From a virus: a DNA stretch of 32,448 nt. A program made the position numbers and the translations under genes. The notes under the pieces are model-generated. The model did no database searches. It saw only the letters and a program-made list of their open reading frames with translations, and was not told the DNA's origin. The DNA lies in IMG/VR virus record IMGVR_UViG_3300031841_000388, positions 1-32,448 of that record; one strand, 5' to 3'. This document shows, one piece after another, positions 1 to 32,448 of the stretch (positions within the stretch are counted from its first letter, which is position 1; the number at the start of each line of letters is the position of its first letter).

Positions 1-1
1 T

Positions 2-55
2 CGATTAGGTGTGCGTTATCCAGAGCTTCTAGCGTTCATTATAGGAGCTATGTAA
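2..55 (+). CDS. Tail fibre, C-terminal end only (cut by window edge)
   Basis: An open frame enters from the left edge and ends at a TAA at 53-55, giving a tail that contains GVRYPELLAFIIGAM. This matches the end of the fibre encoded at 30253-31983 (GIRYPELLSFIGAA), the conserved end of the intramolecular chaperone (peptidase S74-type) domain that trims itself from trimeric phage fibres. It is therefore the last 17 residues of a fibre gene. The open fibre frame at the right edge could be its other end, but the two do not join in frame directly, so sequence is missing between them. Confidence 0.7.
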   Translation, partial: RLGVRYPELLAFIIGAM

Positions 56-1261
56 ATGTCAGGATATATCGGTGCAACGCCAGTACCACAGAGCATTCAG
101 CGCAGACAGACCTTCACTGCAACTGCGGGACAAACCACGTTTGGCACGACAGGATACACTGACGGTGACTACATCGATGTTTATCTCAACGGCGTTAAGC
201 TGGTGGGTGGCACTGACTACACAGCCACGAATGGCACTGACATTGTTTTGACCTCGGCTGCTAGTGCCAGTGATGTGCTAGACTTTGTGACATTCAATTC
301 ATTTACATTGGTTGATGAAACAATACAGTTTGCTGATGGCACTGCGGCTGCTCCTAGCATTACAAACGTAGGCGATACTAATACTGGCATTTATTTTCCT
401 GGGGCTGACAAAATAGGATTTGTAGAAGGTGGTTCTGAGGTTGCTCGTATTGCAGGGAATGACTTTCTTATTAATAAAACAGTAAACGATACTAATCTTG
501 AGGGGCAAGAGTTTCGGAATGATGGTCAAGTTGCATTTACTCGTGATGGTAATCACCCATTAATTGTTCGGCGCAACACGAATGATGGTGATATTATTCT
601 TATTCAGAAAGATAGCACAACGGTGGGGAGTATTGGAAACTCTGGTACAGCACTTGTGTTTGAAAATCCTAACGCAAACAGTTATTTTGCTTTTCATGCA
701 AATAACCAAAGCAATGGTATTTTCTATCAAGACGGAACTTCCAAAGTTTTTGGCCCCTACGTTGCAAGAGATGATGAGATTGATTTAGGTGCATCTAATG
801 CCCGCTTCAAAGACCTCTACCTCTCTGGCGGTGCTTACCTTGGCGGCACTGTTGCGGCTAATAAGTTAGAGGATTACGAAACTGGAACTTGGAGTCCTGT
901 TCTTAACGGCTCAAGTAGTGGGACTAAATCAGGCGTTGGAAGCTATGTAAAGATAGGTAAAACTGTATTGCTTAGTGTTACTTTTGATAACATAGGAACA
1001 GGACTTAGTGGTGACTTATCAATTACTGGCAGCCCATTTACTTTTGATCCACAAGGAAGTTTAAATATGTATGTTCCTATTAACTGGTTTAGTTTAAATT
1101 GGGACACTGGCGCATTAGCATCATATGGGTATATTGCAAATGGAACATCAACAATAGTCCCTTATTACTCTAAAGACAATGCAAGCAGTACAATCGTTCA
1201 AGGATCACATTGTGCAGCTAATACATTTCTTAGATTTGTTCAAACTTTTGAAATATCATAA
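56..1261 (+). CDS. Tail fibre / receptor-binding-type protein
   Basis: 401 residues. The ATG directly follows the previous stop (TAAATG) and has AGGAG at 43-47. The N-terminus MSGYIGATPVPQ and the block YIDVYLNGVKLV (about residues 38-49) are typical of fibre-like proteins in marine phages, often attachment modules. The middle carries DTNTGIYFPGADKIGF and KDSTTVGSIG, which recur in other phage fibres; the latter is nearly repeated in the 30253-31983 fibre. The C-terminal part from about residue 275 (ETGTWSPVLNGSSSG) looks like a beta-rich receptor-binding tip. There is no S74 chaperone domain, unlike the neighbouring fibres. Virion role is inferred from family and position; the receptor is unknown. 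Confidence 0.8.
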   Translation: MSGYIGATPVPQSIQRRQTFTATAGQTTFGTTGYTDGDYIDVYLNGVKLVGGTDYTATNGTDIVLTSAASASDVLDFVTFNSFTLVDETIQFADGTAAAPSITNVGDTNTGIYFPGADKIGFVEGGSEVARIAGNDFLINKTVNDTNLEGQEFRNDGQVAFTRDGNHPLIVRRNTNDGDIILIQKDSTTVGSIGNSGTALVFENPNANSYFAFHANNQSNGIFYQDGTSKVFGPYVARDDEIDLGASNARFKDLYLSGGAYLGGTVAANKLEDYETGTWSPVLNGSSSGTKSGVGSYVKIGKTVLLSVTFDNIGTGLSGDLSITGSPFTFDPQGSLNMYVPINWFSLNWDTGALASYGYIANGTSTIVPYYSKDNASSTIVQGSHCAANTFLRFVQTFEIS

Positions 1262-1264
1262 CAC

Positions 1265-1281
1265 CCTAGTCGGAGGCTAGG
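1265..1281 (+). other. Small stem-loop after fibre gene
   Basis: CCTAG (1265-1269) can pair with CTAGG (1277-1281) around a seven-base loop in the 51-base gap between the fibre stop and the next gene. The stem is only five pairs and no T-run follows, so it is not a convincing terminator; it may be an mRNA-processing or stability element. Confidence 0.25.
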
Positions 1282-1312
1282 TAGTCAGTCCACAGCCAAA
1301 AGGAGATAAACT

Positions 1313-1591
1313 ATGGCACTAACAAAAGAATTTGAATACGACTGCGAAGTCAGGGGCGTACATAAAAACGTTCAAGTTCGCAAAGCAACTATCGTCATGG
1401 ACGATGATGTAGAACTTAGTCGTACTTACCACAGGCATGTATTGCATTGCCGTACCAAAACAGATGGTACTTGGGGCGATACAGACATCAGTGGTGAAGA
1501 CGCAGCAATACAAGCAGTGTGCAATGCAGTTTGGACAGATGATGTAAAATCTGCCTACGAAACTGCAATGGATGCACAGACAGACCCATAA
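1313..1591 (+). CDS. Small conserved phage protein of unknown function
   Basis: 92 residues, started by ATG with AAAGGAG about 8 bases upstream. The central pattern ELSRTYHRHV and the C-terminal ISGEDAAIQAVCNAVWT resemble a small protein that commonly sits just after fibre genes in marine phages. No catalytic motif, signal peptide or membrane segment is visible; the protein is acidic and looks soluble. Its place between fibres and the lysis cassette suggests late expression. A role as fibre chaperone or minor virion protein is possible but unsupported by motif. Confidence 0.75.
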   Translation: MALTKEFEYDCEVRGVHKNVQVRKATIVMDDDVELSRTYHRHVLHCRTKTDGTWGDTDISGEDAAIQAVCNAVWTDDVKSAYETAMDAQTDP

Positions 1592-1609
1592 TTTAACAGG
1601 AGCAATACG

Positions 1610-1822
1610 ATGGCAGATAAACAAGCAAAAACCATCACTATCAATGACAAAGATTACAGTGAAGAAGAACTAACAGATCAGCAGAAGGTAATTATTAATC
1701 ATGTTCAGGACTTGGATCGTAAGATTAGATCCGCTCAGTTTAGTCTGGATCAAATGACAGTTGGACGTGATGCTTTTGTTAAGATGCTTACTGGTTCATT
1801 AGAAGAGGCAACAAATGGATAA
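1610..1822 (+). CDS. Small coiled-coil protein (DUF6447-like)
   Basis: 70 residues. AGGAG lies 7-11 bases before the ATG. An N-terminal beta-hairpin-like stretch (ITINDKDYSEEEL) is followed by a helix rich in Q, D and K (residues 23-60) that looks like a short coiled coil. The layout (short strand with DxxY, then LTDQQK and a long helix) resembles small phage proteins labelled DUF6447, though this is from memory of the pattern. The gene overlaps the next by 8 bases, so both are probably translated together. Function is unknown. Confidence 0.7.
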   Translation: MADKQAKTITINDKDYSEEELTDQQKVIINHVQDLDRKIRSAQFSLDQMTVGRDAFVKMLTGSLEEATNG

Positions 1823-2006
1823 ACGTACAGTGGCATCAGCACACGAACGAATAGATGCTTTGGAGAAACAAATGATAGAGATTAAGACTGAGATGAAAAT
1901 CCAATTCAAAGATCTCTACAATAGAATGAAGCGTCTTGAAGCCATCATGATTGGTATTGGTGGTGCTAGTTTGCTGTTGCTTCTACGCATGACGTTTATT
2001 AGCTAA
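1815..2006 (+). CDS. Coiled coil plus C-terminal membrane anchor (XhlA-like)
   Basis: 63 residues. A heptad-like helix (about residues 6-42, ERIDALEKQMIEIK) leads into one hydrophobic segment (residues 43-60, IMIGIGGASLLLLL). This is the shape of XhlA/haemolysin-like accessory proteins encoded in lysis cassettes. The start lies 8 bases inside the preceding gene, and the stop overlaps the next ATG (TAATG), so translation is coupled. With two more membrane proteins and a lysin downstream, a role in membrane permeabilisation is likely but inferred. Confidence 0.7.
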   Translation: MDKRTVASAHERIDALEKQMIEIKTEMKIQFKDLYNRMKRLEAIMIGIGGASLLLLLRMTFIS

Positions 2007-2482
2007 TGATTGATCCAGCCAGTGCAATAGCTATAGCCACGACAGCATTCACTGGCATTAAAAAAGCTGTAGCAGCTGGTAAAGAAATATCTCAACTGGG
2101 AAAAGATATTTCTTCTTTTGGTCGGGCAGTATCAGACTTAGATTATCTCGGAGCGAAAGCCAAAGATCCTCCCCTTTGGAAAAGACTTGATCCTAAGTTT
2201 GATACGTCCGCCATAGAAATATGGGCAGCACAACAGAGAGCCAAGGAGATGCGCGAGGAGTTAAGGGAACACATCTCGCTATACTATGGGCCATCTGCAT
2301 GGGAAAGCATTGTTCAGATCGAAGCAGAGCAGCGCAGAATGCAGAAAGAAGCTGTGTATCGTAGGCAAGAGAAGATAGACAACCTGATAAACTGGACAGT
2401 AGGTATTGCTATTGTATTATTTGGGTTGGCTCTTTTTGGTGCAATTATTTATTTCATTGGTGTGCGAAGAGGGACTTGGTAA
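2006..2482 (+). CDS. Membrane-anchored protein near lysis genes
   Basis: 158 residues. The N-terminus (MIDPASAIAIATTAFTGIKK) is a small-residue-rich helix, followed by a polar helical region with KDPPLWKRL (about residues 53-61) and a charged helix, ending in one transmembrane segment (about 130-152) with a basic tail. This arrangement is familiar from proteins of unknown function near lysis genes in marine podoviruses. It shares the A of its ATG with the previous stop and its own stop with the next start, so it lies inside a tightly coupled cassette. It may be a holin or spanin-like accessory; no lipobox is visible. Confidence 0.7.
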   Translation: MIDPASAIAIATTAFTGIKKAVAAGKEISQLGKDISSFGRAVSDLDYLGAKAKDPPLWKRLDPKFDTSAIEIWAAQQRAKEMREELREHISLYYGPSAWESIVQIEAEQRRMQKEAVYRRQEKIDNLINWTVGIAIVLFGLALFGAIIYFIGVRRGTW

Positions 2483-2652
2483 TGCTTTATGTTTTAATCT
2501 TTTTGCATTTTGTAAATACAGATCATTTAAGATATTATCAGATAAAAACATTTTCAGATTATGAAGAGTGTCAGTTAGAAAAAAAGAAAGCAGAAGTATT
2601 AGTTACACATTCGAGTATGAAGGTCGAATGTCTTGAGGTTAGTGGAAGTTAG
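2482..2652 (+). CDS. 56-residue protein with N-terminal hydrophobic segment and two cysteines
   Basis: This short frame begins at the TAATG overlap with the previous gene and ends TAG at 2650-2652. It starts MLYVLIFLHFV, a probable signal or membrane segment, and carries FSDYEEC (Cys30) and VECLEV (Cys50). The same pattern (hydrophobic start, F-x-DY-x-x-C at Cys30, CLE about 20 residues later) is seen in the minus-strand gene at 3770-3997, so the two are probably distant paralogues. The paired cysteines suggest a disulphide in the periplasm, which is inference. Function is unknown; the place within the lysis cassette is the only clue. Confidence 0.65.
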   Translation: MLYVLIFLHFVNTDHLRYYQIKTFSDYEECQLEKKKAEVLVTHSSMKVECLEVSGS

Positions 2653-2785
2653 ATACAATAGATGGGTTGTCTATACAGATGACAATAAACTCGTTATACA
2701 GGTAAGCGACAGACGCATAGCAAAAGGATTTCTCGATGGTTCAGATAACAGCGGCGGCGATAGACCAGCTAAAGATACTTCCTAG
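2642..2785 (+). CDS. Possible 47-residue protein, GTG start
   Basis: A GTG frame overlaps the end of the previous gene and the start of the next. It encodes a sequence including RYNRWVVYTDDNKLVIQVSD, which has the hydrophobic alternation of a genuine small beta protein, then a polar C-terminus. GAGG lies at 2635-2638, only three bases before the GTG, which is close. It is the only frame that fills 2653-2735. No family is recognised. The case rests on composition and on filling the gap, so it remains tentative. Confidence 0.4.
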   Translation: MEVRYNRWVVYTDDNKLVIQVSDRRIAKGFLDGSDNSGGDRPAKDTS

Positions 2786-2960
2786 ATTAGCTTTTCTTTG
2801 CCAGATAATTTTAACTTGGAAAGTTTGTCTTTGGTTTATGACGCTCGAAGACCCTACAACACAACAGAGTGCATTCGTGTCATTAGTTACTGCAATGCTC
2901 AGTGCAAGCTTTGCTTTATGGTTAGGCAAAGAAGCCAAAACAGATAGAGTACAGCAATGA
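2736..2960 (+). CDS. Small membrane protein, probable lysis accessory
   Basis: 74 residues with two hydrophobic stretches (about 17-36, RLAFLCQIILTWKVCLWFM, and 46-64, SAFVSLVTAMLSASFALWLG) separated by a short polar loop with DPTTQQ. AAGGAT lies about 8 bases before the ATG. Small proteins with this two-helix hairpin are typical of holins or their partners. It shares an ATGA overlap with the three-helix holin-like gene that follows, so the two may form a holin/antiholin or two-component pore. That pairing is inferred from position only. Confidence 0.65.
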   Translation: MVQITAAAIDQLKILPRLAFLCQIILTWKVCLWFMTLEDPTTQQSAFVSLVTAMLSASFALWLGKEAKTDRVQQ

Positions 2961-3346
2961 TTGGTCAGTTGATTGGACCAATAGCTAATCTTGCTGGTGG
3001 CTGGCTCCAAGGTAAAGCAGATAAACAGGCGGCAGACGCTAAACTTAAACTCACTGAGGCAGAGGCTAAAGCTAAAATTCTTTTAAGTAAGGAAACGTCT
3101 GTTGCTGATTGGGAACGCATTATGGCTGAGAACTCTGGCACTAGCTGGAAAGATGAGTGGTTAACTATTCTATTTAGCATTCCTCTTATCCTTGCTTTTT
3201 GTGGAGACTGGGGCAGAGAAATGGTAGCTAATGGTTTCGAAGCTTTGGAAGCTATGCCAGCGTACTATCAATATACTTTAGGTGTAATTGTTAGTGCATC
3301 ATTTGCGGTAAGATCAGCAACTAAATTTTTTGGAGGAAAGAAATGA
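2957..3346 (+). CDS. Three-helix holin-like protein (GTA_holin_3TM type)
   Basis: 129 residues. A small-residue-rich N-terminal segment (1-16) and a charged alanine-rich linker (20-45) are followed by WKDEWLTILFSIPLILAF (residues 64-81) and YQYTLGVIVSASFAVRS (104-120), both membrane-spanning. The WKDEW...PLILAF...YQYTLGVIV pattern matches holins of the gene-transfer-agent three-helix type found in phages. It would form the inner-membrane lesion that frees the lysin. Overlaps of ATGA with the previous gene and 4 bases with the lysin gene support joint translation. Confidence 0.75.
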   Translation: MIGQLIGPIANLAGGWLQGKADKQAADAKLKLTEAEAKAKILLSKETSVADWERIMAENSGTSWKDEWLTILFSIPLILAFCGDWGREMVANGFEALEAMPAYYQYTLGVIVSASFAVRSATKFFGGKK

Positions 3347-3804
3347 CATTCAAGTTAAGTCAAAGAAGTTTAGATCGGCTCGAAGGTGTTGACGAAAACA
3401 TGGTAGCTATTGCCAAGTATGCAATAGGTATTACCAAGGTTGACTTTGGTATTCCACATTTGGGTGGTCTTCGAACAATGGAACAACAGCGTCAACTTGT
3501 AGATAAAGGTGCGTCTCAAACCATGAAGAGCAAACATCTCGAGGGTATTGCAATAGATACTGTTGCGTATGTTGGGCCAAGAGTTTCTTGGGAACTTAAT
3601 CTTTATGATGATATTGCTGATGCTATGAAGCAAGCAGCTAATGATCTTGGGATTCATGTTCGTTGGGGGGCAGCTTGGCACATCAATTCAATTGGTGAAT
3701 ACGAAGGCACAATGGAAGAAGCAATGAATGAGTACATTGATCTTCGTAGGTCTCAAGGCAGACGTCCGTTTATAGATGCTCCTCACTTTGAGCTTTCGGT
3801 CTAA
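3343..3804 (+). CDS. Endolysin, M15-type D-Ala-D-Ala peptidase
   Basis: 153 residues. The zinc-binding pattern of the M15/VanY family is present: SKHLEGIAID (His65, Asp72) and DAPHFEL (Asp145, His148). The region around GLRTMEQQRQLVDKGAS matches the conserved GxRTxEEQ..L...G.S of phage L-alanyl-D-glutamate or D-Ala-D-Ala peptidases. It should cut peptidoglycan cross-links or stem peptides at the end of infection. There is no signal peptide, so release depends on the upstream holin-like protein. The start overlaps that gene by 4 bases, with GGAGG upstream. The 3' end overlaps a convergent minus-strand gene by 35 bases. Confidence 0.9.
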   Translation: MTFKLSQRSLDRLEGVDENMVAIAKYAIGITKVDFGIPHLGGLRTMEQQRQLVDKGASQTMKSKHLEGIAIDTVAYVGPRVSWELNLYDDIADAMKQAANDLGIHVRWGAAWHINSIGEYEGTMEEAMNEYIDLRRSQGRRPFIDAPHFELSV

Positions 3805-3997
3805 GCTTTGGTCTAATGCTTTGTGACGTTACGTCACTTTCTAAGCAGAACATCTGAACGCCCTGCGCTAATTGGTATAGATCGTCAGCTGCATACTGTG
3901 CTTCATAGCAAGTATCGTAGTCTTCGAACCAGATCATAAGTTCTGTTTCTGTGTTTCTTAATTGGTAAACAATAACTAATGCAGTGAAAAATTCCAT
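3770..3997 (-). CDS. Small protein with hydrophobic N-terminus and two cysteines
   Basis: 75 residues from the ATG at 3997, chosen because GGAGAACACA precedes it directly; a TTG four codons upstream would consume this ribosome-binding site. The start MEFFTALVIVYQL is hydrophobic; FEDYDTC (Cys30) and MFCLESD (Cys51) mirror the 56-residue protein at 2482-2652. The C-terminal tail (IRPKLRPKAQSEEHL) comes from a tandem duplication and overlaps the end of the lysin gene by 35 bases on the opposite strand. It is the last gene of the leftward arm. Function unknown; possibly exported or membrane-bound. Confidence 0.65.
   Translation of the reverse strand: MEFFTALVIVYQLRNTETELMIWFEDYDTCYEAQYAADDLYQLAQGVQMFCLESDVTSQSIRPKLRPKAQSEEHL
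3791..3815. repeat. Tandem 12-13 base repeat across lysin stop
   Basis: AGCTTTCGGTCTA (3791-3803) is followed at once by AGCTTTGGTCTA (3804-3815), and then by a partial third unit ATGCTTT. The first copy ends in the lysin stop codon. On the minus strand the duplication encodes RPKL-RPKA in the C-terminal tail of the convergent small gene. It looks like slippage that lengthened that tail. Confidence 0.6.
3823..3837. promoter_or_regulatory. 15-base palindrome GTGACGTTACGTCAC
   Basis: A perfect 7+7 inverted repeat around a single T. The core GACGTNACGTC is found at only two other places that I noticed, 9879-9889 and (with a 3-base centre) 9899-9913, both in the divergence zone. This copy lies at the convergence point of the early and late arms, inside the minus-strand small gene (encoding SDVTS) and 19 bases past the lysin stop. 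It has no T-run, so it is more likely a protein-binding site than a terminator. Confidence 0.5.
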
Positions 3998-4082
3998 TGT
4001 GTTCTCCAAGTGTTTGTTTTATACATTTAGTGGGGCAGCCTTTAGCTTTTTTTATAGCAGCTTTATGTAGTTATTGGTTGCC

Positions 4083-4355
4083 TCACGAATTTTTTATCTT
4101 CTGTACAGTACTGTAACTTACTCCACACATTACAGATGTTGATCCGATATCCCATCCTAATGACAGAAAGTATTTAATATCTGATAATTCTTTTTTTGTG
4201 AGTCGGCTGTTACGCCAGCCATCTCCTGATCTGACTGAACGCTCGATGGCGTCTTTAGATTTAGTTTCATGCGGAGTATGAATTACTTTTTTATTTGTTT
4301 TTAACTTTGCATTGCAGAGTTTTGCATCTGCTTTCATTCTTTCAAGTGGCGTCAT
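4083..4355 (-). CDS. Small helix-turn-helix DNA-binding protein
   Basis: 90 residues from the ATG at 4355, which overlaps the upstream stop as ATGA and has AGGAAG just before it; an in-frame ATG eight codons earlier is less well placed. The N-terminal half is lysine-rich. The C-terminal 39 residues (LTKKELSDIKYFLSLGWDIG then TSVMCGVSYSTVQKIKNS) read as a helix-turn-helix of the resolvase or sigma-region-4 type, with SYSTVQKIK as the recognition helix. It is probably a transcription regulator or small DNA-binding factor; its target is unknown. Confidence 0.65.
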   Translation of the reverse strand: MTPLERMKADAKLCNAKLKTNKKVIHTPHETKSKDAIERSVRSGDGWRNSRLTKKELSDIKYFLSLGWDIGSTSVMCGVSYSTVQKIKNS

Positions 4356-4552
4356 GTTATCTTCCTTTGTTTCATCCATCCTTTAGTTGGGTGAAGTTCA
4401 TAGAGTTTTCCGTTAACAATTTTTGTTCTTCCAGTCTTTGGTTTTTGTGGATTGAAAGTAAACTTCATTTGCCCAAGTTTATCGCTCCTATGATAACCTA
4501 AACTTTTACCTGTTGATCCACTTGATTTATTATGATTACCTCTTCCGCTCAT
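4352..4552 (-). CDS. Small basic protein of unknown function
   Basis: 66 residues, rich in G, S, K and N (start MSGRGNHNKSSGSTGKSLGY) with a C-terminal block GRTKIVNGKLYELHPTKGWM that may form a small beta structure. Its ATG overlaps the upstream stop (ATGA) and its stop overlaps the next ATG in the same way, so three small genes here form one translational unit. The net positive charge suggests contact with nucleic acid. No family is recognised. Confidence 0.6.
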   Translation of the reverse strand: MSGRGNHNKSSGSTGKSLGYHRSDKLGQMKFTFNPQKPKTGRTKIVNGKLYELHPTKGWMKQRKIT

Positions 4553-4701
4553 GATTTACCTTTATAATATTTTTGTGCTGCTTGTAATCTTTTGAAGTGG
4601 CTTCTTGATTTATCTTTTTTGTGACCACAAGATTTTCTTTTTTTAGCTCCACATTTAGGGCATTCTATTTCTTGTATCATTTTTTTAGTAATAATTAACA
4701 T
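4549..4701 (-). CDS. 50-residue zinc-ribbon-like microprotein
   Basis: The frame encodes MLIITKKMIQEIECPKCGAK, then a basic helix (RSHFKRLQAAQKYYKGKS). Cys14-Pro-Lys-Cys17 and Cys25-Gly-His27 give a plausible four-ligand zinc site. The ATG at 4701 has AAGG about six bases upstream; an internal ATG at 4680 lacks a ribosome site. The stop overlaps the next start (ATGA). The gene begins immediately after the T-run of the minus-strand terminator at 4711-4740, leaving no room for its own promoter. It may bind nucleic acid; the function is unknown. Confidence 0.6.
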   Translation of the reverse strand: MLIITKKMIQEIECPKCGAKKRKSCGHKKDKSRSHFKRLQAAQKYYKGKS

Positions 4702-4710
4702 TTAATACCT

Positions 4711-4740
4711 TAAAAAAAAGCCAGTCCAAAAAGGACTGGC
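4711..4740 (-). terminator. Rho-independent terminator of the recombination operon
   Basis: Read on the minus strand, GCCAGTCC and GGACTGGC form a perfect 8-pair stem around TTTTT, followed by eight T residues. It lies 55 bases past the stop of the SSB-like gene. On the plus strand no T-run follows, so it acts in one direction. Because another gene starts straight after it, read-through or antitermination must feed the downstream cluster. Confidence 0.85.
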
Positions 4741-4795
4741 AGTTACGTGGAGTAATTCAGGCAAAGCAGTGTAATCTCCACGGAGAACATTATTA

Positions 4796-5140
4796 TTAAA
4801 ACGGAATCTTATCATTTGGCAAGGTGTTTTGTTTTTCTGTAATGTTAAAAGACATATATGGCCTTCCATCTTTATCCATTTTTGCCCATCCAGCTAAACG
4901 TTTGCTATCTAAAAATGGACCTGTCCAGTTTGGTGCGCCATCCTTTGGATTAACATTAGTAAACAAGACGCCTACCTTTTGATATACTTCAATGATTTGT
5001 TTACCATCTTTTGTTTCGTTTTGAATGTTTACAATATTTACTTTCTCTCCATCTATATTGAGATGTCCTTGTAATATAAACTGTTGTTGTGGAAAGGGTG
5101 TAAAAGAAGCCCCCTTGTTTGTGTCATCATATTCAGCCAT
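4796..5140 (-). CDS. Probable single-stranded DNA-binding-like protein
   Basis: 114 residues. The sequence looks like one small beta-barrel: FILQGHLNIDGEKVNIVNI, QIIEVYQKVGVLF, APNWTGP, then RLAGWAKMDKDGRPYMSF (about residues 81-98). It ends LPNDKIPF, close to the acidic D-x-IPF tail by which SSB proteins recruit partners. Its place after an exonuclease and an annealing protein supports a ssDNA role; the last part also resembles DUF736-like OB-fold proteins. It is shorter than typical SSB. The terminator 55 bases downstream marks the end of this operon. Assignment is by shape and context, not by a strict motif. Confidence 0.6.
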   Translation of the reverse strand: MAEYDDTNKGASFTPFPQQQFILQGHLNIDGEKVNIVNIQNETKDGKQIIEVYQKVGVLFTNVNPKDGAPNWTGPFLDSKRLAGWAKMDKDGRPYMSFNITEKQNTLPNDKIPF

Positions 5141-5160
5141 TTATCTGATCCTTTCTTTTC

Positions 5161-5640
5161 TTAATACCAACCTTTTGGCTTTTCTCGTTTTGTTTCGGGC
5201 GCATGCGCTCGAGACTTGGGGGTCTCGCTTGCGCCCTCGCTCTCGGGTAAATCTTCACCCACATAAAGATAAAACGCTAGGCCAAGATAAGCCAGAGCTT
5301 TTGTTAAACATCGTTGCAAAGCTTTGTTTGTATCGAACGCATTGGGATTAGGTATTGCTTTGTTTCTGAAATCCAAAACAGGTAAGACTTCTGTCGCCGA
5401 AGCAATCTCATCGTCTGTTTTAATGGTCACAGTAACAGCAACGAAGGCATTGCCATTAGGATCTAAGAAGACTGGTGATCCTGTTACTTCGTCAACGTGC
5501 TTATTAAATGTTGCTTGCGGATAGATGTTCTTAACTTCTCTCCATGCGTGCGCCCAAGATAGATAAGTAAATCCATTCTTGTTTTCTGTGTAAGATGATA
5601 CATCGATCTTACTTAATGTTTCCCATATTGATTTAGTCAT
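5161..5640 (-). CDS. ssDNA-annealing recombinase, Sak / DUF1071 family
   Basis: 159 residues. The N-terminus (SIWETLSKIDVSSYTE...GFTYLSWAHAW) and the block NKALQRCLTKALAYLGLAFYLYVGEDLP (split here: KALQRCLTKALAYLGL, residues about 104-119) are characteristic of DUF1071 proteins, Sak-type annealing proteins of phage single-strand recombination. It would pair complementary strands made by the upstream exonuclease. The start codon lies in the exonuclease stop (ATGA), and its ribosome site AAGGAGAACACA is read as the last exonuclease codons, so production is coupled. The C-terminal linker (GASETPKSRAHAPETK) is encoded by a GC-rich, hairpin-forming stretch unlike the rest of the gene. Confidence 0.85.
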   Translation of the reverse strand: MTKSIWETLSKIDVSSYTENKNGFTYLSWAHAWREVKNIYPQATFNKHVDEVTGSPVFLDPNGNAFVAVTVTIKTDDEIASATEVLPVLDFRNKAIPNPNAFDTNKALQRCLTKALAYLGLAFYLYVGEDLPESEGASETPKSRAHAPETKREKPKGWY

Positions 5641-6407
5641 TGTGTTCTCCTTGTTATTCTTAATGATCCACGCTTATCGCGTTTGACTGTACCATAGTCG
5701 CAGTAAACTTCTCGTTCGTTAGACGCGACCATATTTTTTAAATCTTTCTTGGCGTTTTCCCAGACTCTGTTTTGTTCGTAACCATTAATGTAAGTGACGA
5801 ACGCATCGACGAACTGGTTGTCTGTGCTTGCATCTCGTGCGACCATTTCGTCCAGCGAGATGTTGTCAATTGAGAGGCTCGGTGTGTCAACGCCAATCGG
5901 CTCTTCATCGCGAACAACGTAGCCCCAGAAGTCCGACACCACTGCCCACATAGAATTGAAATACTCTTCGTTTCTTTTGACATGAACACTATCCCATTCG
6001 CTGTTGCCAAAGATTACTGATAGATGCGCTCCATCTGTATCTGCTAAGTGTATATACAATTGCAGCTGGGGCATATAATGATTCGTGACTTTGCTCATAT
6101 TGTTGAATGAGTTTGTATGCTTTGCTTCAACAATATCTTTATTAAGCATTGCGTCTACAGTTCCAACAACAGGGATGTCTCCAATCTTAGCTTTGAGTTC
6201 TAGCTGATGATTAGACAGTGTAACATTACGCTCCTGTTCAAACCATCGAAGGTGGAAATCTTCAGTGTGTATTCCCATTTGAACAGCTAAGTTTTTAGAT
6301 AAATCTTCAGGCTCTGATCTGCCAGTCTTGACTTGCCAGAGTTCGAGCCACTCGCCATTCATGATCTTTACGCAATCACTTCCACCTATGAATCCTTTAC
6401 GGTTCAT
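5637..6407 (-). CDS. YqaJ-type phage exonuclease (lambda Exo-like)
   Basis: 256 residues. Motifs of the YqaJ/lambda-exonuclease PDDEXK family are in order: IGGSD (residues 7-11), IHTEDFHLRWF (46-56), GTVDAMLNKDIVEAKHTN (Asp85, Glu94, Lys96) and YMPQLQLYIHLAD (Tyr111, Gln114, Gln116). It should degrade one strand from DNA ends to give single strands for the annealing protein encoded next. An excellent ribosome site (AAAGGAGAACACA) precedes the ATG. The gene is first in a three-gene operon behind a promoter with an operator-like palindrome at 6434-6462. Confidence 0.87.
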   Translation of the reverse strand: MNRKGFIGGSDCVKIMNGEWLELWQVKTGRSEPEDLSKNLAVQMGIHTEDFHLRWFEQERNVTLSNHQLELKAKIGDIPVVGTVDAMLNKDIVEAKHTNSFNNMSKVTNHYMPQLQLYIHLADTDGAHLSVIFGNSEWDSVHVKRNEEYFNSMWAVVSDFWGYVVRDEEPIGVDTPSLSIDNISLDEMVARDASTDNQFVDAFVTYINGYEQNRVWENAKKDLKNMVASNEREVYCDYGTVKRDKRGSLRITRRTQ

Positions 6408-6433
6408 TGTGTTCTCCTTTATTTATAATGGTT

Positions 6434-6462
6434 AGACTACTGCATACTTGCAGTAAGGTCAA
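6434..6462 (-). promoter_or_regulatory. Promoter with operator for exonuclease/annealing/SSB operon
   Basis: On the minus strand TTGACC (6457-6462) and TAGTCT (6434-6439) are 17 bases apart. The palindrome TACTGCA-AGTA-TGCAGTA (6438-6455) fills the spacer and enters the -10. The same palindrome arms recur at 7767-7784 beside the repressor-like gene. The -35 overlaps the stop of the upstream gene. The start site would lie 20-30 bases before the exonuclease ATG. The -10 match is weak (three of six), so the promoter is less certain than the operator. Confidence 0.65.
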
Positions 6463-6713
6463 TACTGAGATGGATAATATTTTTCAAAGTCTTGTTCAGT
6501 AATGTCAGTAAGATCTAGTAGTTCTTGTTTGAGTCTACCTTTGAGCCAACACTCTCCGATTTCTTCTCCATTCTTAATACGCTTTGCCATGATGTTGTGA
6601 GTATTTACTTTGTAAGTAGATCTTTTGTACTCTTTAGCTAAATGCGGAGAAGAAGTCGCACGTTGAATGTGTGCGCTCCAGACATCTGGTTTGACCTGTT
6701 TGAATTTACTCAT
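6459..6713 (-). CDS. Small protein of unknown function
   Basis: 84 residues, basic N-terminal half and acidic C-terminus (DITEQDFEKYYPSQY). KRSTYKVNTHNIMAKRIKNG followed by CWLKGRLKQELLDLT suggests a small helical DNA-contacting fold but no standard helix-turn-helix is clear. The start overlaps the previous gene's stop by four bases (ATGA), so it is made with the HTH_39-like protein. Its stop lies in the -35 of the downstream promoter. No family is recognised. Confidence 0.6.
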   Translation of the reverse strand: MSKFKQVKPDVWSAHIQRATSSPHLAKEYKRSTYKVNTHNIMAKRIKNGEEIGECWLKGRLKQELLDLTDITEQDFEKYYPSQY

Positions 6714-6919
6714 GTTGCAATCCAGTATTCTTTTACTCTTTTGCCATTATCTAATTTAATAAACTGGCTTTCGATAGCCATGCCAGATTGTTTTAGATCA
6801 TTAATTCTTGACGGTAATCTAAAGCATTGAAACTGTTCGAGTGCAGTCATGCCATTGATAACATGGCCTTGCTCAAGCCACGCTTTAATCTTTTTGTTCT
6901 GTGATTCTGTGTGTTCCAT
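6710..6919 (-). CDS. Winged-helix / HTH_39-like DNA-binding protein
   Basis: 69 residues. QNKKIKAWLEQGHVINGMTALEQFQ (about residues 7-31), CFRLPSRINDLKQSG (32-46) and a beta wing with KLDNGKRVKEYWI match the small phage helix-turn-helix family HTH_39: a first helix, T-A-L-x-x-F, R-x-x-x-R-I-x-x-L-K and a wing. GGAGAACACTA precedes the ATG, and these bases also encode residues near the end of the upstream nuclease, which it overlaps by 35 bases. It is probably a regulator or replication accessory protein; the target site is unknown. Confidence 0.75.
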   Translation of the reverse strand: MEHTESQNKKIKAWLEQGHVINGMTALEQFQCFRLPSRINDLKQSGMAIESQFIKLDNGKRVKEYWIAT

Positions 6920-7238
6920 TAGTGTTCTCCATTAGTTGTTGAAACATATCGCCACTCATTATGACTAGCGTTTGCGGAGTTCCTCTCCGTCTTTTATAGA
7001 AAGCAATATCTCTGCCTTCTAATACTTTGAATGGGCTGGGGAAGCTTGAAGTATCTCTGTACTTTACTTCTCCCACCAGTTCTTGCCCATTGATTTCGAG
7101 TTTGATGTCTCCCGAATACTCGCCTCCCAAACTGCCCGAGAGGGGTTGCCTTTTTGCTTTGATACCTTTGATTTTTTTGAGCCATTCGACAAACCATTTT
7201 TCATGGTAAGTTCCTTTGTTTTTGTTACGGTTTGCCAT
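6885..7238 (-). CDS. PDDEXK nuclease, Holliday-junction-resolvase-like
   Basis: 117 residues. Glu13 in a first helix (YHEKWFVEWLKK), Asp44 in GEYSGDIKLEI and the E-V-K of GQELVGEVKYR (Glu57, Lys59) form the usual E...D...ExK core of archaeal-type Holliday-junction resolvases. Basic residues before the core (KGIKAKRQPLSGSLGGEYSG) resemble the DNA-contact loop of that family. It would cut recombination or replication branch points before packaging. The ATG has GAGGAAG five bases upstream. It belongs to the early leftward operon with the recombination genes. Confidence 0.75.
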   Translation of the reverse strand: MANRNKNKGTYHEKWFVEWLKKIKGIKAKRQPLSGSLGGEYSGDIKLEINGQELVGEVKYRDTSSFPSPFKVLEGRDIAFYKRRRGTPQTLVIMSGDMFQQLMENTNGTHRITEQKD

Positions 7239-7402
7239 CGATCTTCCTCATAACAATTTAAGCAAACATACCAGCACTTTTCCATTGAATGATTGCTATT
7301 GTTTTTAAGTATTGCAACAAACCATTCGGTAATGATTTCACACGATATGCAAGTTATCTTTCCTCGTTTTTTTGATTTGCATTTCGTAGCCAAGAGCTTC
7401 AA
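7064..7402 (-). CDS. Possible zinc-ribbon protein overlapping the nuclease gene
   Basis: This frame is the only one covering the 99 bases between the XRE gene and the nuclease gene. It encodes KITCISCEIITEWFV and EKCWYVCLNCYEEDRW, two CxxC pairs spaced as in a zinc ribbon. However it has only TTG starts near its beginning (7402 or 7393), no good ribosome site, and its last third lies out of frame inside the nuclease gene. It may be a real overlapping gene or a gene with a misplaced end; the cysteine pairs argue that at least 7240-7360 is coding. Confidence 0.35.
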   Translation of the reverse strand: MKLLATKCKSKKRGKITCISCEIITEWFVAILKNNSNHSMEKCWYVCLNCYEEDRWQTVTKTKELTMKNGLSNGSKKSKVSKQKGNPSRAVWEASIRETSNSKSMGKNWWEK

Positions 7403-7610
7403 GCCAACAAAGAAGCATAAACCCAGAGGGTATTCGTTTGTGTCTTTCCCATTTGTGAATCAAAGAAACAGTGCATCCTATTTCATACGCCAATTTTTCT
7501 TGGCTTAAACCTTGCTCGTATCGAGCGTCTATCAACATCTGCACCATTTTTTCGTAATCTTTGGGTATGCTCACGGGCTTGTTGTATCGCGTGAAGCTCT
7601 TCGATTGCAT
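7338..7610 (-). CDS. XRE/Cro-type helix-turn-helix regulator
   Basis: 90 residues. QMLIDARYEQGLSQEKLAYE (about 24-43) and IGCTVSLIHKWERHKRIPS (44-62) form a standard XRE/Cro helix-turn-helix: L-S-Q-E-K-L-A, then G-C-T-V-S-L-I-H-K-W-E as the recognition helix. The ATG at 7610 has AAGG seven bases upstream; an internal ATG at 7547 would shorten the overlap with the preceding repressor-like gene from 128 to 65 bases. It lies in the same operon as that gene, so the pair may act as a Cro/CI-like regulatory couple, which is inference. Confidence 0.75.
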   Translation of the reverse strand: MQSKSFTRYNKPVSIPKDYEKMVQMLIDARYEQGLSQEKLAYEIGCTVSLIHKWERHKRIPSGFMLLCWLEALGYEMQIKKTRKDNLHIV

Positions 7611-7767
7611 CTAATACCTTTATAGCTGTTTCATAGCGTAACTCTGTTTGTTGATTAATTGTTCTATAATATGTTGATGAGGGGATGTTCGCTTGTTGGA
7701 AGGCAGTAAATAAATGAACACCCACCTCATCGGCCTTGTCTTTTATTGTATCGAGATATGCTTTCAT
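7483..7767 (-). CDS. Repressor-like helix-turn-helix protein, probably leaderless
   Basis: 94 residues from the ATG at 7767. The region VGVHLFTAFQQANIPSSTYY followed by RTINQQTELRYETAIKVLDA resembles the helix-turn-helix of phage repressor-like proteins (A-x-x-A-N-I-P-x-S-T-x-Y, then T-E-L-R-Y-E-T-A). The C-terminal third is strongly basic. Longer TTG starts upstream were rejected, because a promoter-like TTGACA-18-CATAAG would start transcription at this ATG, no ribosome site is present, and a palindromic operator ends at its A. It is the natural candidate to bind TACTGCA-N4-TGCAGTA here and at 6438-6455, repressing itself and the recombination operon. Confidence 0.7.
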   Translation of the reverse strand: MKAYLDTIKDKADEVGVHLFTAFQQANIPSSTYYRTINQQTELRYETAIKVLDAIEELHAIQQAREHTQRLRKNGADVDRRSIRARFKPRKIGV

Positions 7768-7803
7768 ACTGCACTTATGCAGTAAGTTCTTCTTTTGTGT
7801 CAA
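7767..7803 (-). promoter_or_regulatory. Repressor promoter and operator
   Basis: On the minus strand a perfect TTGACA (7798-7803) is followed after 18 bases by CATAAG (7774-7779). The palindrome TACTGCA-TAAG-TGCAGTA (7767-7784) covers the -10 and runs to the A of the repressor ATG, which lies seven bases past the -10. This gives an autoregulated, leaderless transcript. The elements overlap the 3' end of the zinc-finger gene upstream. Confidence 0.65.
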
Positions 7804-7930
7804 CCTCTTTTGTATTCCAGCCAAGACCACAGCAATGAGAGCAAGGAATATTTATCTCAATAAACCTAAACTCTTCATAGCCTTTGAAGTATCCATCGCC
7901 ATCGCAATGCTCACAGTTTTCGTATTCCAT
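7775..7930 (-). CDS. 51-residue protein with DnaJ-type CxxCxGxG repeats
   Basis: The frame begins at a TAATG overlap with the upstream gene and ends TAA at 7775-7777. It encodes CEHCDGDG (residues 6-13) and CSHCCGLG (30-37), two copies of the CxxCxGxG knuckle that binds zinc in DnaJ central domains. An acidic tail follows. Phage microproteins of this kind are known but their role is unclear; a redox, chaperone-recruiting or nucleic-acid-binding role is possible. Its stop codon lies inside the repressor operator, so the two elements constrain each other. Confidence 0.7.
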   Translation of the reverse strand: MEYENCEHCDGDGYFKGYEEFRFIEINIPCSHCCGLGWNTKEVDTKEELTA

Positions 7931-8130
7931 TAGTAAGGTACCTCATCATCAAGATGTTTAAGAAACTTATCTTCCCATGCTATTGTGCATCGAGAGATAA
8001 ACTTTTCTTTGTTGAAGTCTGGCTTGATTGCTTTGATAGCATCAGCCATTGCCATGAAACCATGCGGTGATAGTTCAGTACCAACATTCTCACATAGTTT
8101 ATCGAGTTGATCGTTAGTCATTACAAGCAT
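7930..8130 (-). CDS. Small protein of unknown function
   Basis: 66 residues from ATG 8130, chosen because it forms TAATG with the upstream stop and has GGGAG about ten bases before it. A start five codons further upstream would lie inside the DUF932-like gene. The sequence (MTNDQLDKLCENVGTEL, then FMAMADAIKAI and FNKEKFISRCTIAWEDKFL) is helical, with no motif I can name. It sits between the DUF932-like gene and the DnaJ-type zinc-knuckle gene in the early operon. Confidence 0.65.
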   Translation of the reverse strand: MLVMTNDQLDKLCENVGTELSPHGFMAMADAIKAIKPDFNKEKFISRCTIAWEDKFLKHLDDEVPY

Positions 8131-8960
8131 TATGCAAACTCCCATTCTTTGCTTTTCATTGCAGCAGCTACTAGAGCTTCACGATTGTACTGCGCTGTAT
8201 GTGGTGATTTTAAACCACTGGTATGCGTCGCCCAGTATGTTAAGCAATTGTATAAAGCCCATTTGTTTTTATTTAATGAACGTGATTCATTGCTCCAAAT
8301 CTCAAGTAGTTTTTCTAGCTGTCTTTCGTTAGTCTTAGTAACTTGCTGTTGTCTGGTGAAACTTTTAGCGACTGTACGTTTGAAGAATGTTTCAGCCATT
8401 ATGTCAGTGACTTCTGTTTTCATCCATGATTGCCAGACTTCTTTGCGTGACATGAAATGCTCAAGCCCAAGAATCATTTTGTTTGCACTGCCTTCTACAT
8501 TGATTGAAGATGTGTGCTTGTATCTTGATCGAGCAACAGCGTCTGGAGTTGTGCAACCATTCAGACACCACAAACGCAAGCCGCTTGCAGCTTGTGAAAA
8601 AGACCAAGACGCATCGTAGCTATTGAAGAAATCAATTTTAAATTTAGTGTAATCTCCGACAGCTGGTTCTATTGTTAGATCATTAAATAGAATATGTCCT
8701 CTTAGTTTTCGCCCATCTTCTAGTACTGTTACATCAACAGTATAGTCTTGCGATAAATCAGCTTGCTTTACACCATCGAGGATTGAGTTCACTACATCAT
8801 CATGTGGTACAGCTTTGTATCTTGAGCCATGAACACCCAAGACTTGATTTGTATCTGTTCGCATGATGCACTTGCTGCCTGAGATTTCGTTTCCAAATTG
8901 GTCAAAGACTGGTTGCGTTTCAATGGGAAACTCCCACTCGTTAGTTGTCATATCAAACAT
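8130..8960 (-). CDS. DUF932-like phage/plasmid protein
   Basis: 276 residues. Features of the DUF932 (phage/plasmid-like TIGR03299) family are visible: LGVHGSRYKAVPHDDVVNSI (residues about 42-61, the family's V-x-x-x-Y-x-x-x-x-N-x-x), EDGRKLRGHILF, FKIDFFNSYDASWSFSQAAS (107-126), LRLWCLNGCT and RYKHTSSI. The biochemical role is not established; the family is found near recombination or replication genes in phages and plasmids. AACGGAGAACAAA precedes the ATG. A promoter-like pair with a palindrome sits at 8993-9021, making it the first gene of the early operon after the separate 9186-9575 gene. Confidence 0.75.
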   Translation of the reverse strand: MFDMTTNEWEFPIETQPVFDQFGNEISGSKCIMRTDTNQVLGVHGSRYKAVPHDDVVNSILDGVKQADLSQDYTVDVTVLEDGRKLRGHILFNDLTIEPAVGDYTKFKIDFFNSYDASWSFSQAASGLRLWCLNGCTTPDAVARSRYKHTSSINVEGSANKMILGLEHFMSRKEVWQSWMKTEVTDIMAETFFKRTVAKSFTRQQQVTKTNERQLEKLLEIWSNESRSLNKNKWALYNCLTYWATHTSGLKSPHTAQYNREALVAAAMKSKEWEFA

Positions 8961-8992
8961 TTTGTTCTCCGTTTCAATTAGTTAATGTTTGC

Positions 8993-9021
8993 ATTGTTGC
9001 ATAAACAATAGTTATTGTCAG
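8993..9021 (-). promoter_or_regulatory. Promoter-like element before DUF932-like gene
   Basis: The 225-base gap 8961-9185 has no convincing gene. On the minus strand it contains CTGACA (9016-9021) and AACAAT (8993-8998) separated by 17 bases, giving a short leader before the ATG at 8960. The inverted repeat ACAATA-GT-TATTGT (9005-9018) overlaps the -35 and spacer and may be an operator. Neither hexamer is a perfect match. Confidence 0.4.
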
Positions 9022-9185
9022 TTGTTACGTTGCGTTATTTTAAATGAGAAGTTTATACACTTACTCAGGTGTTGGGTAACGGTTTAATAAAGCATATCGC
9101 TATGGGTACGTTACTCTCATCGACCTAAGCGTATGCGAAGTAATGTTTTAAGGTACATCACTTCATAAACCTTGATGAAGGTGAC

Positions 9186-9575
9186 TTACGCCACCTTCTT
9201 CTTCAGTTCTGCAACTCTCTTGGCAAGATCGCCAGATACGTTGCGAGACTTACGTTCTGGAGTCCATTGCTCACCGTCTGTGACCAGTGAGTAGACCTCT
9301 TTGTCAGCATCGTGTCGTTCTGTGAGATGATTAAGTTCGATCTCCATGTTGTCTAAGCGTCGAGCGATAGCGTCTGCTCTGACGTCTCTGTTCTCCACGA
9401 TAGCTGTCTCGAGGTCAGCGAGGTTATCAGCGATCTGTTTCTTCTTGTAGTTGATTGAATTGTAGCTAGTGTAACAAGCATCTCTTGCGATACCATTCAA
9501 TAGGTAGTCCATGTTATCACCATTATGATACATAATAACTGCTAGTTTCATTTCTACGAGTGTTTTCTTAGTCAT
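9186..9575 (-). CDS. Early protein of unknown function, coiled-coil-like
   Basis: 129 residues, preceded by AAGGAGAACCTAGAA. The middle (residues about 45-95) is charged and helical (IADNLADLETAIVENRD then ARRLDNMEIELNHLTERHDA), consistent with a coiled coil; the C-terminus is basic (LAKRVAELKKKVA). No family is recognised. It is the first gene leftwards from the divergence zone, and its mRNA could carry the structured 9597-9799 region as a leader. A 225-base gap separates it from the next gene, so it may form its own unit, perhaps expressed very early. A weak hairpin (CACTTCAT/ATGAAGGTG) lies just past its stop with no T-run. Confidence 0.65.
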   Translation of the reverse strand: MTKKTLVEMKLAVIMYHNGDNMDYLLNGIARDACYTSYNSINYKKKQIADNLADLETAIVENRDVRADAIARRLDNMEIELNHLTERHDADKEVYSLVTDGEQWTPERKSRNVSGDLAKRVAELKKKVA

Positions 9576-9596
9576 TTCTAGGTTCTCCTTTTCTTT

Positions 9597-9799
9597 GCGA
9601 GGACCACCCTCGCAATGAGGACTTTAAGCACTGACCAAAGCCTGATCTCGATCAGGTTGTTATTCGCAATACCTTTCCCCACAAGGTGCCAGTCGAACAG
9701 ATAAAGACACTGGCAATATACAATCAGCTATGAACTGAGAAAGGAAAGGTGTTGCGAATGACCTTTGGACTGTGCCTTAAACAAACGAATGCGAGGTGG
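9597..9799 (+). ncRNA. Candidate structured non-coding RNA or leader
   Basis: A roughly 200-base non-coding stretch folds into nested stems. Outer: 9604-9614 with 9790-9799 (10 pairs, one bulge). Next: 9623-9631 and 9635-9640 with 9763-9768 and 9772-9781 (15 pairs around a small internal loop). Inside: a hairpin 9641-9646/9651-9656 with loop CTCG; a 17-pair stem 9662-9678/9743-9759 with one T-G pair; within it a 7-pair hairpin 9687-9693/9709-9715. The T-G pair is a wobble on the + strand but A-C on the minus strand, weakly favouring + transcription. On the minus strand it would be the leader of the 9186-9575 gene. I do not recognise it as tmRNA, 6S, RNase P or a known riboswitch. Confidence 0.65.
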
Positions 9800-9855
9800 C
9801 CGCAGCTAAAAGGAGAGCATAGACATTACTAAACACGAGTAGGAATTAAACTGGC

Positions 9856-9922
9856 TGTCAATACAACTTTTGTAGTTTGACGTAACGTCTTTTAGAATGT
9901 GACGCTACGTCACTACTTGACA
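9856..9922. promoter_or_regulatory. Divergent promoter-like elements with two palindromes
   Basis: Two perfect TTGACA -35 boxes face away from each other: one on the minus strand (9856-9861) and one on the plus strand (9917-9922). Between them lie GACGT-A-ACGTC (9879-9889) and GTGACG-CTA-CGTCAC (9899-9913), the second three bases before the plus -35. Neither -10 is good (for + the best is TAGTCT at 9942-9947 with a 19-base spacer), so an activator may be needed. A third copy of the palindrome is at 3823-3837. Confidence 0.5.
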
Positions 9923-9947
9923 AGCTTGTTGTAGAAAGTGCTAGTCT

Positions 9948-9970
9948 GGGGGGAGAGAGGGAGAGGGGGG
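9948..9970 (+). other. 23-base homopurine G-rich tract
   Basis: An uninterrupted G/A run (six G, AGAGA, GGG, AGA, six G) in the non-coding zone before the small terminase gene. A second G-rich stretch (GGGGGTGGGGG, from about 10463) follows directly after that gene. Such tracts can form unusual DNA structure or mark packaging sites; no more can be said from sequence. Confidence 0.5.
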
Positions 9971-10011
9971 CTAAAGCAATCAAAACCTTTATCCTTCTTT
10001 AACAATAGAGA

Positions 10012-10073
10012 CTAAGGTATAGCCAATCGGTAGTGTCTAAAGTATAGCTGATAGTTAGACACTAATGCATAGA
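10012..10073 (+). repeat. 25-base iterons and inverted repeat before terS
   Basis: CTAAGGTATAGC (10012-10023), CTAAAGTATAGC (10037-10048) and CTAATGCATAGA (10062-10073) start exactly 25 bases apart. Interleaved with them is a perfect 10-base inverted repeat, TAGTGTCTAA (10031-10040) and TTAGACACTA (10055-10064), ending at the first ATG of the small terminase gene. Iterated sites beside terS are typical of pac or cos binding regions; a replication origin is the alternative. Confidence 0.6.
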
Positions 10074-10463
10074 AGGATAATAGGTTTGAATGTTCCAGCT
10101 GATAGAAAACTAACACCTAAACAGATAGCTCTGGTGGATACACTCGTAGCAGAAGGGTTAAGTATCAAAGACGCTGCTCATAAAGCTGGATACGCAGCTG
10201 GCGATAGCGGAAGGGTAAGCGCACACAAAGCACTAAAGTCTCCTCATGTGCAACAGTATATGATGCAGAGGATGAATGAGACATTTGGACTTAGTGCTAC
10301 TAGTGCGCTGGCTACTGTTCGTAGGCTGTCAACTGGAGCTAAGTCTGAGTACGTACAGCTAGAAGCCAGCAAGGATCTGCTTGATAGGGCTGGCTTTAAG
10401 CCTATTGATAGAAGTCAGGTACAAGTTGCTGGGGATATTAAGGTATCTATTGACCTGACGTAG
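10065..10463 (+). CDS. terS: Terminase small subunit
   Basis: 132 residues. LTPKQIALVDTLVAEGLSIK (about 17-36), DAAHKAGYAAGDSGRVSAHK and SPHVQQYMMQRM match the DNA-binding helix-turn-helix and following helices of Terminase_2-type small subunits (KQ..FV..y...G....AA..AGY...A..L..P.V..Y). It recognises the packaging site and recruits the large subunit. The ATG at 10065 lies inside the third iteron and has no ribosome site; a TTG at 10086 has AGAAGG about ten bases upstream and would place the repeats wholly outside the gene. The large subunit gene is unusually far away (2 kb), with about ten small genes between. Confidence 0.8.
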   Translation: MHRRIIGLNVPADRKLTPKQIALVDTLVAEGLSIKDAAHKAGYAAGDSGRVSAHKALKSPHVQQYMMQRMNETFGLSATSALATVRRLSTGAKSEYVQLEASKDLLDRAGFKPIDRSQVQVAGDIKVSIDLT

Positions 10464-10533
10464 GGGGTGGGGGCAAAAAACGTTACTGCTAGTTACTGTA
10501 ATAGTCCCTCTCTCTTATTTTTAGCCTATAAGG

Positions 10534-10569
10534 TTTGTGCATTGTCAGAATTATTTTTTTTGGTATAGG
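10534..10569 (+). promoter_or_regulatory. Promoter-like element after terS (late element variant)
   Basis: TTTGTGCATTG (10534-10544) differs by one base from the element TTTTGTGCGTTG found at 14007, 17248 and 28972. It overlaps TTGTCA (10542-10547), followed after a T-rich 16-base spacer by TATAGG (10564-10569), nine bases before the ATG of a small gene. The 114-base gap after terS holds no other gene. Confidence 0.45.
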
Positions 10570-10577
10570 GTTTGGTT

Positions 10578-10694
10578 ATGAGTAGATTTGGAGATAAGAA
10601 GCCTGAGCCGACGCCTGTTCGTTATGATATGTCGAAGGTGAAGCAAGCATTAAAGAGTAAGGGTTATGGTAGCGAAGAAGTATCAGAATCCTAA
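10578..10694 (+). CDS. Possible 38-residue protein
   Basis: Begins MSRFGDKKPEPTPVRYDMSK and ends TAA at 10692-10694. The ATG is the first after the promoter-like element at 10534-10569 and the 3' end overlaps the next gene by 29 bases. The polar, proline-containing start resembles other small phage proteins in this cluster. The upstream ribosome site is weak (AGGG about 9 bases before). No family is recognised. If it is not translated, the promoter has a longer leader to the next gene. Confidence 0.45.
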   Translation: MSRFGDKKPEPTPVRYDMSKVKQALKSKGYGSEEVSES

Positions 10695-10941
10695 AGGTGG
10701 TTTAAACGCAGCTGGTCGTGCTTATTTCAAGCGCAAGGAGGGGGCTAATTTAAAGGCACCTCAGAAGAGTGGCACTCATGGTCGGAGAGTTTCTTTTGCA
10801 GCTAGGTTTGCTGGGATGAAGGGACCGATGAAGGATGAGAAGGGTCGTCCTACTCGAAAGGCTTTAGCGTTGAAGGCTTGGGGATTTGGCAGTGTTGAGG
10901 CTGCTAGGAATTTTGCAAAGCGTCATAGAAAGAAGAGTTAG
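10666..10941 (+). CDS. Small basic protein (DUF6321-like)
   Basis: 91 residues, very rich in lysine, arginine and glycine. The pattern PKGGLNAAGRAYFKRKEGAN followed by LKAPQKSGTHGRRVSFAARFAGMKGPMKD (core: RRVSFAARFAGMKG) is a recurrent small-protein family of phages, usually labelled DUF6321: G-L-x-x-x-G-R-x-x-F-x-R-x-x-G-x-N-L-K-x-P, then R-x-S-F-x-A-R-x-x-G-M. The role is unknown; its strong positive charge suggests DNA binding, perhaps packaging, and it sits between the two terminase genes. A second half with RPTRKALALKAWGFGS is also basic. Confidence 0.75.
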   Translation: MVAKKYQNPKGGLNAAGRAYFKRKEGANLKAPQKSGTHGRRVSFAARFAGMKGPMKDEKGRPTRKALALKAWGFGSVEAARNFAKRHRKKS

Positions 10942-10942
10942 T

Positions 10943-11134
10943 ATGTGTTTTGGTGGTAAGAAAGGTCCGAGTGTTGAGGAGTTATATCAACAGAAGAAGG
11001 TTGATTTTGGTCCTCTTCCTTCTTTGTCAATGACTAGGAACAAGCAAAGAAAAGGGCCAGTTATGAAGGATGTTGTTCGGCGTGGTTCTGAGAAGCGTAG
11101 TTTATTAAATCCATATATGACGGGAGGTGACTGA
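10943..11134 (+). CDS. Small MCFGG-type phage protein
   Basis: 63 residues from the ATG at 10943; a longer frame with an earlier ATG inside the previous gene was rejected because MCFGGKKGP is a known N-terminus and recurs in the gene at 14066 (MCFGGGGP). AGAAGAG lies upstream. The middle is polar (SVEELYQQKK) and the end basic (RRGSEKRSLLNPYMTGGD). The shared start and the basic R-rich end suggest two paralogues flanking the large terminase gene. The cysteine at position 2 would be exposed after methionine removal. Function unknown. Confidence 0.65.
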   Translation: MCFGGKKGPSVEELYQQKKVDFGPLPSLSMTRNKQRKGPVMKDVVRRGSEKRSLLNPYMTGGD

Positions 11135-11268
11135 TGCCTTATGGAAAAGGAACGTATGGTTCTAAGGTTGGAAGACCTAAGAAGAAGACAATGTTGACTG
11201 GGAAGCAGAAGACTTTACCAGCGGCATTGAAGCGGAAGATAATGAAAGCCAAGATGAAAGATGGCTGA
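11134..11268 (+). CDS. 44-residue basic protein
   Basis: Overlaps the previous stop by one base (TGATG), with GGGAGG about 7 bases before its ATG. It starts MPYGKGTYGSKVGRPKKKT and is almost entirely glycine and lysine/arginine rich, a known short phage protein start. Its last bases overlap the next gene by eight. It probably binds nucleic acid; no function is established. Confidence 0.65.
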   Translation: MPYGKGTYGSKVGRPKKKTMLTGKQKTLPAALKRKIMKAKMKDG

Positions 11269-11542
11269 TCGTTCTTTAGCACCGTTAAAGAAGAAAGCGA
11301 CTCTTCTTCGAAGAGAGTTAAAACAACTTGAAGATTCTGCTGGTGTTGGGCTTGCGGATAAAATGCAAGGTAAAGGTGAACGCTTTTCTTCTAAGGATAA
11401 GGGGATAGCAACTAAGGGTGTTATGAAGGTTTTAAACTTTCTTCTTAGCGCAAGAGAAAATCAATTAGTCTCTAGTCCTAGATATAATAGAATACAGGAT
11501 CAGCTGATTGATATACAGGAGAAGATCAGTGGCAGTAAATGA
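11261..11542 (+). CDS. Helical protein of unknown function
   Basis: 93 residues. An N-terminal helix (LAPLKKKATLLRRELKQLED), a glycine-rich loop (GVGLADKMQGKGERF) and a C-terminal helix (NRIQDQLIDIQEKISG) suggest a small helical bundle or coiled coil. The ATG lies eight bases inside the previous gene and the 3' end overlaps the next gene by 14 bases. It belongs to the compact block of small genes between terS and terL. No family is recognised. Confidence 0.65.
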   Translation: MADRSLAPLKKKATLLRRELKQLEDSAGVGLADKMQGKGERFSSKDKGIATKGVMKVLNFLLSARENQLVSSPRYNRIQDQLIDIQEKISGSK

Positions 11543-11696
11543 GGCTGGTAATTATACTAAACCAAAAATGAGAGCGACTTTGTTTCGCAGAATTAAGGCA
11601 AGAGCGACTCACGGAACAGCGGCTGGTCAGTGGTCTGCTCGAAAGGCGCAGCTTCTTGCCAAGGAATATAAAAAGCGTGGTGGAGGATACAAGTAA
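11529..11696 (+). CDS. Small GQWSARKAQLL-type protein (DUF5872-like)
   Basis: 55 residues from a GTG at 11529, chosen because AGGAGAAG sits about 4 bases upstream and the protein then begins MAVNEAGNYTKPKMR, a start I recognise from phage homologues. GTAAGQWSARKAQLLAKEYK and the end KKRGGGYK give the family pattern G-Q-W-S-A-R-K-A-Q-L-L-x-x-x-Y-K-x-x-G-G-G-Y, often annotated DUF5872 (label from memory). Basic and compact, likely nucleic-acid-binding. Its stop forms TAATG with the next gene. Confidence 0.75.
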   Translation: MAVNEAGNYTKPKMRATLFRRIKARATHGTAAGQWSARKAQLLAKEYKKRGGGYK

Positions 11697-11863
11697 TGAC
11701 GTTTAAAATTGAATGTGCTAGTGCAGGAACTTTTGTTACTACAGTAACAGAATTAATGTATCGAGGAGTTCCATTTGTTTCTAAGGTCGATGATCTTGGT
11801 TACTATACAATTTGGTTGTTGGAGAAACCTGAAGATGAAAGCATCCCAAAAATCGTTGCTTAA
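11696..11863 (+). CDS. 55-residue protein of unknown function
   Basis: Starts in the TAATG overlap with the previous gene and ends TAA at 11861-11863. It encodes MTFKIECASAGTFVTTVTEL, then YRGVPFVSKVDDLGYYTIWL and an acidic tail, a beta-rich pattern of alternating hydrophobic residues. The 3' end overlaps the next gene by 29 bases. It fills what would otherwise be a 140-base gap, and the coupled start supports translation. No family is recognised. Confidence 0.65.
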   Translation: MTFKIECASAGTFVTTVTELMYRGVPFVSKVDDLGYYTIWLLEKPEDESIPKIVA

Positions 11864-12071
11864 TTGGGGCAAGCAAAAGTGGCGCACTAAGTCTGGGAAG
11901 AAGTCTAGTGAGACAGGTGAACGGTACTTACCTAGCGCGGCTATTGCTGCTCTTAGTGATGCTGAATATGCAGCTACAACCCGAGCTAAACGAAAGGGTA
12001 AGGCTAAGGGTAAGCAGTTTGTGGCTCAACCGAAAAAGATTGCTAGGAAAGTAAGGAGATATAGAACGTAA
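11835..12071 (+). CDS. Small basic protein, TKSGKxSxETGERYLPS type
   Basis: 78 residues from ATG 11835; upstream ATG codons were rejected because the family begins near MKASQKSLLNWGKQKWRTKS and GGAG lies about 11 bases before this ATG. The core WRTKSGKKSSETGERYLPSA, then AIAALSDAEYAATTRAKRKG and a lysine-rich end (KQPKKIARK-like, here QPKKIARKVRRY) recurs in marine phages and large DNA viruses. The function is unknown; the charge suggests DNA association. The stop forms TAATG with the next gene. Confidence 0.75.
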   Translation: MKASQKSLLNWGKQKWRTKSGKKSSETGERYLPSAAIAALSDAEYAATTRAKRKGKAKGKQFVAQPKKIARKVRRYRT

Positions 12072-12289
12072 TGGCTTGGTATTTAAAATCAACTGGTGAA
12101 CTCTGGACAGGTCCAACACATGAATTACATGGTTTTACTTGGACTGAAACAAATCATATGAGCTATTCAGTAAAGCTTGTTGAGGGTGATGAACCAGTAA
12201 AAGCAAGAACAAAGAAGGGTAAGTTTAAGGCTGATGATCCTTCTACGCCTAATGTCAATGAATCAAAGACAAAACCAAAGAAATCATGA
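12071..12289 (+). CDS. Small protein of unknown function
   Basis: 72 residues. The N-terminal half contains short beta-like runs (MAWYLKSTGELWTGPTHELH, MSYSVKLVEGDE); the C-terminal half is disordered and lysine-rich (KARTKKGKFKADDPSTPN). Start and stop overlap both neighbours (TAATG before, ATGA after), so it is part of the coupled block leading to the large terminase. No family is recognised. Confidence 0.65.
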   Translation: MAWYLKSTGELWTGPTHELHGFTWTETNHMSYSVKLVEGDEPVKARTKKGKFKADDPSTPNVNESKTKPKKS

Positions 12290-12486
12290 GCTTTATAAAT
12301 ACTTTAAAACCAGAAGATTTAACTCTTCTGCGCGAGGCAGTTAAGAAGGTTCACTTTCATTATGTGGGTGAAAAGCATGGGAAGTCCGCTATTACGAATG
12401 CAATGGCAGATCAGATTATTGATTGGTATGGCCCAGAGGTTGTAGAGAAATCAATGAAGGTATTGGTTGATAAAGGCTTGCGGTGA
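12286..12486 (+). CDS. Small conserved protein upstream of terL
   Basis: 66 residues, helical: LKPEDLTLLREAVKKVHFHY, then AMADQIIDWYGPEVVEKSMK. The pattern LREAVKKVHFxY...ADxIIDxxGPEVxEKxxK is familiar from small genes directly upstream of terL in marine phages. Its stop overlaps the GTG start of terL (GTGA), so it is translated with it. A role as a packaging accessory is plausible from position only. Confidence 0.7.
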   Translation: MSFINTLKPEDLTLLREAVKKVHFHYVGEKHGKSAITNAMADQIIDWYGPEVVEKSMKVLVDKGLR

Positions 12487-14006
12487 TTAACTTTAAATAT
12501 AAACCTGATGGGGAAGTGTTGAAATCTTTTATGAAGACGAACACTTTCTTTCGGGGTATAAGAGGACCAGTAGGATCTGGTAAATCAGTAGGATGTTGCG
12601 TTGAAGTATTTCGCAGAGCTTTGGAACAAAACAAATCTCCAGACGGACTTAGAAAATCCAGATGGGCTATTATACGAAACACAAACCCACAGTTACGAAC
12701 TACAACTATTAAAACATGGCTTGACTGGTTTCCAGAAAACGAATGGGGAAAGTTCACTTGGTCAGTCCCATACACCCACTACATCAAAAAAGGTGACATA
12801 GATCTTGAAGTTATCTTCTTAGCTTTAGACAGACCTGAAGATGTAAAGAAGCTTTTATCTTTAGAACTAACAGGGATCTGGATAAATGAAGCAAGAGAAA
12901 TACCGAAATCTATTATCGATGCTTGTACTATGCGTGTTGGCCGTTATCCTTCAATGCGTGATGGAGGCCCATCTTGGACTGGGGTAATAGCAGATACTAA
13001 CGCTCCAGAAGAAGATCATTGGTGGCCGATTATGGCTGGAGAAGTTCCAATACCAGATCATATTCCTAGAGAGCAAGCAAGGATGCTGGTAAAGCCAGAC
13101 AACTGGGAGTTTTTTACTCAACCTTCTGGAATGTCAGAAGTAAAGAATGAAGAAGGTGAGTTAGAAGATTATACTCCGAATGTTGATGCTGAGAATCAAA
13201 AACACATGATGAAGTCTTATTATCCTAATTTAATAAGGGGTAAAACAAAAAGCTGGATTGATGTGTATGTTATGAATAGGTTGGGACATATCCAAGATGG
13301 AAAGCCTGTTTATCCTATGTTTGCAGCTGATGTGCATATTGCAAAAGAAGAAATACCAATAGCAGCTGGAGTACCAGTATATGTTGGCGTTGACTTTGGT
13401 TTAACCCCTGCTGCGGTTCTTGCTCAGAAGGTGAGAGGTAGATGGCTCGTTCAGTCAGAAATAGTTGCTATAGATATGGGTATCGTTAGATTTGCAGAAG
13501 TACTAAGAAACGAACTCGCAACTCGATTTGCAGCCGCTGGAGAAACTATAATTTATGGAGATCCAGCTGGCGATTTTAGAGCGCAGACTGATGAATCCAC
13601 TCCCTTTCACATTCTGCGCGGTGCTGGCTTGAGGGCTTTTCCTGCGCCTTCCAACTCTGTTGACCTTCGCCTCGAGGCTGTCTCTTCCCAGCTGACCAAG
13701 ATGGTTGAGGGGAAGCCAGCACTATTAATTGACAGGCGATGCCCTCAACTTATTAAGGGTTTTGAAGGTGGTTATGCTTATAAAAGAATGGAGGTGTCTG
13801 GTGAAAGATACGCAGATAAACCAGATAAAAATATGTTTTCTCACGTTCACGATGCTGCTCAATATCTTTTCCTTGGTGCTGGTGAGGGCAGGGCTTTGAT
13901 GAACTCTCAGAAGCCAGCGCAAGTAACAATAGCTAAACGTAACTTTGATGTATTTAACAGAAAACCAAAGGCAAATAGAAAGCAAAGTGTTTGGGCAAGG
14001 ATGTAA
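12483..14006 (+). CDS. terL: Terminase large subunit
   Basis: 507 residues, GTG start overlapping the previous stop. The ATPase has a Walker A GPVGSGKS (28-35), a Walker B-like strand ending in Glu137 (LTGIWINEARE) and a coupling-motif-like DTN (171-173). The RNase H-fold nuclease shows Asp304 (VYVGVDFGLTP), Asp360 (IIYGDPAGDFR) and Asp457 (SHVHDAAQYLF). It pumps DNA into the capsid and cuts concatemers. Length and motif spacing are normal. It acts with the small subunit encoded 2 kb upstream and with the portal encoded next. Confidence 0.93.
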   Translation: MINFKYKPDGEVLKSFMKTNTFFRGIRGPVGSGKSVGCCVEVFRRALEQNKSPDGLRKSRWAIIRNTNPQLRTTTIKTWLDWFPENEWGKFTWSVPYTHYIKKGDIDLEVIFLALDRPEDVKKLLSLELTGIWINEAREIPKSIIDACTMRVGRYPSMRDGGPSWTGVIADTNAPEEDHWWPIMAGEVPIPDHIPREQARMLVKPDNWEFFTQPSGMSEVKNEEGELEDYTPNVDAENQKHMMKSYYPNLIRGKTKSWIDVYVMNRLGHIQDGKPVYPMFAADVHIAKEEIPIAAGVPVYVGVDFGLTPAAVLAQKVRGRWLVQSEIVAIDMGIVRFAEVLRNELATRFAAAGETIIYGDPAGDFRAQTDESTPFHILRGAGLRAFPAPSNSVDLRLEAVSSQLTKMVEGKPALLIDRRCPQLIKGFEGGYAYKRMEVSGERYADKPDKNMFSHVHDAAQYLFLGAGEGRALMNSQKPAQVTIAKRNFDVFNRKPKANRKQSVWARM

Positions 14007-14019
14007 TTTTGTGCGTTGA
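14007..14019 (+). promoter_or_regulatory. Late element TTTTGTGCGTTGA before portal block
   Basis: This 13-mer directly follows the terL stop and is identical to 28972-28984; its first 12 bases also occur at 17248-17259. TTGAAC (14016-14021) could be a -35, with TAGGAA (14041-ish) 18 bases on. AAAAAGGAG follows before the ATG at 14066. Either a promoter or an mRNA-processing site would fit. Confidence 0.5.
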
Positions 14020-14065
14020 ACTTTTTTTGATTATGTGAATAGGAATACGAAAAAGGAGATTTGTT

Positions 14066-14299
14066 ATGTGTTTTGGCGGTGGTGGACCAACCCAACAGGA
14101 AAAAGAGCAAGCAGCTGAACAGCGTGTAGAAGCTGATATTGCAAAACAAGAAGAAATTGAAAAGCGTGCAGAAAAGAAACGTGAAGATATTAGTGAAGCT
14201 TTAGAAGCAAGAACTCAGCGTCAGGGAATGCGCGGTGGTGCTGGCAGACGTTCATTGTTTAGAGCAAGTGGTGCAGGGTTCTTAGGTAGATTTGAATAA
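14066..14299 (+). CDS. MCFGG-type protein upstream of portal
   Basis: 77 residues. MCFGGGGPTQQ is followed by a long charged helix (EKEQAAEQRVEADIAKQEEI then EKRAEKKREDISEALEARTQ) and a basic glycine-rich tail (RGGAGRRSLFRASGAGFLGR). A strong ribosome site (AAAAAGGAG) precedes it, and it abuts the portal gene (overlap of one base, TAATG). Similar proteins with the MC-F/G-G start sit beside portal genes in marine podoviruses; role unknown, possibly in head assembly. It appears paralogous in its first residues to the 10943-11134 product. Confidence 0.75.
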   Translation: MCFGGGGPTQQEKEQAAEQRVEADIAKQEEIEKRAEKKREDISEALEARTQRQGMRGGAGRRSLFRASGAGFLGRFE

Positions 14300-15825
14300 T
14301 GGACAAGCTCGCAAAACAGTACGTTGAAAAGTACAACAAAGCAAAGGCATTCAGAGAAAACTGGGTTCCGCTTTTCGAGGAGTGCTATGAGTATGCACTG
14401 CCACAAAGAGAATCTTTTTATTATGAAGAAGCTGGTCAAAGACGCGATGAAAAGATCTTTGATGAAACTGCTGTTGTTGGCGTACAAGAGTTTGCGAGTA
14501 GATTACAATCTGGCTTAGTTCCTAATTTTGCTCGATGGGCTGATCTTATGTCTGGTAGTGAAGTGCCTCCAGATCAAAGGGAAGAGATTGATAATGAGTT
14601 AGATGAAGTGACTGACTATGTATTTGAGGTACTTCAGAACTCTAATTTTAGCCAAGAGGTACATGAATCATTCATGGACTTGGCTGTCGGGACTGGTGTC
14701 TTGTGTGTCGAAGAGGGCGATGCAATAAATCCAGTGATCTTTTCAGCAATACCGCTTCCTCATGTTGTACTTGACACTGGTCCTGACGATAGAATCGATC
14801 ATGTGTTTCGAGAGCGAAAGAAAGTAAAGTTTGACCACCTTGAGATAATGTATCCTCAGTCTGCCTTTTCGCCAAAAGTGCAGTCTATGATGGGGAAAAA
14901 TCAAGAGACTACCGTTCTGGAAGTTGTTTGTAGAGACTATTCGAAAAGAAATGAAGAGGCTTACATTCATTATGCAATCTGTATGACAACAGAAACAGTA
15001 TTGCATATGAAGGAAATGAAAGGGTTGGGGTCAAATCCATTTATTTGTTTCCGCTGGTCAAAGTGTGCTGGTGAGATTTATGGTCGTGGTCCTTTGCTAA
15101 ATGCACTATCTGCTATTAAAACAACCAATCTAACAATTGAACTTATACTTGAGAATGCACAGATGGCTATCTCTGGTATTTATCAGATGGAAGATGATGG
15201 TGTTATTAACCCAGATACAATTCAACTGGTTCCAGGATCTATTATTCCCAAGGCAATGGGTAGCCAAGGTCTTCAACCATTACAAGCGGCTGGTCGTTTT
15301 GACGTAGCACAGCTAGTGTTAAGTGATATGCGCTTAAATATTAAACGTGCGCTGTACAACGATATGTTAGGAAACCCTGATAAAACTCCAGCAACAGCAA
15401 CAGAAGTTGCGGAACGTATGGCAGATTTATCAAGACGCATTGGTTCTGCATTTGGTAGATTACAGGCAGAACTTGTTCAGCCAGTATTGCAACGTGTTAT
15501 TTATATCCTAAAGAAACAAGGTCGTATTGAAGTTCCAACAGTTAATGGTCGAGAAGTAAAAGTAAGATCTGTTTCTCCATTAGCACAGGCTCAAGCCAAT
15601 CAAGACATTTCAAGTGTTGCTAGGTTTCTTGAACTTGTTGGTGGGGTGTTTGGTCCTGAAATGTTACAGCTTTTAGTTGATGGTGAGCAGACAGCTGTTC
15701 ACTTGGCTAAGAAGTTTGGTGTGCCAGAAAGCTTGATTCGTGATGAAGATCAGCGTAGACAAATAGCTGCAATAGCGCAGCAAATGGCACAACAGCAGGG
15801 AATGAGCATTGAGCAACAAGGTTAA
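14299..15825 (+). CDS. Head-tail connector (portal), T7 gp8-like
   Basis: 508 residues, close to T7 gp8 (536). The N-terminus matches the podovirus head-to-tail connecting family: RENWVPLFEECYEYALPQRE (about 19-38), DETAVVGVQEFASRLQSGLV (55-74), NFARWADLMSG, then MRLNIKRALYNDM and TATEVAERMADLSRRIGSAF (about 363-382). The C-terminus is glutamine-rich. It forms the 12-mer ring through which DNA enters and on which the tail adaptor docks. Coupled to the preceding gene by TAATG; the following gene starts 17 bases before its stop. Confidence 0.92.
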   Translation: MDKLAKQYVEKYNKAKAFRENWVPLFEECYEYALPQRESFYYEEAGQRRDEKIFDETAVVGVQEFASRLQSGLVPNFARWADLMSGSEVPPDQREEIDNELDEVTDYVFEVLQNSNFSQEVHESFMDLAVGTGVLCVEEGDAINPVIFSAIPLPHVVLDTGPDDRIDHVFRERKKVKFDHLEIMYPQSAFSPKVQSMMGKNQETTVLEVVCRDYSKRNEEAYIHYAICMTTETVLHMKEMKGLGSNPFICFRWSKCAGEIYGRGPLLNALSAIKTTNLTIELILENAQMAISGIYQMEDDGVINPDTIQLVPGSIIPKAMGSQGLQPLQAAGRFDVAQLVLSDMRLNIKRALYNDMLGNPDKTPATATEVAERMADLSRRIGSAFGRLQAELVQPVLQRVIYILKKQGRIEVPTVNGREVKVRSVSPLAQAQANQDISSVARFLELVGGVFGPEMLQLLVDGEQTAVHLAKKFGVPESLIRDEDQRRQIAAIAQQMAQQQGMSIEQQG

Positions 15826-16066
15826 TATCGGTATTGATGGATACCAACGAAAATCTGAAGATGATGCAATAATAAGTCAAAATTTTGCACACATATTTGA
15901 AACGCCTACAGGCAAAGAAGTTTTAAAGTATTTACGCTCTATTACCATAGAAATGGTAAATGGGCCTAATGTAACTACGGAAGAGTTACGCCATCAAGAA
16001 GGCCAGCGATTTATTGTTGGCTTGATTGAACAACGTATAGTTCATGGACATAGGAGTAAAAAATGA
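15809..16066 (+). CDS. Small Bbp19-like phage protein
   Basis: 85 residues, TTG start 17 bases inside the portal gene with AGGGA upstream; no in-frame ATG is available earlier or soon after. FETPTGKEVLKYLRSITIEM and RHQEGQRFIVGLIEQRI match a small phage family (F-x-T-P-x-G-x-x-V-L-x-x-L ... R-x-G-x-x-x-x-V-x-x-I-x-x-R) labelled Bbp19-like. It lies between portal and scaffold as in other marine podoviruses. Function not established; minor virion or assembly protein suspected. Confidence 0.7.
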   Translation: MSNKVNIGIDGYQRKSEDDAIISQNFAHIFETPTGKEVLKYLRSITIEMVNGPNVTTEELRHQEGQRFIVGLIEQRIVHGHRSKK

Positions 16067-16803
16067 GCGAAGAACAAACAGCCGTTGAGGTTGCTGAAGC
16101 TGATGGAAGAGATTTTGTAACTGAGCAAGATGTTCAACAAGCAGAAGCTCCAACACCTGAAAGACCAGAGTGGCTTCCTGAAAAGTTTAATACAGCTGAA
16201 GATTTAGCTAAGTCTTATGAAGAGCTTTCAAAAAAACTAGGAAGTAAAGACGAAGATATTCGCAATGAAATTATTAAAGAAATAGAAGCTCAAGCTTTTG
16301 AAGGAAGACCAGATTCTGCTGGAGACTATCAACTTCCAGAATCAATTGACCAAGAAGCAGCTGTTGATAATGAATTATTAAAGTGGTGGTCAGAGCATTC
16401 TTTTGAAAATGGATACTCTCAGGAAGAGTTTCAGCAAGGTATAGAAATGTATGCTCAAGCTGTTTTAGGTAATGAACCTGATATGGATGCTGAAGCTGCA
16501 AAGCTTGGCGATAATGCAGAAGCAAGAATAGAAGCCGCATCTCAGTTTGCAACAAAGTTTTTTCCACAAGAAGCAATCCCAGCTATTGAAAGAATGTGTG
16601 AAAGTCATGAGGGAATCATAGCTCTTGAAGCTATACAGGAAGCAATGAAAGATGGTAACTTTGCTGGAAATACTCAGCCAGCTGCACAAACAAGTGAACG
16701 AGAACTGAGGGAAATGATGAATGACCCAAGATACTGGAAAGACAGAGATCCTAACTTTATCAAGCAAGTTACCGAAGGCTTCCAACAGATCTACAGAAGT
16801 TAA
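16063..16803 (+). CDS. Capsid scaffold protein, T7 gp9-like
   Basis: 246 residues, strongly acidic. ERPEWLPEKFNTAEDLAKSY (about 33-52) is the hallmark N-terminal block of scaffold proteins in these phages, followed by LSKKLGSK. The C-terminus ELREMMNDPRYWKDRDPNFI and KQVTEGFQQIY (about 215-245) is the usual capsid-binding tail. It would line the procapsid and leave before DNA entry. ATGA overlap with the previous gene; an out-of-frame gene starts 83 bases before its stop. Confidence 0.85.
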   Translation: MSEEQTAVEVAEADGRDFVTEQDVQQAEAPTPERPEWLPEKFNTAEDLAKSYEELSKKLGSKDEDIRNEIIKEIEAQAFEGRPDSAGDYQLPESIDQEAAVDNELLKWWSEHSFENGYSQEEFQQGIEMYAQAVLGNEPDMDAEAAKLGDNAEARIEAASQFATKFFPQEAIPAIERMCESHEGIIALEAIQEAMKDGNFAGNTQPAAQTSERELREMMNDPRYWKDRDPNFIKQVTEGFQQIYRS

Positions 16804-17314
16804 AGTATTAAAGAGGGGTGAGTATTACTTAACCCCTTTTACTTTAGATCACTTAGATGAAGTTCAAAAAGGTCTTAGCATTGAGAATAAAAAAGAGCTT
16901 TATTTATTAGGTTATGAAGACATTACCACAGCTTTAGTAGAGATGTCTCAGAAATCAGAAGCTTATCTTTGCAGAAAAAATAACGAAGATTTTATTATGG
17001 TAGGCGGTCTTTGGTTTGGTGAAGACCAAGAATGGCCTCAGATGTTTGCAATGTTTTCTGATAAAATAAAAGAAAACTTTCATGCTATGGCTAGAGGCTC
17101 AAAGATGTTTGTTAATTACTTTGACCAGTGGCATGATGGTTTATCAATGACAATATCGGCTGATTATGAGTTTGTTTTAAACTGGGCTGTATGGCTAGGT
17201 TTTGATCCTGTAGGCATATCTGAAACTAAATATAGTAAATATGTTGATTTTGTGCGTTGCAATTCTGTTAAAAAAAATGTTTACGATGAGACATCACGGC
17301 CCATAATGCACTGA
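16721..17314 (+). CDS. T7 gp13-like / GNAT-fold protein
   Basis: 197 residues from ATG 16721, with GAGGGA eight bases upstream; the first 28 residues overlap the scaffold gene in another frame. The conserved part begins near EVKVLKRGEYYLTPFTLDHL. The alternation EAYLCRKNNEDFIMVGGLWF (about 87-106) and WAVWLGFDPVG (173-183) suggest a degenerate GNAT acetyltransferase fold as in T7 gp13 (DUF2833) proteins, needed for internal core assembly. No canonical acetyl-CoA loop (R/Q-x-x-G-x-G/A) is obvious, so catalysis is doubtful. Position before the capsid gene differs from T7, where gp13 follows gp12. Confidence 0.65.
   Translation: MTQDTGKTEILTLSSKLPKASNRSTEVKVLKRGEYYLTPFTLDHLDEVQKGLSIENKKELYLLGYEDITTALVEMSQKSEAYLCRKNNEDFIMVGGLWFGEDQEWPQMFAMFSDKIKENFHAMARGSKMFVNYFDQWHDGLSMTISADYEFVLNWAVWLGFDPVGISETKYSKYVDFVRCNSVKKNVYDETSRPIMH
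17248..17259 (+). promoter_or_regulatory. Late element TTTTGTGCGTTG upstream of capsid gene
   Basis: Twelve bases identical to the intergenic elements at 14007 and 28972, here within the 3' end of the gp13-like gene (encoding F-V-R-C) and 135 bases before the capsid ATG. The A-run that follows (17271-17278) parallels the T-rich stretches after the other copies. A promoter for the abundant capsid protein would be expected here. Confidence 0.45.
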
Positions 17315-17327
17315 TCGGCCCTTGTAA

Positions 17328-17363
17328 GGACACCCGAATTGATGTGAAAGCGTGGATACCCGA
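17328..17363 (+). repeat. Direct repeats in capsid gene leader
   Basis: The 80-base leader between 17314 and the capsid ATG has GGACACCCGA (17328-17337) and GGATACCCGA (17354-17363), 26 bases apart and differing by one base, and CGGCCC twice (17298 and 17316). No gene is present. They may be part of a translational or RNA-processing signal for the capsid mRNA. Confidence 0.5.
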
Positions 17364-17394
17364 GTAAACTGAAACTTTTAATAGGACTTTAGAA

Positions 17395-18204
17395 ATGGCT
17401 AATACAATTGACCAAGCCTTTATAAAGCAGTTTGAAACAGAAGTTCACATGGCTTATCAGCGTATGGGTTCTAAATTACGGAACACTGTTCGCACAACAA
17501 ATGTGACAGGATCAACTGCACGATTCCAAGTTATTGGAAAAGGCACAGCAAACACAAAATCCAGAAATGGTAATGTAACTCCAATGGAGCTTGCACACAC
17601 TAACGTAGAAGTCACAATGGCTGACTACTATGCACCAGAGTATATCGACAAACTTGATGAGTTGAAAATTAATATCAACGAGCGTCAAGCTGTTGCTCAA
17701 TCTGCTGCTGCTGCTCTAGGTCGTAAGACTGATGAGATTATTACAACAGCAATGGATGCTGGCGCAAACGCAAGCCAAATTCACGATACAGGTTCTGCTC
17801 TTGAAAAAGCAGATCTGCTTTCTCTGTTTGAAACATTTGGTAATGCAGACATCCCAGAAGATGGTCAGCGTTATTTAGCAATGTCACCAGCTGGCTTTGC
17901 TGACTTGTTTGGCATTACAGAGTTTGCATCATCTGACTTTGTTGGTCCTCAAAATCTACCATTTGCTGGTGGCATGACAATGAAAGAGTTCTTGGGCTTC
18001 AAGATCTTTTCAACATCTGCTGTAGCTGGTGGTAAGAACTTTGCATATCATACATCTGCCGTTGGGTTAGGTATTAATGCTGATGTTCAAACTGAGGTAA
18101 ACTACATTGCAGAAAAAGTATCACACTTAACCACATCTATGATGTCTATGGGTTCTGTCGTTATTGATGACGATGGTGTCTATGAAGTCTTAGATAATAA
18201 CTAG
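17395..18204 (+). CDS. Major capsid protein
   Basis: 269 residues. IDQAFIKQFETEVHMAYQRM (about 5-24), LRNTVRTTNV, ADYYAPEYIDKLDELKININ and RYLAMSPAGFADLF match the HK97-fold capsid family (Phage_capsid_2 type) found in small marine tailed phages. The protein is shorter than T7 gp10 (about 345-398 residues), and there is no sign of a frameshift extension. Its position after scaffold, its own leader region and a strong hairpin after the next gene fit very high expression. No N-terminal prohead peptide is apparent. Confidence 0.88.
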   Translation: MANTIDQAFIKQFETEVHMAYQRMGSKLRNTVRTTNVTGSTARFQVIGKGTANTKSRNGNVTPMELAHTNVEVTMADYYAPEYIDKLDELKININERQAVAQSAAAALGRKTDEIITTAMDAGANASQIHDTGSALEKADLLSLFETFGNADIPEDGQRYLAMSPAGFADLFGITEFASSDFVGPQNLPFAGGMTMKEFLGFKIFSTSAVAGGKNFAYHTSAVGLGINADVQTEVNYIAEKVSHLTTSMMSMGSVVIDDDGVYEVLDNN

Positions 18205-18215
18205 GAGATTAAAAT

Positions 18216-18479
18216 ATGGCTTATAGTGCAGCAAATCTTACTCGCCTAGCTGGTGCTTCAAACGGAGATCTTTGGTGGTATAGTTCCGCTGATGCGATTG
18301 CAACTGTTCGAGCATCAGGATACTTTAATGACGCAGCAAGTATGTTGTCTGTTCGTGATATTATCATGGTAACAGATACAAATACTCCAACTGCTCATTT
18401 GTGTATTGTGTTATCAAATACTGGTACTGTTGTTGATGTATCTGATGGTACAGCAATAGCAGAAACCGATACTGACTAA
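18216..18479 (+). CDS. Small virion/head decoration-like protein
   Basis: 87 residues. The pattern MAYSAANLTRLAGASNGDLW, then WYSSADAIATVRASGYFNDA and VVDVSDGTAIAETDTD is a frequent companion of the capsid gene in marine phages: A-x-x-T-V-x-A-x-G-Y-F, then V-x-D, and D-G-T-x-I-x-E-x-D. It is beta-rich with no charge clusters or membrane segment. TAGGAG precedes the ATG. A capsid decoration or head-tail joining role is likely from position and composition but unproven. Confidence 0.75.
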   Translation: MAYSAANLTRLAGASNGDLWWYSSADAIATVRASGYFNDAASMLSVRDIIMVTDTNTPTAHLCIVLSNTGTVVDVSDGTAIAETDTD

Positions 18480-18483
18480 GGGA

Positions 18484-18501
18484 TGGGGGCTTCGGCCCCC
18501 A
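18484..18501 (+). terminator. Terminator-like TTCG hairpin after capsid genes
   Basis: TGGGGGC and GCCCCCA form seven pairs closed by a TTCG tetraloop, eight bases before the next ATG. The tract that follows (ACTTTCT) is only partly T, so it may attenuate rather than end transcription, like the partial terminator after T7 gene 10. Confidence 0.75.
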
Positions 18502-18508
18502 ACTTTCT

Positions 18509-19093
18509 ATGCCTACAGTAGCAAACACGCCTATTAAAATATGTTCTCGTGCTTCACTCTTGATTGGTGGGGACGAGATTCAGTCATTTACAGATGGTAC
18601 TGTTGAGTCATCTGTTGCTGAGGCTATGTATGAAGACATTGCAAGGTCAGCATTAACAAACTCTCGCTGGCGTTTTGCAACAAATCAAATGGTTTTAAAT
18701 CGTCTTGCTTCAGCACCAACTGGTCGATGGGATGCTGCCTATCAATTGCCATCTGACATGATTATGTTAAGTGCAATAACTGTTAAAGATTTACCGATTG
18801 CTTATGATCTTTATGGAGATAAAGCTTTTTGTAATTCATCTGAATCTGAGGAAGTTGTAGCAGATTATATTTTTCGGGCTGATGAATCCACATGGCCTCC
18901 GTATTTTACAACAGCTGTTGAATATATGGTTGCTGGCGTTCTTGCTATATCTGTTGCTAGAGATTCGTCTTTATCTAATATGATGGAGCAAAAGGGTGAC
19001 TATTTAATGAGGCAAGCAAGACGTTTACACTCACAACAACAAACAACACGCAAACTTAACACATCGAGGTTTATTGCTGAAAGGCGAAGTTAA
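18509..19093 (+). CDS. Tail adaptor (tubular protein A), T7 gp11-like
   Basis: 194 residues; T7 gp11 has 196. NTPIKICSRASLLIGGDEIQ (about 6-25), YEDIARSALTNSRWRFATNQ (41-60), AAYQLPSDMIML and ADYIFRADESTWPPYFTTAV (about 116-135) follow the gatekeeper family closely. It forms the ring that joins portal and nozzle. No clear ribosome site precedes the ATG, which lies just after the hairpin, so translation may depend on upstream structure. Its stop forms TAATG with the nozzle gene. Confidence 0.88.
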   Translation: MPTVANTPIKICSRASLLIGGDEIQSFTDGTVESSVAEAMYEDIARSALTNSRWRFATNQMVLNRLASAPTGRWDAAYQLPSDMIMLSAITVKDLPIAYDLYGDKAFCNSSESEEVVADYIFRADESTWPPYFTTAVEYMVAGVLAISVARDSSLSNMMEQKGDYLMRQARRLHSQQQTTRKLNTSRFIAERRS

Positions 19094-21375
19094 TGAGAAA
19101 AGTAAGAGTTCCAATTAACAGCTTTCAGTATGGTGAGGTTAGTGATTCTCTTTTAATGAGAACTGATTCTCCTGTTTACTCTCAATCTGCTCAAGAGTTA
19201 AGAAATATGGTTGTTATGTCTGAGGGGTCGGTAAAGAAAAGGCCAAGCCTTAGACATTTAGCAGGGTCTAGCACTCCTGACAATGGATTGTATCAGTCTT
19301 ATTTAATGCCATTTATTTTTGATGATAATGAAAAGTATGTTATCGCAATCTTAGATGAAGAAGTGAAATGTTACAGAGTTACTGATGCAACAACGACATC
19401 AGATGGTTTTGAATTAGTTGATGATATTGATAGGGATGTAAATAATGTTACCCTTCCTTTTGACCACAACTATATAAATCAATACACTCATGCTCAGTAT
19501 GGCGATGTTATGTTTATCTGCCATCCTTTGTTTGCGCCAAGAATATTAACAAGAACAAGCCTTACTACATTTGAAATTAGCACTTTTACTTTTGACCAAA
19601 GGGCTGATGGTAATGTAACTTATCAACCTTATACTAAGTTTCAGGCTCAGAATGTAACGTTAGATCCTTCGGGAACAACTGGCAGTATTACACTAACAAC
19701 AAGTTCAGCGTATTGGGAATCTGGTCATGTTGGAACGGTTGTTCGATATGGAGAATCTGAGATTGAAATAACAGGTTATACTAGCTCAACTGTTGTTAGC
19801 GGAACTGTTGTTGATGAATTAAGAATTAGGCTTTCTGTTTTGAATCCATTCAGAACTATAGATGGCTCTTCTACAGTAGAAGTAACTCATTTAGATCATG
19901 GGTTTCAGGGTGGTGAATCAATTACATTTGAAGAAGCGTCAGCTGTTGGGGGAATAAACTCTGGCAACTTAAATGGGGCAAGAACAGTAAGCGGTATTAT
20001 TGATGAAAACACTTATACATTTACAGCTGGCGGCAGTGCGTCAAGTTCTGAAGATGGCGGTGGTTATGTCAAAGTTGTGACTCACGCACCAACAAGAGAC
20101 TGGGATGAACAGTCTTGGTCTTCTGTTCGAGGATACCCAGCGGCTGTTGCTTTCCATGAAAACAGACTTTGTTTTGGTGGGACTTTAAGTGAGCCAGATA
20201 CTATTTGGATGAGTCAGCTTGGAAAGTTCTTTAACTTTGATGTCGGTGAGGCAGAAGATACAGACTCAATAAATCTTGTTGCTGCAACTGGTGACGTTCA
20301 TGAAATTAGATATTTAGTTTCTAATCGTGACTTACAGGTATTTACATCGACTGGTGAGTTATATGTTCCGACTTATTTAAACCAAGCAATTACTCCGACA
20401 AACGCTCAGATAAGAAAACAAACACCTTATGGGTCTTCTTATGTCCAGCCAGTATCTATTGATGGGGCAACTATCTTTGTTGCAAAGAACAGTAGAATAG
20501 TTAGAGAGTATTTATACACAGATGCTGAAGATGCCTACACAGCAAATGCTATTTCAACGTTAGCTTCTCATTTAATTGATGACCCTCAGTTTATGGCTGT
20601 TGCTCATAGTGGTTTTAATCTTCCAGATTCTTATGCTGTAATGAGTTTAGCTAATGGGGATGCTATTGTCTTTAGTTCTAACAGAGCAGAGCGTAGAGCC
20701 TCATGGACAAAGTTTAGTGTAAATCATGGCAGAATTGGTTCTGTTTGCGCTGTTGGTGATCGTATGTTTGCTAATGTGTATAACACAGATACAAGTGGAA
20801 CAGGTTATTTAACTATTTGTGAGTTTTCTAATGAGGTTGGTGATTTAGGTTTAGATTTTAATTATGGCTATCAAGCTGAAAATCCGTATCAAGCAAATAC
20901 TTATTATGTAAATCCTATGCTTAATCCTCTTTTAGGTGGTCCTGATGAGGTTGATGTTATTGCTATTGATACAAATGGCGTTGCCCATTATCTAGGTTTA
21001 GTTGATACTGAGTTGGTTTCTGCTTCATTTCTAAGTGTTCTTGGTGTTGATTTAAGTGCGTACAGTTACATAAACATTCAATATGTTATGACTGGAATTA
21101 GATTTGATTCTAAGATTCAAACAAATCCTCTAGATGCTTCTATGGGCAATGGTCCAGCAACAGGTGAAGTCAGAGGTTTAGCGAATGTTGTTGTCGATAT
21201 GAAAGACACTAGGTCTATTAAAATAAATGAAAGACCTTTGATAGCAGATTCTGGGTTTACTGGTAAGAAAGAGTTCAGGATTATTGGTTATAATCGTGAT
21301 CCTAAAATAACAATTGAACAGGATTTTCCATTTCAATTACAGGTTAATGGAATAGTAGCGGAGTTAATAATCTAA
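19093..21375 (+). CDS. Tail nozzle (tubular protein B), T7 gp12-like
   Basis: 760 residues; T7 gp12 has 794. The start FQYGEVSDSLLMRTDSPVYS, then AQELRNMVVMSEGSVKKRPS, and the block YPAAVAFHENRLCFGGTLSE (about 349-368) with DTIWMSQLGKFFNF and DIREI-like VHEIRYLVSNRDLQVFTSTG are highly typical of podovirus nozzle proteins. It forms the six-fold tail tip that channels DNA into the cell. The middle carries an inserted beta domain (about 200-330). The stop forms TAATG with the next gene. Confidence 0.92.
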   Translation: MRKVRVPINSFQYGEVSDSLLMRTDSPVYSQSAQELRNMVVMSEGSVKKRPSLRHLAGSSTPDNGLYQSYLMPFIFDDNEKYVIAILDEEVKCYRVTDATTTSDGFELVDDIDRDVNNVTLPFDHNYINQYTHAQYGDVMFICHPLFAPRILTRTSLTTFEISTFTFDQRADGNVTYQPYTKFQAQNVTLDPSGTTGSITLTTSSAYWESGHVGTVVRYGESEIEITGYTSSTVVSGTVVDELRIRLSVLNPFRTIDGSSTVEVTHLDHGFQGGESITFEEASAVGGINSGNLNGARTVSGIIDENTYTFTAGGSASSSEDGGGYVKVVTHAPTRDWDEQSWSSVRGYPAAVAFHENRLCFGGTLSEPDTIWMSQLGKFFNFDVGEAEDTDSINLVAATGDVHEIRYLVSNRDLQVFTSTGELYVPTYLNQAITPTNAQIRKQTPYGSSYVQPVSIDGATIFVAKNSRIVREYLYTDAEDAYTANAISTLASHLIDDPQFMAVAHSGFNLPDSYAVMSLANGDAIVFSSNRAERRASWTKFSVNHGRIGSVCAVGDRMFANVYNTDTSGTGYLTICEFSNEVGDLGLDFNYGYQAENPYQANTYYVNPMLNPLLGGPDEVDVIAIDTNGVAHYLGLVDTELVSASFLSVLGVDLSAYSYINIQYVMTGIRFDSKIQTNPLDASMGNGPATGEVRGLANVVVDMKDTRSIKINERPLIADSGFTGKKEFRIIGYNRDPKITIEQDFPFQLQVNGIVAELII

Positions 21376-21836
21376 TGGTATGGCAACTTATTGCAGCAGG
21401 GGTTAGTGCAGCTGGACAAATTGCAGCTGGTAGAGCGGCAGAACAAGCGGCTAAATTAGATGCCTTTAATATTGAAACTCAAAAAGTAATTAGTGAAGCA
21501 GAAGCATTACAAAGGCATAATGATAGGCTTGAACAGTATCGTTATAATGTAAAAGCTAATATTGCTTCATTTTATGCAAGTGGTCGTGATGTAGGGTCTG
21601 ACAGATCTGTTCGTGCTTTCTTAGAAAGACAAAAAGAAATAGCAACGGAAGATACTAGACGATCTGATTTGATGGGTGTTTTTGAATCTATGAAGCTTCA
21701 GCAGCAAGCGACAACAACTAGAATCGAAGGTAGAGCGCGCAAGCAAGCGGCTATGATTGGAGCTTTTACAACAATGGCTCAAGGATATACTGATTATCAA
21801 GATAGTTTAAGTAAAGTAATACCAACAGGATCATAA
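21375..21836 (+). CDS. Internal virion protein, T7 gp14-like
   Basis: 153 residues; T7 gp14 has 196. The N-terminus (QLIAAGVSAAGQIAAGRAAE) is a small-residue-rich amphipathic helix; the rest is helical with NDRLEQYRYNVKANIASFYA, SGRDVGSDRSVRAFL and a glutamine-rich stretch. gp14-type proteins leave the head first and form the outer-membrane part of the ejection channel. Its place directly between the nozzle and the two large internal proteins is the T7 order. Confidence 0.8.
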   Translation: MVWQLIAAGVSAAGQIAAGRAAEQAAKLDAFNIETQKVISEAEALQRHNDRLEQYRYNVKANIASFYASGRDVGSDRSVRAFLERQKEIATEDTRRSDLMGVFESMKLQQQATTTRIEGRARKQAAMIGAFTTMAQGYTDYQDSLSKVIPTGS

Positions 21837-21837
21837 T

Positions 21838-24800
21838 ATGGCAGTTATTAGAGAAAAACGTCAGTTCCAAATAGGGCCAGTTGGTGTTGCTAGATCATCT
21901 CGAGCAGGGCAAATAACTGGAGAAGCTATAGCTAGAACTGGCGCACAAGCTCAACAATTTTTTGCTCAACGTGCAGCCGAGGAAGCAAGAAAAGCTGGCA
22001 TTGAATATGCTCAAGGACTTGAACGTTCAGAAATTATTGAACTTGACCCACAAACAGGCCGACCAAAAATATACGAAGGTCCATCAGGATTTGGTCGTAT
22101 TGCTCAAAATGCTTATCAACAAGTATTACTTCAGCGTTTTGAAACTGAAATTGGTAATGAAATTGAAGACAAGTCTAAAGAGTTAGCAATTGAATTTAGT
22201 AAAAGTCCTGAAGGTTTTAGAGAGGCAATGTCTGAATACATTGCTCAAATGTCTAATGTTGAGGAATCTACTGTATTTAAACAAGTGATCCAAAGTGTTG
22301 GAACCAATGTACAAAATAGTAAGTACAGAGCATTGCAATTACAAGCTCAAGCTCTTCAGGAAAAAAACGATCAACTAGCTTACGTAAACATTTCTACTGA
22401 AAACCTATCTAGCATTGAAGACGCTTACGCAGTTGGTAACTTTGATTTAGGTGAACAGCTTGCAGCATCTGGTGTTAATCTTGACGGTATCAATGTTCAG
22501 GCTGGAACAATACTTCCAAACGCTACTCTTGGTAACGATCTTAAAAGAGATGAAGCTAAAGCTCGCGGTATTCTAAGATACGAACTTTATAAAGCGACTA
22601 AAGAAGGGGTAAGTGATTACGACTTGCAACAAGCCTTGGTTGCAATAGATAGCGGTGATCTAAGTCGAATGCCTAGTGGGGTGTTTACTGATCTAACTAA
22701 AATGCTTGGTGGTCGTGGGGCTTCATTCCGTGAGAGTATTGCTCAATTTGGAACTGAGCTAATTACTGATGGAATTAACCAAGTACGTCTTGATCGTGAG
22801 ATTAAAACAAGACAGCGGCAAGCAGCGGCGGCTGCAAGTCAGTATGACTTAACAGAAGAATACTTTGATATTCTAGGTTCATCATCTTGGAGCCTAACGG
22901 GTTCTGTTGCTGATGCAGTTGATAACTATCTTCAAGATCGACAGCTTGGATTAAATGCATTTAGGAATGGAGCAACTCAGCAAGAGGTTGAGTCATATAC
23001 TATGGAGTCTGCGGCTAGACTTCAAAGCATGACATCTGCGCTTACTAGCAAACTGTTTTCTGCGGCTAAGAGCGTTGAGGATGTTGTAGATATTCAAACA
23101 TTTTTAAAGAACCCTACTGATGAGAACAAAGCAAAGTTAACTCCTGAGGCTGGCAGTCTTGCAGCAAGTCTGTTGAGCGTAGCAGAGCAAACAAATCAGG
23201 CGGGTTTGATCGAGGCAGCTGATAGATACGCAGAAAGCATTTCTGATGAAGTTCGATTCAAAGAAGAGAAAGCATTTCAGGATGCAGCTATTGCTTATAA
23301 CAACTATCTAAAGGATGAATTTTATCCTAGTTTTTCTATAGCAAAGACAACGGCTGAACTTGAAGATGTTATTAACCAAAGAGATTCTGAGCTTTACTTG
23401 GCCTTATCTCCAGCGGCTCAAGAAACATATAAAGGTCAAATCAAAAACTTTGTATCTGGTCAGTATCTAAGGGTTGCTTTTAGTACATCGGCAAACCCAA
23501 AAGTTACTCAGCAAATGTTGCAGTATGCTCGTGACGAGAATTTTAATGCTACCTTGCTAAGTGATGAGCAAAAGAAAGCAGTAGATATTGCTCGAATGAA
23601 TGCCGATGATCCATCTTATTTTACTACAAACTTAAATGAGTATGCTCGCAGAGCAGATGAGCGATATGCAACAAACATGCAAGACATTAAAGATCGGAAG
23701 TTATTTACTGATGTTCTAAATAATGCGCGTAATACTTCAGAGTTAAGTTCTGCTGAACGAGCAAAGTTAGATCAACAATTAAACATACCGTCTGATTTTT
23801 ACACAAATCCTGACTACTCTGATGACGCTCGAACAAACGCTATTGTTCAGCAAATATCTCCATCTTACTGGCCTCAGGCTCAGTATGACACAATCAACTC
23901 TTTCTTAGCTGGTCGAATTACAGATGAAGGTGAAGTTAAGCGGGTTCTTTCCACTTATCGATCTGCACGATCTTATGTAACTGATGCTGGTTTTGAGATT
24001 GATTCAGGTGGGCTGTCTGGCCTTAGCGCAGACCAGATTGCACTAATGAACGCTGCGGTTTCCTTTGCGGAAACAAATTCCGATCCTCAAGCAATGATGC
24101 AACACTTACAGCAAGTAAGCCGCTCTATAGCTGATCCCAACTTATCTAAGGATATGGATGCTTTCTTTACTCGCAAAGCAAGCAGCAAAAAGAATAGGGT
24201 TAGAACTGAAAACGTAGAGCAATACATTTCTGCAAACTATCCAGAATCGCTAACCAATCCAAATCTGTTTGCTCGATTAGTGAGTGCCGCTAAGGTTCAT
24301 TACTTTGAAAGCATCTCCGAAACTAGAGATGATAAACGCTTTGACCAAATCGATGATGTCTTACAAGGTGTTATCGACAGTCAGTTCGTTGAGGATGAGC
24401 GCATTATTACATCGGCTGGCTCTAACAAAACTTTGTATCCGTTGTCTTCTACAGTAAATGGTTTTGAAGATGACTTTATGAGTTATGTTCGCAAGTCTAT
24501 GAGTCAAATGACTACAGACAAAAACATTGACTGGAATACAGCTGAGTTCAAGTTAATGCCTGTTGGCTTTAATGCTGATGACCGTGGTATGACTTACGGT
24601 GTTGTTATTGTTGATGAGGCGGGTGTTCGCAACCTTCAAGAAGTAGAAATCTATGTTGATGAGAATGATGAGCCAGTTGTTATTCCAGCATTCTTTTCTA
24701 CAAACGAGCCAATCTTTGCGGGATACAAAACTAAGAAAACCGAAAAAGATAAAGAAGATGCTATTGCTGAAGGTAATCGCAGAGCCACTTCTTTAGAAGA

Positions 24801-25215
24801 AATGCAAGCTGGTTATGAAGAGATTTCTGAAGCATTAGTTGGGCCTAAGGGTACATCAGAAACTGATCTAATATTTATTAATCCATTGGGTGGCATGACC
24901 TTTATGCCAACGCCACAGTTTATGGAAGAGCGCGAACAATTCTTTGCTGATAAAGAAAAAAAAGTTTTTGAAGCGCAGCAAGCTATTGCTCCATTAATGT
25001 CGGATGCATTGGAGTCTGGTCAATTTAAACCATTGTTTGAAAGATTGCCTCTCTCTGTTTCATCTAACTATAGAAAGCTACTTCAGGCTTCACCGACTTC
25101 TATTCCTAGAATGATTAACAAAATGTTAGATCAGGTATCTACGCTTAATGATCCTATGGCTAATGAGTTTGAGCTTCATCTAAAATCTCTGTTGGAGGCA
25201 CTAAGTGGTAGTTAA
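21838..25215 (+). CDS. Large internal virion protein, T7 gp15-like
   Basis: 1125 residues, larger than T7 gp15 (747). Mostly helical, rich in A, Q, S and D; the N-terminus FQIGPVGVARSSRAGQITGE is a basic, glycine-containing start seen in this family in marine phages. No catalytic domain is evident: no lysozyme, transglycosylase or peptidase motif was found by eye. It would form the periplasmic tunnel during DNA ejection with the gp14- and gp16-like proteins. The 3' end overlaps the next gene by 11 bases. Confidence 0.78.
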   Translation: MAVIREKRQFQIGPVGVARSSRAGQITGEAIARTGAQAQQFFAQRAAEEARKAGIEYAQGLERSEIIELDPQTGRPKIYEGPSGFGRIAQNAYQQVLLQRFETEIGNEIEDKSKELAIEFSKSPEGFREAMSEYIAQMSNVEESTVFKQVIQSVGTNVQNSKYRALQLQAQALQEKNDQLAYVNISTENLSSIEDAYAVGNFDLGEQLAASGVNLDGINVQAGTILPNATLGNDLKRDEAKARGILRYELYKATKEGVSDYDLQQALVAIDSGDLSRMPSGVFTDLTKMLGGRGASFRESIAQFGTELITDGINQVRLDREIKTRQRQAAAAASQYDLTEEYFDILGSSSWSLTGSVADAVDNYLQDRQLGLNAFRNGATQQEVESYTMESAARLQSMTSALTSKLFSAAKSVEDVVDIQTFLKNPTDENKAKLTPEAGSLAASLLSVAEQTNQAGLIEAADRYAESISDEVRFKEEKAFQDAAIAYNNYLKDEFYPSFSIAKTTAELEDVINQRDSELYLALSPAAQETYKGQIKNFVSGQYLRVAFSTSANPKVTQQMLQYARDENFNATLLSDEQKKAVDIARMNADDPSYFTTNLNEYARRADERYATNMQDIKDRKLFTDVLNNARNTSELSSAERAKLDQQLNIPSDFYTNPDYSDDARTNAIVQQISPSYWPQAQYDTINSFLAGRITDEGEVKRVLSTYRSARSYVTDAGFEIDSGGLSGLSADQIALMNAAVSFAETNSDPQAMMQHLQQVSRSIADPNLSKDMDAFFTRKASSKKNRVRTENVEQYISANYPESLTNPNLFARLVSAAKVHYFESISETRDDKRFDQIDDVLQGVIDSQFVEDERIITSAGSNKTLYPLSSTVNGFEDDFMSYVRKSMSQMTTDKNIDWNTAEFKLMPVGFNADDRGMTYGVVIVDEAGVRNLQEVEIYVDENDEPVVIPAFFSTNEPIFAGYKTKKTEKDKEDAIAEGNRRATSLEEMQAGYEEISEALVGPKGTSETDLIFINPLGGMTFMPTPQFMEEREQFFADKEKKVFEAQQAIAPLMSDALESGQFKPLFERLPLSVSSNYRKLLQASPTSIPRMINKMLDQVSTLNDPMANEFELHLKSLLEALSGS

Positions 25216-28200
25216 CCCTAATAGCTTTCGTGTTGGTTACTTTAACAACAATATAGTTGAGCAACCTGATCCATCTTTCTTTGATACATTGAAAGCTTCT
25301 CTGGGATATAGTTACGCTCCAGCTTACAATATGATAGCTAACTCTACTCGCTACTCCCCTCAAGAAGGTTACGACTGGAAAGAAGACATAGAAGGGTATG
25401 AGTTGTTTGCTCCACAACTTTATCATGCTGTTAGTCCACAGCACATGAGCGCACTAAAGCAACAGATTGAAGAGTCTGCATCTCGCCGTCAGGTATTACA
25501 GAACTCATCAATACTTGCTCAGTTTGGTGCTGGTATCTTTGATCCTATTAACTTGATTGCTTTACCTTTTGGCGGCCCTGCTATTGGTATTGGTCGATCT
25601 GCTTTGCGTGTAGGCGCAGGGGTTGCTGCACTAGAAGCTGGCGTTGAGTTAACTCGACAGTCTGATCCGTTGCAGACTGCGCAAGAAGGCGCAATAAATG
25701 TAATGGCTGCTGGTTTGTTTGGCGCAGGATTTGGTGCTGCGTTTGGTGGCATAAAGACAAGAGCATACACAAAAACAAAAGCTGCACTCGAAGAAGAGTT
25801 TCAGATGGTTCGCCGCTTTAATCTTATGGGTGATATTACTCCTGATATATTAAAGACTCCAAGAGCAGAGCGTCGATTTGGCAATGATTCTGATGAGTAT
25901 CTAGTTGAGCAGATTAAAATGTTTGACACAGAGGCAGCGAGAGCGGAATCAGAATCTATTAAGTATGCAGATACTCCACAGGCTGGTATGTTTGCAGCTA
26001 GGTCTGAAGAGATGAAGGGCTACTCTCAGGTTTTAAAACAAGAGCAAGCAATGCGTGAGCTTGAGGCTATGGGTTTAGATATGGATGATCCATTCCGTAT
26101 TATGAACTCTGCATATACAGATAGCTTTCTGTATAAAGCTGTAACAACCCCAATGAAAAGAGCATTGCAGTCTAAGTATCCGACAGTTGTTAAGGAAACT
26201 TTTGTTAAGAGCTTTGGTGACAGCGGCATTGCCCTTGCCTTGAACTCAGTTGGATTGCCTACACCTCAGTCAGTGCATCAACGATCTGCTGTTAATAGAG
26301 GTAAGTTTGTTAGGGCGCATGACCAACTTTTAACTTTTTGGAGGGATGATACAAATGCCGTTCCTTCAAGTAAGTTAGATATTGATCTTGGTGTTATCAG
26401 CAGAAGAATTTCCAGATCTGAAAATTCTTATAAGAAGTGGCTAGTTAGAGTTAATGAAAAAAGAATAAATAAAGTAACTGATCTCACTGACAATGAAGCT
26501 AAAGCAATTGAGGTAATTAATAAATACTTTGAAGATGCACAAATAAGATTAGAAGACGTTGGCTTAATTGGAACTCAAAAAGGTATTGAGAAACGTATTC
26601 AACAACTCGAAGCAAAAATTAATGATTTAAATGAAAGGCTTGTTGTTGCTGAATCTAAACGTACTAAAAAATCAATAAAACAAATAGGTTTGTTGCAAAC
26701 AGAACTTAATCGCCTTGGCTCAAAGCTTGGAAATGAAAGACAGTCTCTTTTAGGTTTAGAAGATCTTGAGCCTAACAGAGAAATAAATGATGTGTTTTTT
26801 CCTAGATTTTGGGACAAAGGAGCTATTAGAAAAAACAGATCAAAATTTAGTGAGACACTATTTAAGTGGTATAGTGAAAATCCTTATGTTTATGAGTTAG
26901 ATAAAAAAACTGCTCAGTTTGTACGCAAAGAATTAGACACTCGTCCTGATAAAATACAGGAACGTGTTGATTTAACTATTGACCGCATTCTTGGAGAAAT
27001 TGATTCAACAAGTGTAGATAATATTGGTTTTGGTTATGGACGTTCTAAGCATTTTCGTCATCGTCAAGTTGATATTCCTAATAATTTAGTAACTGAGTTT
27101 ATTGTTACTGATCCTTTAGCAGCTATGAAAACATATGCTGCTCGTGTTGAGCCTCGTATTGAGTATGCAAAAATGTTTGGTCAAGATGTTGAAGGTGTTA
27201 TGTTTGATCTTGAATACGATATGATATCTAAAGGATTTTCTGAAAAAGATATTAATCGTATGAGGCGTGATTATTTACATTTGTATGATCGTGTCGCTGG
27301 TTCTGTTATTCATAATGACGATTTGTTTAGTAGATTAAGTCAAAGTACCGCTGCAATTATTCGTGATGCAGCTTCTTTAAATTATTTAGGTTCTGCTGGT
27401 TTTGCTGCTTTTCCTGATTTTGCTCGAATAATAATGGAGCATGATATGGAGAACGTTATTCGAGGAATGCAAGTTCTTATGGATAAAAATAAAGTTGATT
27501 TAGCGGTAAATGAAACTCGTTATTCTGGAGAAGCTATAGATATTTTTATGGGTTCTGCGCATTTGCGTTTGCATGATGATTTAGCTAATAGTCTTGATGC
27601 AAATGAGCTATTAAATAATGCAAGAAATGCTTTTCATATTATGAACGGTCTTGGCCCTATTACTGTTTTAGCAAAACAATTAGCTGGTATTGTTGATGCT
27701 CATAGCATTATTGATTATTCGATTAGATATAATCAACTAACGAAACAGGAATTAACTTGGCTTTCGAAATATGGAATTGGCAAAGAACAAGCTGAAAAAA
27801 TTGCAAAATCACCTTGGGAAAAAACTGATAATGGTTTGTATTTAGCAAATACTGACGCATGGAATGATAGCATTCCTATTCCAGAAGTAGATGGAAAAAG
27901 AATTAGTGTTTTAGAAATAAATAAAGATGGATCTCCTGTTGGGAAGTTAGATAAAAATGGAGATTATGTTGCTGCTTTTTACCGAGAAAAAGAAAACAAA
28001 ATTTATTTTGATAGAAACTATATTGAAGGCAAACAATTTGATTCTAAAGCTTGGTTAAATCCAAGAAAAGAAGGAATAGATGCTTTGCCTGATGTTTTTA
28101 AAACTCCAAGGCAGTGGTCTAATTTTGTTATGTTGCATGAAGTAATGCACTCACGTTCTCGGCCCAAAAAAGGTGAAACTAATATTGATTATGAAAATCG

Positions 28201-28957
28201 TATTAATCGTATGGCTTTAGATGAATGGAAAAAGCAAACAACAATTAATGAAGAAACTGTTTATACTTTTAAATCTGCTCTTAACAGTGGTGTATTAAAT
28301 ACAATTATGGCTGCTACTCCAGCTGACAAACCAATTATTAACGATGGTATAGTTTATATTCCATCTCATATTGGGGAAGCATTTGGTTTTAAAAAAGATC
28401 CTAAATTTAAAGGATATACTCGTATTGAGAATGGGTTCTTAGGTTTACCATTTCAGTTTTATAGTTATATGCTTGCTAACGTAAACAAGACTGTTGGCGC
28501 ATTTGCTCAAGGACAAGTTAAGAATAGAATGCTTGGTGTAAGTGCTGCATTTGGATTAGCATATATGTCTTTATCTATTCGTACTCCAGATTACGTTTGG
28601 AATGATATGAACTGGAGAGACAAGTTTGCTAGAACATTTGACATGAGTGGTATTGGAGCTTTGTATTCAGATTTATTTTATACTGGTTTGCATACTTCTC
28701 TTGCTCTTGGTGGTCCAAATATTACGAATGGAATTATATCTCCTAAGTTTCCGCAAGAGCCTAGTATGTTAGATGCTATTACTGGCATTGCTGGTGCTGG
28801 GCCATCTTGGACAGCTGATACTGCAACTGGGATATATGAGTTTGCTAGTGGAGAATATGGAGAAGGTGCAAGAACTATTGTACGCAACCTTCCGTTTGCT
28901 CGAATGTGGTTTTTAAAAGATGATGTTAATCAGATAACCAGAGCTTGGGCGCAGTGA
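25205..28957 (+). CDS. Large internal virion protein, T7 gp16-like, with HExxH metallopeptidase-like domain
   Basis: 1250 residues (T7 gp16: 1318), GTG/ATG-region start overlapping the previous gene. Glycine/alanine-rich hydrophobic segments (about 108-150 and 163-185) could insert in the inner membrane. A coiled coil spans about 462-505. Around residues 880-1020 lies a segment with NFVMLHEVMHSRSRPKKGET (His978, Glu979, His982) and DYENRINRMALDEW, where Glu997 may be the third zinc ligand: a zincin-like motif. T7 gp16 instead carries an N-terminal transglycosylase, which I do not see here. The C-terminal part (FQFYSYMLANVNKTVGAFAQ) resembles the channel-forming region. Base composition of 26.4-28.4 kb looks more AT-rich than the flanks. 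Confidence 0.8.
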   Translation: MVVNPNSFRVGYFNNNIVEQPDPSFFDTLKASLGYSYAPAYNMIANSTRYSPQEGYDWKEDIEGYELFAPQLYHAVSPQHMSALKQQIEESASRRQVLQNSSILAQFGAGIFDPINLIALPFGGPAIGIGRSALRVGAGVAALEAGVELTRQSDPLQTAQEGAINVMAAGLFGAGFGAAFGGIKTRAYTKTKAALEEEFQMVRRFNLMGDITPDILKTPRAERRFGNDSDEYLVEQIKMFDTEAARAESESIKYADTPQAGMFAARSEEMKGYSQVLKQEQAMRELEAMGLDMDDPFRIMNSAYTDSFLYKAVTTPMKRALQSKYPTVVKETFVKSFGDSGIALALNSVGLPTPQSVHQRSAVNRGKFVRAHDQLLTFWRDDTNAVPSSKLDIDLGVISRRISRSENSYKKWLVRVNEKRINKVTDLTDNEAKAIEVINKYFEDAQIRLEDVGLIGTQKGIEKRIQQLEAKINDLNERLVVAESKRTKKSIKQIGLLQTELNRLGSKLGNERQSLLGLEDLEPNREINDVFFPRFWDKGAIRKNRSKFSETLFKWYSENPYVYELDKKTAQFVRKELDTRPDKIQERVDLTIDRILGEIDSTSVDNIGFGYGRSKHFRHRQVDIPNNLVTEFIVTDPLAAMKTYAARVEPRIEYAKMFGQDVEGVMFDLEYDMISKGFSEKDINRMRRDYLHLYDRVAGSVIHNDDLFSRLSQSTAAIIRDAASLNYLGSAGFAAFPDFARIIMEHDMENVIRGMQVLMDKNKVDLAVNETRYSGEAIDIFMGSAHLRLHDDLANSLDANELLNNARNAFHIMNGLGPITVLAKQLAGIVDAHSIIDYSIRYNQLTKQELTWLSKYGIGKEQAEKIAKSPWEKTDNGLYLANTDAWNDSIPIPEVDGKRISVLEINKDGSPVGKLDKNGDYVAAFYREKENKIYFDRNYIEGKQFDSKAWLNPRKEGIDALPDVFKTPRQWSNFVMLHEVMHSRSRPKKGETNIDYENRINRMALDEWKKQTTINEETVYTFKSALNSGVLNTIMAATPADKPIINDGIVYIPSHIGEAFGFKKDPKFKGYTRIENGFLGLPFQFYSYMLANVNKTVGAFAQGQVKNRMLGVSAAFGLAYMSLSIRTPDYVWNDMNWRDKFARTFDMSGIGALYSDLFYTGLHTSLALGGPNITNGIISPKFPQEPSMLDAITGIAGAGPSWTADTATGIYEFASGEYGEGARTIVRNLPFARMWFLKDDVNQITRAWAQ

Positions 28958-28971
28958 TTTTGTACTGGTTC

Positions 28972-28984
28972 TTTTGTGCGTTGA
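28972..28984 (+). promoter_or_regulatory. Late element TTTTGTGCGTTGA before fibre block
   Basis: Identical to 14007-14019, in the 72-base gap before the first fibre gene. TTGATT (28981-28986) could serve as -35, but no good -10 follows. A hairpin CCCTTGTT/AACAGGG (28993-29016) lies downstream without a T-run. The gap has no gene. Confidence 0.5.
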
Positions 28985-29029
28985 TTTAACTACCCTTGTT
29001 ATGAGAAAACAGGGCAAATGAGGTAAAAC

Positions 29030-29938
29030 ATGACCATTGATATTAGTAATAACAATCCTCGAGTAAATTACACAGTTGCTCAAGGTGTAACTCAGACAAG
29101 CTTTACTGTTCCGTTTGAGTTCTTTGAGGATAGTGATTTAAATGTTTACGTTGATTCAGTGCTTAAAAGTATTACTACGCACTACACAGTTACTGGTGGC
29201 GATGGATCTACTGGTACAATTACTATGTCGGTTACTGGAGCTTCTGGCGGCTCTACGGTAACAATTACTCGAGACATTACAATAGAGCGAGTTACTGATT
29301 TTAGTGCTGGTGCTGACATTAGTCGCGCTGCATTGAATACACAGCTAGATACTTTGACTGGTATTGCAGCTGATTTAAATGATTTAGGTGGTCGTGCGCT
29401 TCGAGTTAGTGATACTGAGGTTGCTCCTAGCTTAGAGATTCCTTCATTAGATACTCGAAAGGGTACTGTTCTAGGCTTTAATGAAACAACTGGTGCGCCA
29501 GAGATTGGCCCAACAATAGCAGATGTTCAGACGTTAGCGCAGATTAGTGCTGATATAGCGACTCTTGCTGACATTGAAGATGGAACAGATGCAACGGATG
29601 CTATACAGACAGTCGCTGGAATATCATCAAATGTAACGACAGTCGCTGGTATTTCTAGTAATGTTACTTCAGTAGCTGGTAATTCAACAAATATAAATAC
29701 TGTTGCTGGTCAGATAACTCCAACAAACAATGTTTCTACGCTTGCTGGGGTTGCATCTAGTATTCCAACAGTTGCTGGCATTTCTAGTAATGTAACAACA
29801 GTTGCTGGCATATCATCGGATGTAACAACGGTTGCTGGGGACAGTGCGGATATTCAGGTTGTTGCTGCAAACATTGGAACAATAGGGCAGAAAGCAACAG
29901 TAGACGAAGCTATTAGCTTTGCAATTGCGTTAGGATAA
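29030..29938 (+). CDS. Tail fibre, T7 gp17 N-terminus-like, with decapeptide repeats
   Basis: 302 residues. The first 150 residues (YTVAQGVTQTSFTVPFEFFE, VTGASGGSTVTITRDITIER) match the N-terminal domain of T7-type fibres that attaches to the tail. From about residue 193, a ten-residue unit of the form TVAGISSNVT is repeated several times, interrupted by QITPTNN, likely forming a trimeric shaft. The protein ends without a receptor tip, so it probably acts as an adaptor for the fibres encoded next. GAGGTAAAAC precedes the ATG. Confidence 0.85.
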   Translation: MTIDISNNNPRVNYTVAQGVTQTSFTVPFEFFEDSDLNVYVDSVLKSITTHYTVTGGDGSTGTITMSVTGASGGSTVTITRDITIERVTDFSAGADISRAALNTQLDTLTGIAADLNDLGGRALRVSDTEVAPSLEIPSLDTRKGTVLGFNETTGAPEIGPTIADVQTLAQISADIATLADIEDGTDATDAIQTVAGISSNVTTVAGISSNVTSVAGNSTNINTVAGQITPTNNVSTLAGVASSIPTVAGISSNVTTVAGISSDVTTVAGDSADIQVVAANIGTIGQKATVDEAISFAIALG

Positions 29939-29941
29939 AAC

Positions 29942-30253
29942 ATGGCAAATACATTTAAACGATACAAATCATCAGCGAGTGTGGGAACATCTCCAGATAC
30001 TATTTACACAGTAGCGGCTGCAACAACGTCAGTACTTATTGGCGTGAATCTAGCAAATGTTACTGCGTCTCAGGTTCGAGTCGATGTTCAGGTTGCTGGT
30101 GTTTATTTAGTAAAGGGTGCGCCTATTCCAGCGAACGCATCTCTCTCAGCTTTAGACGGTAAGATTATTTTAGAAGCAACAGACACCATTGTTGTAACGA
30201 GTGATACAGCTTCTTCTTGTGATGTTTTACTTAGTGTACTGGAGCAAACATAA
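29942..30253 (+). CDS. Small beta-rich structural protein in fibre block
   Basis: 103 residues. KRYKSSASVGTSPDTIYTVA, then TTSVLIGVNLANVTASQVRV and a C-terminus with DVLLSVLEQT are typical of a small virion protein repeatedly found between fibre genes of marine phages. Predicted all-beta. It starts three bases after the previous stop and shares its own stop with the next ATG (TAATG). Attachment or baseplate-like linker role is inferred. Confidence 0.75.
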   Translation: MANTFKRYKSSASVGTSPDTIYTVAAATTSVLIGVNLANVTASQVRVDVQVAGVYLVKGAPIPANASLSALDGKIILEATDTIVVTSDTASSCDVLLSVLEQT

Positions 30254-31983
30254 TGGTTGGATATATTGGTGCATCGGTAGTTGGTTTAAGCACAGTCTCT
30301 GCTGATATTGATGGAACGGTCACGGCTGATGGGCTAACTGTAGAAGATAGTGGAAATAACTATGTTAGAATTAATAGTACCGACTCAAACACACGGTTGT
30401 ATTTAGATCGTGGTAGTGTTTCAAGTCGATCACAGATCATTATGCAAACATCTGGGGCTGAAACTGGCGGCTCATGGGCCATGGGTCTATGGGATGATGA
30501 AACATTTAGAATAGAAGATTGGACAGGAACAGACACAACAAGATTAATAATAGATACATCAGGTCAAGTTGGGATTGGGACAAGTTCGCCTACAACTAAG
30601 TTACAGTCCAAGGGTGGTAGCATCTCAACTCCAACAGACAATGCAGGTTTTATTGCAAATGCTTCTGCAAGTTTTGTTGTCGATCATGCAAACGACTATG
30701 GCCTTTACACGGGGTATGTAGCTTCTGCAAATGATGCAATTGGTATTGCTGCAACCAGAACATTGGGGAGTACTTTACCTCTTATTCTACAGCCGTTTGG
30801 CGGTAATCTGGGTATCTCGACGAATGATCCCAAAGCACGTCTTGAAGTAGAGGACAATGGTTCTACTACTGGTGTTATACTTAAAGTAACAGCGGATGAC
30901 TCTAGCCCGTATGCTCTTGTGGTTGGAAATGATACATTTAGTACTACTGATACCGATGGTATGGCTATTTGGATGGGTAATTCAGGTGAAGGCACTATTG
31001 ATTCTAGAGGCACTGGTGCATTAATGCGCTTTCGTACTAACGGCACAGAACGCATGCGCATCGATAGCAGTGGTAGGCTTCTTATTGGTCACACTACTGC
31101 AAACGGTTATGCTCTTGACGTTGCTAAAGCTAATTTAGGAGCGGCAGGATTTAATAGAACAGGATCAGATGGTGAAATAGTTGCGTTGATGAAAGACGGC
31201 ACTACGGTGGGGAGTATTGGATACATTTCAACAGGCCTTATTATTGATGGTGAAGCAAATCACTCAGGATGGCGTTTTGGAAATGGTGGTATAGCTCCTA
31301 TTAGAAATGGGGCTGATACTGATAATACAACAGACGTGGGTACAGCAGCGGCTCGTTTAGATGATGTTCACGCAACCAATGGCACAATTCAAACGTCTGA
31401 TGAAAGAGAAAAGCAACAGATTGCATCACTAACAGATGCAGAGATTACAGCAGCCAAAGCAATCAGCAAGCTATTCAAGACCTTCAAATGGAATGACAAA
31501 GTAGAAGAAAAAGGTGACGCTGCTCGAACACACACAGGTGTGATTGCTCAACAAGTAGAAACTGCAATGTCAGACGCAGGGTTAGATGCAGGGAACTATG
31601 CGTTCTTTATTAGCACAACTTGGTGGGAAACACAGACAGAGGTTGCGGCTGTTGAGGCAGTAGAAGCACAAGATGCAGTGTATGAAGATGTGGTTATCCC
31701 TGCTGTTGAGGAAGTGCTAGATGAAGATGGCAACGTAGTTACAGAGGCTCAACCAGAGCGCACTGAGCAACGTCTTGTCAGCGAAGCTGTCGAAGCCGTA
31801 GAGGCACAGGAAGCCTACACACGCACTGATACCTACAACACACAAGAAGAAGCACCAGAAGGAGCAACAGAGCGTAACAGAAAGGGTATCCGTTACCCTG
31901 AGTTATTGTCATTCATTGGTGCAGCAACAGAACAAAGACTGACTAGCATTGAAGCTAGGTTAGATGCACTGGAGGCAAACTAA
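30253..31983 (+). CDS. Tail fibre with C-terminal S74 intramolecular chaperone
   Basis: 576 residues. Starts MVGYIGASVVG, like the fibre at 56 (MSGYIGATPVP). The shaft has VGIGTSSPTTKL and ERMRIDSSGRLLIGHTT motifs. From Ser382 (TSDEREKQQI) the chaperone domain begins; His427 (RTHTGVIAQQVE) and GIRYPELLSFIGA follow. In this family the serine at the SDE site is where the chaperone is cut off after trimer folding. An acidic, glutamate/alanine-rich insertion (about 475-545, EVAAVEAVEAQDAVYEDVVI and similar) sits inside the domain. The stop forms TAATG with the next fibre gene. Confidence 0.87.
   Translation: MVGYIGASVVGLSTVSADIDGTVTADGLTVEDSGNNYVRINSTDSNTRLYLDRGSVSSRSQIIMQTSGAETGGSWAMGLWDDETFRIEDWTGTDTTRLIIDTSGQVGIGTSSPTTKLQSKGGSISTPTDNAGFIANASASFVVDHANDYGLYTGYVASANDAIGIAATRTLGSTLPLILQPFGGNLGISTNDPKARLEVEDNGSTTGVILKVTADDSSPYALVVGNDTFSTTDTDGMAIWMGNSGEGTIDSRGTGALMRFRTNGTERMRIDSSGRLLIGHTTANGYALDVAKANLGAAGFNRTGSDGEIVALMKDGTTVGSIGYISTGLIIDGEANHSGWRFGNGGIAPIRNGADTDNTTDVGTAAARLDDVHATNGTIQTSDEREKQQIASLTDAEITAAKAISKLFKTFKWNDKVEEKGDAARTHTGVIAQQVETAMSDAGLDAGNYAFFISTTWWETQTEVAAVEAVEAQDAVYEDVVIPAVEEVLDEDGNVVTEAQPERTEQRLVSEAVEAVEAQEAYTRTDTYNTQEEAPEGATERNRKGIRYPELLSFIGAATEQRLTSIEARLDALEAN
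31051..31070 (+). repeat. Shared fibre module, copy 1
   Basis: Twenty bases (CGCATGCGCATCGATAGCAG) are identical to 32343-32362 in the next fibre gene. Flanking bases also align in the encoded ERMRIDSSG block. A second pair, ACGGTGGGGAGTATTGGA, occurs at 31204-31221 and 620-637. These reflect module exchange among fibres. Confidence 0.75.
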
Positions 31984-32448
31984 TGAGTAGGGCTAGAGAT
32001 TTAGCAACATTTGTAAGTAATGCAGATGGGGATATTAAGTTTGATACAGACACTCTGTTCATTGATAGTTCTGAAAATCGGGTAGGGATTGGGACGAGTT
32101 CGCCTGACAGTGAGTTGCACGTTAAAAACGGCAATGCGTCTGTTGCTGGTGCGCAGTTAAACCTAGAAGGTGCAGTAGGTGGCTATGGTACAGGCATTCA
32201 GTTTACATCACAGCTTACTGGTGGTGCCGTTGCGCAAATGGCTAAGATTGTTGCTGATGGAAGTAGTAGTTGGAATACAACAGCGTCGACGCAAGATGCT
32301 CACCTTACGTTTCATACAACAGAGGATGGCACCTCTGGCGAGCGCATGCGCATCGATAGCAGCGGTAATCTGTTGGTGGGCCACACTAATACTAATCCAG
32401 TAGGAAACCATGTACCTGGAACGATCATCAGCCCAAATAGTGGGGTAG
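31983..32448 (+). CDS. Tail fibre, N-terminal part (open at right edge)
   Basis: Begins at the TAATG overlap with the previous fibre and stays open for 155 codons to the window end. It starts MSRARDLATFVSNADGDIKF and carries VGIGTSSPDSELHV and ERMRIDSSGNLLVGHTN, the same shaft modules as the fibre upstream. A C-terminal S74 domain is expected beyond the edge; the fragment at 2-55 may be its end, with missing sequence between, because a direct join meets a stop codon in this frame. Confidence 0.8.
   Translation, partial: MSRARDLATFVSNADGDIKFDTDTLFIDSSENRVGIGTSSPDSELHVKNGNASVAGAQLNLEGAVGGYGTGIQFTSQLTGGAVAQMAKIVADGSSSWNTTASTQDAHLTFHTTEDGTSGERMRIDSSGNLLVGHTNTNPVGNHVPGTIISPNSGV
32343..32362 (+). 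repeat. Shared fibre module, copy 2
   Basis: Identical to 31051-31070. It lies about 90 bases before the right edge of the window, so the end may be an assembly break caused by such repeats. Confidence 0.75.

Follow-up and report, generated by a model that had tools for sequence, protein, structure and literature searches.

Eukaryotic hairpin RNAs (hpRNAs), as in Drosophila, are long hairpins whose arms are inverted copies of a gene (PMC10317233). In staphylococcal phages, the CBASS-activating RNA (cabRNA) derives from the terminase region, inside terS-terL, and activates CdnE03/CdnE01, and the cabRNAs of different phages share no sequence homology among them (PMC10686824). Further structured RNAs that bear comparison are the phi29 pRNA, ColE1 RNA I/RNA II, and GOLLD, ROOL and OLE.

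Here we analyze a predicted hairpin of a short-tailed marine phage, on a viral contig of 32 kb (IMG/VR record IMGVR_UViG_3300031841_000388; its whole stretch of 32,448 nt is called the window below). As in hpRNAs, the right arm is non-coding and, in the lineages with long arms, the target is covered from start to end; however, the host of the element is a prokaryotic virus without RNAi machinery, the hairpin abuts the gene that it mirrors and it has a conserved structured core. Like cabRNA, it would be a phage RNA of a few hundred nt from the terminase region, and the cabRNA duplex is sensitive to RNase III; in contrast to cabRNA, the hairpin is conserved by covariation and lies upstream of terS rather than inside terS-terL. 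The phi29 pRNA is also a structured phage RNA, with a three-way junction and ends that pair, and here the element adjoins packaging genes, but the presence of a TerS/TerL terminase, the lack of an Rfam match and the much longer arms place the element outside that class. With ColE1 RNA I/RNA II it shares a structured RNA upstream of a G-rich stretch and an antisense geometry, whereas it has neither an Rfam match nor a demonstrated origin, and its G-rich tract lies at the late promoter. Finally, GOLLD, ROOL and OLE are likewise large, conserved and of uncertain function, and some are carried by phages, but the present element has no Rfam 15 match and forms a simple hairpin rather than an ornate multi-branch fold.

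Our literature search found no description of such a phage hairpin. To our knowledge, no nameable prokaryotic RNA kind joins a conserved core to arms mirroring the adjacent gene, nor do we know of any description, from bacteria or phages, of a long dsRNA hairpin under selection in which a gene pairs with a mirror copy of itself. The predicted RNA is in any case a new RNA family.

Genome setting and predicted fold

The hairpin occupies the gap that separates the divergent early (leftward) and late (rightward) operons (Table 1). The late genes encode the small terminase, large terminase, portal, capsid and tail proteins, while the early ones include a RecE-like exonuclease, a Sak annealing protein and a RusA-like resolvase, the rightmost being the gene at 9186-9575. 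The nearest isolate that we found is Pelagibacter phage EXVC031P Hodr, whose gene order matches the window; the title of its record (OQ414635) reads EXVC031P Hodr, yet the locus tags read EXVC032PBaldr. The early protein has no Pfam or PHROG match at E < 0.001, and its AlphaFold model is a long helical hairpin (pLDDT 89). A DACYTS motif is invariant in this protein. Its identity as a known regulator was considered and rejected, as no significant fold match was obtained; the model loosely resembles Rop/Rom (E >= 1.3) or UvsY (E 1.5), at noise-level E-values only. Conservation at synonymous sites of the early gene is not raised.

Table 1. Coordinates of the hairpin, its parts and the neighboring features in the window
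Feature	Position	Strand	Evidence or remark
Whole predicted hairpin	9538-9857	+	115 pairs, -131.8 kcal/mol; inverted self-match 9538-9592/9808-9858
Core matched by covariance model R1, sole match in the window	9581-9819	+	119.6 bits, E 7.5e-32 (the window sequence is itself part of the model; model E-values are rough)
Left outer arm, antisense of start codon, RBS and first codons of 9186-9575	9541-9592	+	predicted helices
Left-arm helices	9541-9548/9848-9855, 9550-9557/9839-9846, 9560-9564/9832-9836, 9582-9592/9808-9818	+	fold
X/X' local hairpin GCGAGG-ACCAC-CCTCGC	9596-9616	+	17-25/32-40 of alignment A1, 90% of cells paired
P2, 5' strand (partner 9763-9781)	9623-9640	+	fold and relatives' alignment
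P3, small hairpin in three-way junction	9641-9656	+	fold and relatives' alignment
P4, long helix (9659-9678/9743-9762) with variable apex 9679-9742	9659-9762	+	helix 7, 97.4% paired
X'' strand TGCGAGGTGGCCGCAG, long-range partner of X'	9790-9805	+	helix 4 of alignment A2
Right outer arm AAAAGGAGAGCATAGACATTACTAA, non-coding mirror of early gene start	9808-9855	+	fold, inverted match
Putative late promoter (TTGACA at 9917) and polypurine tract 9947-9969	9917-9969	+	downstream of hairpin
Small terminase subunit (TerS), first late gene	10065-10463	+	phrog_2538 E 5.5e-14; PF03592
Divergent early gene, 5' end forms left hairpin arm	9186-9575	-	helical protein without known family
RusA-like resolvase	6885-7238		early region

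The original prediction, made from the letters of the window, proposed an undescribed structured RNA at 9597-9799 in a gene-free stretch, built of nested long-range stems. When both strands were folded against shuffled controls, 9590-9805 reached -82.3 kcal/mol as RNA and none of 200 shuffles was as good (z -7.3 on the + strand and -6.9 on the - strand). Each of the predicted stems was recovered: the 10-pair outer stem as 9604-9608/9795-9799 plus 9610-9614/9790-9794, the second one at 9623-9640/9763-9781 with 16 pairs instead of 15 and small interruptions, and the 17-pair stem 9662-9678/9743-9759 within a helix of 20 bp, together with local hairpins at 9641-9656, 9687-9715 and 9724-9738. The stems were thus correctly placed, but the proposed limits are too narrow, as pairing reaches 9538/9857, and the whole hairpin departs further from chance (z -12.8 on + and -7.4 on -). 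Similarly, the interval between both genes is indeed non-coding, but the left arm enters the coding 5' end of 9186-9575, and the outward pairing crosses the AGGAG that is the RBS of this early gene plus its start codon. An Rfam 15 scan of the window gave 0 matches and ARAGORN found nothing; a permissive Rfam scan of six loci, with E up to 1, gave three chance matches, all below the curated threshold. No DNA similar to the element was present in the phage collection searched.

Compensatory change in relatives and strand of the fold

Relatives were collected as viral contigs fetched via the terminase gene and the early gene. The element takes its place upstream of the TerS gene in dozens of marine viral contigs. 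Among 62 distinct intervals between both genes, almost every one folds into a long, nested hairpin, and their sequences have diverged strongly. Before any model fitting, 25 apex-trimmed relatives were aligned: 82.9% of the cells were paired, 146 cells were changed on both sides (57±5 in shuffles, 0/500), and shifting the partner positions halved the pairing. In the alignment of 49 relatives, which was structure-aligned and fitted to a covariance model, 89.4% of the cells of a 43-pair consensus were paired (67.5±0.6 shuffled, at most 50% when slid) and covariation was 0.553, compared with 0.175 in controls. These relatives do not keep the sequence without compensatory change: 421 cells were changed on both sides, against 125±9 in shuffles (0/500). 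The covariance model matched 41 of 86 terminase loci and, in a set collected independently via a conserved polypurine string, 38 of 80 loci, with one match per locus and adjoining the terminase genes at all loci fetched; these loci are metagenomic contigs, many of them related, and the counts are not independent events. One TerS neighborhood (L081) has no such hairpin, so some TerS relatives are without the element. The covarying pairs that the original prediction proposed to look for by covariance model are therefore present among the relatives.

The predicted core consists of the X-X' hairpin, an internal loop, P2, the small hairpin P3 and the long helix P4. The X'/X'' helix has 92.9% of its cells paired and changes on both sides at 6 of its 7 pairs. 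X' covaries with the adjacent X and also with X'', 180 nt distant, which implies that two mutually exclusive pairings are kept. P4 in the relatives bears a near-invariant TTCGCAA/TTGCGAA, and its basal first pair is G.U in 45 of 49. CUUG tetraloops occur in the small hairpin of several lineages, and C(GNA)G apex loops, which are very stable in DNA, were seen in compact forms. In addition, L042 and L045 have flanks near-identical to those of L036 and L048 but a very different P4 apex (compact versus about 110 nt longer), as if it had been swapped as a cassette.

The near-invariant P4 sequence and the G.U pair of the core would suit a + RNA with a structural or packaging role (pRNA-like) or one that is the ligand of a phage protein, where the core would be the functional part and the arms no more than a clamp; the constant vicinity of the terminase genes among the loci fetched points the same way. 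Nevertheless, the phage has a small terminase subunit, unlike phi29, no Rfam pRNA match was obtained, and arms of up to 536 pairs exceed what a clamp needs, for which we consider this role improbable.

Which strand folds was judged from the mismatches within the helices. The first counts on folded sequences (G.U 89 : A.C 13, and 40 : 0 for the outer helix alone) were set aside because they are inflated by base composition, and a composition-corrected log-linear model of the folded mismatches gave no separate G.U effect. As folded-mismatch counts are confounded by composition, we used instead a folding-free test, where each 1.5 kb interval is aligned to its own reverse complement. This inverted self-alignment of 29 loci comprised 6118 opposed positions, 4954 of them Watson-Crick, 418 G.U and 75 A.C. 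Per 1000, the mirror arm had 127 A>G and 118 C>T, which give G.U on the + strand, against 23 G>A and 32 T>C, which give A.C. The other mismatches were A.G (111), G.A (83), U.U (75), G.G (45) and C.C (15), the order expected for RNA helices. Among out-of-sample loci, G.U and A.C numbered 200 and 35, and 15 of 16 loci went in the same direction with none opposite; the bias is most safely summarized by this per-locus sign test (15:0, one tie). Unpaired + strand sites of the interval have A and G in equal measure (34031 and 32960), so that no mutational bias of the observed size is visible. We conclude that selection acts on the folding of the predicted + strand RNA, which is antisense to the early gene.

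The original prediction had allowed for either a free ncRNA or the leader of 9186-9575. The element may be a free ncRNA, but the leader is not supported, since + strand pairs are favored and the gene lies on the - strand. A minus-strand mRNA that folds and hides its own RBS would account for the RBS and start codon being within the outer stem, and some loci have, to the right of the hairpin, a site resembling a minus promoter; even so, every informative out-of-sample locus contradicts it, with the wobble signature on the opposite strand, and the + fold is the more stable one by 12 kcal/mol in the window and by 110-126 in L005 and L076 (about equal in Hodr). We thus give the leader hardly any credence.

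The same mismatches bear on a hairpin or cruciform of single-stranded DNA, serving replication, packaging or fold-back priming and cut by the RusA-like resolvase. The phage does encode a RecE-like exonuclease, Sak and RusA, the compact forms have C(GNA)G apex loops, a + promoter was not found, and in one analysis G.U changes were suppressed as well. In the calibration, however, RNase P, a true RNA, gave equally weak G.U ratios (helix substitution asymmetry 1.3-3.4 via the same pairwise pipeline, against 2.8-6.9 for the hairpin). The 5.6-fold excess of G.U over A.C, the tolerance of G.A and U.U above other mismatches and the near-invariant G.U pair are RNA-like, and the CUUG tetraloops of several lineages also argue against DNA, which makes this explanation unlikely. 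Both the DNA-level and the packaging-RNA readings are of low probability, with a poorer fit to the wobble pattern or to the long arms.

Arms as a mirror of the early gene

In the window the mirror spans only about the first 12 codons of the early gene, with arms of about 50 positions. Arm length depends on the lineage, with about 50 pairs in the shortest forms and more than 500 in the longest, and several lineages reach 430-536 pairs. Those of L036, L042 and L100-L111 have 126-252 positions, the ones of Hodr are colinear over about 545 nt, and in L005, L018, L019, L022, L041, L072, L076 and L116 they comprise 389-536 opposed positions and take in all or almost all of the early gene, with no matching reading frame on the right arm. 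In L076, the 1129 nt fold reaches -663 kcal/mol on + and -537 on -. The right arms of L005, L018, L022, L076, L041, L019 and L072 have no + reading frame of gene length. The mirrored RBS and ATG on the + arm were considered as a gene of their own and rejected: the frames are short, differ between loci as judged by eye, and none is gene-length. No conserved reading frame therefore runs through the mirror arm, and this, along with the absence of an Rfam match, the compensatory change and the + strand signature, agrees with the undescribed structured RNA that had been predicted.

The core of L062 is nearly the same as that of L024 while their early genes are unrelated, and in both phages the right arm matches the gene next to it. 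The right arm of L062 against its own gene start gives -55.2 kcal/mol and ranks first, the median for arms of other loci being -25.7. In this sense, the mirror follows the gene.

An inverted gene duplication whose structure is not under selection, with arms kept alike by template switching and strand-biased mutation, would be in line with arms that are plainly an inverted gene copy and very variable in length. Compensatory changes are found within the non-gene core too, A>G and C>T are both raised while G>A and T>C are both low, and no such bias appears at unpaired sites, all of which leave this origin with very little probability. Like an hpRNA, the element has an arm that copies a gene in inverted, non-coding form, and it may represent a prokaryotic hpRNA counterpart, where the non-coding mirror of the early gene is kept through selection for RNA pairing, gives upon + transcription a dsRNA of up to about 1.1 kb that is antisense to it, and is rebuilt upon gene exchange; we hold this to be nearly an even bet.

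Transcription and a possible role at the early/late switch

In most cases a perfect TTGACA, the late -35 box preceding the terminase gene, follows shortly after the end of the right arm; in Hodr a strong sigma-70-like promoter (TTGACA-17-TATACT) stands before TerS. The 23-mer GGGGGGAGAGAGGGAGAGGGGGG (9947-9969, + strand) is near-invariant upstream of TerS in most relatives, with exact copies in at least 120 contig stretches, and usually begins 30-31 nt past the TTGACA start, at about -5 to +18 of the putative late promoter. This polypurine tract could be an R-loop or hybrid-quadruplex tract. Ten nt of it (9953-9962) form a perfect complement to TCCCTCTCTC (10505-10514), just after TerS. Also, two 15-bp palindromes, GTGACGTTACGTCAC (3823-3837) at the convergent end of the operons and GTGACGCTACGTCAC (9899-9913) just before the late -35 box, gave 4 matches where 0.24 are expected by chance; they are likely operators of a phage regulator, and the gene at 7338-7610 carries an HTH_3 domain. 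The leftward operon has a 225-nt gap (8961-9185) with a minus promoter-like site, CTGACA-17-AACAAT, and a similar one is found in L005. In several loci (L020, L026, L028, L034, L049, L065, L067, L077 and L079) the contig ends within about 220 nt upstream of TerS; such ends near the polypurine tract or hairpin may be assembly breaks or genome ends.

Upstream of the hairpin, no candidate for a sigma-70-like + promoter rises above the rest (mean z -0.26, 85 loci), and no intrinsic terminator stands out between the convergent ends of both operons. A search for a + promoter within the early gene or to its left likewise gave none that was convincing. Since neither a + promoter nor a terminator at the operon ends is convincing, the source of + transcription may be late read-through that continues around the genome as it replicates.

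For a hairpin with the observed fold, compensatory conservation, + strand preference, mirror relation and place between early gene and late promoter, our main reading is a long hairpin antisense RNA made in the late-gene direction and acting at the early/late switch, to which we give a probability of roughly 40%. Late in infection, + transcription would cross the interval and the RNA would snap into a long double-stranded hairpin carrying the antisense to the translation start of the early gene. Together with host RNase III-type enzymes the hairpin would then work as a switch element, by which the early mRNA may be removed or neutralized and the late transcript trimmed just before its own promoter. 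Several findings count against this reading. Its own mirror arm masks the antisense stretch, an unusual arrangement for an antisense regulator; no + promoter stands out upstream, and where the arms are long the RNA would need a start beyond the early gene as a whole; the composition-corrected model gave no separate G.U effect; and TerS neighborhoods such as L081 are without the hairpin.

A close rival to the antisense switch keeps the trimming or protection of the late transcript and makes the antisense irrelevant. The transcript would run from TerS through the structural and lysis genes, pass antisense through the early region and arrive at the hairpin before its own promoter, where it would be cut or have its 3' end protected. 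The wobble evidence for a + strand RNA, the lack of a good local + promoter and of an outstanding terminator between the convergent operons, and a hairpin that ends right at the edge of the late promoter are all in accordance with such a route. Nevertheless, it leaves the mirroring of the early gene and the re-matching after gene swap unexplained; we judge it rather unlikely as a full account.

Returning to the antisense hairpin at the early/late switch, the cultured relative Hodr carries the hairpin, at roughly 11.7-12.6 kb of its record, so that its transcription, its processing by RNase III and its effect on the switch are directly testable. Furthermore, the hairpin bears on how bacterial immunity senses duplex RNA made by phages.
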